DNA from: Deltaproteobacteria bacterium
GTDB taxonomy: Bacteria > Myxococcota > XYA12-FULL-58-9
Reading direction: 5' to 3'
NCBI GenBank assembly: GCA_016218825.1
Contig: JACRCV010000091.1
Span: 175,181 to 239,180, forward strand
Length of the DNA stretch: 64,000 nucleotides
Part shown: positions 1 through 64,000 of the stretch, piece by piece
Layout: each line of letters opens with the position of its first letter
Numbering within the stretch: the first letter of the stretch is position 1
The notes under the pieces: model-generated
The model's input: the letters and a program-made list of their open reading frames with translations, nothing else
Databases searched by the model: none
Told to the model about the DNA's origin: nothing
Made by a program: the position numbers and the translations under genes

Positions 1-3000
1 CGACGAGCGCCGCCAAGATCACGGCGTCGGCGCGCCGACTGCTGCGCATCGTCAGGTAGTCGCGATCCGACACCTCGGTCACGAACGCCGCCGTCGCCGC
101 GGTCTCGGTCACCCGGTTCTTCAAGAACCGCTTCAAGCTCGAGAGCTCCTTCACCGAGCCCCGGTCGCTCGCGAGCACCGGCAGCAAGAACCCCAGCGCC
201 TCGAGCGGCATCCCGGTCGGCCCGGCCTCGTTGAACACCGCGCGCCCCCGCGCCGCGCGCTCCTGCCCCATCAGGTGCAGGACGTAGAGCGCATACGCGG
301 TCACCGCCCGGCGCTCCGCGGGCCAATCCCAAGTCGCCACGTGACTCTCGATCTGATCGAGGTAGCGCGTGCCGCCGGCGAGGAGCGCCTCCGGCACCGC
401 AAAGCCTTTCTGCCGCGCCCGCCACAGCGCGTGGGTGACGTGGGTGGTGACGAAGGGCCAGGGATCGGAGTCGCGCCGCCACAGGCCGAAGCCGCCGTCG
501 TCCTGCTGCATCCCCTGGAGCTTCTTCACGTCCCGCCCCACCGCCGCCATCAGCTCAAAGAGCGGCGGCAGCGCATCCCCGGCAAACGCCGGCAAGACGT
601 CCTTGAGCGCCGCGATGCCCAAGATCCGCGACGCCAGCTGCTCCGAGCACTCAAAGCGATACGCCACCAGGCTGATGACCGCGTCGCTGAGCGCCGCCAC
701 CGCGGTCGCCGAGGTCTCGACGCTCAGTCCCCCGAAGTCGGGGACCACGTCCGCCGGCGCCCGCACCGGCTGGCGGACCGCGCCGGCATCGACCTCGCCA
801 TAGGCGGCGAATGCCTCGGTGGTCGCCGGGGTGTAGACCGGCAGCTCGACGGTCGCGGCGTCCACGAACGCCCCCGCGACCCCGACGACGTCGAAGCGGG
901 CGGTGCCCGGCAGCATCGCCGCCGCCGGCAGGCGCACCTCGCCGCGGTTCTTGGCCGCGACCTGCAGCCGCCGGCCGGCGCCGGCCAACAGCCGGGCGTT
1001 CTGGCCCCGCACCCCGACCTGCACTTCGAGCGGCCGCTCGGTCTGGTTCTGCACCACGACCCCGAGCTCGAACTGGTCGCCGAAGCTCAAGAAGCGCGGC
1101 GCCGCCGGGCGCACCATCAGCGGCAGGCGCGCGGTCAGCGTCGACTCCACCATGCCGAGCTCCCTGGCGCCCGCGGCAGCCACCGCCATGATTCGATAAC
1201 GGCTGAGATTGTCCGGGAGCTTCACCCGCACCTCGGCCCGACCGCCGGCGTCGGTCGCGACCTCGGGCGCGAACACCGCCAATGGGTCGAAGGCGGTCCG
1301 CACCTTGACCGCCTTGGTCTCGCCGCCGCCGTTCTTCTTGCCGGTGCCGAGCATCGCCATCGCCTTCATCGGCGCGCCCGTCGTCATGATGTCGCCGACG
1401 CTCCCGCCGCCGCCCATCGACCCGAGGATCCCGAGCGAGCGCACCCGGTCTGCCGCTGCGCCCTGCCCCGACCACGACGCCGCGGCATCCGCGAGCAGGA
1501 CGTGGGCGCGGCTGTGGAGATCTTGGGTGGCCGCGCCGCGCTCCGGGTAGAAGATCGCCATCGGATCGCGGAGCTCGTAGCCGGTGAGCGCCAGCACCGC
1601 CTCGTCCACCACCAGCACCGCGACCTCGGCGTTCGCGACCGGCCGGCGGCCGGCGTCCTCGACTCGCAGGTCAATCACGGTCTCCCCCCCGGGCTCGAGC
1701 TCCCGGGCACGCGGCGTGGCGGCGAGCGTCAGCCTCTGCGCGCTCGGCGGCACCCGAAGGTTCAGGCTGCCGGTCGCATAGGCCGGACGGCGAGCCCGAC
1801 TCGGATCCGCGCTGCGGTCGCCGTCTACCGGCGCGCTCCCCACCACGTCCACCTGGACGCGCACGTTCGGCACGAAGCCGTCGCGGATCGGCACCTCGAC
1901 GGTGGCGGTCGGCCCGCGCAGCTCGAAGGCCCGGGTCTCGAGGACGCCGTCCTTGCGGACGGTCAGCAGGCCCGCGGCGGGCGAGATCGGCGACTGCACC
2001 AGGATCGACACCGTGTCGCCGGGTCGCGGATCCGTGGCGCTCGGGATCAGCGTGACCTTCTCGGCCTCGAGGGTCTGCTTCGGCGGCAGCTTGCCGCCGC
2101 TGACCCAGATCTCGAGCTCGCTCTCGTTCGTGCGGCCGGCGTCGTCCGCGACCGTGGCGACGATGCGGTAGCGACCGCCGTCCGGGGTCTGAAACACGCA
2201 CGCGACCGGCGCCGGCGTCGAGGTGACGGCGCATTCTTGCGGGTGCTCCTCTTTCTCTTTCCACACCCCGTCGTCGTTGACCCAGGCGAGATGCAGCGCC
2301 CGCATCGCGACCGGGCGCGCGGCGAGCGCGTTGCCCTCGACATCGGTGACGACGGCCTTGACGCGGATCGGGGTGTGCAGATCGACGAACGGCCGGTCGG
2401 TCTGCAGGCCGACGTAGGTCAGCGCCGCGTGCACCAGCAGGGTGGTCGCGGCGCTCCAGGTCTGTCGGTTCACGTCGACGACGCTGGCGGTGAGCGCGAC
2501 GCTCTTGGCGCGGCGCGGCTCGACCCGGGTGAAGTCGAGCCCGAGGGTGTGTGCGCCGTCCGCCCCGGTCTGAGCGGCGAAGGTCTTGGCCTCGCCGCCG
2601 CCGCGGGACTCGCGCCGCACCCACCACGGGCGGTAGCTACCGAAGGTGAAGTCGCCGCGGTTCGGCGGCGTGAAATCGGCGTCGGCGCTCGTCGCGGTCC
2701 AGGTGACCTCGGCGAACGGCAACCCACCGCCGGCGTAGTACGACGCGGCGACGGTGGCGCTGGCCTTACGACCGATGACGTGCGGACCGGCGTCGGCCTT
2801 CACCGTCACCTCGAACTCCGGCCGACGAAACTCGGCGACCTCGAAGCGATGCGTCGTCGACGCGCCGTCGGTGTCGCCGCCGAGCGTCAGCTCGACGGTC
2901 GCCGGCCCGAGGCTCATGCGGTCGGAGAGCCTCAGCGCCAAATCGAAGCCCGCGAGCGCGTTCAAGCGCCGCTCCCCTTTTTGGACCGTGTTGCCCCGCG

Positions 3001-5224
3001 CGTCGACGAGCTTGAACGCCAGCGAGCGCCCCGCCAGCGCCGGCAGCTCCAGGTCGCCGGTCTCGTCGAAGCGCCGCTGGCGCAGCCAGCCTTTGAGGTG
3101 GACCTCTTCGTTCGGGCGATAGATGCCGCGGTCGTCGATCACGTACCACAGGAGCTCCGGCGTGATCTCCCGCCGCACCCAGCCGTTGCCCGACTCCCAC
3201 CACGAGGTGCTCTCCGGCAGGATCGCGACGTCGGTGCCGTCGGTCGCGACCAGGATCTCCCGCCGCCCCTCCTTGACCGCCACCCGTCCCCGCCGCCCCT
3301 TGGCGAGCCGTCGCTTCGCGCCGCTCTCCGGCTCGGTCGCGACCGGGAGCGGCAGGGTCCCGAGGCCGCCGGCGTCGGACACCACCGTCGCGCCCGCCTG
3401 CAGCAAGGTGAGCGTCGCCCCCGCGACCGGGGTGCCGTCGGCGAGCCGCGTCACCCAAGCCACCGCCTCGGCGTGGTCGACGAACGCCGCGAGCCCAAGG
3501 CCGGTGACCTGGATCCAGCTGCGGATCACCTTGCGGCTGTCGTGCGGCGGCGGCAAGTCGAGCTGCTCGACGACCGCGATCACCTGCCCGACCCCGTTGT
3601 CGAGCGCCGGCCGCAGATCGATCGAGGTCTCGACCATCTCGTCTGGCGCCGCGGCAACCTGCACCACCTGGTCGTAGACCTGCGCCCCGGGCATCCTCGG
3701 CGCACCGGCCCCCGAACCCTCCTCCATCGCCGCGGCGAAGGCGTAGAAGTCGGCGGCGGTCACCTTGTAGAGCCGCACCCTGAGCTTGCTGTGATTGACC
3801 GAGAACACCGAGTAGTGGCCGCGCCGCGCCGGATCGAGGACCACGAACCCCTCGCGCGCCGCCAGCAACTGCGGCCGGGCGGCGCCGACCTCGATCTCCC
3901 GGAGGTCGTCTTTGCCGAGGGTCTGGCCGAACTGATCCCTGATGTCCTTCGAGAGCTTGATCCGATAACGGGTGCGCGCCTTGGTGCGGCCTTCGAGGCG
4001 GAGCTGATTCCAGGCGACCGTGGCCTGCAGCGCCTCGACCGCGGGCTCGATCTCGACCAGGCGCGGCGCGAACCGCCCGGGGTCCAGCGGGTTGTTGAAT
4101 TCGATGTTGAACGGCCACTGCGGGCGGCACTCCGCGAACGACCAGCCGCAGCGCTGCCGCACCACCGCGAGCGGCGCGTAGGTCGAGAGCTCGAAGCGCG
4201 CCGCGCGGGTGGTCTTCTTCGGCCCCTCGAGCGACCCCAGCCCGGCCGCCACCGTGACCACGATCGTCGCCGCCGCCGGCAGCGCCTCGCCGGGCGTCAA
4301 GACCGCGAACCGGCCGACAACGGCCTCCTTGACGAGCGCCGCCAACTCCCGTCGGTCGGCGATCTCGCCGGCGCTCGCCGGACGGGGGGCGGCGAGCTTC
4401 TTCCCTTGCACCGTGAGCGAGGTCTGCGCCGCGACCGCGCGCGGATCCACCAGCTGGTCGAAGCCGAGGAAGATCAGAGAGTCGGTGCGCTGCGGCCCAC
4501 CCTCCGGATACCTGCGCACCAAGCGCGGCGCCGGGGTCTCGAAGCTGAAGCTCCTACCGACCGCCAGGACGCCGCCGACCGCGGAGCGCGTCCCGGCGGG
4601 AACGTCGAGCCGGTACTCGGTCGCCATCGGTAGGCGCTCGCCGGCCTCGAACAGCAGGGTCTTGGTGCCGACCCAACGCCAGGCGCCGCCGCTCGGCAGC
4701 GGTGTGAGCTGCACCGGCACCTCGCTCGCAACGAGCGCCGCCATCGAGGTCACCGCGACCATCGGCTGTGAGAACGTGATCGCGCACTGTGGCGCCACCG
4801 CCACCGCCCCGTCGGGCGCGACCCGCACGACCTCGAGCGCCCCGACCGTCGCCGCGGCGGGCGGCGTGACGGAGGACGGCGGCGGAAACGTCTCGGCGAC
4901 GAGCGCGCCGCTGGTCTCCGGGGGCAGCGAGCGCTCCCGGAACGCGAAGCTCTTGGTGGCCGGCGCTGGGGTCGCGGGCAGGCGGCCAAGGAGGCTCGCG
5001 GTCTCGGCGTCGCTCGTTGGCATCGCCGGCACCGCCGGCGGCGGTGCGAGCTCGAGCGGCACCGGGCTGCCTTCGGACAGCTCGATGTCGAGGCCGGGTG
5101 TCATGTCGCGCTCGCGGCTCGCGCTTGGCGTCGTGGCCGATGGCGGCGGCGTCGCGGCCGCGGGCTCGATGCAACCGGAGAGCAAGGCGAGGCCTGGAGC
5201 CAGGAGTCGCAGACGGGTTCGCAT
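1..5224 (-). CDS. Alpha-2-macroglobulin family lipoprotein (C-terminus beyond window)
   Basis: Bacterial alpha-2-macroglobulins are large periplasmic protease traps anchored by lipid to a membrane. The start at 5224 gives MRTRLRLLAPGLALLSGC, a type II signal peptide with the lipobox Cys at residue 18. About 1,741 codons are visible and the frame is still open at base 1, so the C-terminus is missing. A Pro/Ala-rich linker and an Ig-like N-terminal domain (about residues 115-230) come first, then macroglobulin-type beta domains. A Gly/Met-rich bait-like stretch (MKAMAMLGTGKKNGGG) is followed by the A2M segment (FDPLAVFAPEV). The thioester motif Cys-Ser-Glu-Gln is intact at 638-649 (about residue 1526), followed by a helical domain typical of the thioester region. 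Such genes are often paired with penicillin-binding protein PBP1C; none is visible here, so it may lie beyond the left edge. The family call is firm; substrate and partner are inferred. Confidence 0.93.
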   Translation of the reverse strand, partial: MRTRLRLLAPGLALLSGCIEPAAATPPPSATTPSASRERDMTPGLDIELSEGSPVPLELAPPPAVPAMPTSDAETASLLGRLPATPAPATKSFAFRERSLPPETSGALVAETFPPPSSVTPPAAATVGALEVVRVAPDGAVAVAPQCAITFSQPMVAVTSMAALVASEVPVQLTPLPSGGAWRWVGTKTLLFEAGERLPMATEYRLDVPAGTRSAVGGVLAVGRSFSFETPAPRLVRRYPEGGPQRTDSLIFLGFDQLVDPRAVAAQTSLTVQGKKLAAPRPASAGEIADRRELAALVKEAVVGRFAVLTPGEALPAAATIVVTVAAGLGSLEGPKKTTRAARFELSTYAPLAVVRQRCGWSFAECRPQWPFNIEFNNPLDPGRFAPRLVEIEPAVEALQATVAWNQLRLEGRTKARTRYRIKLSKDIRDQFGQTLGKDDLREIEVGAARPQLLAAREGFVVLDPARRGHYSVFSVNHSKLRVRLYKVTAADFYAFAAAMEEGSGAGAPRMPGAQVYDQVVQVAAAPDEMVETSIDLRPALDNGVGQVIAVVEQLDLPPPHDSRKVIRSWIQVTGLGLAAFVDHAEAVAWVTRLADGTPVAGATLTLLQAGATVVSDAGGLGTLPLPVATEPESGAKRRLAKGRRGRVAVKEGRREILVATDGTDVAILPESTSWWESGNGWVRREITPELLWYVIDDRGIYRPNEEVHLKGWLRQRRFDETGDLELPALAGRSLAFKLVDARGNTVQKGERRLNALAGFDLALRLSDRMSLGPATVELTLGGDTDGASTTHRFEVAEFRRPEFEVTVKADAGPHVIGRKASATVAASYYAGGGLPFAEVTWTATSADADFTPPNRGDFTFGSYRPWWVRRESRGGGEAKTFAAQTGADGAHTLGLDFTRVEPRRAKSVALTASVVDVNRQTWSAATTLLVHAALTYVGLQTDRPFVDLHTPIRVKAVVTDVEGNALAARPVAMRALHLAWVNDDGVWKEKEEHPQECAVTSTPAPVACVFQTPDGGRYRIVATVADDAGRTNESELEIWVSGGKLPPKQTLEAEKVTLIPSATDPRPGDTVSILVQSPISPAAGLLTVRKDGVLETRAFELRGPTATVEVPIRDGFVPNVRVQVDVVGSAPVDGDRSADPSRARRPAYATGSLNLRVPPSAQRLTLAATPRARELEPGGETVIDLRVEDAGRRPVANAEVAVLVVDEAVLALTGYELRDPMAIFYPERGAATQDLHSRAHVLLADAAASWSGQGAAADRVRSLGILGSMGGGGSVGDIMTTGAPMKAMAMLGTGKKNGGGETKAVKVRTAFDPLAVFAPEVATDAGGRAEVRVKLPDNLSRYRIMAVAAAGARELGMVESTLTARLPLMVRPAAPRFLSFGDQFELGVVVQNQTERPLEVQVGVRGQNARLLAGAGRRLQVAAKNRGEVRLPAAAMLPGTARFDVVGVAGAFVDAATVELPVYTPATTEAFAAYGEVDAGAVRQPVRAPADVVPDFGGLSVETSATAVAALSDAVISLVAYRFECSEQLASRILGIAALKDVLPAFAGDALPPLFELMAAVGRDVKKLQGMQQDDGGFGLWRRDSDPWPFVTTHVTHALWRARQKGFAVPEALLAGGTRYLDQIESHVATWDWPAERRAVTAYALYVLHLMGQERAARGRAVFNEAGPTGMPLEALGFLLPVLASDRGSVKELSSLKRFLKNRVTETAATAAFVTEVSDRDYLTMRSSRRADAVILAALV

Positions 5225-5328
5225 GGGCAGATCTCCTCGGGGCCGAGGCCAGACGCTACGCCAGATCGCGGACCGACGCCACGCGCGGCCTTGTCACGCC
5301 CGCGACCCTCACCGATGATGCCGCCGTC

Positions 5329-5919
5329 ATGCCCCACCGCCTGGACGCGCAGCTCGAATTCCTCGCCGAGATCGACAAGCTCAAGTCGATCCTGCGCCAG
5401 AACCTGGTCGGCGACCGGTCGCGCCGCGAGAACAGCGCCGAGCACTCCTGGCACCTCGGGGTCGTTGCCTGTTGCCTCGCCGAGTATGCGCAGGAGCCCG
5501 TCGACCTGCTCGTGGTCGTCAAGACCGTCCTGATCCACGACCTGGTCGAGATCGACGCCGGCGACACCTTCAGCTACGACCCGAGCCCGAAGGCGGCGAA
5601 GGTGGCGCGCGAGGCCGAAGCCGCCAACCGCCTGTTCGCCCTCCTCCCTGACGACCAGCGCCGCGAGTGGCGGGCGCTGTGGCAGGCCTTCGAAGACGGC
5701 AGCACCGCCGAGGGGCGCTTCGCGCGGGTCATCGATCGGCTCCAGCCCCTGATCCTGCACGACCTGACCGGCGGCCCGGTCTGGAAGGCCCACCAGGTCA
5801 AGCGCAGCCAGGTCGTCGCCCGCGTCGGTGTCATCGAGACCTGCGCGCCGGCGCTCTGGCCCTGGGTCGAGGCGCTCCTCGAGCGCGCCACCCGTGACGG
5901 CTGGCTCGTCGATGCTTAG
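5329..5919 (+). CDS. HD-domain hydrolase (YfbR/HDDC2-like 5'-nucleotidase family)
   Basis: A 196-residue soluble HD-superfamily phosphohydrolase. The metal-binding residues are visible: His in ENSAEHSWHLG near residue 35, the HD pair in VLIHDLVEIDAGDTF near residue 70, and a later conserved Asp in FARVIDRLQPLI. The length and the EHSWH...HDLVE...GD pattern match HD_3 proteins, which include 5'-deoxynucleotidase YfbR and human HDDC2. Those enzymes dephosphorylate (deoxy)nucleoside monophosphates; the substrate here is inferred. I chose ATG 5329 because homology begins there (MPHRLDAQLEFL); the open frame further upstream overlaps the divergent macroglobulin gene and looks non-coding. The gene stands alone, divergent from the macroglobulin gene across 104 bases. 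Confidence 0.85.
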   Translation: MPHRLDAQLEFLAEIDKLKSILRQNLVGDRSRRENSAEHSWHLGVVACCLAEYAQEPVDLLVVVKTVLIHDLVEIDAGDTFSYDPSPKAAKVAREAEAANRLFALLPDDQRREWRALWQAFEDGSTAEGRFARVIDRLQPLILHDLTGGPVWKAHQVKRSQVVARVGVIETCAPALWPWVEALLERATRDGWLVDA

Positions 5920-5989
5920 ATCATTCGCAGCCGTCGAAAACCGGCAACGGTCGCCGAATCCGGGGCGATAACGATCCGTTGGGAAGTAG

Positions 5990-7171
5990 GTGATCGCAGT
6001 GCAGCTCTCAGCAGCGGCGGGGAGGGAGCCCGTGGCCTTGGCCCCGGCGCCACCGATGACAGCGGACGACGGGGGCTATGCCCGCAAAGAATGGTTCGTC
6101 GCCGTCGACGGCATCGAGGTCGGCCCGCTGGACCTCGCCGAGGTCGAAACGCGCGTCCACGCCGGCGAGCTCGGCCCCGAGTCACTGGCCTGGCGCCCGG
6201 GGATGAGCGACTGGCAGCAGCTCACGAACGTCCCGGAGCTCGCGGCGCTGTCGACCCGATCGGCGCCGGCCCCGGCCAATCTGCCCCCGGTGCAGTGGCG
6301 CTCGGACAACGCCCTGAGCCTCTCCGACCTCGTGGCGCGCGAGCTCACCGACGACGCGCCGGCCGCCCCGCCAGAGTCCGCGGCACCCATCGCGAGCCAC
6401 CTCGGCCTGCCGGACCTGACGAGCCTCGGTTTTGGCGCCGGCCAGGCCGTCGACAGCGGTTGGGGGATCCCGTCGGCGAACGACGGTTGGGCGGTCCCGG
6501 TCGCCCTGTGGCCCCAGACCCGCTCTACCGCTCCAGCCGCGCAATCGGCCCCCACGCTCCTCATCGCCGGGCTCGGCCTCCTCATCGTCGTCTTGGGCGC
6601 CACCGTCGGCGTGCTCCTCGCAACCAGACGCGCACCACCGCCGGTCGTGGCGCCGCCACCCGCAGCCGCGGCGATGCCGGCGATGCCCCTCGTCGTCCCG
6701 ACCGCGGTCACTCCCACGCCACCCGCGCCGGACGCCAAACCAACGACACCGGCGACTGCGACCCCGACCCCTGCCGCCCCCGTCGCGACCCCGACCCCGA
6801 AGACCGGACCGCCGCGCCCCCGCAAAGCCGACGCACCGCGCGCCGCCGCCCGCGCCTCGGAAGAGGAAGACGAGGACTTGAGCCCGCAACAGATCTTCGC
6901 TGCGGTCAAGGCGAACGCCCAGAGCCTCGCGCCCTGCATCCGCGCCGCCCGCGCCGAGGGCGAGCTCCAGGCCGGTCCGCTGCGGCTCATCTTGGCGTGG
7001 ACCATCACCCCGGCCGGCAACACCCAGAACCAGCGCCTGACCGGGCCGAGCGAGCTCGTCGACACCACGATGGCCGGGTGCCTGGCCGCGAAGATGCGGC
7101 ACTGGACCTTCCCGCGCGCCTCAGAGCCGTCGACGGTCCGTAACTTCCCGCTGCCGCTGACCGTGCGCTAG
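5990..7171 (+). CDS. GYF-domain protein with AgmX/PglI-like C-terminal domain
   Basis: A protein of up to 393 residues with three parts. Near residues 20-85 is a GYF_2 (DUF4339-like) domain with the motifs EWFVAVDGIEVGPLDLAEV and LAWRPGMSDWQ. Near residues 185-210 is one hydrophobic membrane segment, followed by a Pro/Ala/Thr-rich linker. The C-terminal 100 residues (QQIFAAVKANAQSLAPCI ... MRHWTFPRA) resemble the AgmX/PglI C-terminal domain of myxobacterial gliding and TonB-like proteins. Cytoplasmic GYF and periplasmic C-terminal domain topology is inferred. The first start is GTG 5990, but GTG 6032 has a better Shine-Dalgarno (GGGGAGGGAG) and could be the true start. A role in envelope-spanning force or energy transfer is only suggested by the family. 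Confidence 0.8.
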   Translation: MIAVQLSAAAGREPVALAPAPPMTADDGGYARKEWFVAVDGIEVGPLDLAEVETRVHAGELGPESLAWRPGMSDWQQLTNVPELAALSTRSAPAPANLPPVQWRSDNALSLSDLVARELTDDAPAAPPESAAPIASHLGLPDLTSLGFGAGQAVDSGWGIPSANDGWAVPVALWPQTRSTAPAAQSAPTLLIAGLGLLIVVLGATVGVLLATRRAPPPVVAPPPAAAAMPAMPLVVPTAVTPTPPAPDAKPTTPATATPTPAAPVATPTPKTGPPRPRKADAPRAAARASEEEDEDLSPQQIFAAVKANAQSLAPCIRAARAEGELQAGPLRLILAWTITPAGNTQNQRLTGPSELVDTTMAGCLAAKMRHWTFPRASEPSTVRNFPLPLTVR

Positions 7172-7212
7172 CAACAGCGCGACCGCAACCGGCCACGCCG
7201 GCGCGCCTGGTC

Positions 7213-8505
7213 CTAGACCTCTGCCAGCGCTTTGGCGAGCGACGTGGTCGCGGCCCGGACCGCCGGCCAACCTGCGCCCAACACCGCAGCGGCGATCGCG
7301 GCGACGACGCCCACCGCATCGAGCCAACCCGGAATCGCGAAGAAGCTCTCCGGCTTGAACGGAAAATCCGGTAGCCAGCGCGTCGCCGCCCAATCGATGC
7401 CCGCTGCCCCGAGGTGCGCGGCCGCGACTCCGAACAGGCCACCGCAAGCGCCGAGGAGCGCCGCTTGCGCCAGCACGATCAACACCAGGTCGACCTTCCG
7501 CGCCCCGACCGCGCGTAGCACCGCGAGCTCGCGGCGCCGCTCCGAGAGCGAGGCGAAGAAGCTGTGGGCGATGTTCATCGCGGCGAGCGCCAGCACCAAC
7601 AACCCCACCAGGCTCGCGAGCAGAGTCAGCGCGGTGAGGATGTCGCTGGTGCGCGCCGCGGTCTCGTCCACCGCCAGGCCCATCGCCCGCACCGCCGCCG
7701 TGATCTGGGGCACGGCCGCGGGCGTGCGCGCCGCGACCAGGATCGAGGCGTAGGTCTCCGCGCCGCCGTCGGCGTCGCCGTAGGTGGCGAGCAGCCGCCG
7801 GGCGGTCTCGAGCGGCACCGTGATCCCGAAGCGCATCGCGAAGCGCGACACCCCGACGATGCGACCCCGCTCGACCCCGGTGTGCTTGGCGCCGCGGCTG
7901 CCGAGCATCAACGAGCGCCCGAACACCAGCTCGAACTCGAAGCCCTTGAGCGTCTGGGTGCCGAGCCTCGGGGTGCCGAGCGCCGGCGCCACCGAGCCGT
8001 TGTAGACCTCGAGGAGCTGGTCGGAGACCACCACCGGCACCACCCCGGGCAGGTCGGCGAACTCGGGCCCGACCTCGGGGACCACGAGCTCGGTGGGCAG
8101 CGCGGTCATGAACAGATCGGTGTAGAGGTCGCGGCCGAACACCCGCGCCCCGCCGCGGGCGCCCATCGGCAGCTTGACCTCGAGCTTGGGGTAGGCGGCG
8201 CCGACGCCGGCCATCGCTTGCAGCCGGGCCAGGGTCTCGGCGTTCAGCACCGGCGCGCCGAACAGCGATCCGGTACCGACGCTGAACAGACCGAGATCGA
8301 CGGTGCGCGGCACGACCTCGATGGTGTCGACCGGGAGGCGCCGCACCACCCCCTTCAAGATCGCGTCTTGCGCCCCGAGGCCCAGACCGACGATGATCAC
8401 CAGCACCGTGACCCCGAGCCCGATGCCGGCGGCGGAGATCGTGGCGCGACCGCGCGCCGCGACCAGATCCCGCCCCGCGAGCGCCAACGAGCCGGCGAGC
8501 CTCAT
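7213..8505 (-). CDS. ABC transporter permease, FtsX/MacB/LolC-like
   Basis: A 430-residue integral membrane permease of the FtsX-like family. There is one N-terminal transmembrane helix (ISAAGIGLGVTVLVIIVGLG), then a large extracytoplasmic domain of about 230 residues, then three C-terminal helices, the MacB/LolCDE layout. ATG 8505 overlaps the stop of the ATPase gene by four bases (ATGA), which fixes the start and indicates translational coupling. With the upstream ATPase and lipoprotein it forms a three-gene operon. By family these pumps move lipoproteins, peptides or antibiotics out of the inner membrane, or regulate cell-wall enzymes. The substrate cannot be told from the sequence; the lipoprotein in the operon is a candidate partner. 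Confidence 0.9.
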   Translation of the reverse strand: MRLAGSLALAGRDLVAARGRATISAAGIGLGVTVLVIIVGLGLGAQDAILKGVVRRLPVDTIEVVPRTVDLGLFSVGTGSLFGAPVLNAETLARLQAMAGVGAAYPKLEVKLPMGARGGARVFGRDLYTDLFMTALPTELVVPEVGPEFADLPGVVPVVVSDQLLEVYNGSVAPALGTPRLGTQTLKGFEFELVFGRSLMLGSRGAKHTGVERGRIVGVSRFAMRFGITVPLETARRLLATYGDADGGAETYASILVAARTPAAVPQITAAVRAMGLAVDETAARTSDILTALTLLASLVGLLVLALAAMNIAHSFFASLSERRRELAVLRAVGARKVDLVLIVLAQAALLGACGGLFGVAAAHLGAAGIDWAATRWLPDFPFKPESFFAIPGWLDAVGVVAAIAAAVLGAGWPAVRAATTSLAKALAEV

Positions 8506-9167
8506 CGCAGCCTGCCCCCCAGCAACCGGATGGTGCGATGCGCGGTGTGGGCGATGGCGTCGTCGTGGGTCGCGACCAACAGCGCCACGCCCTCGGCGGT
8601 CAGGCGGTTGAAGAGGTCCAAGATCTCCGAGGCGGTCTCGCGATCGAGGTTGCCGGTCGGCTCGTCGCACAACACGACCTTGGGCCGGGAGTAGAGCGCC
8701 CGAGCGATCGCCACCCGCTGCCGCTCGCCCCCGGAGAGCGTCGCCGGACGGCGCCGGACCTTGTCACCGAGGCCGAGCTCCTCGAGGATGCGCACCGCGC
8801 GTGCCGGCTCCGCGCCGTTCGCGCCGAAGCGCGCCGGCAGCAGCACGTTGTCCAAAGCGCTCAGGTGACCGAGGAGGTTATAGCTCTGGAACACGAACCC
8901 GAGCGTGCCGTTGCGCAGCGCGGCGAGCTCGCGGTCCGAGAGGCCCTCGAGCGCGGTGCCTGCCACGCGCACGCTGCCTTGGTAGTCCGCGTCCAGACCC
9001 CCGAGGATGTGCAACAACGTGCTCTTGCCGCAACCGGAAGGCCCGAGGAGCGCCAGCCGCTCGCCGGCCTCGATCGTCAGGCTGACGTCGTGCAGAATCG
9101 TCGCCTCCCGGTCTCCGTCCCAAACCGAGCGCGTGACGCCGCGCGCCTCGAGCAGCGGCTCGCTCAC
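8502..9167 (-). CDS. ABC transporter ATP-binding protein (LolD/MacB type)
   Basis: A 221-residue ATPase. Walker A is GPSGCGKSTLL near residue 40, the Q-loop lies in FVFQSYNLL, the signature is LSGGERQRVAIARAL, Walker B is VVLCDEPTGNLD, and the H-loop is LLVATHDD. This is the normal complete set for a cytoplasmic ABC subunit of the LolD/MacB/FtsE group. The start is a GTG at 9167 that overlaps the stop of the upstream lipoprotein gene (GTGA), and its own stop overlaps the permease start (ATGA), so all three genes are translationally coupled. Confidence 0.94.
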   Translation of the reverse strand: MSEPLLEARGVTRSVWDGDREATILHDVSLTIEAGERLALLGPSGCGKSTLLHILGGLDADYQGSVRVAGTALEGLSDRELAALRNGTLGFVFQSYNLLGHLSALDNVLLPARFGANGAEPARAVRILEELGLGDKVRRRPATLSGGERQRVAIARALYSRPKVVLCDEPTGNLDRETASEILDLFNRLTAEGVALLVATHDDAIAHTAHRTIRLLGGRLR

Positions 9168-10819
9168 TGCAGGCGCTCGCTGACTCGCAGCCGCAAGCCG
9201 TCGGGCTCGGCGCTCACCGCGAAGGCGACGTCGCCGAGCGTCCGCAAGATCTCGACCAACGCGCCGAACACCGCCTCGACCCCCATCCCCGAGACCTTGC
9301 CGCCCCCCACCGGCATCGTCATCGCGGCGTCGGCGATGCCGCCGAGGCGCAACAGCAGCACCGAGGCGCCGCTCTCGTCGACGAACGCCTTGGCGACCGA
9401 CGACGCCAGCCGGCCCTCGAGCGCGCTCTTGCCGGCGGCCAACAGCTTCAAGGTCGCGTCGAGACGGCCGGTGCCGGCCGCGTAGACGTAACGCCCGCCG
9501 ACGACCGTCCAGCCGAGCTTGGGCTCCTTGACGTCGGGCTCGAACACCGTCGCCTTGGTCCCGCCGACGTCGGCGACCCGGGTGCGGATGCGCACGCCGC
9601 GCTCCTGCAAGGTGTGCTGCGAACGGCCGAGGAGGGCGCTGAACGCCTTGGGGTCGGCGAGGTCCGCGATCACCGCGACCTGGATCAGATCGACAAACGC
9701 CGCGAGGTCGCGCCGCGCCTTGAGCCGCTGCGGCAGCTCCCTGAGGCTCCCGAGGCTCAACGCGACGCTGAGCGGTCCCGCCAACCCGGGCAGGACCTCG
9801 CGCTCCGGATCGATGCCGGTCGCTTCGGCGAGCGGCTTCAGGCCGCGGCTGATGAGCTCGGCGAAGAACGGCTGCCTCTGCAAGAGCGCGATGAAGTCGG
9901 CCTTGGCGCTCGCGGACAACAGCACGACGACGGCCTCCGGATCGACGCGCGACAGCAGGCCGGCGACCGGCGCCGCCTTCAGGGCGGCGTCGAGCCCGGG
10001 CACGCTCAAACCCAGGAAGGTGTCGCTCTGAACGCCGGCCCCGTCCAGCGTGACCGCGGTCATCGCGCCCGAGAGCGGTGCCTTGGCGGCGGCGAGGGCG
10101 TCGGCGACCTGACCGCGCACGAAGATCGAGAGCGGCGCCGCCGGGACCTTGCGCGCCAACTGCAGGTAGACCGGATCGGCGCGCAGTGACGGCGGCGGTT
10201 GCTGGCGCGCGAAGCCCTGCCAGCGCTCGAGGGCGTGGGTCAGCGACGCGTGGCCGGCGTCACGCGCCAGGATCGCGAAGCGGCCGACGAAGCACCAGTG
10301 AAACGCCGGCACCAGCTCGTCGCCGAAGGGCCGGCCGGCGGTGCGCACCTTGACGCCCGCGACCGTGGCCTCGCGGTAGCGGTTGGCGCCGTCCACCTTC
10401 TCGATGATCTCCTCGAGCTTGGTCTCGAAGGCCTCGCGATTCGCGACCCCGATCGCGAACAGCGGTTCGGAGCCGCCGGCCTCTTCGAAGATCAGCGCGC
10501 CGTCTTTGGCGCTCAACCCGGAGCCCTGATACGCCTGCAGATCCAGAGGATCGAGGCCGACCTGGCCCTTGAGGCTCTCCCGGAATCGCCGCACCGCCTC
10601 TTTGCCGCCGGTCTTGGTGGCGCGGGTCAGGAACTGCCCCACGCCGCCGACCAACTGGCCGGTGTCGGGGACATAGGCGACCATGCGGGCGTCGGGCGCG
10701 GCGAGATCGAGGACCGACCCCGGGCCCGGCTCCTCCCGACAGCCGCGACACGAGATCAGGCACGACAGCAAGACCAAACCACAGGCGATGAGCTGGCGGC
10801 GCATGCCCTCTCGTACCAT
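9164..10819 (-). CDS. Lipoprotein resembling DUF3352 proteins, first gene of an ABC operon
   Basis: About 551 residues. The N-terminus (MRRQLIACGLVLLSCLISC) is a type II signal peptide ending in a lipobox Cys, so the product is probably membrane-anchored outside the cytoplasm. The body alternates hydrophobic strands and helices (ARMVAYVPDTGQLVGG; FAILARDAGHASLTHAL; VVVLLSASAKADFIALL) and resembles DUF3352-type proteins, for which no firm biochemistry is known. ATG 10819 follows a GGGGG ribosome-binding stretch; ATG 10804 is the alternative. The stop overlaps the GTG start of the ABC ATPase gene, so it may act as the extracytoplasmic partner or cargo of the exporter. That role is inferred from position only. 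Confidence 0.75.
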   Translation of the reverse strand: MVREGMRRQLIACGLVLLSCLISCRGCREEPGPGSVLDLAAPDARMVAYVPDTGQLVGGVGQFLTRATKTGGKEAVRRFRESLKGQVGLDPLDLQAYQGSGLSAKDGALIFEEAGGSEPLFAIGVANREAFETKLEEIIEKVDGANRYREATVAGVKVRTAGRPFGDELVPAFHWCFVGRFAILARDAGHASLTHALERWQGFARQQPPPSLRADPVYLQLARKVPAAPLSIFVRGQVADALAAAKAPLSGAMTAVTLDGAGVQSDTFLGLSVPGLDAALKAAPVAGLLSRVDPEAVVVLLSASAKADFIALLQRQPFFAELISRGLKPLAEATGIDPEREVLPGLAGPLSVALSLGSLRELPQRLKARRDLAAFVDLIQVAVIADLADPKAFSALLGRSQHTLQERGVRIRTRVADVGGTKATVFEPDVKEPKLGWTVVGGRYVYAAGTGRLDATLKLLAAGKSALEGRLASSVAKAFVDESGASVLLLRLGGIADAAMTMPVGGGKVSGMGVEAVFGALVEILRTLGDVAFAVSAEPDGLRLRVSERLQ

Positions 10820-10872
10820 ACAACCCCCGCCGGAGGGGAACCCCGCTGCAGAGCGGCGCGGGGTGCCGGAGC

Positions 10873-12513
10873 TCAGCGGCTGACCAGCACCCGTCGCCGC
10901 GCGATCACGCGGCCGTTGCCGTCGGTGTCGGTGGCGCGGATCTCCAGCAGGTGCTGGCAGGCGCTGAGCCGCGTGGTGTCGAGGGTGCCCGCGAAGCCGA
11001 CGTTCGGGCAACCGGCGTAGCCCGGCCACACCAGGCAGACGTCGCCTCGGGCGCTGCCGTACGTGAGCCCGGTGACCGGCGTGCCGTCGACGGCGAGCGA
11101 AACCGCGGTGACGCCGATGTTGTCCAAGGCCCAACCAGCGATATTGGCCTGGCCGCTGAGGGTGGCATCGGCGCCGGGGCTATCGAGCGTGCCGAAGGGC
11201 GGCAGGTGGGTGTCGAGCCACGCGGCCTCGGCGGTGATCGTCGCCTGACTGCCGATCAGCAGGTAGGACCGCGCCCGGACCACGCCGCTCGCCGGCAACC
11301 CGAACCGGAAGCTCGGGCGGAAGTTGTTGAAGGGGAGACTTCGGTTCTGCCAGGCCTGGATCGAGGTCAGGCGGTTCTCGGTGTAGAGGCCGACGCCGTA
11401 GTTGAGCGCGCCGTTCTGCAACATCGCGAAGCCGCCCGGGCTCGAGAAGTTCTTGTAGAAGAAGCCGTCGTTCCCCGGTTGGTCGATGCTGATCTCGGTG
11501 CCCGCCGAGTCGAACATGCGCCACAGATCTTGCGTCCCGCCGCCGCCGTTCGCGGTGTAGACCGTGGGCATCTCCTGATTGGTCGGAGCGTGGTCGACCG
11601 CGGCGAGGTTCGTGAGGACGTACGCCAGCTGCACCACGTGCCTCTTGACGAAGCTCAGCTTCTGCACCACACGGACATCGGCGCGCCGGCGGCGCAGGGC
11701 GCTGTCGCCGCAGACGTCGCGCACGCAATCGGTGCGATCCCACGTCGGGTTCCAGAACAACGGGCGGGTGGTGACGCTCAAGACGCCGCCGCTGAAGGTC
11801 ACCGCGTCGACGCCGGAGCCGACGTTGCAGCGGTTGCCCCCCTGCACCGGATCCCAGCCGAGATAGGCGATCGACACCGGACAGTCGCTCGCGGTGGTGG
11901 CGCAGCCGGCGTTCCAGGCGCAGTTCTGCATGGCGCGGTCCGGATCGTAGAACGCCACCTGAACTTCACGGCCGGTGTCGTTGGCGTCGATGGTGTTCGC
12001 GGCGTTCACGCCCGGGCCGCTGCTACCGGCAAGGCCGTAGTAGATGATGCTGCCCCCCCAGTCGCGGCGCACCCCGACCTTGAGGTAGTCGGCGTTGTCG
12101 TAGAGATAGTCGTCCTGAAAGCCGTTGACCGTGGTGACCTCGTGACGACCGGCCGGCGACTCCCCCGGGAGCGGGTCGGGATCGACCGCGGCCGGGGTGG
12201 CCACCGGCGAGCAAGGGGCACACGAGCCGTTGTCCGGGAACGTGCAGTGGCCCTGGTCGCAGAGGTTGTCGGTGCACGGATCGGCGTCGTCACAGACGCC
12301 ACAACCGCCGTCGGCGTCGCTCGCGCTCGCCGGGTCGGTCGATAGCGCGTCGCCCGCGGGGCCGCCGGGGTCGCCGTCGCCTCGCCGATCGCCGGCGTCG
12401 CGCGCCGGCGCGAGATCGCTCGGCGGCCGCGCGCCCTGCGGATTGGCGGTGCAAGCGAGCACCGCACCCCATGAGACGGCGACGACGAAAGGAGCGCGAC
12501 GGGCGGCTTTCAT
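10873..12513 (-). CDS. Secreted Cys-rich lipoprotein with C-terminal Ig-like segment
   Basis: A 546-residue exported protein. The N-terminus is a signal peptide with a lipobox-like end (VSWGAVLACTAN), then an Asp/Gly/Pro-rich linker and a Cys cluster (CGVCDDADPCTDNLCDQGHC, about residues 95-115) like those of myxobacterial surface proteins. The central 300 residues are rich in aromatic and Asn/Gly positions, suggesting a beta fold, and I do not recognise them. The last 90 residues (IAGWALDNIGVTAVSLAVDG) match the Ig-like segment often found at the end of secreted proteins of this group. It is separated by 53 bases from the downstream lipoprotein gene on the same strand. Function unknown. Confidence 0.72.
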   Translation of the reverse strand: MKAARRAPFVVAVSWGAVLACTANPQGARPPSDLAPARDAGDRRGDGDPGGPAGDALSTDPASASDADGGCGVCDDADPCTDNLCDQGHCTFPDNGSCAPCSPVATPAAVDPDPLPGESPAGRHEVTTVNGFQDDYLYDNADYLKVGVRRDWGGSIIYYGLAGSSGPGVNAANTIDANDTGREVQVAFYDPDRAMQNCAWNAGCATTASDCPVSIAYLGWDPVQGGNRCNVGSGVDAVTFSGGVLSVTTRPLFWNPTWDRTDCVRDVCGDSALRRRRADVRVVQKLSFVKRHVVQLAYVLTNLAAVDHAPTNQEMPTVYTANGGGGTQDLWRMFDSAGTEISIDQPGNDGFFYKNFSSPGGFAMLQNGALNYGVGLYTENRLTSIQAWQNRSLPFNNFRPSFRFGLPASGVVRARSYLLIGSQATITAEAAWLDTHLPPFGTLDSPGADATLSGQANIAGWALDNIGVTAVSLAVDGTPVTGLTYGSARGDVCLVWPGYAGCPNVGFAGTLDTTRLSACQHLLEIRATDTDGNGRVIARRRVLVSR

Positions 12514-12677
12514 TCACAAACGAGTATGCCAGGTTTTCAAGCCAAGAGTCCCGCGACGAACGCGACCGACACGGGGCGGGGACCAGATCTTGATGCGCCC
12601 CTCCCGATGAGTCCGGGAGGTAGCTGATCACAGGCGGGCGCGGGCGTCGATCCTGCTTCGTTATCCTGATCGGCGCT

Positions 12678-13385
12678 CTAGCGCTCGGTGGTTCGCTCGC
12701 GGGCGGCCGGCTCGGATTGGATCCACATGAAGGCCTGCTGATGCAGCTCGGTGCCGCTGCCGAGGTTTAGCTTGCGTTTGATGTTCTCGCGGTGTGCGTG
12801 CACGGTCTTGATGCTGAGGTGAAGACGGGAGGCGATCTCGTTGGCATCGTACCCCTTGCCGACGAGCTCGAACACCTCGAGCTCGCGGTTCGAGAGCGCC
12901 GCGACCGAGGAGGCGCTCTCGATGGGCTCGCCCCTGACCGCGCGACGCACGAGCCGGGACGACATCTTGTCGCTGAGGTAGACCTCGCCTGCCAAGACCA
13001 GGTGGATCGCCGCCATCAGCTCCGGGATCGGCCGCTCCTTCATGATGTAGCCGCGCGCCCCGGCGCGGAGGGCGCGTTCCGCGTAGAGAGACTCATCGTG
13101 CGTCGACAACACCAGCACCGGCAGCTCGGGGTGCGTCGTCTTCAGGCACCCGAGGAGATCGAGCCCGCTCCCGCCCTCGAGGGACAGGTCGAGCACCACG
13201 ACGTCGGGTTTGGTGGCGCGGACCGCCGCGATGGCGCCCGGCGCGTCCTGCGTCTGGGCGCAGACCCTGAGGTCCGGCGTGTGGTCGATGAGCGCGGCGA
13301 GACCCTGGCGGAGCACCGGGTGGTCGTCGACGACCAGCACCTTCGCGGTCCTGGCCTTGGCACGCGTCATCTTTCGCTTGGCCAT
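12678..13385 (-). CDS. NarL/FixJ-family response regulator
   Basis: A 235-residue two-component regulator. The N-terminal receiver (about residues 15-130) starts with KVLVVDDHPVLRQGL and has the phospho-acceptor Asp in DVVVLDLSLEGG. The C-terminal LuxR-type helix-turn-helix reads LSNRELEVFELVGKGYDA and SIKTVHAHRENIKRKLNL. I prefer ATG 13385 (MAKRKMTRAK) over an upstream in-frame start because it follows a G-rich ribosome-binding stretch. It lies downstream of a large NarX-type hybrid kinase on the same strand with a 219-base gap, so the two probably form a phosphorelay pair. Confidence 0.92.
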   Translation of the reverse strand: MAKRKMTRAKARTAKVLVVDDHPVLRQGLAALIDHTPDLRVCAQTQDAPGAIAAVRATKPDVVVLDLSLEGGSGLDLLGCLKTTHPELPVLVLSTHDESLYAERALRAGARGYIMKERPIPELMAAIHLVLAGEVYLSDKMSSRLVRRAVRGEPIESASSVAALSNRELEVFELVGKGYDANEIASRLHLSIKTVHAHRENIKRKLNLGSGTELHQQAFMWIQSEPAARERTTER

Positions 13386-13604
13386 TCGCCCCCCCGCAGT
13401 CCCGCCGACCACCAATGTCTGCTGAGCCTAGCCTCGCCATGCCCGCGACCGAAGACGCGGCGGCGACCTCCTCTTATCGTTGCCGCCACCATTTGTCGAC
13501 TCCGGACCGGGAGCCGACCGGCTCATCGTCCCGGGCGTCTTCGGTCCGGTGCGGCCGCGAGCGCTCGGCGCGCCGGGACCGCTGTCCGGCAGGCCGCTGG
13601 CTGG

Positions 13605-16600
13605 TCAGCGGCTGGTTTCGATGCCGCCGGACCGGACACACGCACGGATCGCCGCCACCACCGCGATCGACGGGCCGCTCTTGGTGATATAGTCGACGGC
13701 GCCGGCCGCGCGCATCGCATCCCGCCGCTCGACCTCCTCGAACATCGACAGGCCGATCACGCGGACCCCGGACATCTCGGCGTGGATGAGCCGGGTGGCC
13801 TCGATCCCGTCCATGCCCGGCAGGCTGACGTCCATCAAGACCACGTCCGGGCGGAGCTGGCGCACCACCTTCATCGCGGTCTCGGCGTCCGGCGCCTCAC
13901 CGACCACGCGGATGTCGGGCTGGTTCTGTAGGAGCGTCGCCAGCCCCTGTCGCATGACGATGTGGTCATCCACGAGCACGACGCGGATCTGACCGTCGGC
14001 GCCGCCCTGGCTCCGAAGCCTGAGGCTCGCCTCGGCCTCGGGTTTACGGACGCTCGGCGGCGCCTTGAGCGCTGACGCCGTCAGCGGCGCAACCAACGTG
14101 AAGCGACTGCCACGGCCGAGACCGCTGTCGATTTCCATCCGACCGCCCAACAGGTCGAGGCGCTCGCGGATGCTGAACAGGCCGAAGCCCTCGGCGCTGC
14201 CGCCGCCGACGCGCAGCCGTGCCGGATCGCAGCCGCCACCTTTGTCGGTGACGGTCACCTGGACCCGGTCAGGGAACCAGGTCACCTGCACCTGCGCCGA
14301 CCGGACGCCCGCGTGCTTGACGACGTTGAACAACAGCTCGCGGGTCGCCTGAAACAGCAGCGCGTTCACGGCATCCACCACCGGCTCGACCCTGCCGCGG
14401 GTCTCGACGCTCACGTTGAGCCCCTGCTTTTGCCGCATCCACTGGGCGAGCCATTTCAGTGCCGCTACCAGACCGCCGGCGAGCAGGATGGGTGGACTCA
14501 AGTCGGCCGTGAGCGAGCGGGCGGTACCTATGGCGTCGGCGAGCAAGTCATTGACCTTCACGGCCACGCGCCGCGCCGCCGGGTCCTCCGCCTGCTCCAG
14601 GACGCCGAGCTGGAAGCGCGCTCCGACCAGGAGCTGCTGCAGGCCGTCGTGTAGCAGTTGCGCCAGCCGCTGGCGCTCGCGCTGTTCGGCCATCGTCAGC
14701 TCGGCGGCCAGCGCCCGCAGCTGCTCAGAGCGGTCGCGCAGGGCCTTCTCCGCCACCGTCCTCCGGGCCACCTCCTTCTGCAGCGCCTCGACCGTCTGCG
14801 ACAGGGCGGCGGTGCGTTCGGCCACCCGCTGCTCCAGGCCTTCGGCCGTCCCCTGGGCCTGTTCGGCGACGTGCTCGATCCGCCGGCGGGCCAGAACCTG
14901 CTCGGTGAGGTCGACGCCGTGCACGAAGACGCCGGAGATCGAGCCGTCGGCTTCGCGCAGCGGCAGGTACACGAAATCGACGTGCACGTCCTGCAGCTGT
15001 CCTTCCGGCGTGCGGCGAAGACGAGCGGTGGTCTCCTTGGCCACATACGGCACGCCGGTCGCAAACACGTCGTCCAGCAGCTCGAAGAAGCCTTGGCCCT
15101 CGAGCTCCGGCAGCGCCTGACGGATCGGCAGACCGATGATGTCGCGCCGACCGACGACCTCGAGGTACTTCTCGTTGCACATCTCGAACACGTGCTCGCG
15201 GCCGCGCATGACGCTGATGAACGCCGGCGCCAGCCGGACGATGTCCTTCATGCGCGCGTGCGCTTGACGCTCGGCATCCTCGGCACGGCGGATCGCTGCC
15301 AGATCCATGACCGGCTCGGCCAACGCCTGCAGCACCGCGATGTCGCCGTCGGTGTAATCGGTCAGCTTGTTGCCGACGCCGAGGATGGCGACGACCGCGC
15401 CGCGGCGGAGGATGGGCACGGTGAGCTGCCGGACGATGGGGGCGTGCCCTTCGGGCAGCCCCTTCTTGTGCTTCAGGCCGGCGTAGTCGTTGTGGATCAC
15501 CGGGGCGCGGGCGTGGAAGCAGTCGACCCACACGCCCGCGGCGCTGATGGGGTAGTGCTCGCCCTGACCTTCGGCCTTGCACATGTGCTCGACAGTACGC
15601 GTCGACCAGGCCTGCAGCCGGACGTTCTCCTGGTCGTCGCTGACCAGGTGAAAAAAGCCCGCACGGCTGTCGGTCAGACGCTCGGCCTCGTCGACGGCGG
15701 TCTGCATCAGCGCCTGCATGCTCATGTGCTGGGCGGCCTCGGACAGGCGCACGCGACTCTGCAGGAGGGTCGCGGTCCGCTCGCGCTCGGTGATGTCCAA
15801 GGCGATGCCGGTCAGGACGTCGGGATTCCCGTCCGCATCCAGCGTCAGCTCCCCGGGCTCGGCCCACACCACGCGCACCGTCTGATCCGGCCACACCACG
15901 CGGTACTTGAGCGCCGTCGGTTTCCCGCCGCGGACGACGGCGAGGTTTGCCCGCTCGACCTCGGCCCGATCGTCTGGATGAACGGCCCGGAGCAGCACCG
16001 CGCTCGGTCCGTCCGGGAGCTCTCCCACCGGTATGCCGAAGATCCGATACATCTCGTCGGACCACGCCAAGCGGTTGGTCTTGATGTACCAGGCCCAGCT
16101 GCCGAGATGCGCGATCCGCTGAGCGGTGTTGAGCGCCCGCGCCGATTGGCGAAGCTCCTCCTCGGCCCGCTTGCGCTCCGAGATGTCGCTGAGCGCCACC
16201 CGAAGGACCGGGGTGCGCGCGTCCGCCCCGCCGGTCGTGGCCGGCGGCTCCGCCCGAACGCTCTCGAGACGGACCCAGAGCGTCGCGCCGTCCTCGCGGT
16301 TGAGCGCCAGCTCGCAGGCCTGCTTGTCGCTCGACCGCCAGCCGCGCAGCAGGTGTTGCTCCCAGCGCTCGAGATCCGCAGGCGCGACAAAATGCCCGAG
16401 ACCGCGGCCGATGAGCCTCGAGCGCTCGATGCCGAGCAGCGCCGAAGCCGCGAGGTTCGCCTCCACGACTCTCCCCTCTCGAGAGAGGGTGAGGTAGCCG
16501 ACCGGGGCGAAGTCGTACAGCTCGGCGTAGCGATCGCGCGCCTCCTCCGCGACCAGCTGCGCTCGCTTGAGCTCCTCGTTCTGCATCTCGAGCTCGAGCT

Positions 16601-16793
16601 GATGCGCTCCGAGCTCGTGCAGGAGCTTCTCGGCAGTCTTCCCCGGCGGCCCTCTCGGCGCCGCAGACCCGAGCTTCTGCTCTGCCGTGGCCCGAGACGC
16701 GACCGAGCCGCGGCGGCGTGCAGATCGCTTGGACGGCTTGCTGCGGGCCATGGTCACGTCCTGGCGGCAGTCTTGACGGGCGTACGATCTCAT
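13605..16793 (-). CDS. Hybrid histidine kinase, PAS-PAS-GAF-PAS-HisKA_3-HATPase-receiver
   Basis: About 1,062 residues with no clear membrane helix, so probably cytoplasmic. Order: a basic N-terminus and coiled coil (55-90), PAS (85-205), PAS_3 (225-335, WSDEMYRIFGIP, VHPDDRAEVE), GAF (350-500), PAS (515-635) and a coiled coil (635-700). Next is a HisKA_3 dimerisation domain with LLHDGLQQ (His near 715), then an HATPase (805-905, ELLFNVVKHA and GFGLFSIRERL). A receiver ends the protein (936-1055, Asp near 988). HisKA_3 kinases usually pair with LuxR-type regulators, matching the regulator at 12678-13385. ATG 16793 overlaps the stop of a tiny upstream frame (ATGA); ATG 16751 (MARSKPSK) has an AGGA motif and is the alternative start. 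Confidence 0.92.
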   Translation of the reverse strand: MRSYARQDCRQDVTMARSKPSKRSARRRGSVASRATAEQKLGSAAPRGPPGKTAEKLLHELGAHQLELEMQNEELKRAQLVAEEARDRYAELYDFAPVGYLTLSREGRVVEANLAASALLGIERSRLIGRGLGHFVAPADLERWEQHLLRGWRSSDKQACELALNREDGATLWVRLESVRAEPPATTGGADARTPVLRVALSDISERKRAEEELRQSARALNTAQRIAHLGSWAWYIKTNRLAWSDEMYRIFGIPVGELPDGPSAVLLRAVHPDDRAEVERANLAVVRGGKPTALKYRVVWPDQTVRVVWAEPGELTLDADGNPDVLTGIALDITERERTATLLQSRVRLSEAAQHMSMQALMQTAVDEAERLTDSRAGFFHLVSDDQENVRLQAWSTRTVEHMCKAEGQGEHYPISAAGVWVDCFHARAPVIHNDYAGLKHKKGLPEGHAPIVRQLTVPILRRGAVVAILGVGNKLTDYTDGDIAVLQALAEPVMDLAAIRRAEDAERQAHARMKDIVRLAPAFISVMRGREHVFEMCNEKYLEVVGRRDIIGLPIRQALPELEGQGFFELLDDVFATGVPYVAKETTARLRRTPEGQLQDVHVDFVYLPLREADGSISGVFVHGVDLTEQVLARRRIEHVAEQAQGTAEGLEQRVAERTAALSQTVEALQKEVARRTVAEKALRDRSEQLRALAAELTMAEQRERQRLAQLLHDGLQQLLVGARFQLGVLEQAEDPAARRVAVKVNDLLADAIGTARSLTADLSPPILLAGGLVAALKWLAQWMRQKQGLNVSVETRGRVEPVVDAVNALLFQATRELLFNVVKHAGVRSAQVQVTWFPDRVQVTVTDKGGGCDPARLRVGGGSAEGFGLFSIRERLDLLGGRMEIDSGLGRGSRFTLVAPLTASALKAPPSVRKPEAEASLRLRSQGGADGQIRVVLVDDHIVMRQGLATLLQNQPDIRVVGEAPDAETAMKVVRQLRPDVVLMDVSLPGMDGIEATRLIHAEMSGVRVIGLSMFEEVERRDAMRAAGAVDYITKSGPSIAVVAAIRACVRSGGIETSR

Positions 16794-16930
16794 AACGCCC
16801 GCATCTCAGCAAAGTCCCCGCTCGACACGACGACGGCCGGCAGCGTCACCGCTCGTCCGGTGGCTGGCGCCGCACTGTTCACCGGGGTTGCGGGCACGAC
16901 GAGCGACACGATCACTGCTGGTATCCGCAT
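16790..16930 (-). CDS. Candidate 46-residue leader-like small protein upstream of the hybrid kinase
   Basis: A short frame that starts MRIPAVIVSLVVPATPVNSA, which looks like a signal peptide, and ends in FAEMRAL. A ribosome-binding stretch (AAGGGG) sits six to seven bases before ATG 16930. The stop TGA overlaps the first possible ATG of the kinase gene (ATGA at 16790-16793), the arrangement of translationally coupled genes. I do not recognise the peptide, and a frame this short can arise by chance in GC-rich DNA. Confidence 0.3.
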   Translation of the reverse strand: MRIPAVIVSLVVPATPVNSAAPATGRAVTLPAVVVSSGDFAEMRAL

Positions 16931-17112
16931 GAGATCCCCTTCGGGAAAGCATCGAGCGCTTTCATGGCGGTGGAACCGTAAGCACGAGCGCGACCGGCGT
17001 CCAGGTCGGCGTCGGACCGGCGGCGGGGCCAGGCTGGACAGCACCGGGTGAGTTGGGACAAAGTGCGTGTCCAGTGGCGGTGGGCCGCGGGGGCGAGGGG
17101 TGATCTCTGACG
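16931..17112. promoter_or_regulatory. Divergent intergenic region between two hybrid-kinase genes
   Basis: The two large kinase genes diverge from here and must each have a promoter nearby. Apart from the candidate small frame at 16790-16930 I see no gene, RNA or clear repeat. I could not identify a convincing -10/-35 pair. Confidence 0.4.
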
Positions 17113-20100
17113 ATGACCGAGCCGGTCCGGGATCTTGCGGGAGCGCCGGTGTCCAAGAGCAGGTTGGCTCGGGTGGCCGATGCCTGCGGTCTGCTGACGG
17201 CGACGGTCGGGTTGTTGGTAGTCGTCGGCTGGGCGCTGGAGATCGAGCTGCTGAAGCGGGTGTTGCCGGGCTTCACGGCAATGAAGACCAACACGGCGCT
17301 CGGCCTCGTTCTCGCCGGCGTGGGCCTCTGGTGGCGCCAGCGGTCGGTTCTCAGGGTCACGTTCGGAGCGCTCGTGGCGCTCGTCGGCGCCCTGACGCTC
17401 TGTGAGTACCTCGTAGGGCTGGACCTCGGGATCGATCAGCTCTTCGTACACGAGATCGCGGCGTCGGCCGATTCCGGTCTTGCGCCGGGGCGGATGGCGC
17501 CGGCCACGGCGTTGTCGTTTCTGTTGCTCGGCGCCGCATTGGTGGGCCTCGGGGTCTCGGGGAAGATCGGCCACGCCGCGGAGATCCTGGCGCTCGCGGT
17601 GACCGTGATCGGCGGCCTTTCGTTGCTCGCCTATCCAACCGGGGCCCTGTACCTCCGGCAGCCGCCCGGCTTCGTCAGCGTCGCCTTACACACGGCTGCC
17701 GCGCTCGTGCTCCTTGGCGTCGGCGTCGTTTGCGCCGCCGAGGGCCCGGTCCAGGGCATGCGCTTTCGCGGCACGGGTCGCGCGTTATGGCTCGGCTTCG
17801 GCGTGCTCACCTGTTTGCCGGCAACGATCGGCATCGTGTTCTCCATCAATATCCAAACCCTCGCTGAAGCCATCGACGCCCAGGCTGACGTCGCCCGGCC
17901 GCGTCGCGAGGCGACGATCGAGCTCGAGAACAGGCTCCTCGGCTATTCGCTGGCCGTCCGCCTGGCGGTCGCCGAAGAGGCCCAGGGCGCCGGCGCCGCG
18001 CCCACGCACGCCGCCGACCTCGAGCGCCACCTGGCCGAGTACACCGCGCTCGCGGTCACCGACAGTCAGCGCGCGCTGGCGGCGGGCTTCGCGAGCCGCT
18101 GGCGAGATCTGCGCACTGTGGGCGCAGCGCTCTTGGCCGGCGAGGGTCAGCCAGGCCACGAGGAGCTCGCGCGTTTTGCCGCGCTTCGCACCGAGTTGGA
18201 GGAGCTGCTCGAAGAGAGGATGCGACCCGAGGCCATCGCAGCCTTCGAGGCCCGCAAGGCTATTACGCTCCGGGACCTGCGGTCGACCGCCCGCTTGCCG
18301 CTGTTACTGCTCGTCGTCAGCGTGCTCTTCGCCCTGGTGACGAGCGCGGTTGCCTCCCGGGCGGTCTTGCGGCAGGAGGACGGCCTGCGCGAGCAACGCG
18401 AGTTGCTGCGGGTCACGCTCACCAGCATCGGCGACGCCGTCGTCGCCTGCAACATGGAGCGTCGGGTCACCTTTCTCAACCCCGTCGCCGAATCGCTCAC
18501 CGGCTGGAAGTCCGACGAGGCCTACGGACAGCCGATGGCGACGGTCCTCCGGTTCGTGAACGAGCGGACCCGTGAGCAGGCGCCGGACATCTGGGAGCAG
18601 GTCCTGCGCGAGGGACGGGTCGTCGCGTTGGCGAACCACACCGTCCTGCTCCGGAAAGACGGTCGCGAGATCCCGATCGAGGACAGCGCGGCGCCGATCA
18701 CCGACGGGCTCGGCAACGTGGCCGGCGCGGTGCTCGTGTTCCACGACGTGACCGAGCGGCGGCGTGCCGACGAGCAGTTGAAGAGCAATGCGGCGCGCCT
18801 CAGTCGATCGCAAGAGGTCGCCCACCTCGGCAGTTGGGAGCTGGATCTCACCCGCGACAAGCTGACGTGGTCGGACGAGGTGTATCGGATCTTCGGCCTG
18901 CAGCCGCAGCAGTTCGGTGCCACGTACGAGGCCTTCCTGGACGCTGTGCACCCGGACGATCGGGCGGCCGTCGACGCCGCCTATTCCTCTTCAGTGCGCG
19001 AGGGTCGCGACACCTATGAGATCGAGCACCGGGTGGTGCGCAAGTCGAGCGGCGAAGTCCGCGTCGTCCACGAGAAGTGTGAGCACTTCCGCGACGGTGA
19101 CGGCCGCATCGTCCGTTCCGTCGGCATGGTCCACGACATCACCGAGCGCAAAGCAGCCGAGGACGAGCTCCGCGAGTCCGACCGGCGCAAAGACGAGTTC
19201 CTGGCGATGCTGTCCCACGAGCTGCGCAATCCGCTCACCCCGATCCGCAACAGCCTCCGCATTCTCGAACGGGTCACGCCGGGCGGCGATCAAGCGCGCC
19301 GGGCGCACGCGGTCATCGATCGGCAGGTCGGTCACCTCTCCCGCCTCATCGAAGATCTCCTCGACGTCAACCGCATCAACCGCGGCAAGATCCGCCTGCA
19401 GCGAGCGCGCCTCGACCTCGTCGAGTTGGTGCGCAAAACCTTCGAGGACCACCGCTGCCTCCTCGACGAACGGGAGGTTGCCGTCCAACTGCCGGATGAG
19501 CCGGTCTGGATTGACGGCGACCCGACGCGGCTGGTTCAAACAATCGGGAACCTCATCCACAACGCGGCGAAGTTCACGCCTGCGAACGGCAAGGTCTCGG
19601 TGTCACTCGCCAGAGTCGACGGGCGCGCTGTGCTCGACGTCACCGATACCGGGATAGGCATGGACCCGCAGACCCTCAACCGGCTCTTCGAGCCCTTTGC
19701 GCAAGCCGAACGCAGCCTCGACCGAAGTCAGGGCGGGTTGGGTTTGGGCTTGGCGCTGGTGAAGGGCATGGTCGAGCTCCATGGCGGCGCGGTCAGCGCT
19801 CACAGCGACGGCCCCGGGCGCGGCTCGCGTCTTACCGTGAGCCTCCCGGTTGACGGGCGAGTGGCCGGCGCGTCGGACGCCGCGCCGGCGGTGGTGCGGA
19901 CTGCCACCGGCAAGCGCGTGCTCATCATCGAGGACAACCAGGACGCCGCCGACAGCCTGCGCGAGGCGCTGGAGCTGGATGGACATCGAGTCGTGGTCGC
20001 CTACGACGGCGCGACCGGCCTCGCCCAGGCCCGCCGGTTCAATCCCGACATCGTCGTCTGCGACATCGGTCTGCCCACCGGCATGGATGGCTACGACGTG

Positions 20101-20289
20101 GCACGGGCGTTTCGCGCCGAGGCCGCGCTCAAGGACACGTTCCTGGTGGCGGTGAGCGGCTATGCGCTGCCCGAGGACGTAGAACGCGCTCGAGCGGCCG
20201 GGTTCGAGCGGCATCTCGCCAAGCCGCCGGACCTGACCACGCTCGAGCAGGTCCTGGCGGAGGTTCCCACGCGGCGCGTCTCCAGCTGA
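17113..20289 (+). CDS. Membrane-bound hybrid histidine kinase with PAS-PAS-HisKA-HATPase-receiver
   Basis: A 1,058-residue sensor. The first 245 residues hold about seven hydrophobic segments, a MASE-like membrane sensor. A CHASE3-like helical extracytoplasmic region follows (about 245-390) and another transmembrane helix (LPLLLLVVSVLFALVTS, 396-412). Then come PAS (425-550), PAS_3 (565-690, WSDEVYRIFGLQ), HisKA with MLSHELRNPLTP (His near 702), and an HATPase with NLIHNAAKF, DTGIGM and GLGLGLALVK. The C-terminal receiver (934-1055) has VLIIEDNQDAADSL and its Asp near 984. All catalytic boxes look intact. It is transcribed divergently from the NarX-type kinase and followed 34 bases later by a small kinase-like gene. 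The signal sensed is unknown. Confidence 0.93.
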   Translation: MTEPVRDLAGAPVSKSRLARVADACGLLTATVGLLVVVGWALEIELLKRVLPGFTAMKTNTALGLVLAGVGLWWRQRSVLRVTFGALVALVGALTLCEYLVGLDLGIDQLFVHEIAASADSGLAPGRMAPATALSFLLLGAALVGLGVSGKIGHAAEILALAVTVIGGLSLLAYPTGALYLRQPPGFVSVALHTAAALVLLGVGVVCAAEGPVQGMRFRGTGRALWLGFGVLTCLPATIGIVFSINIQTLAEAIDAQADVARPRREATIELENRLLGYSLAVRLAVAEEAQGAGAAPTHAADLERHLAEYTALAVTDSQRALAAGFASRWRDLRTVGAALLAGEGQPGHEELARFAALRTELEELLEERMRPEAIAAFEARKAITLRDLRSTARLPLLLLVVSVLFALVTSAVASRAVLRQEDGLREQRELLRVTLTSIGDAVVACNMERRVTFLNPVAESLTGWKSDEAYGQPMATVLRFVNERTREQAPDIWEQVLREGRVVALANHTVLLRKDGREIPIEDSAAPITDGLGNVAGAVLVFHDVTERRRADEQLKSNAARLSRSQEVAHLGSWELDLTRDKLTWSDEVYRIFGLQPQQFGATYEAFLDAVHPDDRAAVDAAYSSSVREGRDTYEIEHRVVRKSSGEVRVVHEKCEHFRDGDGRIVRSVGMVHDITERKAAEDELRESDRRKDEFLAMLSHELRNPLTPIRNSLRILERVTPGGDQARRAHAVIDRQVGHLSRLIEDLLDVNRINRGKIRLQRARLDLVELVRKTFEDHRCLLDEREVAVQLPDEPVWIDGDPTRLVQTIGNLIHNAAKFTPANGKVSVSLARVDGRAVLDVTDTGIGMDPQTLNRLFEPFAQAERSLDRSQGGLGLGLALVKGMVELHGGAVSAHSDGPGRGSRLTVSLPVDGRVAGASDAAPAVVRTATGKRVLIIEDNQDAADSLREALELDGHRVVVAYDGATGLAQARRFNPDIVVCDIGLPTGMDGYDVARAFRAEAALKDTFLVAVSGYALPEDVERARAAGFERHLAKPPDLTTLEQVLAEVPTRRVSS

Positions 20290-20323
20290 CGGCGATTTCG
20301 ACCGCCCGGCCACGAGGTGACTC

Positions 20324-21031
20324 ATGAAGAACGATCGGGCTGCACCGACTGTTGGCGCGGGCGCGGCGGCGCCGGCGGTGGCTCTCGCCAAGCTCCGTAG
20401 CCAGCATGAGGAGCTGTTGCGAGCGATGTCCCACGACCTGCGAACCCCGCTCGTGGCGCTGCTGTTGCAGGCGCAGCTCCTGGAGCGATCGCTGGACCAC
20501 CGAGACCCCAACCAGCGGCGCGCCGCGACGATCATTGCCATGACCCACGAGTTCACCGCCATCATCGACCGGCTGGTGGAGACCGCCCGCCTGGAAGCTG
20601 GCATCGCGAAGTTGGACACCGAGAGCGTCGCCCTCCCGGAGCTGCTCCGCGACCTCGTGAGCCAGCTGCCGCCGACCGAAGGCAGCCGGGTCGTGCTGAC
20701 GGTCGACGACGCGTTTCCCGATATCGTCCTCGACCGGTGCCGCATCCAAACGGTCATCAAGACCCTCCTGCAGCGGGCGACGCGGGCCTCGCCCGGGAGG
20801 ATCGGGGTGTCGCTGTCGCGATGCGGCGAGGAGCTACGCCTCGCGGTGCGTGACCAGGGTCCGCCGGCGGCGCCGCTGGCGCGCAGTCTTGCCGCCGAGA
20901 CCGGCGCAACCTACGACAGCATCTACCTCGCGAAGGTCATCGTCGAAGCGCATGGGGGCCGCCTGTGGTTCGAGACCGCGACCGACCAGGGGAACACCGC
21001 GATCTTCGCGCTACCGCTGAGCTCCGAGTGA
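20324..21031 (+). CDS. Small histidine-kinase-like protein with degenerate ATPase domain
   Basis: A 235-residue cytoplasmic protein. A HisKA helix pair carries LLRAMSHDLRTPLVALLLQA, with the phospho-acceptor His near residue 37. The ATPase-like half has a G1-like motif VRDQGPPAAP and a C-terminal strand-helix VIVEAHGGRLWFET. The N-box region reads IQTVIKTLLQRATRA, without the Asn that co-ordinates Mg-ATP, and the usual GxGLGL G2 loop is absent, so ATP binding may be lost. ATG 20324 follows a GAGGTGA ribosome-binding site 34 bases after the hybrid kinase, suggesting one operon. It could be a phosphotransfer or modulatory subunit of that kinase; this is inference. Confidence 0.78.
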   Translation: MKNDRAAPTVGAGAAAPAVALAKLRSQHEELLRAMSHDLRTPLVALLLQAQLLERSLDHRDPNQRRAATIIAMTHEFTAIIDRLVETARLEAGIAKLDTESVALPELLRDLVSQLPPTEGSRVVLTVDDAFPDIVLDRCRIQTVIKTLLQRATRASPGRIGVSLSRCGEELRLAVRDQGPPAAPLARSLAAETGATYDSIYLAKVIVEAHGGRLWFETATDQGNTAIFALPLSSE

Positions 21032-21130
21032 AGTCGTCTCGTCACGCGTCGGGAGCGCGGCCCCGTCGGAGCTGACCCGGTCGCGGCCGGCCCGCTTGCT
21101 GCGATCCATCAGCCCGTCGGCGCGTTTTTC
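21011..21130 (-). pseudogene. 3' remnant of a GGDEF (diguanylate cyclase) gene
   Basis: On the minus strand the frame ending at 21011 encodes EKRADGLMDRSKRAGRDRV, a good match to the C-terminal helix of GGDEF domains (the ADxALYxAKxxGRNRV pattern). Upstream of about 21130 the similarity stops and the catalytic GGDEF core is absent. I read this as the leftover tail of a cyclase gene truncated at its 5' side, next to the probable left edge of the integrative element. It overlaps the last 21 bases of the kinase-like gene convergently. Confidence 0.5.
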
Positions 21131-21549
21131 AGGCTCTGCATCGGGCGCCCCTACGATCTCTTTACAGCGTCGCAGGTCGCATCCTGGGGGTACGACGACG
21201 ATTTCTTGTCGAATCCTGCAACTGCCTGACACTGCGAGAGAATCAGGAGAGGCCGAGGACCATCAGAACCATCAGGTACGACGACCGCTGCGATGAAGTC
21301 CGGTCCTCATCTTGGTCGGGAACCTCGGCTTGAAGTTCCTCGACCTGGACCTTCTGGGTGAAGATCCTCGACCTGGACCTTCTGGGTGAAGATTCTCGAC
21401 CTGGACCTTCTGGGTGAAGGTCCTCGACCTGGACCCTTGGGTGAAGATCCTCGACCTGGATCTCGACTTGAAGATCCTCGACCTCGATTCTCACGGCACC
21501 GGCCTCGCCGTGATACGGTCCCCGCTCCACCACTTTGAGGAGGGGACCA
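21131..21549. other. Non-coding left part of the integrative element
   Basis: About 420 bases without a supported gene. It holds the 28-bp tandem repeats at 21333-21497 and, just before 21550, a strong ribosome-binding site (AGGAGG). The stretch at 21131-21332 has no structure that I can assign. Confidence 0.45.
21333..21497. repeat. Tandem 27-28-bp repeats forming hairpins at unit junctions
   Basis: Units begin at 21333, 21361, 21389, 21417, 21444 and 21471 (partial). The first three are 28 bases and the next two are 27. Each reads roughly AAGATCCTCGACCTGGACC followed by TTCTGGGTG. Across the junctions GGACCTTC-TGGGT-GAAGGTCC forms a hairpin, perfect at 21404-21424 and with one or two mismatches at the others. 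The period is not a multiple of three in the first units, which argues against coding. The units are contiguous, so this is not a CRISPR array. Confidence 0.85.
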
Positions 21550-22467
21550 GTGGACAAGAATCCCTACGCCGACATCGCGTACCCCAAGCACCTCACGCTG
21601 GAATGGCTGGTGTCCAAGGGCCTGCCGATCTACGTGCGAAACATGACGAGACCGAGAGGTTCGATCGCCGTCAACTTCATGCAGGCCAACGTCAGGGCCA
21701 AGGTCGTGAAGATTCCCAGGACGAACCTGCCGATCCACTTCGACAGACAACTGAGTCCAGAGATCCTGCTCGATAGCGAGGACCTACGCCAATGCGTCAG
21801 GATGGGCGTGCTCGAACTCGTCCGGCCGGATGTGGCGTGGGCGGAGTTGGCGGTCGCGGGGACCGATGGGGTCCTCGCAGGAGACGGGTTTCCTCGGGAA
21901 CCTGGAGGCCAGGACGCGGCCGGACCGCAGACCGCCTGGGAGCACGACTTCCACGCACGGATGGCCGGGTTCGAGGCGGCGGTGCCGGGGACCGGGACCT
22001 CGGTGTCGGTCAAGGTCCGGGTCACGTCCGGCTGCTTCCATCGCGAGCATTCCCCTCGGGCCTACGAGATGATCGACCGATGGCTGCAAGCCACGCCGGA
22101 TCGATGCCGGTTCGAGGAGCATGAGAGTGGCCCGGAACTACTCGTGTGGGTCGCGGTGGGGACGGCCGCGATCACCCTCGCCAAGAGCGTCATCGACCTC
22201 GTGACCGCGATCATCAAGGCCCGGGCCGATGGCGTGCGGCACGGAGACCATCCGTCAGATCCAGTCGAACTGATCGTCCGGGTCACGAGCGAGAAGGGTG
22301 TCCGGGAAGAACGCCTCGTTCGTTTCTCCGCCAGCGACTCGGTGACCGGCACGCAAGTCGGCAGGGCTCTCACCGAGGGGATCTCCAAGCTGCTGCCGCC
22401 GCGACCGGAGACGGGGACGGCATCCTCGATCTTGTCTCGATCATGGAGTCGAAGTTGGCGACGATGA
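21550..22467 (+). CDS. Unrecognised 305-residue cargo protein of the integrative element
   Basis: GTG 21550 is chosen because AGGAGG lies seven bases upstream. The N-terminal 100 residues (NPYADIAYPKHLTLEWL ... LLDSEDLRQCVRMGVLELV) look like a compact beta-rich domain with an acidic helical end. A variable linker follows. The C-terminal part has a second beta segment (SVSVKVRVTSGCFHREH), the motif EEHESGPE, a 29-residue hydrophobic helix (LLVWVAVGTAAITLAKSV ...), and a final beta segment (PVELIVRVTSEKGVREERL). The hydrophobic helix flanked by beta strands recalls membrane-associated effector modules of bacterial conflict systems, but I cannot name a family. It overlaps the excisionase gene by 25 bases. 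Function unknown. Confidence 0.65.
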   Translation: MDKNPYADIAYPKHLTLEWLVSKGLPIYVRNMTRPRGSIAVNFMQANVRAKVVKIPRTNLPIHFDRQLSPEILLDSEDLRQCVRMGVLELVRPDVAWAELAVAGTDGVLAGDGFPREPGGQDAAGPQTAWEHDFHARMAGFEAAVPGTGTSVSVKVRVTSGCFHREHSPRAYEMIDRWLQATPDRCRFEEHESGPELLVWVAVGTAAITLAKSVIDLVTAIIKARADGVRHGDHPSDPVELIVRVTSEKGVREERLVRFSASDSVTGTQVGRALTEGISKLLPPRPETGTASSILSRSWSRSWRR

Positions 22468-22790
22468 TCCGGGAGATCGTGCGGCAGGAGATCGCTGCGG
22501 CCACGGCAGAACATCAGAAGGCTCCTGCGCCGGAAGTTCTGACCACGGAGCAGGCTGCGGAGATCGCCAACGTCACGCCCGCGACCGTTCGGCAGTGGGT
22601 CCGCGAGGGGAGCCTTCGGGCCACACGCATCCACGGCTCCCGGCAACTTCGCATCCTTCGTAACGACCTCCTCCGGCATCTCTGCGGTGACGAGGCAACG
22701 AGACTCGATGGCGACGCAGAGATCGATCAGAAGGCCCGCGAGATCATGCGTCGCCGGGATAGACGTGGATCTGCCACACCCTCACGGTAG
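22443..22790 (+). CDS. Excisionase-like helix-turn-helix protein
   Basis: A 115-residue protein. After a helical N-terminus (MESKLATMIREIVRQEIAAA) comes a MerR-like HTH_17 excisionase domain (about residues 38-85): LTTEQAAEIANVTPATVRQW, then VREGSLRATRIHGSRQLRI. The tail is basic. Such proteins bend the attachment site and steer tyrosine integrases toward excision. ATG 22443 starts inside the end of the cargo gene and the integrase begins 20 bases after its stop, so the three genes look co-transcribed. Confidence 0.8.
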   Translation: MESKLATMIREIVRQEIAAATAEHQKAPAPEVLTTEQAAEIANVTPATVRQWVREGSLRATRIHGSRQLRILRNDLLRHLCGDEATRLDGDAEIDQKAREIMRRRDRRGSATPSR

Positions 22791-22810
22791 GATTAGCGTG
22801 GAGAAGAAAC

Positions 22811-24325
22811 ATGGGTTCAGTCTACAGACGCGGCCGGGTTCTCTGGCTCAAGTACAGGGACTACGATGGCCAGTGGGTCGCTGAATCGACTGAACTCGGC
22901 CTCGGCGAGGAGAAGCAGGCCCAACGACTTCTAGAAAACATCGAGAACCGGATTGCATCGGGCTCCGAGCTTCATGATGGAGAGGTCGGGCCGGTCTCGG
23001 TCAGGCGGTACGCCGCCCACTTCATCAAAGAGCGTCGGGCCCTCGGGATCGCGAGTGCAGACGATGACGAAAGGCGGCTGAGGCTCCACATCCTGCCGGT
23101 TCTCGGGAAGATGGACATGGTTGCGGTCAGACCGAGGCACGTCCGACAGCTTGTTCGAGACCTCCGCAAGCGAGTTCGCGCTGGACGGACCGTGATCAAC
23201 ATCTACGCGAGCCTCCGCAATATGTACAACAATGCTCTGGTGGATGAGATCGTCGAGGTCTCTCCCTGCTGCTTGAAGAGGAGGGATCTCCCACCGAACC
23301 GGGATCGTGATCCGGCATGGCGAGAGACCGCCGTGTTCACCGTGGATGAGGTCGTGACCTTGATCTCGGACAAGCGCATCCCGTTGAGCCATCGCGTTCG
23401 CTACGCGATCCTGGGGCTCGCTGGTCCTCGGGTTGGCGAAGCCGTGGCCCGCAGGTGGCGCGACTACGATCCCGAGGTGAAGCCCTTGGGCAAGCTGGCC
23501 ATCATCTCCAAGTATAGCAGCCATCGGAAGCGCGAAGAACCGGCTACCAAGAGCGGTGTCGTACGCTACGTTCCTGTACACCTGACGTTGGCCCGCGTGC
23601 TCCGCGAGTGGAAGCTGCATGGCTGGGCCGAGCAGATGGGCCGCCACCCCACGGCCGACGATCTCATCCTGCCCGGCGATGTTGACGGTCACCTCCCCAA
23701 CTACCAGGTCCGGGTGGACTTCTTGCACGATCTGAAAAAGCTCGGCATGCGGCGGCGTCGCGTCCACGACCTGCGGCGCTCCTTCGTTTCAATCGGTCGC
23801 GCTCACGGGCTCCGAAAGGATGTCATGGAGTGGATGACCCACGGGGCTCACGGCGACATCATCGACATGTACACCACGATGCCGTGGGAAGTGCTCTGTG
23901 AAGAACTGGTCAAGCTGCGGGTCGAACTGCGGACCGGGACCGTCGTTCAACTACCCGTCGCCGTCGCCGCAGGCACCACATCGCCGACGAAAGCCGACGA
24001 TCACGCCTCACGAGATTCCGCGCAGTTGCAGCCGGCCTTGGTACAGTCTTGGTACAGTCGCAGCGCGTCAAAATCGACATCAACGAAGATTGGCGGAAGC
24101 GCACGAGAATCGAACTCGCCTAAGCCGTTTCTCACAGCCTACGTCGGTTTTGAAGACCGGGGGCGGCACCAGCCAGCCACGCGCTTCCGCGGCTCGGATA
24201 GCACAGGAGCACACCGGTTACCACGGTCTCGTCGCCGGCCGCCGGCGCCCGGCCGTCGAGGTTTGACCGCGAACGGGAGCGGGTGCTACACAGGCCGGTC
24301 TGTCTTTGAAAGTGATGGTGAGTGA
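22811..24325 (+). CDS. Tyrosine recombinase (integrase) with tRNA-encoded C-terminal extension
   Basis: A phage-type tyrosine integrase. Residues 1-60 are an arm-binding-like domain (GSVYRRGRVLWLKYRDYDG), 65-145 a SAM-like core-binding domain, and 170-370 the catalytic domain. Catalytic residues visible are Arg207 (GPRVGEAV), Lys247, His319 and Arg322 (VHDLRRS), His344 and Tyr354 (IDMYTT). The catalytic domain ends well before residue 427, where the frame enters the antisense of the selC tRNA and continues to a stop next to the tig start. Residues 427-504 are therefore host-derived and probably not functional. The enzyme itself looks intact. Confidence 0.9.
   Translation: MGSVYRRGRVLWLKYRDYDGQWVAESTELGLGEEKQAQRLLENIENRIASGSELHDGEVGPVSVRRYAAHFIKERRALGIASADDDERRLRLHILPVLGKMDMVAVRPRHVRQLVRDLRKRVRAGRTVINIYASLRNMYNNALVDEIVEVSPCCLKRRDLPPNRDRDPAWRETAVFTVDEVVTLISDKRIPLSHRVRYAILGLAGPRVGEAVARRWRDYDPEVKPLGKLAIISKYSSHRKREEPATKSGVVRYVPVHLTLARVLREWKLHGWAEQMGRHPTADDLILPGDVDGHLPNYQVRVDFLHDLKKLGMRRRRVHDLRRSFVSIGRAHGLRKDVMEWMTHGAHGDIIDMYTTMPWEVLCEELVKLRVELRTGTVVQLPVAVAAGTTSPTKADDHASRDSAQLQPALVQSWYSRSASKSTSTKIGGSARESNSPKPFLTAYVGFEDRGRHQPATRFRGSDSTGAHRLPRSRRRPPAPGRRGLTANGSGCYTGRSVFESDGE
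24037..24058. repeat. Tandem 11-bp direct repeat near the attachment site
   Basis: CTTGGTACAGT occurs twice back to back at 24037-24047 and 24048-24058, 33 bases from the tRNA 3' end and inside the integrase frame. Paired short repeats beside an attachment core are typical arm-type binding sites for tyrosine integrases. Binding is inferred. Confidence 0.5.
24091..24188 (-). tRNA. selC: tRNA-Sec (anticodon TCA)
   Basis: A 98-base selenocysteine tRNA that carries a specific Sec insertion system. The acceptor stem pairs GGAAGCGC with GCGCTTCC over eight base pairs, longer than in normal tRNAs. The D stem is GTGGC/GCCGC, and the anticodon loop CTTCAAA has TCA at 24151-24153. A long variable arm (GGCTGT/ACGGCT) follows, and the T arm is GCGAG-TTCGATT-CTCGT. 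The discriminator base is G and CCA is encoded. The long acceptor stem, long variable arm and UCA anticodon are diagnostic. The 3' end is the attachment site of the adjacent integrative element, and the tRNA gene itself remains whole. Confidence 0.95.
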
Positions 24326-25878
24326 TGCAAGTCCAGGTTGAGAAGACCGGCCCGACCCAGCGCAAGGTCGTCGTGACGGTTCCCGCGAAGGACGTCGATG
24401 CGGCGTTCGACAAGATCCTGCGCGAGGTCGGCAAGAGCGCCCAGCTGCCGGGCTTCAGGCAGGGCAAGGTCCCGCGCGGTCTGCTCGAGGCGCACTACGG
24501 CGACCAGCTGAAGCGCGAGGTCAAGAACGAGCTGGTGTCGTCGGGGCTGTCGTCGGCGATCCACGACCACACCCTGACGCCGATCACCTCCCCGAAGATC
24601 GAGTCCGGGACCCCGGCCCGCGGCGGCGACTTCTCGTTCACCGCCGAGATCGAGATCCGACCCGAGATCGAGCTGAAGCAGTACAAAGGCCTGCTGGTGC
24701 CGCCGGTCGAGACCCCGGTCAGCGACGCCGAGATCGGCGCCGAGCTCCAGAAGATGCGCACCCAGGCGGCGCAGCTGGTGCCGGTGACGCTCCGCGACGT
24801 GGTGCAAGCCGGTGACGTGGTGCTGATGGACTACGAGGCCCACGCCGGCGGCGTCCCGGTCAAGGGCGGCAAGGCCGACAACGCGTTGATCGAGATCGGC
24901 GGCGACGGCTACCTGCCGGGGTTCTCCGACGGCCTGCTCGGCGCCAAGGTGCCGAGCGAGCGCGAGATCGCCGTGGACTTCCCCGCCGACTACACCGTCA
25001 AGGAGCTGGCGGGGCAGAAGGCGACCTTCAAGGTCAAGGTGAAGGAGCTCAAGCACAAAGAGCTGCCGGCCGAGGACGACGACTTCGCCAAGGACATGGG
25101 AGCCGAGAGCCTGCAGGCGCTGCGCGACCAGATCCAGAAGAGCATCCTCGCCGACAAGACCCGGGCCGCGGAGCACGAGCGCAGGAACAAGCTGTTCAAG
25201 GCCCTCGCCGACGCCAACCCCTTCGACATGCCGCCGTCCATGGTCAAGGCCCAGGCGGAGCGGATGATCGCCAACGCCGCGATGCGGGTGAAGCAGCTGA
25301 CGGGTCGCGAGCTGCAGCTCTCGGACGACGAGCTCGGGAAGTTGCGCGCCGACAGCGCCGCCGACGCCGAGCTCCAGGTGCGCTCCGGGATGCTGCTCAT
25401 CGAGGTGGCTCAGGCCGAGTCGATGCAGGTGACGGCGAAGGAGATCGAGGCCGAGATCGAGGCGATGGCGAGCATGGCCGGCAACGAGGCGCCGCGCCTG
25501 CGCGCCTACTACGCGGCGCCCGAGAACCGCTCCTACCTCGAGTACCGGCTGCTCGAGGACAAGGCGATCAAGCTCCTCTTGGATCACGCCGCCAAGACCC
25601 CCGAGGAGGCGGCCGCCGCCCCCAAGGTCACACCTAGACCGAAGGCGGCCAAAGCGCCGGCGCCGGAGCATGGGCACCCGCACGATCATGATCATGAGCA
25701 TGCGGCCGCGCACGCCCACGCGCACCCGGCGACCGAGGCCCACGACCACGGGCACGATCATGCCCACGCCGAGGCGCACGATCATCGCCACGACCACGCG
25801 CACGACCACGGTCACGATCACGATCACGGCCACGATCACGCGCACGGCCACCGCTCGGCAAAGAAGGGCAAAGGCTAG
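24325..25878 (+). CDS. tig: Trigger factor with long His-rich C-terminal tail
   Basis: Ribosome-associated chaperone and peptidyl-prolyl isomerase. The N-terminal ribosome-binding domain has the signature [13 protein letters not shown] (residues 44-56). The FKBP-like domain spans about 150-240 ([27 protein letters not shown]) and the helical C-terminal domain runs to about 430. The protein is 517 residues, against about 430 for E. coli. The extra 80 residues are a Pro/Ala linker and a tail with about 27 His, mostly in HD, HG and HA pairs, ending in Lys. Such tails bind Ni, Zn or Cu in SlyD-type proteins. ATG 24325 is one base into the stop of the integrase frame. It heads the usual tig-clpP-clpX order. 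Confidence 0.97.
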
Positions 25879-25893
25879 GCCGGCAACCCGGCC
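25878..25893. promoter_or_regulatory. Small GC hairpin between tig and clpP
   Basis: GGCCGG-CAAC-CCGGCC forms a 6-bp stem directly after the tig stop. It has no U tract, so it is not a classic terminator. It may attenuate or process the tig-clpP transcript. Confidence 0.35.
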
Positions 25894-25907
25894 GGTCTGA
25901 GGACAGC

Positions 25908-26525
25908 ATGAGCTACTATCTTCCGTTTGTTCTGGAGCAGACCCATCGCGGCGAGCGGCAGTACGACATCTGGTCGCGGTTGTTGAAGGATCGGATCGTG
26001 TTCATCGGCAGCGCGATCACCGACGAGATCGCGAACCTGGTGGTCGCGCAGCTGTTGTTCCTCGAGTCGGAGGACGCCGACAAGGAGATCAGCCTGTACA
26101 TCAACTCGCCGGGCGGCTCGGTCACCGCCGGCCTCGCGATCTACGACACCATGCAGTACATCAAGTCGCCGGTGTCGACCCTCTGCCTCGGGCAGGCGGC
26201 GAGCATGGGCGCGGTGCTGCTCGCCGGCGGCGCGTTCGGCAAGCGCTACGCGCTGCCGCACTCACGGGTGCTGATCCACCAACCGCTCGGCGGCGCCTCG
26301 GGTCAAGCGTCGGACATCGAGATCCAGGCGCGCGAGATCCTGAAGATGAAGGAGCTGCTCACCAACATCCTCGGGCGGCACACCAAGCAACCGGTCGGGC
26401 GCATCCTCGAAGACTCCGACCGTGACTATTACATGTCGGCCGCCGAGGCGAAGACCTACGGGCTCGTGGACAACGTCATCGAGAAGCACGAAGACCTGGC
26501 GGGGCCGGCGAAGGCCAAGACCTGA
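25908..26525 (+). CDS. clpP: ATP-dependent Clp protease proteolytic subunit
   Basis: A 205-residue serine peptidase that forms the 14-mer chamber degrading substrates delivered by ClpX. The catalytic Ser lies in [11 protein letters not shown] (near residue 100), the His in [12 protein letters not shown] (near 125), and the Asp follows in the usual position. Length is normal. The start ATG 25908 follows a GAGGA ribosome-binding site. It lies 29 bases after tig and 89 bases before clpX, the conserved order. Confidence 0.97.
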
Positions 26526-26614
26526 GCCGGGGTCGGCCGCGGGTGGCCAGGCGCCGGCTGACCGGATATCTTTAGCGAGCGCCGAACGATCAAAGGCGCG
26601 GACGCGAGGGTTTG

Positions 26615-27865
<1,251 letters not shown>

Positions 27866-27901
27866 GCCCTCCGCCGGCCGCGCCCAAAGCACCCCTTCCA
27901 T

Positions 27902-27985
27902 CCTTTAATTCCCGCGCCGCGGCTGCCGCGGCGCTCCCCACCCCCCACTCCTCTAGCCCCTCGCCCCCCGGGTGGGGGCGAGGGG
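27902..27985. repeat. Intergenic palindromic repeat, copy A (two hairpins)
   Basis: After CCTTTAATTCCC comes a perfect hairpin GCGCCGCGG-CTG-CCGCGGCGC (27914-27934), then CTCCCCACCCCCC. A second perfect hairpin follows, CCCCTCGCCCCC-CGGGT-GGGGGCGAGGGG (27957-27985), which overlaps the end of the S8 protease frame. Related copies lie at 49614-49645 and 63793-63868. It sits between convergent genes and could act as a two-way terminator. Confidence 0.8.
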
Positions 27986-29890
27986 AACCTGCCCGCCGCC
28001 TTGGGCCCCGGAAAGCAGGTGCCCGCGGGCCCGCCGGCGCCTGAGCGCGGCCGGCAACAGCGCCGCCGTCACCGCCACACCCCAGCGCTGCGGACCGCAG
28101 CTGCAGCCCGGATGCGTCGCGAGCGTCAACGGCGCACCGGCGCGGCTCGCCCCGGCGCAGACCCCGTCCCGGCAGAACGCCCGGTGGCACTGGCGGTCAT
28201 CCTCGCACAGCGGCAGGCACACCGGTCTGGGAACCTGGCCGGCGGGCACGAGGCCGGGATCGGCGAACGCGCAGCGGCTGCCGCCCTGACAATCGGCCTC
28301 GCTTCGACAGCTGAGCAGGCAACGGCCGAAGCCGGTGGGGCCCACGCAGGCGCCGTCCGCGGGACAGTCGTAGTCACAATCGGCGGTGCAGAAACGGACC
28401 GCGAACGCGCCATCGGCGGGGCCGCAGTAGCCGTCTTTGCAGTCGGTCTCGTTGTCGCAGCGGGTCGCGAGCGAGAGCGCGAACGGCGTCGGGCCCGCGG
28501 CGCCGCAGTCCGGATCGGCGGCGTCGCGCGCCCGGTCGCAGTCGTCGTCGACGCCGTTGGCGCAAGTCTCCGGCCGCGCTTCGCAGCGCGGCCCAACGAC
28601 CGCGAGCTGCATCGCGGCGCCGACGTCGAGGCGGCCGTGGCCGTGGCGCGGGTTCCAGCCGTTGTCGTCGTACGCATCGGGACCGATCCGGCGCGCGCTC
28701 TCGGTCAAGAGCCAACGCACCTCGGCGGCGGTAAGGGCGGGCGCTGCGGCGAGCAACAAGCCCGCGGCGCCGGCGACCTGGGGCGCGGCGGCGCTGGTGC
28801 CGAAGAAGGCGGCGGTGACGCTCAGATCGTTCGCGACCCCGGGCGCCAGGCGGGTGTCGGTCGTGGGGTTGTAGCCGGCGTCGCCTTCGAGATCGGCGGT
28901 GACGATCTTGGCGCGCGCGACCACCACGCCGTCGATGGAGTCGTCGCCGACGCCCCCCGGCGCCACGAGGCTGAGGCCGGCGCCGAAGTCGCTGTAGCCG
29001 GCCACGGTGTCGGTCTCGTCGGTGGCGCCGACCGCGAGCACCTCGGGCATCGCCGCCGGGGAGTAGGGCCGGATGTCGCGGTGGCGATTGCCGGCCGAGA
29101 ACACCACGACCGCGCCGCGACCGTCGCGGCCGGCGGTGCTCGCCCATTGGATCGCCTCGTGGATCGCCGGCGAGACGTAGGCGCCCGGATCAAACGACCA
29201 GCTGCAGTTGATGACCGCCGCGTGCCGTCCCGCCCAGGCGAGGGCGGCGACCAGATCGCCGTCCAGCAGGGTTTGATCGCCGGCGAGGACGCGGAGCGGC
29301 AACAGCCGGCAGTCGGGACAGACGCCGACCACGCCGACGCCGTTCTTCGGCGCGAGCAAGGTCGCGGCCACCGCCAGGCCGTGGGCGTCCGCGGTGCTGG
29401 TGCCGGCGGGGGCGGGATCGGGATCGTCGTCGACGAAGTCCCAACCTTGCAGGCGCCCTGCGGCCGGCAAGTCCGGGTGCTCGGCGGGAAAGCCGTTGTC
29501 GAGCACCGCGACGACGACGCTCGGGTCACCGGTGCTCACCTCCCAGGCGGGGTGGACGTCGATGTCGGCGCCGGCCGCGAGCTTCGGCCAGAGGTCGGTG
29601 CGGCTGCCGTCATTCGCCAGATGCCACTGCAACGACTCGCTCGGATCCGCGGAGACCTGGTCCAGGATCACCCGCCGCCGCTGCTCGAGCCACGCGCCGC
29701 GCACCCCCGGTCGCCCTTCGAGCGCCGCCCGCTGTGGCTCGCGGACGCGATAGAAAGGGCCGCCGAGCGCTTCGATCGCGGCGTTCGGGGCAAGGGTCGC
29801 GAGGAGATTGGGATCATCGACGCGCACCACCCAGGTCGGGTCGCCGCCGGCGAGCGACAGACTGCTGACAATGAGGAGCACCCCTGGCAT
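27953..29890 (-). CDS. Secreted S8 (subtilisin) serine protease with MYXO-CTERM-like end
   Basis: A 645-residue exported protease. A signal peptide ([16 protein letters not shown]) is followed by a propeptide-like region to about residue 100. The S8 catalytic domain comes next: Asp in [14 protein letters not shown], His in [12 protein letters not shown], oxyanion Asn in FSAGNRHRD, and Ser in [19 protein letters not shown] MopE-type motif ([10 protein letters not shown]) and two Cys-rich clusters follow. The end [18 protein letters not shown] plus RRRRARG resembles a MYXO-CTERM sorting tag. The last 20 or so residues are encoded by the second hairpin of repeat copy A. ATG 29890 is chosen because the signal peptide begins there. 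It diverges from lon. Confidence 0.88.
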
Positions 29891-29961
29891 GATCCGGCCT
29901 CGACGACGTGGCGTGCATGTCGTAGTTTGATCTGCGCCGTTCGGCAAGAAGGAAGTAGAAC

Positions 29962-32403
<2,442 letters not shown>

Positions 32404-32488
32404 CCCAAACGACAGACGCGGGTGTATTGAACTCTGCCGGGCGCCGGTCACCTCGCTGTCGAGCTCTCGGGTCTCCGGAGGTTGTGCG

Positions 32489-33961
<1,473 letters not shown>

Positions 33962-34008
33962 GGCGCGTCGGGCCGCGCCCACAGACCGCCGCTCGTCGGC
34001 CGCGAGCC

Positions 34009-34602
34009 TTACTTGCGCGATGCCTTGGTGATGACCACCGCGGGCTCGGGGACGTCGCGCATCCCCGGGGGGAGCGGCTTGTCGCAGGGCGCCGGCACCT
34101 TCGACGGGCACAGGGTCGGGGTGGCGCGGATCTTGTCGACGACGTCCATGCCCTCGACGACCTTGCCGAACACCGCGTAGCCGTAGCCGCCCTGGTCCTT
34201 GCTGCGGTGGTCGAGCATCGCGTTGTCGACGGTGTTGATGAAGAACTGCGCGGTCGCCGAGTCGACGACGCCGGTGCGCGCCATGCTGACGGTGCCGCGG
34301 AGGTTCTTCAAGCCGTTGTCGGCCTCGTTCTTGACCGGCGGGTTTGTCGGCTTCTGCTTCAGGTCGGCGCTGAAGCCGCCGCCTTGGATCATGAAGTCAG
34401 GGATGACGCGGTGGAAGACGGTGCCGTTGTAGTGGCCGTCGTCCACGTACTTGAGGAAGTTCTTCACCGACAGCGGCGCCTTGGCCTCGTCGAGCTCCAG
34501 GACGATCTTGCCGAGCGAGGTCTCGAGCACCACCTGCGGGTTCTTGGCGCCGGCGGCGCAGGAAAACAACAACGCGCAGAAAACGATCCACGTACCTTTC
34601 AT
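34009..34602 (-). CDS. Cyclophilin-type peptidyl-prolyl cis-trans isomerase, exported
   Basis: A 197-residue isomerase that speeds folding of envelope proteins. A signal peptide with a possible lipobox ([11 protein letters not shown]) precedes the cyclophilin domain. The catalytic Arg lies in [16 protein letters not shown], and [10 protein letters not shown] and [13 protein letters not shown] form the rest of the proline pocket. The last 25 residues are an extra Pro/Lys-rich tail. It diverges from infA across 136 bases. Confidence 0.92.
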
Positions 34603-34738
34603 GACGTCCTCCTGAGGTGCGACAACCTACACAATCCACGAGCTTTCGGAAACGGTTTGTGTTATTCGACGGCGGGAATTTTTTGAGAACCGCCCGCGGC
34701 GCTGGTCGCCCTTCGGGCAGAGTCGTTGAGAGGATTGA

Positions 34739-35014
34739 ATGGGCAAAGGTGGACAGACTCCGAGAGCACCCCGCGAAGCCGGCGATCGGGAGACCGGCTC
34801 GTCGCAAGACGCCATCGAGGTCGAGGGGACGGTCGCCGAGCAGCTCCCGAACGCGGTGTTCCGGGTGGCGCTCGAGAACGGCCACAAGGTGCTGGCGCAC
34901 ACCTCCGGCAAGATGCGCAAGCACTTCATCCGCATCATGCCCGGCGATCGGGTGATCGTCGCGCTGTCGCCCTACGACTTGAGCCGCGGCCGCATCGTCT
35001 ATCGCTACAAGTAA
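34739..35014 (+). CDS. infA: Translation initiation factor IF-1
   Basis: A 91-residue OB-fold protein that occupies the ribosomal A site during initiation. The core ([18 protein letters not shown], then [15 protein letters not shown] and [14 protein letters not shown]) is standard. About 20 extra residues ([18 protein letters not shown] ...) precede it compared with the 72-residue E. coli protein. ATG 34739 has a GAGAGGA ribosome-binding site, which supports the longer form. A short hairpin (GCCC-TTCG-GGC) lies in the leader. Confidence 0.94.
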
Positions 35015-35025
35015 GCGCCCGGCGC

Positions 35026-35301
35026 TCACGCGTTCCTGACCGGCGCCTGCTTCTTCGGCTGATCCTTCTTCCAGTGGGTGGCGATGAGCTTCTCGGCCTC
35101 GGGGCCGCCGGCGATCTTGTAGTTCGACAGCAAGATCTGATCGGTGACCACGTGCTCCTTGTGCTCGGCGTCCAACACCTTGCGGCTCATCTCGCCGCCC
35201 AGCCACTCGACGTAGAGCGCCGCCTCCGGCAGGTCGGCCTTCTTGGTGGTGCGGATCAAGACGGTGCGGCGCGGACGGAGCTTGCCCAACATGTCTGCCA
35301 T
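35026..35301 (-). CDS. Small hypothetical protein, convergent to infA
   Basis: A 91-residue basic soluble protein (MADMLGKLRPRRTVLIRTTK ... HWKKDQPKKQAPVRNA). The middle (ALYVEWLGGEMSRKVLDAEH) looks helical. ATG 35301 is preferred to an upstream in-frame start because the upstream part is not protein-like. I do not recognise a family. It converges on infA with 11 bases between the stops. Confidence 0.65.
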   Translation of the reverse strand: MADMLGKLRPRRTVLIRTTKKADLPEAALYVEWLGGEMSRKVLDAEHKEHVVTDQILLSNYKIAGGPEAEKLIATHWKKDQPKKQAPVRNA

Positions 35302-35462
35302 GACGGCCCTCACTCTCACTCTTCACCGCGGCATGCGGCGCCGGCATCCTACCCACCTCGCCCGCCGCACACAAACCCCACAGGCCCCACAGGCCGACGG
35401 TCGTTTGAACCGCCGCCGCGGCCGCGATAGCGTGCAAAACCCATCGCGATGAGGAGCCGGTC

Positions 35463-37391
35463 ATGCGTTGTGCGCCCTGGAGTCTGCTGGTGATCTCGCT
35501 GTCGTCTGCCGTCGGCGCCGAAGGCCGCGCCGCGAGCAAAGACCCGGTCCCCGACGCCAACGCGGCGCGCAGCAGCATCCCCGAGGCCTACAAGTGGAAG
35601 CTCGCGCCGCTGTTCAAGGACGACGCCGCGTTCGAGCGCGAGCTCACCCGCGTCACCACCGAGCGCCGGCAGCTGTCGCGCTACGCCGGGACCTTGAAGA
35701 CCCCGAAGGCGCTGCGCGAGTGCCTCGAGCTCTACTTCTCGGTGCGCCTCAGCACCAACAAGCTGACGCTCTACGCCAACATGCGCTTCGACTCCGACCA
35801 GACCGACACCAAGCTGCAGGCGATGCGCGACAAGAGCCTGCAGGCGCTCAACGCCTTGATGACCGACGCCGGCTTCATTCGCCGCGAGGTGCTGTCGTTG
35901 GACGACGCGGTGATGCAGGCGGCCTTCGCCGCCGAGCCGAAGCTCTCGACCTACAAGCCCTACCTCGAGGAGATGCGCCGGCGGCGCGCGCGGGTGCTGT
36001 CCGCCGACGCCGAGCGGGTGCTGGCGCTCGCCGGTGACAACCTCTGGGCGGAGATCGATCTGAACGAGATCCCCTCCGACTTCGAGAAGACCTTCAAGAG
36101 CCTGCTCGCCGACGTGCCGCTCCCCACCATCAAAGACGAAGACGGGCGCGAGGTGCAGCTGACCTTGGCGAGCTACCCGAAGTACCGCGGCTCGCGGGTG
36201 CGCGACGTGCGCCGCGCCGCGGTCGAGGGCTTGTTCGCAACGTTGAAGCAGTACCGGCACACCTTCGCCGGCACGATGGCGGGGCAGGTGAACCAGAACG
36301 TGATGTTCGCCCGCGCCCGCGGCTACGACAGCGCCCTCGCCGCCTACCTCGACAAGGACAACATCGATCCGGTGGTCTACAGGAGCCTCATCGACGCGGT
36401 CCACGCCAACCTCGCGCCGCTGCACGACTACGTGGCGCTGCGCAAGGAGGTCATGGGGCTCAAGGAGCTGCACATCTACGACCTCTACACCCCGCTCGTG
36501 CCGCAGGTGGCGATGACCTTCACCTACTCCGAGGCGCGGGCGTTGCTGCCGAAGGCGCTCGCGGTGCTCGGCCCGAATTATCTCGAGAGCTTGCGCCAGG
36601 GCCTGGAGCCGAAGAACGGCTGGGTGGACGTCTACCCCAACAAGGACAAAGAATCGGGGGCGTTCTCGTCGAGCGTCTACGGCGTGCACCCGTTCGTGAA
36701 GCTCAACTACTTCAACGAGTACGACGACCTCTCGACCATGGCGCACGAGTTCGGGCACGCCATGCACAGCAGCCTGGCGATGGCGACCCAGCCCTACGTG
36801 ACCTTCAACTACGCGACCTTCATCGCCGAGATCGCCTCGACCTTCAACGAGAAGGTCCTCTCGGACTATCTGGTGAAGAACGCCAAGAACGACGACGAGC
36901 GCCTGTTCATCCTCAACCACCTGCTCGAGTCGATCCGCACCACCATCTACCGCCAGGCGCTGTTCGCCGAGCTCGAGCTCGCGATGCACACCGCCGCCGA
37001 AGCCGGCACCCCCCTCACCGCCGAGCTCCTCTGCGATACCTACAAGGCCCTCCTCGGCCGCTACTACGGCCCGGGCTTTGCGATCGGCGACAACGACGAC
37101 ATCGAGTGGGCCTACATCCCGCACTTCTATTACAAGTACTACATGTACGCGTACGCCCTCGGGCTGTCGTCCGGCATCGCCCTCGCCGAGCTGGTCCAAA
37201 CCGGCGACCCGGCGCGGCGCGACGCCTACCTCAACATGCTCAAAGGCGGCTCGTCCAAGGCCCCGCTCGCGCTCCTCAAAGACGGCGGCGTCGACCTCTC
37301 CAAGCCCACCGCCGTCGAAGCCGCAGCCCGCCTGATGCAAAGAACCCTGGACGAAATGCGCACTATCCTCGCGCGGCGCACGCACAAGTAA
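35463..37391 (+). CDS. pepF: Oligoendopeptidase F (M3 family), probably exported
   Basis: A 642-residue zinc peptidase. The catalytic motif HEFGH is in LSTMAHEFGHAMHSSLA (near residue 430), with the third zinc ligand Glu in FIAEIASTFNE some 25 residues later. The fold is otherwise the helical M3 type, cleaving short peptides inside a deep channel. The first 25 residues (MRCAPWSLLVISLSSAVGA) look like a signal peptide, unlike cytoplasmic PepF of Firmicutes, so a periplasmic role is likely. The gene converges on dinB. Confidence 0.93.
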   Translation: MRCAPWSLLVISLSSAVGAEGRAASKDPVPDANAARSSIPEAYKWKLAPLFKDDAAFERELTRVTTERRQLSRYAGTLKTPKALRECLELYFSVRLSTNKLTLYANMRFDSDQTDTKLQAMRDKSLQALNALMTDAGFIRREVLSLDDAVMQAAFAAEPKLSTYKPYLEEMRRRRARVLSADAERVLALAGDNLWAEIDLNEIPSDFEKTFKSLLADVPLPTIKDEDGREVQLTLASYPKYRGSRVRDVRRAAVEGLFATLKQYRHTFAGTMAGQVNQNVMFARARGYDSALAAYLDKDNIDPVVYRSLIDAVHANLAPLHDYVALRKEVMGLKELHIYDLYTPLVPQVAMTFTYSEARALLPKALAVLGPNYLESLRQGLEPKNGWVDVYPNKDKESGAFSSSVYGVHPFVKLNYFNEYDDLSTMAHEFGHAMHSSLAMATQPYVTFNYATFIAEIASTFNEKVLSDYLVKNAKNDDERLFILNHLLESIRTTIYRQALFAELELAMHTAAEAGTPLTAELLCDTYKALLGRYYGPGFAIGDNDDIEWAYIPHFYYKYYMYAYALGLSSGIALAELVQTGDPARRDAYLNMLKGGSSKAPLALLKDGGVDLSKPTAVEAAARLMQRTLDEMRTILARRTHK

Positions 37392-37415
37392 CGCCGCCGA
37401 GAAGTGCCGTGCCGC

Positions 37416-37605
37416 AATACTCGAACGAGGCCGCGCGCGCACCGGAGTGGGGGTGCCGCGAGTCGACGGTGGCGCGCTTGTCGAAGCCTAGGACTGCCGT
37501 TCGGTACTTACCGTCGATCGATGCACTGCCGGGTCGAAGCCACCCACGGAGACGAGGGGCATCCCCCGAGGAGCACAGTGCGGCCGTATCGAACAAGGCC
37601 GCGCG
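37416..37605. repeat. Intergenic repeat-bearing region between pepF and dinB
   Basis: A 16-base direct repeat with one mismatch, TCGAACGAGGCCGCGC at 37421-37436 and TCGAACAAGGCCGCGC at 37589-37604, brackets about 150 bases. Further TTCGA/TCGAA-type motifs recur between them. The minus strand is open across the region but does not read like a protein. It may be a decayed dispersed repeat. Confidence 0.4.
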
Positions 37606-37614
37606 AGAGCTGGC

Positions 37615-38787
37615 TCAAGATCGTCGGCGTGCGAGCAACGTCGCGCGCGTGACACCCTGCTCGCCGAACTTGGCCTCGATGTCGGCGGCGGCTTTCTGCA
37701 GGCGGGCGCGGCGCTCGGCGACCGGATCGGGGAACAACGATCGTTGCGCCGGACCGGCGGTCGCGAGATCGGTCACCGCGACCCCGGTGAGCCGGACGCG
37801 CTTCCCCCGGAGCTCGAAGTGGCCGAGCAGCTCTTTCGCGGTCGCGAAGATGGAGTCGAGGTCCGAGACCGGCTGCGCGAGCTTCTGGCGCCGGGTCTTG
37901 AGGGTGAAGTCGGCGTACTTGATCTTCACCACCACCGTGTGTCCGGCGTGGCCTTCGCTTTGCAGCCGCCGCGCGACCCGCTCCGACTGCGCCAACAGCT
38001 CGCGCAACATGTCGTCAGGATGGGTGAGATCGGTGTCGAAGGTCTCCTCGGCCCCGACCGACTTCGCCGGCAGATGCGGCTCCACCTCGCGGTCGTCGAT
38101 GCCGCGCGCCAGCGCGTGCACCGTCCGCCCCCAAGAGCCCAGATGCGCCTCGAGCCGCGCCGGATCCGTCGCCGCCAGGTCACCGATGGCCAAGAACCCC
38201 GCCTGATGCAGGCGCTCCGCCGCCACCGGCCCCACCCCCCACATGCGCTCGATGGGCAGCGGCGCCAGAAAGCGCGCCACGTCCTCGGGCCGCACCACCA
38301 CCAGGCCGTCCGGTTTCTGCAGGTCGCTCGCGATCTTGGCGACGAACTTGCAGGGCGCCACCCCGGCCGACACCGTGAGCCCGGTCTCGGCGCGGACCTC
38401 CTGCTTGATGCGGCGCGCGATGTGTACCGCGTCGCCGAACAACGCCTGGCTTTGGGTGACGTCCAAGAACGCCTCGTCGAGCGACAGCCCCTCGACGAGC
38501 GGGGTATAGCGCCCGAAGATCGCGAACACCTGCTCCGACAGCTCGGCGTAACGCTCGTGTCGCGGCGGCACGACGATCGCCTGCGGACAGAGCCTCCGGG
38601 CCTCGACCATCGGCATCGCCGAGTGAACCCCGAACGGCCGAGCCTCGTAAGAGCAGGTCGCGACCACGCCGCGGTTGCTCATGCCGCCGACGATCACCGG
38701 CTTGCGCGCCAGCGACGGGTCGTCGAGCACCTCGACCGCCGCGAAGAACGCGTCCAGGTCCAGGTGTAGCACAAAGCGCCCGGTCAT
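37615..38787 (-). CDS. dinB: DNA polymerase IV
   Basis: A 390-residue Y-family translesion polymerase. The N-terminus FVLHLDLDAFFAAVE carries the first catalytic Asp, and SLDEAFLDVT the second Asp and Glu. Thumb motifs (PIERMWGVGPVAAERL, a helix-hairpin-helix) and the little-finger domain (VVKIKYADFTLKTRR) follow. No clear beta-clamp peptide is obvious at the C-terminus. It lies downstream of recA on the same strand with a 110-bp repeat between them. I found no SOS box directly before it, so damage control, if any, could come through the recA transcript. Confidence 0.94.
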   Translation of the reverse strand: MTGRFVLHLDLDAFFAAVEVLDDPSLARKPVIVGGMSNRGVVATCSYEARPFGVHSAMPMVEARRLCPQAIVVPPRHERYAELSEQVFAIFGRYTPLVEGLSLDEAFLDVTQSQALFGDAVHIARRIKQEVRAETGLTVSAGVAPCKFVAKIASDLQKPDGLVVVRPEDVARFLAPLPIERMWGVGPVAAERLHQAGFLAIGDLAATDPARLEAHLGSWGRTVHALARGIDDREVEPHLPAKSVGAEETFDTDLTHPDDMLRELLAQSERVARRLQSEGHAGHTVVVKIKYADFTLKTRRQKLAQPVSDLDSIFATAKELLGHFELRGKRVRLTGVAVTDLATAGPAQRSLFPDPVAERRARLQKAAADIEAKFGEQGVTRATLLARRRS

Positions 38788-38807
38788 CGGCTCACCCTAT
38801 ACACCGG

Positions 38808-38917
38808 TTTCGCCGTGAGCTGATCGTTCCGCGCCCTTTCTTGCGTTCCTCGCGCTCGCGGCTTCGCCTCCGCTGCAGCACCGGCGGGCGCGACCGTATG
38901 GTCGAATCACGGCGAAA
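38808..38917 (+). repeat. 110-bp element with 11-bp terminal inverted repeats, copy 1
   Basis: It begins TTTCGCCGTGA and ends TCACGGCGAAA, a perfect 11-bp inverted pair. A second 110-bp copy lies inverted at 61958-62067; I count about seven mismatches and no gaps. Both copies are preceded, reading from the upstream gene, by TAGAGCC, in which TAG is that gene's stop codon. Here TAGAGCC occurs twice (recA side). The element resembles a MITE or a folded intergenic repeat. Confidence 0.85.
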
Positions 38918-38934
38918 AGGCTCTAGACTAGGCT

Positions 38935-40068
<1,134 letters not shown>

Positions 40069-40127
40069 GGTGCTCCGTTTTCGTTGGCTAAAGGTAGTGA
40101 CTGTCCTTGTACCTCAAAAGGTGACTA

Positions 40128-40143
40128 CTGAACAGATGTTTCG
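40128..40143 (-). promoter_or_regulatory. Probable SOS (LexA) box upstream of recA
   Basis: On the recA strand the sequence is CGAAACATCTGTTCAG. It matches 15 of 17 positions of the Myxococcus xanthus SOS consensus as I recall it (CTRHAMRYBYGTTCAGS), including the full GTTCAG half, and it is partly palindromic (CTGAACA/TGTTTCG). It lies 60-75 bases before the recA start. No lexA gene is visible in the window. Confidence 0.6.
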
Positions 40144-40228
40144 TACCGACCATCGGAGTTATGGCAGAAGGGTCTGACAGATTGGATCGCGGCTCGCCAC
40201 GCCCGCGGCGCGAGGATATGGTGCAGCG

Positions 40229-40606
40229 ATGCGAGCCCCCAAGACGCCGGACGCGACCACGATTTCGGGCCTGCAGGCCGAGGTGCAGCGCTTCTGCGAG
40301 GAGCGTGCCTGGGACCAGTTTCACGGCGCCAAGGACCTGGCGATCGGCGTCGTGACCGAAGCCGCCGAGCTCCTCGACCACTTCCGCTTCTTAGATGATG
40401 CGCAGGTCGCGGCGTTGCTCGCCGACGCCGCCAAGCGCGAGGCGGTGGAGGACGAGCTCGCCGACGTGCTGTTCTTCGTGCTCCGTTTCGCGCAGCGCTT
40501 TCACGTCGATCTCGCGGCGGCGCTCGGGCACAAGATGCAGAAGAACGCCGCCAAGTACCCGGTCGCCAAGGCCAAGGGCAAGAACGCCAAGTACGACGAG
40601 CTCTAA
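40229..40606 (+). CDS. MazG-like nucleotide pyrophosphohydrolase
   Basis: A 125-residue all-alpha NTP pyrophosphatase of the MazG/RS21-C6 type, which hydrolyses (often modified) dCTP or other NTPs to monophosphates. Metal-binding residues are visible in VTEAAELLDHFRF (EXXE-type motif) and VEDELADVLFFVLR (EXXD). Trp in ERAWDQFHG is typical of the dCTPase branch. A Lys-rich tail ends the protein. It diverges from recA and is followed by the beta-helix gene after 15 bases. Confidence 0.88.
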   Translation: MRAPKTPDATTISGLQAEVQRFCEERAWDQFHGAKDLAIGVVTEAAELLDHFRFLDDAQVAALLADAAKREAVEDELADVLFFVLRFAQRFHVDLAAALGHKMQKNAAKYPVAKAKGKNAKYDEL

Positions 40607-40621
40607 TAAGGAGGACCCTTC

Positions 40622-42586
40622 ATGGCGGCAATCGATCGATGTCCCGCTTGCGGCCCCTCTACGGTGTCGTTTCTCGCCCTGGGTGCCACCGTGCTGGCCG
40701 CGGCGTGCCACCGTGACGTGCCCCATGGCTGCGCCGGCGGCAAGGTCATGGTGGCCGGCGGCTGTCGCACGGTGTGCAACGGTCCGGGCGACTGCGCCGC
40801 GGGCGAGCTCTGCGCCGCCGGGATCTGCCAAACGTGCGACGCGGCGTCATGCGGCGCGCCCATCATCGAGGCGATCGACGGGACCGGGACCGGGGATGAC
40901 GCGGTCGGTCACACGGTGCATCACCTGCGAGACCGCCTGACGATCCGCGGCCGCTTCCTCGACGGCGCCACCGCGGCCTTGATCGGTCCGAACGGTCCGA
41001 CGTCGCTCGCGTCTTGTGGTGGCAGCGGCGACGCCGAGCTGGTGGTGCAGCTCCCCAGCCTTGTGGCGAGCGGCACCTACACCCTGCAAGTCAGCAACGA
41101 GATGGGCACCTGCGGCGCCGAGCTGCAGCTCCTGCAAGGGGAGCCCGGCGTCGGCCTCGCCGAGGTGCTCGCGGGGTGTGCCGACGGCCAGGTCCCCAAG
41201 CTCCAGGCCGACGTCTGGGCCTGTGGCGACGACGACGTGAGCGCGGCGGGCTCGGTGTCGTGGATCGACGTGACCGGCAGCGGCGCGGTCGCCGATGACG
41301 CCACCGACAACACCGCGGCCTTCAACGCCGCGATCGTGGCGGCGAGCACCGCCGGTGGCGGCACCGTCTATATTCCGCCCGGAACCTATCGCGTCGCGGC
41401 TCCCGTGGACCTGTTGTCGAAGGTGCACGTGCGCGGCGCCGGCGACGGCACTGTGATCCGCAACGTGGCCACCGGCACCGGCTCCGGCTACTACGCGTTT
41501 CGCGCCCTGTCTCGAGAAGGCGCGGTGCTCTCGGATCTTCGCCTCACCACCGATCGGAGCACCGCGTTTCAAGGGGGGGCGTTGATCGGCGGCGGCACCC
41601 GCAACCGCTTCGAGCGGCTGCACGTCGACTCGACCTCCTACCACGCCCTGGCGGTCGCGAACGGCGCCACGGACTTCGTGCTCGCGGACAACTACGTGAC
41701 CGGCACCGACTGGGACGAGAACGACATCGGCGTCGCGATCATGGTCATCGCCGGCAACGACAAGACGACGCGCGGCCAGGTGCGCGGCAACCTCGTCGAG
41801 GACCAGCTGGCGCCGGGAATCATGATCGACGCCGGCTCGATTCAGACCTCGAGCCTGCCGGCGACGATGGTCGGCGTCAGCGGCAACATCGTGCGCAACA
41901 CCGGCGACTACTGCATCGCGGTGTCGGGCGCACACCAGGTGCAAGTCGTCGGCAACCACCTCGAGCGTTGTGGCGCACAGCACCCGGCCCGGGAGGCGGC
42001 GGCGATCGCCGTCATCCAGGACAACGGCGACAACCCGGTGCCCGGGCCGACATACAGCGTCACGCACGGCAGCCTGATCGCCAACAACTCGATCTCGGCG
42101 CCGCAGACGACCGGCGTCCACGTCGAGGCGGCGACCGATCTCGCGATCGTCGGCAACGTCATCCTCAGTCCCGGCCAACATGCGAGCGGCGGCTATGGGA
42201 TCCGCATCCAGAGCGGTGGCGTCAACGGCGGCGGCAACCCGAGCGCCAGCGGCGTCCTGGTCGCCGGCAACGTCATCGACAACGTCGTGGACGCCGCGGC
42301 CGCCCTCCTCGGCACGATGCCGGCGGGGATCTTCGTCGCCGCGGGCCAGCTGAGGGTCGCGGTGCAGGGCAACATGATCTCGGGCCATCGAGACGTGCCG
42401 GCGGATATCCGCAGCACCGACGCACTGCTGCACCTGCCGGTCGGTGGCTCGACCTTCGCGCAGCTCGGCACCCCGGCGAACGGCTCGCTCGTCTACTGCT
42501 CCGACTGCGCACGAACGAGCCCCTGCACCGCCGGCGGCGGCGGCGCCATGGCGGCACGTCTGAACGGCGCGTGGGAATGTGACTGA
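40622..42586 (+). CDS. Exported right-handed beta-helix (pectate-lyase-like) protein
   Basis: A 654-residue exported protein. The N-terminus has a hydrophobic stretch ending in a Cys (LALGATVLAAACHRD), suggesting a lipoprotein, and a Cys-rich module (CRTVCNGPGDCAAGELC). Around residues 85-180 is an IPT/Ig-like domain. From about 215 begins a pectate-lyase superfamily fold (DNTAAFNAAIVAASTAGG, GTVYIPPGTYRV) with repeated GNxV/NNxI rungs (VSGNIVRNTGDY, VVGNHLERCG, VAGNVIDNVVD). The end has Cys pairs. Start ATG follows AGGAGG. Such proteins bind or cut polysaccharides; no catalytic site is evident. Confidence 0.82.
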   Translation: MAAIDRCPACGPSTVSFLALGATVLAAACHRDVPHGCAGGKVMVAGGCRTVCNGPGDCAAGELCAAGICQTCDAASCGAPIIEAIDGTGTGDDAVGHTVHHLRDRLTIRGRFLDGATAALIGPNGPTSLASCGGSGDAELVVQLPSLVASGTYTLQVSNEMGTCGAELQLLQGEPGVGLAEVLAGCADGQVPKLQADVWACGDDDVSAAGSVSWIDVTGSGAVADDATDNTAAFNAAIVAASTAGGGTVYIPPGTYRVAAPVDLLSKVHVRGAGDGTVIRNVATGTGSGYYAFRALSREGAVLSDLRLTTDRSTAFQGGALIGGGTRNRFERLHVDSTSYHALAVANGATDFVLADNYVTGTDWDENDIGVAIMVIAGNDKTTRGQVRGNLVEDQLAPGIMIDAGSIQTSSLPATMVGVSGNIVRNTGDYCIAVSGAHQVQVVGNHLERCGAQHPAREAAAIAVIQDNGDNPVPGPTYSVTHGSLIANNSISAPQTTGVHVEAATDLAIVGNVILSPGQHASGGYGIRIQSGGVNGGGNPSASGVLVAGNVIDNVVDAAAALLGTMPAGIFVAAGQLRVAVQGNMISGHRDVPADIRSTDALLHLPVGGSTFAQLGTPANGSLVYCSDCARTSPCTAGGGGAMAARLNGAWECD

Positions 42587-42712
42587 GCGTCCGGGTGCCA
42601 GCCGATCGCCTCGGCACCTTCCAAGCGCTCGTCGCGCCTCGAGCGAAGCCTCGACGGCGCCACCCGTTTTGCGCTAGTCCAAGCCCCAATCCGTGCGAAC
42701 CGGGAGGAGCTC

Positions 42713-42949
42713 ATGACCCGACAACCATCAACAGGCCGTTTCACGGCGGCGCTCTTCTTGTCGATGCTGATCCTGACCACCCTCGTCGTCGGCGGCATGC
42801 TCAAGGCCTGTGGCGAAGAGGAGTGCCTCGCCTGGGGCGAGAACTGCAGCCTCGATTACAAAGAGCAGAACTACGGCACGACCGACATCCAGTGCTGCCG
42901 CGGGCAGTGCACCGACCACGGCAGCGGCATCGTGACCTGCGGGTCCTGA
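42713..42949 (+). CDS. Small membrane-anchored Cys-rich protein
   Basis: A 78-residue protein with a strong ribosome-binding site (GGGAGGAGC). An N-terminal hydrophobic segment (AALFLSMLILTTLVVGG) acts as signal or anchor. The mature part has six to seven Cys (CGEEECLAWGENC, CCRGQC, VTCGS), a knottin-like spacing. No family recognised. Confidence 0.6.
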   Translation: MTRQPSTGRFTAALFLSMLILTTLVVGGMLKACGEEECLAWGENCSLDYKEQNYGTTDIQCCRGQCTDHGSGIVTCGS

Positions 42950-43158
42950 CCGTTCGGCCCCTGTCGCCTCGACTCCACACCGGAGCCAAAAGGCGCTCTG
43001 ATCTGGAGCCGTCCGGCTCCATCCCCCGCCGTGGCCCTCGACGCCGCCGCCCGCGCCGACGAAGGCCTGGTCAACATTGAAGTTTCCTCGCAGACAGCTC
43101 CGTACGTTGGCACGCCGTTCGCTAGAGCTGCAGACGGCGACGCAACCCGGAGGGGTCG

Positions 43159-45231
43159 ATGGCGAGTCACCCGCGAGAAATCCTGATCCTGATGTGGGTG
43201 TGGGTGGTTGCCGGACCCGCGGTCGCCGCCGACCCCTCGGACGCGATCTACAGCGACGAAACCGTGGCCCGCTTCGACCTGACGATCGCCGCCGCCGACT
43301 GGGACGAGATCGTCAACGACCCGGCGGGCGAAGGCGACACCTGGCAGCGCGCCACGATGACCTGGACGAATGGCGTCGAGACCGACGTCGTCGACGGCGT
43401 CGGCGTGAAGCGCAGCGGTCGCGGCACCCAGGCGCTCGTCACGCCCAAGCCGGCCATCCGCATCAGCTTCAACGAGTTCGAATACGACGCCGCGAAGCGC
43501 AAGTGGCGCGGCGTCAACCGCGTCAAGCTCGACTCGATGATCGGCAACACCGACCATACGATGATGCGCGACCGCATCGCCTATCGGATCTTCCGCGAGT
43601 TCGGCGCCGCCGCGCCCCGAGCCACCCACGGCCGGCTGTACGTCAACGGCGTCTACAAGGGCCTGTACACCGTCGAAGAGCCGGTGCGCAAACCCTTCGT
43701 CGCGTATCGCTGGGGCGAAGACCGCGGCAACCTCTACGACCGCGTCTTCTGGAAGCCCTACGTCTGGTTGGGCGCCGATCCGGCGGCCTACGTGCCGTCG
43801 CGTTTTGCCGCCGAGACCAACTACCCGGGTGGCGACTACAGCGACCTGGTAGAGCTCATCGACAGCCTCAACAACGTACCCGCCGATCAGATCCGCGCCC
43901 GCCTCGAAGCTCGCGTCAACATGGATTCTTTCTACTACCATGTCGCCGCGATGATCGCGGTCGGCGACGGCGACGGCCTGGCCCACTGGAGCGCCGTTGG
44001 CTGCTCCAACAACCACTGGTGGTATCACCGGCAGCAGACCGATCGGTTCGAGATCATCAAGTGGGACCCGGGAGCGTCCCTCGGCCTCTATGACGTCGCC
44101 GACGGCTTTGCGCTCGGCGAATCGCCGCTCTTCAACCAGTTCCAGGCGCCGCCGATCACCAAGTGGATCCTGAACGACGCCGTCGCTCAGGCCACCATCA
44201 AGACCCGAATCGGGCAGATCCTCAATGGGCCATTCGCGCGCGCCCCCGGCTGGATCGACGCCATCTACGCCCAGATCCGCGACGCGGCCTACGCCGACCC
44301 CAACAAAGGGGTCATCGCCGGCGCGGACGCGGACGGGTTCAGCAACGCCGACTTCGACGCCGCGACCGCGACCCTCAAGGACTGGTTCACCCGGCGCGCC
44401 GCCTTCCTGCGCACTCAGATCGGCGTCACCGCCAAAAACGAGGCCCAGTTCGTCGCGCAAACGGTCCCGACCGACATGAGCCCGAAGGCCGTCTACCCGG
44501 TGTCGGTGACGATGAAGAACGCCGGCGCCGTCACCTGGGCCGAGGCCTCCTACCGACTCGGCTCGGCGCTCTCCGAGAACGACACGCTCTGGGGCTTGAA
44601 CCGCGTAGCGCTCGCCGCCGGCAGCTCGATCGGCAGCGACCAGGAGGCGACTTTCGAGTGGACGGTGACCGCCCCGGCGACACCCGGAACCTACACCTTC
44701 GCCTGGCGGATGCGGCAGTCGGGCGTCGAGTGGTTCGGCGAATCGACGCCGGTCGTCACGGTCACCGTCAAGGCGGAGGATCCCGGCGCCGATGCGGACG
44801 GCGACGGCCTCCCTGACGGCTGGGAGCGCGAGCACTTCGGGACCCTCCAGGAAAGCCCCGCCGGTGACTTCGACACCGACGGGCTCGCCAACATCGACGA
44901 GCACCAGGCGGCGACTGATCCGACGTCGCCCGACACCGACGGCGACGGCATGACCGACAGCGCCGAGGTCGTGCTCGGGCTCGAGCCAACGGTGGCGGAC
45001 CAGGACAAGAACGGCTGTCTCGACGGCGACGACGATTGGGACCGGGACGGGGTGATGAATCGGACCGACCCCTCGACCCCCGGCGCCTGGAGCCGGGGCC
45101 ACGAGCCGCTGCCGGACCCCGCCGCTCTCGTCGCCGGGTGTCGGTCCCACGGCACCTCGCGCTCGGCGTGGCTGGTCGTGCTGTGCGCCTTCGCGTCACG
45201 GCGAAGACGGCCCGTTCGCGCCGGCTCCTAG
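43159..45231 (+). CDS. Secreted CotH-kinase-family protein with MYXO-CTERM-like tail
   Basis: A 690-residue exported protein. After a signal peptide (LILMWVWVVAGPAVAA) comes a CotH-like domain over residues 40-330. It has RVKLDSMIGNTDHTMMRDRI, HGRLYVNGVYKGLYTVEEPV and IIKWDPGASLG, the segments aligning with the ATP-binding and catalytic regions of CotH protein kinases. An Ig-like domain (about 445-545) follows, then thrombospondin type 3-like calcium repeats (DADGDGLPDGWE, DTDGDGMTDSAE). The end GCRSHGTSRSAWLVVLCAF plus RRRR resembles a MYXO-CTERM tag. ATG 43159 follows GGAGGGG. Confidence 0.85.
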   Translation: MASHPREILILMWVWVVAGPAVAADPSDAIYSDETVARFDLTIAAADWDEIVNDPAGEGDTWQRATMTWTNGVETDVVDGVGVKRSGRGTQALVTPKPAIRISFNEFEYDAAKRKWRGVNRVKLDSMIGNTDHTMMRDRIAYRIFREFGAAAPRATHGRLYVNGVYKGLYTVEEPVRKPFVAYRWGEDRGNLYDRVFWKPYVWLGADPAAYVPSRFAAETNYPGGDYSDLVELIDSLNNVPADQIRARLEARVNMDSFYYHVAAMIAVGDGDGLAHWSAVGCSNNHWWYHRQQTDRFEIIKWDPGASLGLYDVADGFALGESPLFNQFQAPPITKWILNDAVAQATIKTRIGQILNGPFARAPGWIDAIYAQIRDAAYADPNKGVIAGADADGFSNADFDAATATLKDWFTRRAAFLRTQIGVTAKNEAQFVAQTVPTDMSPKAVYPVSVTMKNAGAVTWAEASYRLGSALSENDTLWGLNRVALAAGSSIGSDQEATFEWTVTAPATPGTYTFAWRMRQSGVEWFGESTPVVTVTVKAEDPGADADGDGLPDGWEREHFGTLQESPAGDFDTDGLANIDEHQAATDPTSPDTDGDGMTDSAEVVLGLEPTVADQDKNGCLDGDDDWDRDGVMNRTDPSTPGAWSRGHEPLPDPAALVAGCRSHGTSRSAWLVVLCAFASRRRRPVRAGS

Positions 45232-45374
45232 ACGCCCCGGTCGGTGGCACACGAGCATGACCCTCCCTGCGGTGGCACGTCGGATCCTTGCCGCCTCGAC
45301 CCGGCTTCGGTAGGCTTCCGGCATCGCGCTGCCCGACGAGGGTGTTCGCCAGGTCCCAATGAGGAGGAAGGTCG

Positions 45375-46181
45375 ATGCGCACCTCTTTCGACGCCAAGGC
45401 CGTGCTCGCCGAGATCCCGCACCAGGTCGCGAAGTACGTCGCCTGGACCAAAGATCTGAACCCGCGGGATCACTCTCCGGCCCAGATCGGGAAGATCACC
45501 GCCAAGGACATCGCGTCCCTGAACGACAAGGACGTCGTGCCGGCGGTCGCGGACGCGTTCCAGCGGGTCGGCAAAGGACAACCGGTCGACGCGTCGAAGC
45601 TCATCGCCGAGCTCACCAAGACGCTGACCGCGGAGGTCAAGCGGGTCGCCGGAGCGCCGGGCTCCGCCGACGCCAAGGTCCTCGACCTCGACGAGCTCAA
45701 GGAGATCCCCGCGCCGCTGCGGGCGCTGGCGCTGCGGGCGTTGGCCTACTCCCACACCGAGGAGTTCGGCACCTTCGCCGACACCACGTTGGAGTTCGAC
45801 CGCCTCCGTGCCGCCGCCGACGGCGTCAAGCTGCCCGAGCTCTCCAAGGACGAGGTGAAGATCGCCACGACCTGGTTGAAGCACCACAACGAGGAGACCA
45901 CCGAGGTCACCATCCCCGAGACCTGGAAGGCGACCGGCGCCGCGGTGCCGGCGTCCGTCGTTCGGGCGCAGCGCGCCCTCAAGCGCGAATACGGCCGCGA
46001 CTACGCGGTGACGGTCTACCGGGACCCGAAGTCGAAGACCTTCGGCGTCTACGTGGCGTCGCTGAACGGTCCGAACGTCGAGCACCTGCACCTGTTCCGG
46101 CCAAGCGGCGACAAGATCGCGCACCTGAGCCTGAGCGACGACGGCTGCGTGCAGTCGGATCCGCCGTTCCCCGAGCGCTGA
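45375..46181 (+). CDS. Hypothetical protein, soluble
   Basis: A 268-residue protein without signal peptide or membrane helix. The first half is helical (VLAEIPHQVAKYVAWTKDL ... ALRALAYSHTEEFGTFADT). The last 70 residues look like a beta-sheet domain (RDYAVTVYRDPKSKTFGVYV, HLHLFRPSGDKIAHLSLS). ATG 45375 has an excellent AGGAGGAAGG site. I do not recognise a family. Confidence 0.7.
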   Translation: MRTSFDAKAVLAEIPHQVAKYVAWTKDLNPRDHSPAQIGKITAKDIASLNDKDVVPAVADAFQRVGKGQPVDASKLIAELTKTLTAEVKRVAGAPGSADAKVLDLDELKEIPAPLRALALRALAYSHTEEFGTFADTTLEFDRLRAAADGVKLPELSKDEVKIATTWLKHHNEETTEVTIPETWKATGAAVPASVVRAQRALKREYGRDYAVTVYRDPKSKTFGVYVASLNGPNVEHLHLFRPSGDKIAHLSLSDDGCVQSDPPFPER

Positions 46182-46303
46182 GCGGCGTCGGCCGCCGCCC
46201 GGCCGCAGCCATCGACCGACGCGATCGCGAGGTGCCGGTTCGTCAGGGCGTCAGCGCGAAAGCAGCGCGCTCAGCGCGTCCCTCGACTCCTATCCGTGGC
46301 GGG

Positions 46304-46633
46304 CTACTTCTTCGCCCGCAACGCCAACGGGCTCGAGCTCGTCCTCAAGAGCGCCGTCAGCACGTCGAGCAGCTGCCGGTCGCCGGCGACGCGCAACGGC
46401 CGGTCGGTGAAGCCCTCGGTCATCATCCGCCGCAGCTGCTCGGGATCGCAGTAGACGTCGAGGTCCGCCGCGGGCGGCGCGCTCTTCTCGACCCGACAGC
46501 CCTTGGCCCCGAGGCTCACGGTCCAGGTGGCGTCGCTCTGACCACTGACGTGAAACGCGATGACGCCGTGCTGGGCCGCGCTCGGTCGCGCCACCCGCAA
46601 GGACTCGGCGAGGAGGTGAAAGAAGGCGTCCAT
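46304..46633 (-). CDS. SCP2 sterol-carrier-like domain protein
   Basis: A 109-residue single-domain protein. The pattern VIAFHVSGQSDATWTVSLG, then CRVEKSAPPAADLDVYCD and LRRMMTEGFTDRPLRVAGDR, matches SCP2 folds, which bind lipids in a hydrophobic tunnel. It starts 22 bases after the stop of the large upstream gene, so the two are probably co-transcribed. Confidence 0.78.
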   Translation of the reverse strand: MDAFFHLLAESLRVARPSAAQHGVIAFHVSGQSDATWTVSLGAKGCRVEKSAPPAADLDVYCDPEQLRRMMTEGFTDRPLRVAGDRQLLDVLTALLRTSSSPLALRAKK

Positions 46634-46655
46634 CGTGATCTCCGCGGCTCGGGGG

Positions 46656-48788
46656 CTAGTCGTACTCGGCGTCGCGCTTGGCGAGCGCGGCGGCGTAGTG
46701 CAGATCGCCGAGCGTCGCGGCGCGACTCACGGCGCTGAGAAAGGCCTCCTCGCCTCGGCTGGAGAGCTGGTCGATGCGGGTGTCGTAGGCGTGCTCCAGC
46801 AGGCGCTTGGCGATGTCGAGCCGCTCGGCCTCCGGCATCCGCGCCAGCTTGCGGTCGACCTCGGCCACCAGCAGGTGGCACTGGCTGACCAAGTCCTCCC
46901 AGCTGCGCGCCGCGGCGATCGCGGCGGCGAAGCCCTCGGTGTCGGCCGGTGCCACACCCTGGCGCTCGAGCTCGGCCTCCAGGAAGATCCGGCGCCGCTC
47001 GGGTGCGGCCCACACCTGCCGGTCGAGACGCGCCGCCAGGGTGTCGATGTCGCCGAGGCCGCGCGGTGGCGACAGCGCCGCCAGGACCTTGTCGGGCTCG
47101 GCGCCGACCCTCAGGTACGCGGCCCATTCGCCGCGCTGTTCGAGGTGGAGGCGCAGCCGAGCGCGGGCCGACGCCGGCTCGGCGAAGACCGCGGTCGCGA
47201 GCTGTCGTTCGGCCGCCACGAGCGCCGCCGGCGATTGCGGCACCGGGATCGACTCGGCCTCCTTGGGCCGCATGCTCCCGGCGACCAGGCTGCACGCGAA
47301 CTTCCACGCTTTGTCGCGATAGTCGGCGTAGCGCCAACCCGCCGCCTGGATGTCATGCGCCAGCGAGCTGTCGGCCCAGACGCTGGCCGGGTGCACCGCC
47401 GGGCTCTCGAAGGTGCCGAGGCGCGCCAGCGTCGCGGCGTCGCTCGCGGTGGGATCCTCGATCCACGACAGGTGACTGGAGGTCGTCAACACCACGGCGT
47501 CGGGGCGCCGCGGCAACCCCTTGACGGCGACCGCGACCCCCGGCGTGTTCGGGACGTAGTCGAGGACGTTCGAGAGGTTCACCGCCGCGACCGGGCTGCC
47601 GTGCGCGGCGCACAGCGTGCCCACCCGGTCGATGATGCGCGGATCGGCGAGGTCGGCGGTGACCGCGAGGATTCGACCTTCGAGCGCCAGCCGCGTCAGG
47701 TGCGCGATCCTGGCCGGGGCGTCCGGTCCCTTGCACCAGATGTCGCCCGGCGCGTCGCCGAGGCGCTGGCCGAGCACCGCGAGCAGCCGCGGCAGCTTCT
47801 TCACCAGCGGCGCGGGCAGCCCCGCAGCCGTGAGCTCCGCCACCGTCTGCCCGAGGGTCGCGGGCCGCGCCGACGCCAACCGCAACGAGACCTCGGCGGC
47901 CCGGCGCTGGTCGTCCCAGCCGTTCTCTCGGCACTGGCGGTCGACGACCAACAGCACGCCGACGAAGACCTGGAGCGCGTCGTGCAACAACGGATCGATG
48001 TCGACGCTGATGATGAGGTCGGCGCCGAGCGTCGAGCCGACGTCGAGGATGCCGCCCGAGGCCCCGACCACCGCGCCGCCACGCCGCCCGAGCGTGGTGA
48101 GCGCCCGGTTCAGTCCGGGCTCGTTGGTGAAGGCGTGAAAGTCGCGGTCGTAGGTGCCGGTCGGGAACAGGCTCTGGTTTTCGCAGCCGGCGCTCAACAC
48201 CTCGTTGGCGGCCTGCATGCTGGCGAGCGCGGCTTGCGCGTCCGGGGTCTTCGGGCCGTTCGTTGCGAGGTAGCTCAGGCCGGCGGTCGCGAAGCTGTTC
48301 AGGGTCGCCGCCGCCCGCGCCTCGAGCGCGGCGGGCGCGCCGCCGGTCGACGCTTGCAGCAGCGCCGCGAGCCGGGCCTCGAGGGCCACCGACACGAACG
48401 CCAGGGACCGGGCCCCACCCGTCGCCACCGCCTGCGCGACGAGCGCGGTTGCCGTCGCCGCATCGAGGCTGCCGCCGGTCCGCAACGACTGCACGACCCC
48501 GGCCGCGAGCGTTTCGGCCGCGACGTCGGTCACTACGAGCGGCGCGTTCGGCAGGGCGTCGGCGAGGTAGCGCTCGGCGTCGATGAGGCGGAGCTGGAGG
48601 CCGGCGAGCTCGAGCTTCAGGTGATCGAAGGTGGGGACGCTCGGCGCCAGCGGCGGCAACGGCGCGCCCACCTCGCCGAGCTTCACGCCGTCCTTCGGCG
48701 CCTCGAGCGTGGGGGCCGCGGCCGGCGTCTGGCGCTCGATGAGAACCGGCGCGGACGGCAACGAGCTCGACACACCCTTCGCGGTCAT
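46656..48788 (-). CDS. Large protein with a methyltransferase-like Rossmann region
   Basis: A 710-residue soluble protein. Residues 1-200 are Ala-rich and helical. Residues 215-430 hold a Rossmann-like segment: AVVGASGGILDVGSTLG, ADLIISVDIDPLLHD, then RILAVTADLADPRIIDRV and AAVNLSNVLDYVPNTPG. The order resembles a SAM-dependent methyltransferase fold and is reminiscent of LIC_10091-type proteins, with weak support. The last 250 residues are helical (VAAERQLATAVFAEP, LVAEVDRKLARMPEAERL). Function unknown; the adjoining SCP2 gene hints at a lipid or hydrophobic substrate. Confidence 0.7.
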   Translation of the reverse strand: MTAKGVSSSLPSAPVLIERQTPAAAPTLEAPKDGVKLGEVGAPLPPLAPSVPTFDHLKLELAGLQLRLIDAERYLADALPNAPLVVTDVAAETLAAGVVQSLRTGGSLDAATATALVAQAVATGGARSLAFVSVALEARLAALLQASTGGAPAALEARAAATLNSFATAGLSYLATNGPKTPDAQAALASMQAANEVLSAGCENQSLFPTGTYDRDFHAFTNEPGLNRALTTLGRRGGAVVGASGGILDVGSTLGADLIISVDIDPLLHDALQVFVGVLLVVDRQCRENGWDDQRRAAEVSLRLASARPATLGQTVAELTAAGLPAPLVKKLPRLLAVLGQRLGDAPGDIWCKGPDAPARIAHLTRLALEGRILAVTADLADPRIIDRVGTLCAAHGSPVAAVNLSNVLDYVPNTPGVAVAVKGLPRRPDAVVLTTSSHLSWIEDPTASDAATLARLGTFESPAVHPASVWADSSLAHDIQAAGWRYADYRDKAWKFACSLVAGSMRPKEAESIPVPQSPAALVAAERQLATAVFAEPASARARLRLHLEQRGEWAAYLRVGAEPDKVLAALSPPRGLGDIDTLAARLDRQVWAAPERRRIFLEAELERQGVAPADTEGFAAAIAAARSWEDLVSQCHLLVAEVDRKLARMPEAERLDIAKRLLEHAYDTRIDQLSSRGEEAFLSAVSRAATLGDLHYAAALAKRDAEYD

Positions 48789-49005
48789 GCGTCACCCTAT
48801 TGGGGAGCCGGGACGGAAGCGCGCTCCCTCCCCGGCACCCTAACACGCGCGGTTGGCGGCGGCCATTGGGGGTGTAGCGACGGGACCGGCCACAATTCCT
48901 GTTTGTCGGCGCGCGGCGATGCTCTATACCGAGGCAGGGGGACAAGCCACGCGGCATGAAGCACGGACGGCCGTCGGGCGTGTGCCCGTAACCCAGGAGA
49001 TCTAC

Positions 49006-49602
49006 ATGCGGACAGCGTTCCTTGCGTTCTCGACCTCGATCGCGATCCTCGGTGGCGCCGCCACCGCTTCGGCGCAGAGCTTCGGCTCGCCCGGCGTCAT
49101 CGCCCCGGGCGGCAACGTGTCGTTCTACTACCTCAAGAGCTCGCCCCCCGAGGGGAGCTCGACGTCGAGCACCAGCGTCGTGCTGATGCCGACGGTGATG
49201 TACTTCGTCATCGACAACCTCGCCGTCGGCGGCCAGGTCATCCTCAACACCTCGAGCAGTGATCGGACCTCCTCGAGCGCGTACGGCCTGGCCCCCGCGG
49301 TCGGCTACAACGTGCCGTTCTCGGACGTGCTGAGCGTGTTTCCGTCCCTGATGGTGGGGTTCCAGACCGGCAGCAGCGAGTACACCTTCTCGACCGGCGG
49401 CAAGATGAAGAGCTCGTCGACGAAGCTCGCCGCGATCGTCGACGCCCCGGTCCTCTTCCACCACGGAAACTTCTTCATCGGCGGCGGACCCAACCTGTCG
49501 TTCGATCTGATGGCCAAAGAGACGCCCGACGGCGGCAGCTCGGTGGACGCCCACAAGCTCATGATGCTCGGGGTCTCGAGCTTCATCGGCGGCTGGTTCT
49601 AG
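49006..49602 (+). CDS. Outer-membrane beta-barrel-like protein
   Basis: A 198-residue exported protein. A signal peptide (MRTAFLAFSTSIAILGGAATASA) is followed by about eight amphipathic strands rich in Ser/Thr/Gly (VVLMPTVMYFVIDNLAVGG, FFIGGGPNLSFDLM) and ends in IGGWF, an outer-membrane type aromatic C-terminus. ATG 49006 follows AGGAGA. An OmpA/OmpW-size small barrel is the best reading. Confidence 0.8.
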   Translation: MRTAFLAFSTSIAILGGAATASAQSFGSPGVIAPGGNVSFYYLKSSPPEGSSTSSTSVVLMPTVMYFVIDNLAVGGQVILNTSSSDRTSSSAYGLAPAVGYNVPFSDVLSVFPSLMVGFQTGSSEYTFSTGGKMKSSSTKLAAIVDAPVLFHHGNFFIGGGPNLSFDLMAKETPDGGSSVDAHKLMMLGVSSFIGGWF

Positions 49603-49613
49603 ACCACGCTCCT

Positions 49614-49645
49614 CCTTTGATTCCCGCGCGGCCGCGGCGGCCGCC
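49614..49645. repeat. Intergenic palindromic repeat, copy B (shortened)
   Basis: CCTTTGATTCCC is followed by a hairpin with a 7-bp stem GCGGCCG-CGG-CGGCCGC (49628-49644). The left flank is the same as in copies A and C but the right part is missing where the chemoreceptor gene ends. It lies between convergent genes. Confidence 0.7.
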
Positions 49646-49646
49646 T

Positions 49647-51755
49647 TCAGGCCTTGAAGCCGCCGACGGAGGTGGCCATCGAGCTCGCGCCCTGCTCGAG
49701 CTGCACGACGCTGGCATCGAGCGCCTTGGCGAGGCCGACGTTGGCGTCGATGGCCTCTTTGATGACTGCGGTGGCGCGCACCGTGAGGCGCCCCGCCTCC
49801 TCGTGCTCGGCGACCGCGGTCGCGATCCGTTTGAGGTTGATCGTCAGCTCGCGGGTCTCGGACGACACCCGCTCGCTTTCGCCCGCCTGCTGCGTCGTCG
49901 AGGCCCGCACCGACGCGCTGGCGCGGTGCATGTCTTCCGCCGCCGCCAGGATCTCGTGCACCCCCCCGGTCTGGGCGTCGGTGGCTTCTTTGATCTGGCG
50001 CACCATTTGACCCATCTCGGTCAACGCCCCCTCGACCGCCTTGATCCAGCCGGCCTGCTCGTCGCTCGCGGCCTCGACCCGGCTGGCGGTGTCGCGCGAC
50101 ACCAGGGAGCGCTCGCCGATGCCGGCCAGCGCGCTGTCGGTCTCGCGTGAGAAGCGCACCGTCTGCTCGATGAGCGCCGAGGTGCTGGCCTCGACGCCCT
50201 CGATGACGCCCGCGAGATCGCCTTGCACCTCGTTGACGAGCTTGGCGATGTCCTTGGTCGACGCCCGGGTCTTGTCGGCCAGGCCCCGGATCTCGTCGGC
50301 GACCACGTTGAAGCCGCGCCCCTGCTCGCCGGCGCGCGCCGCCAGGATCGAGGCGTTCAAGGCCAGGAGGTTGGTCTGGTTGGCGACGCCGCCGATGACG
50401 CCGACGATGCCGCTGATCTTCTCGGAGCGCTCCGCCAAGCGGCGGATGAGCGCCGACGCCTCCCGGACGCTGCCGATGATGCCGTCGATGGTGGTCGCCG
50501 AGCTCCGGACCACCTGCCGCTGGCTGGTCACCACCTCGACCATCGCCTTCGCCATCGCCGCCTGCTCGCGCGACAGGTCGCGCACCCCGCGGATCGCGCT
50601 GCTCATCGTGCGCACCTTCTCCTCGACGTCCTCGCTGCGGGCGCGCAGCGCGCCGGCGTGGTCGGCGTTACGGCTGGCGGCGGCGCCGACGTTGCGGACC
50701 GTGGCCGCGGTGCGCTCCACCGCGCCGTCGAGGTCGCCCATCGCCCCGGCGACGCGGCTGATCTGGGCCGAGACCTCGCGCGACGCGCCCGACACCTTCT
50801 CGGCCGACCGCAGCAGGGCGCCGACGTCGTCGGAGACCGAGTGAATGGCCACGTCCATGGCCTGAACCGCGGCCGCGGCCTGGTCGATCCCGGTGCGCTG
50901 TGACTCGGCCGAGGCGCGTATCTCCCCCGCGGTGCGGGCGAGCTCGGCGGAGACCCCCGAGACCTCTCCGGAGCGCACCGCCACCGTCCCTACCATGCCC
51001 TGGATGCCGTCCATCAGTCGATTGAAGCCGGCGCACAGCGCCCCGATCTCGTCGCGGCTGTGCACCGGGATGCGCTCGGTGAGATCGCCGCGCTTGTCGG
51101 CGATACGCTGCATCACTCCGACCACGGCGGTGATCGGTCGGACCACCGAGCGGGCGATCAGCCAGCCGACGACGCTGCCGCTCAAGAGGGCGAGGACGAC
51201 GACGGCGATCAGGAGGTTGGTCGCCACGCGGCGCGCCGCCGCCGCGTCCTCGCGCGCCTTGACGGCGCTCGTCGCCACTCCCTGCCGCAGGGCGCCGCTC
51301 GCCTCGATCATCGGCGAGACCAGCGCGCTCTGCAGTCGCTCGATCTCGGCGGCGCGCGTCGCGGCGGGCAACGCCGGCGCCATCACCTTGGCGGCCACGG
51401 TGTTGACGTCGGCGAGCAAGGCCATGCCGCGGTCGAGGGTGGCCCTCTCTTCGGCGGACAAGGCCGCGCTCTCCCGCAGGAAGGCGCCGCGGTCCTCGAC
51501 GGCCGAGATCACGTCGGCGAGCTCCGCCTGGTACTCGGGCTTCTGCGTCACGGCGTACAACGCCACCGGGCCGACGAGCTTCGAGGTCGCGAGCTGGGCG
51601 TCGGTGACCAGCAAGAGCTTCTCGAGCTGGGCCTCGAGGGTGTCACTGACGGTCTGCATGCGCGCCAGCTCGCGGGTGGCGATGCCGCCCAGCGCCACGG
51701 TGGTGAGCGAGGACATGACGACCGCCAGGCTCAGGCGGGTGCGGATCGAGAGCAC
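49647..51755 (-). CDS. Methyl-accepting chemotaxis protein
   Basis: A 702-residue chemoreceptor. TM1 lies near residues 9-27 and a helical periplasmic domain of about 155 residues (four-helix-bundle type) follows. TM2 ([19 protein letters not shown]) is near 185-203. A HAMP domain follows (205-260), then the signalling coiled coil with the hairpin tip around [20 protein letters not shown] and [20 protein letters not shown] at 51755 begins 10 bases after the stop of the periplasmic-protein gene, so it is the third gene of an operon with porin and binding protein. No che genes are visible nearby. Confidence 0.94.
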
Positions 51756-51765
51756 GGCGCCCCGC

Positions 51766-52218
51766 TCAGTCGGTCAACGGAATGATTCGGGCGGCGCCGG
51801 TCTCGGTGCGGGCGCCGACGTAGGCGATCGCCCCCGGGGTCGCGAGCACGAAGGCGAGCACCGCCGCCTCCGAGCTCTTCTCCGGGGGTGGCACGCTCCG
51901 GCCCGCGAACAGCTGTTGCTGCCAGAACGCCTTCACTTCGCTCACGCTCTTGCCGAGGATGACCTTGTCGAACGCGGCGCGCACCGGCGAGGCCGCGTCG
52001 AGGTTCACCGGCCGCAGCTTGGGCACACCCGCGAGGCCGGTGACGGCGCGCTGGAAGATCTTGGCCACGGTGGCGCGGCCCAGCGAGGTGATCGGCATGT
52101 CGGGATGCGCGATGATCTTGAAGGCGGGCTCGTCGGCGGCGGCAACGGCCGGCGTCGTCAACGACACCAGGCTCGACGCGGTGAGCGCGAGCAGCAACAA
52201 GGAATGGCAGCTGGTCAT
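51766..52218 (-). CDS. Small periplasmic phosphate-binding-protein-like domain (PBP-like)
   Basis: A 150-residue exported protein. A signal peptide ([21 protein letters not shown]) is followed by one lobe resembling PstS-like binding proteins: [20 protein letters not shown] and [11 protein letters not shown], then [20 protein letters not shown] and [12 protein letters not shown]. Such half-size proteins accompany porins and receptors in other proteobacteria. It lies between the porin and chemoreceptor genes. It may present a ligand to the chemoreceptor; this is inferred. Confidence 0.82.
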
Positions 52219-52233
52219 GATCGATGCCCCCGA

Positions 52234-53535
52234 TCAGAAGCTGAAGGAGACGCCGAAAAGCAGCATCTTCGTGATCGGGCGCGTTTCGCCGGTCTCGATC
52301 TTGGATACCAGATCTTCGGCGGTGCCGTGCGCCAGGCGGTTGCCGCGCACGTAGTGCCCGGAGGCCTTGATCACCGCCTCGGGGCTCAGCCACAACGCGA
52401 GGCCGACGCTGGCCTCGTTGTGCTCGCGGACGCTCCTCGGCATGAGCTGGTTTTGGCCCTCGGGCAGGTCGAGGCGCGAAGCCTCGTAGCGCACGGCGAT
52501 CTCGAGAGGATCGACGGCGCGATAGGCGAGCTCGGCCGCCCCTGCCTGCGAGGGCTGCGAGGAGCGCACCCGGTAGTATTCGCAGCGCGCCGTGACGCCG
52601 TGCGCCTGGTACTGCGCTTGACCGCCATAGACCGCGTGCCGCTCGTCGTCCTCGAGGTGCTGGCCGAGGTAACCGGCGGCGCCAAGCATCAGCCCCTCGA
52701 CGGGGAAGCGCAGCGACAGGCGACCGCCGACGACGCTGTTCAGCACCTCGGCGTCTTCTCGGTGCGCCCCGGCCTCACCGTTCATCGACATGGCGGCGGC
52801 CGCGAGCATCTCGCCGGCCTCCGCAACCGCGGTGTCCAGCGGCAGGTCCAGGCCGCCGCCGTACAGGTCGTACTCGACGCCCCAGCCGCTGTCGCTGTAA
52901 GCGGCGCCGTTGATCCCGGCGCCGAAGTAGCCCTCGGTCATGATGCCCACCGGGCCGTACAGGCTCTGCGCGAGGAGCAGAAACGGCCGCACGGTGCCGA
53001 CCTCGAAGATCTCCGAGTAGAGGCCGAACGGCTGCCGGCTCTTGCCGATCTGGACGCGCAGCAGGTCGGAGAGCGCGTAGCGCACGAAGGCATAGTCGAC
53101 TTCGGCTTCCCAACCCTCGTGCTGGCCGCCGAAGAACGGCGCCATGCCGATGAACGGTTGCACGAAGATGGTGAGTCGTTCGGTCGGCATCGCGGCAAAC
53201 GTCAGCGCCAGCTGCATGTGGCCGAACTCGCCGTGGGGGGAGGCGATGAGGTAGTGGCCGTGGTCGGAGTAGCCGACTCCCCAGTTGGCGTAGCCGTGGA
53301 TCTCGAGCGCCGGGACCTCGAAGGTTGTCGCGGTTTCCTGAGGAGCGCCGACCTGCGGTGCCGCGGACGGCGGCGTTGTTGGCTGCGGCGCACTGACCTC
53401 GGGCACGGGAACCGGCGTTTCGGCAACCGGCTCGGTTGGCGACCCGCCCTCGGGAGTTGCCGCGTCCTGGGCGTTTACCGACGGCGCGTACGTGCCCAAT
53501 ACGAAAACAGCGACCAAGACCCCGGGTTTCGACAC
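52234..53535 (-). CDS. Outer-membrane porin-like protein
   Basis: About 433 residues. GTG 53535 is chosen because GGAGG lies upstream and a clean signal peptide begins there (SKPGVLVAVFVLGTYAPSVNA); an upstream in-frame TTG exists at 53550. After a Pro/Glu-rich linker the body is a beta barrel with alternating strands (IHGYANWGVGYSDHGHYL, RLTIFVQPFIGMAPFFGG, EVDYAFVRYALSDLLRVQIG) and it ends in LLFGVSFSF with the terminal Phe of outer-membrane proteins. It resembles OprO/OprP-type or similar porins. It is the first gene of the operon with the binding-protein-like and chemoreceptor genes. Confidence 0.82.
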   Translation of the reverse strand: MSKPGVLVAVFVLGTYAPSVNAQDAATPEGGSPTEPVAETPVPVPEVSAPQPTTPPSAAPQVGAPQETATTFEVPALEIHGYANWGVGYSDHGHYLIASPHGEFGHMQLALTFAAMPTERLTIFVQPFIGMAPFFGGQHEGWEAEVDYAFVRYALSDLLRVQIGKSRQPFGLYSEIFEVGTVRPFLLLAQSLYGPVGIMTEGYFGAGINGAAYSDSGWGVEYDLYGGGLDLPLDTAVAEAGEMLAAAAMSMNGEAGAHREDAEVLNSVVGGRLSLRFPVEGLMLGAAGYLGQHLEDDERHAVYGGQAQYQAHGVTARCEYYRVRSSQPSQAGAAELAYRAVDPLEIAVRYEASRLDLPEGQNQLMPRSVREHNEASVGLALWLSPEAVIKASGHYVRGNRLAHGTAEDLVSKIETGETRPITKMLLFGVSFSF

Positions 53536-53664
53536 TGCGCCCCTCCGCAACCCCCCGGTTGGCCCTCGTGCTCCGCCCCCTGCCCGACTTATAGGACGGA
53601 AGGCCCGTTGCTGTCACGCGTCGATCGCCGCCGCGCTCGCCACCGCCCACCACGCCGGGCGGCG

Positions 53665-54588
53665 CTACGGGTCGCTGGTCGACAGGTGCGCGCCGCCTTT
53701 GACCCACAGCTCCGGTGTCCGGGTCGCGAGCTGCAAGCGATAGCCGGCGCAGGCGACCGCGCCGCCGCCGGCCTTGGGCGCGCACCCGGTGAAATACAGG
53801 CTGTCGCCGTTGGCGTCGAGCCAGGGCTCGGCGGCGCTCAGGCGAGCCGGCGTCAGGCGCTCGCGCTTCTTGGTGCCGAGGTCGATCGCCAACAAGATCC
53901 CGGTCGGCCCGTCCAACCCGGGCAACGACTCGTCGGACTCGACCTCGGCGAAGAGCGAGACGCCGCGCGGGTCGACGAAGAACCGGCAGCCGCTCGAGAC
54001 GCCGTAGTCGCCGAGCAACCCGGCGAGCCGGGTGCGCGACCGGACCGCGCCGTCGGCGCCGAGCTCGACGAGGTCGTCCATGTCCTGGGCGAAGATGCCG
54101 CCGGTCTTGCGGTTGACGCCCGCCAGGAACCAACCACGGGTCCCGCCGAGCCCGGCGGTCAACAGCCGCGGCTCGCTGCCGTCGGCGCGCATCGCCCCCA
54201 CCTGCCAGCTGGTGTCGAAGAGCACGTTGTACGCCATCCAGGCGCCGTCGGCGCTGAACATGCAGCCGTACACCTGGCGGGCCTTCGCCAGCGGTCGCGG
54301 CGCCTCCGCCGTCGTCTCCAGGTCGATCACCGCGAGCGCGCGGCGACCGTCGGCGGCGGTGCGGGTGAGCCCGAGCCAGCGACCGTCCGGCGACAGGCAG
54401 GGGTCGGTGGCGTTCTTGAGCCGCGCCTTCTCGGGGCCGCTCTTGACGCCGTCCCTCACCACCACCTCGCCGCCGTGAGCGTAGGTGATGCGCTGCGCCC
54501 TGGCCTGGGCGCGCGGCGCGGCCGCCCGATCCTCGCAGGCAACGACGGCGAGAGCGGCGACGAGACCGACACCGAGGGCGGGTTTCAT
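53665..54588 (-). CDS. Lipoprotein with TolB/PD40-like beta-propeller
   Basis: A 307-residue exported protein. The signal peptide (MKPALGVGLVAALAVVAC) ends in a lipobox Cys. Repeated PD40-type motifs follow, such as DPCLSPDGRWLGLTRT, GCMFSADGAWMAYNV and EPWLDANGDSLYFTG, the blade pattern of TolB-like propellers. ATG 54588 is fixed by the signal peptide. It diverges from the S1 gene. Confidence 0.85.
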   Translation of the reverse strand: MKPALGVGLVAALAVVACEDRAAAPRAQARAQRITYAHGGEVVVRDGVKSGPEKARLKNATDPCLSPDGRWLGLTRTAADGRRALAVIDLETTAEAPRPLAKARQVYGCMFSADGAWMAYNVLFDTSWQVGAMRADGSEPRLLTAGLGGTRGWFLAGVNRKTGGIFAQDMDDLVELGADGAVRSRTRLAGLLGDYGVSSGCRFFVDPRGVSLFAEVESDESLPGLDGPTGILLAIDLGTKKRERLTPARLSAAEPWLDANGDSLYFTGCAPKAGGGAVACAGYRLQLATRTPELWVKGGAHLSTSDP

Positions 54589-54694
54589 GCTGCCGTCATG
54601 CCGCGACCGGCCGGGGCGCACAAGGGCGGCGACCGCCCGGCGCCGGCCGGCCCCTGTTCCGGTTTGCGCCCGCAAGTGATAGCAAGCCGCTACC

Positions 54695-56362
54695 ATGACT
54701 GATGCCATCGACCCCGTGACCGTTGTCGCTGACCCGACCCCCCAACTCCAAGAACCGACCGCCGGCGACGTCGTGCGCGCCAAGGTCGTCGAGGCGGGCG
54801 CCGACGCCTGGGTGCTCGAGGTCGGGGCAATGCGGTTGAAGCTCCCGAAGACCGAGTGCGCGCGCATCGCCGAGGCCGTCGTCGTCGGCGGCGAGGTCGA
54901 CGTCTTTCTCGATTTCGAGCGCCCGGGCGGGCCGCTGGTCGCGTCGCAGACCAAGGCCGGCCTGTTGAAGGTTTGGGACCGCCTGAGCGCGGCGGCGGCC
55001 GACGGCACGCCGGTCGAGGGCAAGGTGGTCGCGATCGTCAAAGGCGGGCTCTCGGTGGACGTCGGCATGCGCGCCTTCTTGCCGGCGAGCCAGGTCGACC
55101 TGCGGCCGGCGGTGGACCTGCGCCCGTTCGTCGACCAGACGGTGAGCGTGCAGGTCGTGAAGTTCGACCGCAAGCGCGGCAACCTCGTGGTGTCACGGCG
55201 CGTCCTCGTCGAAGCCGAGCGCGCGGCGCAGAAGGCGTCGACGCTGAAGACCCTCGCCGAGGGTGAGGTGGTCACCGGCACGGTCAAGAGCTTCGTACCC
55301 TATGGCGCGTTCGTCGACATCGGCGGCGTCGACGGCCTGGTGCACCTGACCGACCTGAGCTGGGGCCACGTCCGGCATCCGTCGCAGGTGTTGGCGATCG
55401 GCGCCGCGGTGGCCGTCAAGGTCCTGAAGGTCGAGGCCGACAAGGGGCGGGTGGCGCTCGGCTTGAAGCAGCTCTGTGTCGATCCCTGGACCCAGGTGTT
55501 GACCAAGTACCCGGTCGGCGCGCGGGTGCGCGCCAAGGTGCTCCGGCTGGCGGACTTCGGCGCCTTCGTCGAGCTCGAGCCCGCGGTCGAGGGCCTGCTG
55601 CACGCCTCGGAGATGACCTGGAGCAAGGTGCCGCGCCACCCGGCGGACGTGGTGAACGCCGGCGACGAGATCGAGGTCGTGGTCTTGGACGTCCGGCCCA
55701 CCGAGCGGCGCATCGCCCTCGGGATGCGGCAGCTCACGCCCAACCCGTGGGCCGAGCTCCGGCGGCGCTACAAGAACGGCGACCGCCTCGAGGGCGCGGT
55801 GAAGAGCATCACCGACTTCGGCGTCTTCGTCGAGGTCGCCGAGGGCTTCGACGGCCTGGTGCACGCCTCCGACATCTCCTGGACCGAGAAGGTCCGGCCG
55901 AGCGAGCGCTTCAAGAAGGGCGAGCGCGTCGAGGCGGTGGTCCTCGACATCGACGTCGGCAACGAGCGCATCTCGTTGGGCATCAAGCAGCTCACCGAAG
56001 ATCCATGGCAGAAGGCGACGGCGCGCCTGAAGCCGGGGGCGAAGCTCAGCGGCCGGGTGACGAAGCTCGCCGACTTCGGCGCGTTCGTCGAGCTCGAGCA
56101 AGGCATCGAAGGCCTGGTGCACGTCAGCGAGCTCGCGGACCAGCGCATCGACAAGCCCGACGAGGTCGTCAAGGTCGGCGAGACCATCGAGGTGATGGTG
56201 TTGGACGTCGAGCCCGGCTCCCGGCGCATCGCGCTCTCGGTGCGGGCGCTGCAGGTCGCGGCGCCGGAGGCGCGCGGCCACGTCGACAGCAAAGGGACGC
56301 GCTTCGGGACCGCGCTCGCCGACAAGCTCGCGAAGAAGCTCGGGACGCCGCCGAAGAACTGA
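54695..56362 (+). CDS. rpsA: Ribosomal protein S1-like, six S1 domains
   Basis: A 555-residue RNA-binding protein. The first two OB domains are divergent (about 25-95 and 105-170), as is usual for the ribosome-binding part of S1. Four clear S1 domains follow with the signatures GTVKSFVPYGAFVDIGGVDG, ADFGAFVELEPAVEGLLHAS, TDFGVFVEVAEGFDGLVHAS and ADFGAFVELEQGIEGLVHVS. The C-terminus is basic. It brings mRNA to the 30S subunit. The order and number of repeats match bacterial S1. Confidence 0.93.
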   Translation: MTDAIDPVTVVADPTPQLQEPTAGDVVRAKVVEAGADAWVLEVGAMRLKLPKTECARIAEAVVVGGEVDVFLDFERPGGPLVASQTKAGLLKVWDRLSAAAADGTPVEGKVVAIVKGGLSVDVGMRAFLPASQVDLRPAVDLRPFVDQTVSVQVVKFDRKRGNLVVSRRVLVEAERAAQKASTLKTLAEGEVVTGTVKSFVPYGAFVDIGGVDGLVHLTDLSWGHVRHPSQVLAIGAAVAVKVLKVEADKGRVALGLKQLCVDPWTQVLTKYPVGARVRAKVLRLADFGAFVELEPAVEGLLHASEMTWSKVPRHPADVVNAGDEIEVVVLDVRPTERRIALGMRQLTPNPWAELRRRYKNGDRLEGAVKSITDFGVFVEVAEGFDGLVHASDISWTEKVRPSERFKKGERVEAVVLDIDVGNERISLGIKQLTEDPWQKATARLKPGAKLSGRVTKLADFGAFVELEQGIEGLVHVSELADQRIDKPDEVVKVGETIEVMVLDVEPGSRRIALSVRALQVAAPEARGHVDSKGTRFGTALADKLAKKLGTPPKN

Positions 56363-56386
56363 GCGGCGTCTCGCGGCCTTCGAGCC

Positions 56387-56776
56387 CTACTTGATGGCGA
56401 TGAGCTCGATGTCGAACACCAGCATGCCGGCGGGCGCGCCGCCCTGCGGGTTCTTGCCGTAGGCCAGCTCCGCCGGGATCCAGAACCGGCTCTTCTCGCC
56501 CGACACCATCAGCTGCACGCCTTCGGTCCAGCCCTTGATCACGCCGGAGAGCGGAAACACGATGGTCTCCCGGCGCGCCACCGAGCTGTCGAACATCCGG
56601 CCGTCGGTCGTCCAGCCGGTGTAGTGCACCTCGACCCTGTCGCTCGCCTTCGGATGCGCGGCGCCGTGGCCGGCCTGCAACAGCTTGTAGGCCAGGCCGG
56701 ACGCGGTCCGCTTGGCGTCGGCGGGTGGTGCGGCGACATCGGCGGGGGCGGCGAGCTCGTTCTTCGCGTCTGACAT
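56387..56776 (-). CDS. FKBP-type peptidyl-prolyl isomerase
   Basis: A 129-residue protein. The FKBP core spans residues 30-128: VEVHYTGWTTDGRMFDSS, then FPLSGVIKGWTEGVQLM, FWIPAELAYGKN and GMLVFDIELIAIK, with the drug/proline pocket residues in place. There is no signal peptide, so it is probably cytoplasmic. ATG 56776 follows GGAG. It converges on the S1 gene. Confidence 0.93.
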   Translation of the reverse strand: MSDAKNELAAPADVAAPPADAKRTASGLAYKLLQAGHGAAHPKASDRVEVHYTGWTTDGRMFDSSVARRETIVFPLSGVIKGWTEGVQLMVSGEKSRFWIPAELAYGKNPQGGAPAGMLVFDIELIAIK

Positions 56777-56925
56777 CGTTGGCTCCGTTCTGAACGCCGA
56801 GAGCCGGGCGCGGCCTTCGGACCGCCACAGCAGTAGCAGAGCGCGCCGCGTGATTCCAGCGACGTCGAGGCGGCGGTAGGCGTGCCTCAAGTTCGAGCTC
56901 GGTTCGACGATGCTCGGGGTGGGGA

Positions 56926-58428
56926 ATGTCCATGGTAGTCGCCGCAACCCAGATCCGGCTGCTGCTCGTCGATGACGAGCCGATGTTGTTGCGGTCGCTG
57001 GCGCGGATGTTGCGCTTCCACCCCGAGCTCGCGATCACCACCGCCGGCGGCGGCGCCGAGGCTCTGGAGCGCATGGGCCAACAGGAGTTTGACGCGGTGG
57101 TCAGCGACGTCCAGATGCCGGGCGTCGACGGCTACGAGCTGCTGCGCGAGGTCCGTCGTCGCCACCCGCAGACCATCCGGGTGATCTCCAGCTCGACGGT
57201 GTGTACCCCGGAGGGCTTGCACCTCGTCCACCAGTATTGGGTGAAGCCGTGGAGCGCCGCGGCCCTGGTCGACGGGCTGTTGCGCACGGCGCGGGTAGCG
57301 AGCGTGGTTCAGGACCGGCGCTGGCGCGCCGAGGCCGCCGACGTCGAGAGCCTGCCGGCCGCGCCCGCGGTGGTCCTTCGGCTGAGTCAGGCGCTCGCCG
57401 ATCCCGATGTCTCGGCCGCCACCGTCGCCGCGGTCATCGAGACCGAGCCCGCCGTCGGCGCCAAGATCTTGAAGCTCGCGAGCTCGGCGTTCTTCGGGGC
57501 GCAGACCGCCACCGCCAACATCACCCAGGCGGTGGTGTGGCTCGGCACCGAGATCGTCCGCAGCCTGGTCATCACCGGGGCGCTCCATGACGCCGTCACC
57601 CCGCCCGCGGACGTTCTCGACATCAACGCGCACCAGGCCTACAGCCTGCTCGTCGCGCAGCTCGCGAGTCAGCTGGTGACCGACGGTGAGGACCGGCACA
57701 CCGCGTTCGCGGCCGGGCTGCTCTCCGGCGTCGGTCAGCTCGTGCTCGCCGCGCGGATGCCGCAGGGCCTGAAGGAGATCGAGCGCAAGCGCCAGCACGA
57801 CAATCGCCCCCTCGCCGAGCTCGAGATGGAGACCCTCGGCGTCACCCACGGAGACCTGGGCGCCTACCTGCTGGGGATCTGGGGACTGCCCGAGCCCATC
57901 GTCGACGCGGTCCAGCACCACCACGACAACCTGCGGGCTCAGCATCGACCGCTCTCGCCCCGCGACGCGGTCGCCCTGGCGACGATCCTCGCCGACAGCA
58001 GCCGCGGGCGGGGCGCGACCGGGGTGAGCGGACCGCCGGCCGACCTGGCGCGGGTGGTGGACGACACCCGGTTGGCTGAATGGCGGGCGCTGGCGCTACG
58101 GCTGGTTTCGTCCGCCGGGTCGGTGCGGCGATTTCCGCGCGCCGTCGTTCGCTGGGCTACGCAATTGCGCGAGGGCGCGACCACGGTCGTCGGCACGGTC
58201 CGCGACGCCAGCACCCAGGGCATCTTCGTCGAGATGGACGCCAGGCTGTCGCCCGGCACCGCGGTCGTCGTGGTGATCGAGCTTCCGGAGGGGCACAAGA
58301 TCCAAGTGCCCGGCGTCGTGCGCTGGTGCGGCCGGAGCGCCACCCACGGCGTCGCCGGCGCCGGCATCGAGCTCGCCGAGCCGCTGCAGGCGATCACCGA
58401 TTACGTCCGCACCCACGGCGGCAAGTAG
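56926..58428 (+). CDS. Receiver-HDOD-PilZ signalling protein
   Basis: A 500-residue three-domain protein. The receiver (10-130) has LLLVDDEPMLLRSLARML and the Asp at about 61 (VVSDVQMPGVDG). An HDOD domain (140-350) has PAAPAVVLRLSQALADPD and ILKLASSAFFGAQ. A PilZ-like domain (about 395-495) has TVRDASTQGIFVEMD and VPGVVRWCG. HDOD proteins gate regulatory cascades and PilZ domains often bind cyclic di-GMP, so this probably links phosphorylation to c-di-GMP output. The RxxxR part of PilZ is not clear, so binding is uncertain. It is an orphan, without an adjacent kinase. Confidence 0.88.
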   Translation: MSMVVAATQIRLLLVDDEPMLLRSLARMLRFHPELAITTAGGGAEALERMGQQEFDAVVSDVQMPGVDGYELLREVRRRHPQTIRVISSSTVCTPEGLHLVHQYWVKPWSAAALVDGLLRTARVASVVQDRRWRAEAADVESLPAAPAVVLRLSQALADPDVSAATVAAVIETEPAVGAKILKLASSAFFGAQTATANITQAVVWLGTEIVRSLVITGALHDAVTPPADVLDINAHQAYSLLVAQLASQLVTDGEDRHTAFAAGLLSGVGQLVLAARMPQGLKEIERKRQHDNRPLAELEMETLGVTHGDLGAYLLGIWGLPEPIVDAVQHHHDNLRAQHRPLSPRDAVALATILADSSRGRGATGVSGPPADLARVVDDTRLAEWRALALRLVSSAGSVRRFPRAVVRWATQLREGATTVVGTVRDASTQGIFVEMDARLSPGTAVVVVIELPEGHKIQVPGVVRWCGRSATHGVAGAGIELAEPLQAITDYVRTHGGK

Positions 58429-58592
58429 GTCCAAAGCCGAGCGAAAGTCGCGGCGTCTTCATCGGCGCCCCGCTTCTGCGCCGGCGACCGGGTATCCGGA
58501 GTGTCGACCTAGATCTGCCGCGCCGGTTTCTTGGAGTTCTCTGCGACCCACCTCATCATACATGTAGGTAACCCTCACACCGGGAGACGCGG

Positions 58593-60350
58593 GTGGCGAC
58601 ATCGAGCGCACCTCAGGCCGAGCAAGCCAAGCCCCAGGGCGCCGCCGCCCTCTGGGCCGAAGGCCTGGGGAAGGTCTTTCGTCGCGTCGCGCTGTTCCGC
58701 ATCGACGGCAGCAGCACGCGGGTGCTCGCGGTGCACGGCATGGGGCCGCCGGCGCTCAACGGCAGCATCTCGCTGGTCGCCGCCACCCCGTTGCGTTGGG
58801 CCGTCGAGGCCGCCTCCCCGATCGTCGGCGCCGGCAACGCCCCCGGCGGCGCGTTGATCGCCCAAAGCCTCGGGTTGTCGACCCCGCGTGCCTACGCGGT
58901 CATCCCCCTGGTCACCGGCGGCCGCCTCGAAGCCCTGGCCTACGTCGACCAGGGCCACGAGCCGCTGCCGCTCTCCGCCGCCGCCGAGCTGTTCGCGTTC
59001 ACCAGCCGCGTCCTCAAGGGCGACAAGCACGGACGCCCGTCGCCGCTGTTGCGCGCCAGCTGTCGCTCCACCACCAGCCGGCCGCGCGGTCGCACCTTCC
59101 GCAAACCGGGCTGGTGCGCGCCGGCCGCCAAGCAACCGCCGCCGTCGACCGACACACCCAAATCCACGCCAGCGCCAACCCAAGCGCCGACGCTCGCGTC
59201 GCCGCCGGTCGTGGTTCAGGGCCCGCCGCCGGCCGCACCGGTCATCGCCAAGAACAACGCCCAGGTGCCGGAGGTGGTCGTGCCGCCGCCGCTGCTGGCG
59301 GCCACCGCGGTGCCGATGGACGGCGTGCCGCAACCCGCAGCAGGACGGCGGCGCGGGCCGGCGTACGCCGGTCGGGCGCTCGTCGCGGCGACGGTGTTGG
59401 TGGTCGCGCTCGGCGTCGCGGGGGCGCTGCCGTTGCTGCCGCCGTTCGGCGCTGAGAGCGGCGAGCAGACGGTGTCGATCGCCCGCAATCAGACACCAGC
59501 CGAGATCGCCTTGCACCTGGCGGCGGTCGGCATCATCCGCAACCCGGCGGCGTTCCTCTGGCTGGCGCGCCTGACGCAGTCCGATCGCCACCTCAAGGCC
59601 GGGGTCTATCGCCTGCCGAAGGGCGCCTGGGCGACGACGGTGCTCGAGGAGCTGCGCCAGGGCCAGGTGCACACCCGCACCATCACCATCCCCGAGGGGC
59701 TGACGCTCACCGACATCGCCAATCTAATCGAGGCGGCAGGTCTCGGGCGGGCGACCGACATCCTGCGCGAGGCCAACGATCCCGAGCTGCTCCGCGAGCT
59801 CGGGGTGCCGGCGGCTAGCCTCGAGGGCTTCTTGTTCCCCGAGAGCTACACGCTGTCCTTGGGGCTCGAGGCCAGAGAGGTCTTGACGGTGATGCACCAG
59901 GAGTTCGTCGACCGGCTGCGCCAGATCCCCGGCGCCGCTGGTATCTCCAAGGACGAGCTCTTGGACCACGTCACCCTGGCCTCGATCGTCGAGCGCGAGG
60001 TGCGCGACAAGTCGGAGCTCAGCAAGGTCGCCGGGGTGTTCATCAATCGCCTGGAGCGCGACATGCGCCTCGAGTCGTGCGCGACGGTGCAGTACATCCT
60101 CGGCAAGCCGAAGAAGCGCCTGACCCTCGCCGACGTCCGCATCGAGTCACCGTACAACACCTACTTGAACCCCGGGCTGCCGCCGGGGCCGATCGCCAAC
60201 CCGGGGATGAACGCGCTCAAGGCGGTCTTCGCCCCCGAGCGCCACGACTACCTGTTCTTCTTCGCCCGTCCCGACGGCTCGCACACCCACGTGTTCTCGA
60301 AGACTTTCGCCGAGCATCAGAAACAGCAGAAGAGTCCGCGCGCCTCGTAA
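58593..60350 (+). CDS. mltG: Endolytic transglycosylase MltG with extra N-terminal domain
   Basis: A 585-residue inner-membrane enzyme that cuts nascent peptidoglycan and ends glycan strand growth. The TM helix is at 261-280 (RALVAATVLVVALGVAGALP). LysM-like and YceG catalytic parts follow: GVYRLPKGAW, IPEGLTLTDIANLIE, LEGFLFPESYTL, and the catalytic Glu467 in LASIVEREV. YNTYLNPGLPPGPIANPG is the family signature. E. coli MltG is about 340 residues. The additional 255 residues are a cytoplasmic GAF-like domain (15-140) and a Pro-rich linker. GTG 58593 has GGGAG upstream. It precedes the Hsp70 gene by 88 bases. Confidence 0.9.
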   Translation: MATSSAPQAEQAKPQGAAALWAEGLGKVFRRVALFRIDGSSTRVLAVHGMGPPALNGSISLVAATPLRWAVEAASPIVGAGNAPGGALIAQSLGLSTPRAYAVIPLVTGGRLEALAYVDQGHEPLPLSAAAELFAFTSRVLKGDKHGRPSPLLRASCRSTTSRPRGRTFRKPGWCAPAAKQPPPSTDTPKSTPAPTQAPTLASPPVVVQGPPPAAPVIAKNNAQVPEVVVPPPLLAATAVPMDGVPQPAAGRRRGPAYAGRALVAATVLVVALGVAGALPLLPPFGAESGEQTVSIARNQTPAEIALHLAAVGIIRNPAAFLWLARLTQSDRHLKAGVYRLPKGAWATTVLEELRQGQVHTRTITIPEGLTLTDIANLIEAAGLGRATDILREANDPELLRELGVPAASLEGFLFPESYTLSLGLEAREVLTVMHQEFVDRLRQIPGAAGISKDELLDHVTLASIVEREVRDKSELSKVAGVFINRLERDMRLESCATVQYILGKPKKRLTLADVRIESPYNTYLNPGLPPGPIANPGMNALKAVFAPERHDYLFFFARPDGSHTHVFSKTFAEHQKQQKSPRAS

Positions 60351-60438
60351 CCGCGACCGGTCGGCCCGCGGTCGCGGGCCGCGGCGGCACAAACTGGCTG
60401 GGCATCGCGCCCGGGTTTTGTGGTAGAGGATCAAGGTC

Positions 60439-61953
60439 ATGTCGGAGACGATCATCGGCGTCGATCTCGGGACGACCAACTCGTGTGGCGCGGTGGTCCG
60501 CGACAACGGCGAGGTGGCGCTGATCCCCTACCGCGGCGGCGAGTTCACCGTGCCGTCGGTGTTCGCGATCGACGACAAGGGCCAGGAGCTGGTCGGCTAC
60601 GAAGCGCAGCGTCAGTGGCAGCTGAACCCGAAGCGCACGGTATACGGCGCGAAAAGGCTGATGGGCATCAGCTACGGCTCGGAGCTGGTGCGCGAGATGC
60701 AGAAGCGCATCACCTACGACATCGCGGCCGGCGACGCCGGCGACGTCGAGATCGTGCTGCAGGGCAAGCGCCTCAAGGCCGTCGAGGTCTCGGCGCGGAT
60801 CCTGGCGAAGATCAAGGAGGTGGCGTCGGCGCACCTGAACGTCCCGGTCACCAAGGCGGTGGTCACGGTGCCGGCGTACTTCAACGATCGCCAACGGCAG
60901 GCGGTGCACCTGGCCGGCAAGGCCGCCGGCCTCGAGGTGGTCAGCATCATCAACGAACCGACCGCGGCGGCGCTGGCGTACGGCGCCAAGAAGAGCGTCA
61001 ACGAGACCGTGGCGGTCTATGATCTCGGCGGCGGCACCTTCGACATCTCGGTGATCCACATCCGCGATCGGGTCTTCGAGGTGCGGGCCACCGGCGGCGA
61101 CGTGTTCCTGGGCGGCATCGACTTCGACACCGCGGTGGTGCAGTACATCCTCGGCGACTTCAAGGCGCAGCACGGCCTCGATCTGACCGGGGATCCGATC
61201 GCGATGCAGCGCATCCGTGACATGGCGGAGCGGGTGAAGATCGACCTGTCGATGCGCCAGGAGGCGCCGCTCTCGATCCCGTTCATCACCATCGCCAAGA
61301 GCGGCCAGCCGCTCGATCTGAACATGATCATCCGCCGCGACGAGCTCGAGACTCTGGTGTCGCACCTCGTCGACCGCACCTTCGACACCTGCGCCAAGGT
61401 GATCGAGGACGCCGGGCTGACGGCGGACCAGATCGACCAGGTGCTGCTGGTCGGCGGCCAGACCCGGATGCCGCTGATCCAGGATCGGATCGCCAAGTTC
61501 TTCGGCAAGCCGCCGTCGAAGGGGGTGCACCCCGACGAGGCGGTGGCGATCGGCGCGGCGCTGTTCGCCTGGTCGCTGAAGGCCGAGTCGAACCTCAAGG
61601 TCCGGCTGCTCGACGTGCTGCCGATGGCGATCGCCATCGAGACCGCGAACGGCACCCTGCACCACCTCTTCGAGCGCAACTGCGCGGTCCCCAACCAGCG
61701 GCAGTTCACCTTCACGACCCACCGCGACAATCAGAAGGATCTGGTGATGCGGATCTGCCAGGGCGACAAACCCAGCGCCCAGGAGAACACCCACCTCGGC
61801 GAGTTCACCTTCGCCGGCATCCGCCCCGGACCGGCCGGCGCGGTGAAGGTCGAGGTCGTGTTCGACGTCAGCAGCGAAGGCATCCTGTCGCTGAACGCCA
61901 AGGACCTCGACACCGGCGCGCAGATGCGCCAGACCGTCAAGCTCGGGACTTAG
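60439..61953 (+). CDS. Hsp70-family chaperone lacking the C-terminal lid
   Basis: A 504-residue DnaK-like protein. The ATPase domain is complete (IIGVDLGTTNSCGAVV, VVTVPAYFNDRQRQAV, VYDLGGGTFDISVI, VLLVGGQTRMPLI). A beta substrate-binding domain follows (LLDVLPMAIAIE, PNQRQFTFTTHRDNQKD, EFTFAGIRP, FDVSSEGILSLNAKD). It stops at QTVKLGT, so the about 100-130 residue helical lid of DnaK (638 residues) and the EEVD-like tail are missing. No grpE or dnaJ lies nearby, so this is a second, specialised Hsp70, not the main dnaK. Its TAG stop adjoins repeat copy 2. Confidence 0.92.
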   Translation: MSETIIGVDLGTTNSCGAVVRDNGEVALIPYRGGEFTVPSVFAIDDKGQELVGYEAQRQWQLNPKRTVYGAKRLMGISYGSELVREMQKRITYDIAAGDAGDVEIVLQGKRLKAVEVSARILAKIKEVASAHLNVPVTKAVVTVPAYFNDRQRQAVHLAGKAAGLEVVSIINEPTAAALAYGAKKSVNETVAVYDLGGGTFDISVIHIRDRVFEVRATGGDVFLGGIDFDTAVVQYILGDFKAQHGLDLTGDPIAMQRIRDMAERVKIDLSMRQEAPLSIPFITIAKSGQPLDLNMIIRRDELETLVSHLVDRTFDTCAKVIEDAGLTADQIDQVLLVGGQTRMPLIQDRIAKFFGKPPSKGVHPDEAVAIGAALFAWSLKAESNLKVRLLDVLPMAIAIETANGTLHHLFERNCAVPNQRQFTFTTHRDNQKDLVMRICQGDKPSAQENTHLGEFTFAGIRPGPAGAVKVEVVFDVSSEGILSLNAKDLDTGAQMRQTVKLGT

Positions 61954-61957
61954 AGCC

Positions 61958-62067
61958 TTTCACCGGCAATCGATCAAACGGTCGCGCCCGCCGGTGCTGC
62001 AGCGGAGGCGAAGCCGCGAGCGCGAGGAACGCAAGAAAGGGCGCGGAACGATCCGCTCACGGCGAAA
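61958..62067 (-). repeat. 110-bp element with terminal inverted repeats, copy 2 (inverted)
   Basis: On the minus strand it matches copy 1 (38808-38917) over all 110 bases with about seven mismatches. The inverted end beside the Hsp70 gene has drifted (TTTCACCGGCA), while the other remains TCACGGCGAAA. It follows the Hsp70 stop (TAGAGCC) directly. Confidence 0.85.
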
Positions 62068-62089
62068 TCAGTCCAGCGAACGTGTCGCC

Positions 62090-62842
62090 TCAGTCACACA
62101 GCGCGATGCCGGGTGGGCTCGGCCAGCCGTCGGCGGCGACCGGGTGATCGTCGACCACCGCCCAGCCCGCGGCCGACCGCTTCAGCTCGAGCCAGCGCGC
62201 CTCGAAGCCGCCGGGGGCGCCGACGAACGCCAACCGGTGGCTGTCGCAGTCCGGGACCGACAACAAGCGAAAGAACCAGCCGCGGTAGGGGAGGGCGAGC
62301 GCCGCCTCGGGGGTCGGCGCCAGGGCCTCGACGTGGCCGACCGGGGCCTTCACCTCGCCGGGGGACAGGGCGAGCTTGATCTCCTCGCCGACGCTCTCCT
62401 CGGTGGGGATGAGGCCCAAGGTCCGCGCCACGGCCGGGCCCAGGTGCCGCGGGATGCGCCAGCGCAGCTCGACGAAGCACAGGCGATCGCCGTCGTCGTA
62501 GCGCTCCTCGGTGCGCAGCGCCTCGGTGTCGACGCGGGCCATGAAGCTCTCGAGCGCGGCGCGCACCCTGGACGGCCCGCCGGTGACCGCGACGACCTCG
62601 CTGTCGGTCTCGGTCTCGTTGATGAACAGCGCCGCGATCTGTTGCCAGGCGCGCAGGGCGGCGGCGTCGCAGCTCGACACCCGATCGTCGCCCTTGCCGT
62701 CGCCGCTGCCGACCAGGAACCAATCGTAGGCGCTGGCGCGCTCGCGGCGCGCGGAGTCGCTCAGCCACGCCGGGCGCGGCGCGGCGCAGCCGCACAGGAC
62801 GAGGCAGAGCGCGACGGGGCCAGCACCATCCACAGGTTTCAT
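62090..62842 (-). CDS. Hypothetical lipoprotein
   Basis: A 250-residue exported protein with a lipobox (VALCLVLCGCAAP). The body is a mix of helices and strands (AWQQIAALFINETETDSEVV, DGDRLCFVELRWRIPRHL). It has an LPP20/plasminogen-binding-like look (xxARxxASxxAWQQIA ... V) but I cannot assign it. It diverges from the HU gene. Confidence 0.68.
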   Translation of the reverse strand: MKPVDGAGPVALCLVLCGCAAPRPAWLSDSARRERASAYDWFLVGSGDGKGDDRVSSCDAAALRAWQQIAALFINETETDSEVVAVTGGPSRVRAALESFMARVDTEALRTEERYDDGDRLCFVELRWRIPRHLGPAVARTLGLIPTEESVGEEIKLALSPGEVKAPVGHVEALAPTPEAALALPYRGWFFRLLSVPDCDSHRLAFVGAPGGFEARWLELKRSAAGWAVVDDHPVAADGWPSPPGIALCD

Positions 62843-62968
62843 GTCAAGTCCTTTGGTCCGTAGTCGGCGTCAGTGTCAAGCTTGACACAGACGCCGCCGC
62901 CGCCAACTGAACGGCCCCAGCGCGGCCGCAGAACGGCGGCCCGGTGGATGAGCGGAGGAGCGAGGTCC

Positions 62969-63247
62969 ATGACCAAGGCGGAGTTGATCGAGCGAGTCTC
63001 CAAGGACGCAGGCCCGGTGGTCAGCAAGAAGATGGTCACCTTCATGGTGGAGGCGGTGTTTGAGCACCTGCACAAGGCCATCCGCAAGGACAAGCGGTTC
63101 ACCTACCCCGGTTTTGGCACTTGGGCGATCAAGAAGCGCAAGGCGCGCAAAGGCCGCAACCCGAAGACCGGCGAGGTCATCCTGATCGCTCCCACCCGCA
63201 CCGTGGCGTTCAAACCGGCCCCGAACTTCAAGGCGAGCCTGCAGTAG
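62969..63247 (+). CDS. HU-family DNA-binding protein
   Basis: A 92-residue nucleoid protein that bends DNA as a dimer. MTKAELIERVSKDAGPVVSK is the helical half; FTYPGFGTWAIKKRKARKGR then NPKTGEVILIAPTRTVAFKP is the beta arm with the conserved NPxTGE tip. ATG 62969 has GGAGGAGCGAGG upstream. An upstream in-frame extension is unlikely. Confidence 0.94.
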   Translation: MTKAELIERVSKDAGPVVSKKMVTFMVEAVFEHLHKAIRKDKRFTYPGFGTWAIKKRKARKGRNPKTGEVILIAPTRTVAFKPAPNFKASLQ

Positions 63248-63253
63248 CGAGCC

Positions 63254-63763
63254 ATGGCGGCCGCCATGTTCCCGAGGACCGTGGTCGCGATCGCGGTCGC
63301 CCTCGTCGCGAGCGGCTGCGGCTCGCCGGTCGGCAAGAACTGCCAAGCCGACGACGAGTGCGGGCCCGGGTTCGATTGCTTCACCAACGTCTGCGTCGCG
63401 GTGTGCACCAAGAACGACGAGTGTCCGCCGAGCCAGACCTGCTATCGCTACCACTGCGTGACCCCGGGACAGGAGCGCGGTCCGGGCGCGCCCGCCGGCA
63501 ACGCCGCGACACCGCGCCGTCCGGAGGCCGCGGCCCAGGCGCCGACTCCCCAGGCGCCCGCCCTGAGCGGACGACCGAGCATGGTGCCGGCGATGCCGGA
63601 CGTGGCCGCCGTCGAGCTGCGCGCCATCCGTCGCGAGCTCGAGCTGCTGCGGCAGGAACAGGCAAAGCTGCTCTCGGCGGTCGAAGAGCTGCGCGCAGCG
63701 TCGACCAAGCCCGCGAAAGCGGCCAAGCCGGCCACCGAGCCCAAGCCCGCGCCGCAGCCGTGA
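63254..63763 (+). CDS. Cys-rich lipoprotein
   Basis: A 169-residue exported protein. The signal peptide (VVAIAVALVASGCGSP) ends in a lipobox. Two Cys-rich modules follow (CQADDECGPGFDCFTNVCV, CTKNDECPPSQTCYRYHC), as in many myxobacterial surface proteins. A Pro/Ala linker, a coiled coil (LRAIRRELELLRQEQAKLL) and a Lys/Pro tail complete it. Starts at ATG 63254 or 63266. It lies six bases after the HU gene. Confidence 0.72.
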   Translation: MAAAMFPRTVVAIAVALVASGCGSPVGKNCQADDECGPGFDCFTNVCVAVCTKNDECPPSQTCYRYHCVTPGQERGPGAPAGNAATPRRPEAAAQAPTPQAPALSGRPSMVPAMPDVAAVELRAIRRELELLRQEQAKLLSAVEELRAASTKPAKAAKPATEPKPAPQP

Positions 63764-63792
63764 GCCGGACGCGCTGAGGCTCACCGCACTTG

Positions 63793-63868
63793 CCTTGATT
63801 CCCGCGCGGACGGTGCGTCCGCGCTCCCCACCCCCACTCCCCCGACCCCTCGCCCCCGAGTGGGGCGC
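63793..63868. repeat. Intergenic palindromic repeat, copy C
   Basis: CCTTGATTCCC, then a perfect hairpin GCGCGGACG-GTG-CGTCCGCGC (63804-63824), then CTCCCCACCCCCACTCC. A second, shorter hairpin CGCCCC-CGAG-TGGGGCG follows. Stem bases differ from copy A but pairing is kept. Similarity to copy A stops near 63868. Confidence 0.8.
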
Positions 63869-63943
63869 TGACTCTTCTACACATCGTCCGTTTGTGATCT
63901 GTCTCCGTTGGCCGGCCGCGATGTGGCTGGCGGGAGCGCAGAT

Positions 63944-64000
63944 GCGAAAACCGGGTACATCGTGGACGAAGCAGGTTACCGATGGGTTGAAACTGGGCGA
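63944..64000 (+). CDS. Start of an unidentified open frame at the right edge
   Basis: ATG 63944 (MRKPGTSWTKQVTDGLKLG) has a GGGAG stretch upstream and remains open to the window edge; ATG 63923 is in the same frame. The DNA here is visibly less GC-rich than the surroundings. Too short to assign; a transposase or other mobile gene is one possibility. Confidence 0.3.

Follow-up and report, generated by a model that had tools for sequence, protein, structure and literature searches.

The window analysed here, a 64,000-nucleotide stretch of a myxococcotal contig (JACRCV010000091.1), contains a single RNA gene called by ARAGORN, namely selC (24091-24188, minus strand). This tRNA-Sec gene is intact; it is 98 nt long, scored 73.2 bits with Rfam RF01852 against a gathering score of 47, and differs at one base from selC of the same-genus genome G001. 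A selB gene was found in the genome, above the curated cut-off. Three plus-strand genes lie against the 3' end of selC: a cargo gene encoding 305 aa (21550..22467; GTG start at 21550, stop at 22465-22467), an excisionase-like HTH gene (22443..22790; ATG at 22443, stop at 22788-22790), and a gene for a tyrosine integrase of the Mx8 type (22811..24325; 504 codons, ATG at 22811), the last assigned by homology to Mx8 Int and by alignment. The cargo and excisionase genes overlap by 25 nt, and 20 nt separate the excisionase gene from the integrase gene. The motif GAGGAGG precedes the GTG start of the cargo gene and GGAGAAG precedes the integrase start; no promoter-like site was found at the locus. 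The gene content given in an earlier note on this DNA, an integrase, an excisionase-like gene, and a single cargo gene against the 3' end of an intact selC, was thus confirmed by ARAGORN, Rfam, PHROGs, and HTH_17/TIGR01764.

The segment is less GC-rich than its surroundings, as that note had also stated. Its GC content was 62.9% over 21032-24090 versus 69.8% in the remaining window, and GC3 ranged from 0.73 to 0.80 in the cargo, excisionase, and integrase genes versus 0.865-0.966 in six flanking genes. The DNA between a point 60 kb to the left of the window and base 24000 was divided into 28 bins of 3 kb, and GC content was lowest in the bin starting at 21001 (0.631). The next lowest was 0.658, and all 27 other bins, which lie left of the segment, were host-like (0.658-0.732). 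The last gene left of the segment ends at 21031, and GC content, followed in 100-bp steps, drops within a presumed left junction zone (21032..21330, no strand) whose boundary we infer from this fall. Of the limits proposed earlier (21140..24188), the left edge at 21140 is set by composition alone. A tandem array of a 28-bp unit (21331..21484, plus strand; about 5.6 copies, 89% matches) was detected between this zone and the cargo gene by TRF and a repeat search. The array is unique, as a 201-bp query matched only itself in the genome.

The integrase aligned with Int of Myxococcus phage Mx8 at 38% identity (E 1e-66), the alignment spanning residues 1-416 of 425, or 98% of the query. Twelve phage records were matched in all, with at least 80% of the query covered only in the four Mx8 records. 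Pfam matches were weak (E 0.00024 to 0.037, all under the curated cut-offs); the PHROGs integrase match was strong (2e-26). In the alignment, the integrase retained R207, H319, R322, H344, and Y354, which we take to be the residues expected at the active site. The excisionase-like protein matched HTH_17 (4.9e-12) and, above its cut-off, TIGR01764 'excise'. Its gene is the counterpart of Mx8 uoi, which the profile also picked up.

The integrase frame has no stop before selC; it crosses the whole tRNA gene in antisense orientation and continues to 24325, where tig begins. The presumed crossover core (attR; 24091..24114, plus strand), which is the 3' end of selC and whose inner limit we infer, falls inside this open frame (22811 to 24325). 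A tandem 11-bp pair, TTGGTACAGTC (24038..24059, plus strand), is located 32-53 bp ahead of the tRNA end and presumably represents the arm-type integrase sites of the right end. The pair was matched by 0.5% of control stretches, and only 8 of 17 sequences, among them the window and Mx8 (0%), had a right-end tandem pair that was reached by no more than 5% of controls.

We then compared the locus with related integrases. An integrase match at E 0.001 was present in 53 of 146 genomes of the phylum. Wider DNA was taken for 18 loci, mostly the best matches, two of which came from the genome of the window itself. In 15 of the 18 loci, the integrase is directed into a tRNA or tmRNA gene at its 3' end (tRNA-Asp in five, tmRNA in four, Glu in two, and Lys, Leu, Gln, and Val in one each); the exceptions are the two loci of the window's own genome and one locus at a contig end. 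Among five further loci with short flanks, three adjoin an RNA gene. None of these loci, neither the 18 nor the five further ones, targets selC. In 12 of the 15 RNA-adjoining loci the integrase frame enters the RNA gene. An excisionase-like frame was found beside or upstream of the integrase in 13 of the 18 loci and in Mx8 in one pass, and in 15 of the 18 after iteration.

Left ends were sought in 28-69 kb of upstream DNA from eight of these relatives. Seven carried an upstream copy of the RNA 3' end, exact in six (22-31 bp) and with two mismatches over 33 bp in one, at approximately 10.0, 12.2, 12.3, 35.0, 36.2, 50.4, and 53.3 kb; the eighth had no core copy within 28 kb upstream. The cores of the seven measure 22-33 bp and start at most 3 bases from the RNA 3' end. 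In five of the seven, the arm unit of the respective element also occurred as an inverted pair inside the left copy (none of 400 control stretches in each case), and in the other two no left arm pair rose above background. As the left arm pair was missing from two of the seven and the core copy from one of the eight, a missing left site is not peculiar to remnants. A D5-type primase-helicase is encoded by two of the three shortest elements, one of which also has genes for a terminase and a resolvase.

The earlier note had called for comparison with a related genome lacking the insert, and G001, the sole same-genus genome compared, provided one. Its tig and selC are divergent and arranged as in the window, and the nucleotide alignment between the two starts exactly at 24091, the last base of selC, and covers tig and clpP. 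No match to the integrase, excisionase, or cargo was detected near G001 selC. The cargo was likewise rare elsewhere in the phylum: a hit occurred in one of 194 other genomes and was marginal (E 9.3e-4, 32% over 77 residues, with two stops). Because G001 lacks the genes and homology stops at the tRNA 3' end, and because the composition is foreign, the cargo is rare in the phylum, and integrases of this type abut tRNA and tmRNA 3' ends, the genes were in all likelihood inserted at the 3' end of selC, with a single, distant genome (tig 62-63% identical) serving as the empty site.

The left end was not recovered. Using 20- and 21-base queries with up to three mismatches, we found the selC 3'-end core across the assembly only at selC itself, apart from one partial match on contig C85. 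That match (20 bases, two mismatches) covers the T-arm side only, without the tRNA 3' end, and was rejected as a left core. Core copies sought within the window and 24 kb leftward were not found, and nothing core-like appeared when the 84 kb on the left was searched locally without gaps. The earlier note, which had not found a left attachment site either, had proposed looking 15-60 kb to the left for a copy of the selC 3' end; these wider searches, over 84 kb and the assembly, upheld the absence. The exact inverted pair TGTACCA...TGTACCA occurs once, as the right-end pair itself, and only background-level pairs were seen when an inverted left arm pair was sought near 21 kb. The best left arm-like pair (two mismatches, ~38 kb left of selC) lies in an apparently ordinary coding stretch with no core and was judged a chance occurrence. 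Synteny with G001 and a further genome, G002, did not locate the left edge.

The segment at 21.1-24.09 kb is probably what remains of the right-hand part of a larger element, which would have entered the 3' end of selC and subsequently lost its left end. With an isolated low-GC stretch and a missing left site, this is the simplest reading. The earlier note had instead seen a mini element. A complete unit of ~3 kb holding only the cargo, excisionase, and integrase genes, whose left site would have diverged beyond recognition or whose movement would depend on proteins provided in trans, would fit the ~3 kb of low-GC DNA isolated in 84 kb, the tight packing of the three overlapping or closely spaced frames, and the retention of the residues expected at the integrase active site. 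However, truncation is the likelier account, as neither a left core copy (up to three mismatches in 20-21 bp, beyond the partial C85 match) nor a left arm pair was found. The seven bounded relatives, moreover, span ~10 to 53 kb. The three genes were also not found together anywhere else: a collection of species genomes yielded 22 cargo loci across several phyla and one viral contig, and none of these 23 loci had the integrase, the excisionase, or the N-domain of the cargo, just as none of the 18 integrase loci had the cargo. The insertion at selC is supported and 'mini' is not, and a complete element of this size seems quite unlikely. The suggestions of a compact delivery unit for the cargo and of a satellite are unsupported on the same grounds. 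The segment has only three genes, without any PHROGs match for replication or packaging interference, except for the shared HTH matches of the excisionase. By the earlier note, either of two findings would have spoken against its proposal: the same genes beside selC in relatives with no empty site, or three genes that never co-occur elsewhere. An empty site does exist in G001, but the trio was not seen again in the loci compared.

Alternatively, a larger island with a mutated left site might extend left beyond the histidine kinase genes, the segment being its right end. The genes left of the segment and those beyond selC in G001 have no match between the two genomes, so that the G001 genes left of selC are missing from the window, and no close relative of the kinase gene adjoining the segment on the left turned up in 19 other genomes. 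Together with bounded relatives of up to 53 kb, these unmatched flanks leave some room for such an island. It is nevertheless unlikely, given the host-like GC content of all 27 bins left of 21 kb, a GC3 of 0.87-0.88 in the kinase genes, and the absence of a core copy, at the stringency used, from the assembly, in which the contig continues for 197 kb further left. Finally, the genes could be old residents beside selC that were lost in G001, with no insertion at all. G001 is distant, and its lack of the genes could reflect a loss, but the integrase is of a phage type that abuts RNA genes, the homology breaks exactly at the tRNA 3' end, the composition is foreign, and the cargo is otherwise missing from the phylum; we regard long-term residence as very improbable.

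If the segment is a remnant as favoured above, recombination by the integrase would have taken place between the final 22-33 bp of selC and a matching stretch of the circle, thereby restoring selC, and the arm domain of the integrase would bind the TTGGTACAGTC pair. The 25-nt overlap and 20-nt gap suggest a single transcript from which the cargo, the excisionase, and the integrase would all be translated. Lacking a left site, the remnant is predicted to be unable to excise alone. The integrase tail, now supplied by selC antisense sequence, would differ from the tail encoded on the free circle, as in Mx8.

The segment shares several features with the Uoi-Int-attP module of Mx8. In both, a small HTH excisionase gene lies just upstream of a homologous int, the att core is inside the integrase frame, and a tandem 11-bp repeat precedes the core. 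In Mx8, uoi is directly upstream of int; according to the GenBank record, the core lies inside intP at 2387-2415, and the repeat annotated at 2315-2336, at the same relative position as the pair in the window, reads as a tandem 11-bp pair. The two differ in their targets, as the Mx8 core is a tRNA-Asp-type sequence that matches the cores of two of the Asp relatives, whereas the segment uses selC. Unlike Mx8, the segment lacks phage genes as well as a left attachment site, and its cargo gene overlaps the excisionase gene. Passages on Mx8 in published work state that int receives a new 3' end upon integration, with altered specificity (a review, PMC6070905), and that 13 residues take the place of a 112-residue tail, activity being lower (PMC4701971). 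The corresponding passage on Islander indicates that the program allows for integrases extending across attP and names Mx8 (PMC4383910).

The tRNA and tmRNA islands of 10-53 kb described above (e.g. those in G075, G011, and G081) likewise have an HTH-integrase pair convergent on the RNA 3' end. In contrast to the segment, seven of eight such islands carry a copy of the RNA 3' end on the left, and the D5-type primase-helicase, terminase, and resolvase genes of the short islands are all absent from the segment. Set against a tDNA island in the Islander sense, the segment has the intact RNA gene at one end but no displaced RNA fragment at the other. The selC islands of enterobacteria share the target gene; by contrast, the only phage integrase covering most of the segment's integrase was that of Mx8. 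A literature search, judged by its search results alone, returned no report of an Mx8-type integrase at selC. The insertion, in all likelihood real, belongs to a known kind; its target gene is new and its cargo unusual. With it, selC joins the targets of Mx8-type integrases. The comparison shows that this type of integrase, the subject of work in one phage, commonly occupies tRNA and tmRNA genes in the phylum, where its frame usually enters its own target (12 of 15).

The cargo protein comprises two domains. Residues 22-97 matched phrog_17686 (PHROGs, 6.6e-13), and this N-domain resembles proteins of jumbo phages. A tblastn search of phages with the cargo gave weak matches in 57 records (best E 4e-5), largely from Erwinia and Dickeya phages of ~260 kb. 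Within the phylum, the N-domain was present in the genome of the window, and none of the 194 others had it above marginal level. The C-domain (approximately residues 126-285) belongs to a family of small proteins with 607 homologues, 120 of them among the matches listed, and the motifs GCFHREHSP and EEHESGPE are invariant or nearly so in the alignment. Pfam gave no match for the cargo and has no family for the C-domain. The C-domain is predicted to be an alpha/beta domain that models well (mean pLDDT 89.6 for the AlphaFold model of a relative, P0037), and comparison of the model with solved structures gave no convincing match. The C-domain bears a possible resemblance to an EACC1 conflict-system component (Pfam PF19953); in a search of 117 genomes with PF19953 at E 0.001, the window's own genome gave no match. 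PADLOC assigned the cargo, P0034, and P0037 to no family at E up to 0.1.

An uncharacterised, patchily distributed protein domain is thereby brought to light, with defence-like neighbours at some loci. Such neighbours occurred at 7 of the 23 loci of cargo relatives, a count based on 30 neighbours that were chosen by eye at 20 of these loci, with no background control. As the neighbours were chosen in this way, a defence role of the family is a lead only. It is conceivable, albeit unlikely, that the locus is the first Mx8-type module observed at selC and that its cargo is an undescribed anti-phage protein, in which a jumbo-phage domain would serve as decoy or sensor and be fused to a small domain found elsewhere in defence loci. 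Its production along with the excisionase and the integrase would then make protection increase in step with mobility. As for the neighbours themselves, the L102, L105, and L108 loci each have a PDC-S09 nucleotidyltransferase, accompanied in L102 by a HepT-like partner. A TIR-HEAT protein lies beside the homologue in L113, PDC-S31 in L121, and PDC-S31 together with an HmaA-like helicase in L106. In L099, the homologue is located between an LmuB-like ATPase and an HmaA-like helicase, all on the same strand.

Immediately 5' of the cargo gene lies a tandem array of a 28-bp unit in about 5.6 copies (window 21331-21484), which occurs only once in the genome. To the left of the segment, two histidine kinase genes stand side by side (window 17113-21031), the second of which had a close relative in none of the 19 other genomes searched. 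Away from this genome, in a Schekmanbacteria record, a cargo-family gene has an LmuB-like ATPase gene on one side and an HmaA-like helicase gene on the other, all on the same strand (L099, 5954-12236).

The source genome encodes two further Mx8-type integrases, at C82:30697-31599 (L055) and C82:95567-96517 (L056), with identities of 37-38%; no RNA gene adjoined either in the flanking DNA retrieved for both loci. A genome of the same order has a broken Mx8-type integrase at the end of a contig (L139, G007:C183), and an RNA gene was absent from the 8.1 kb examined there. In G075, a 10-kb element at tRNA-Glu (L059/L090) is bounded by exact 23-bp repeats. It encodes a terminase, a D5-type primase-helicase, a resolvase, an excisionase and an integrase, and is possibly a phage satellite.
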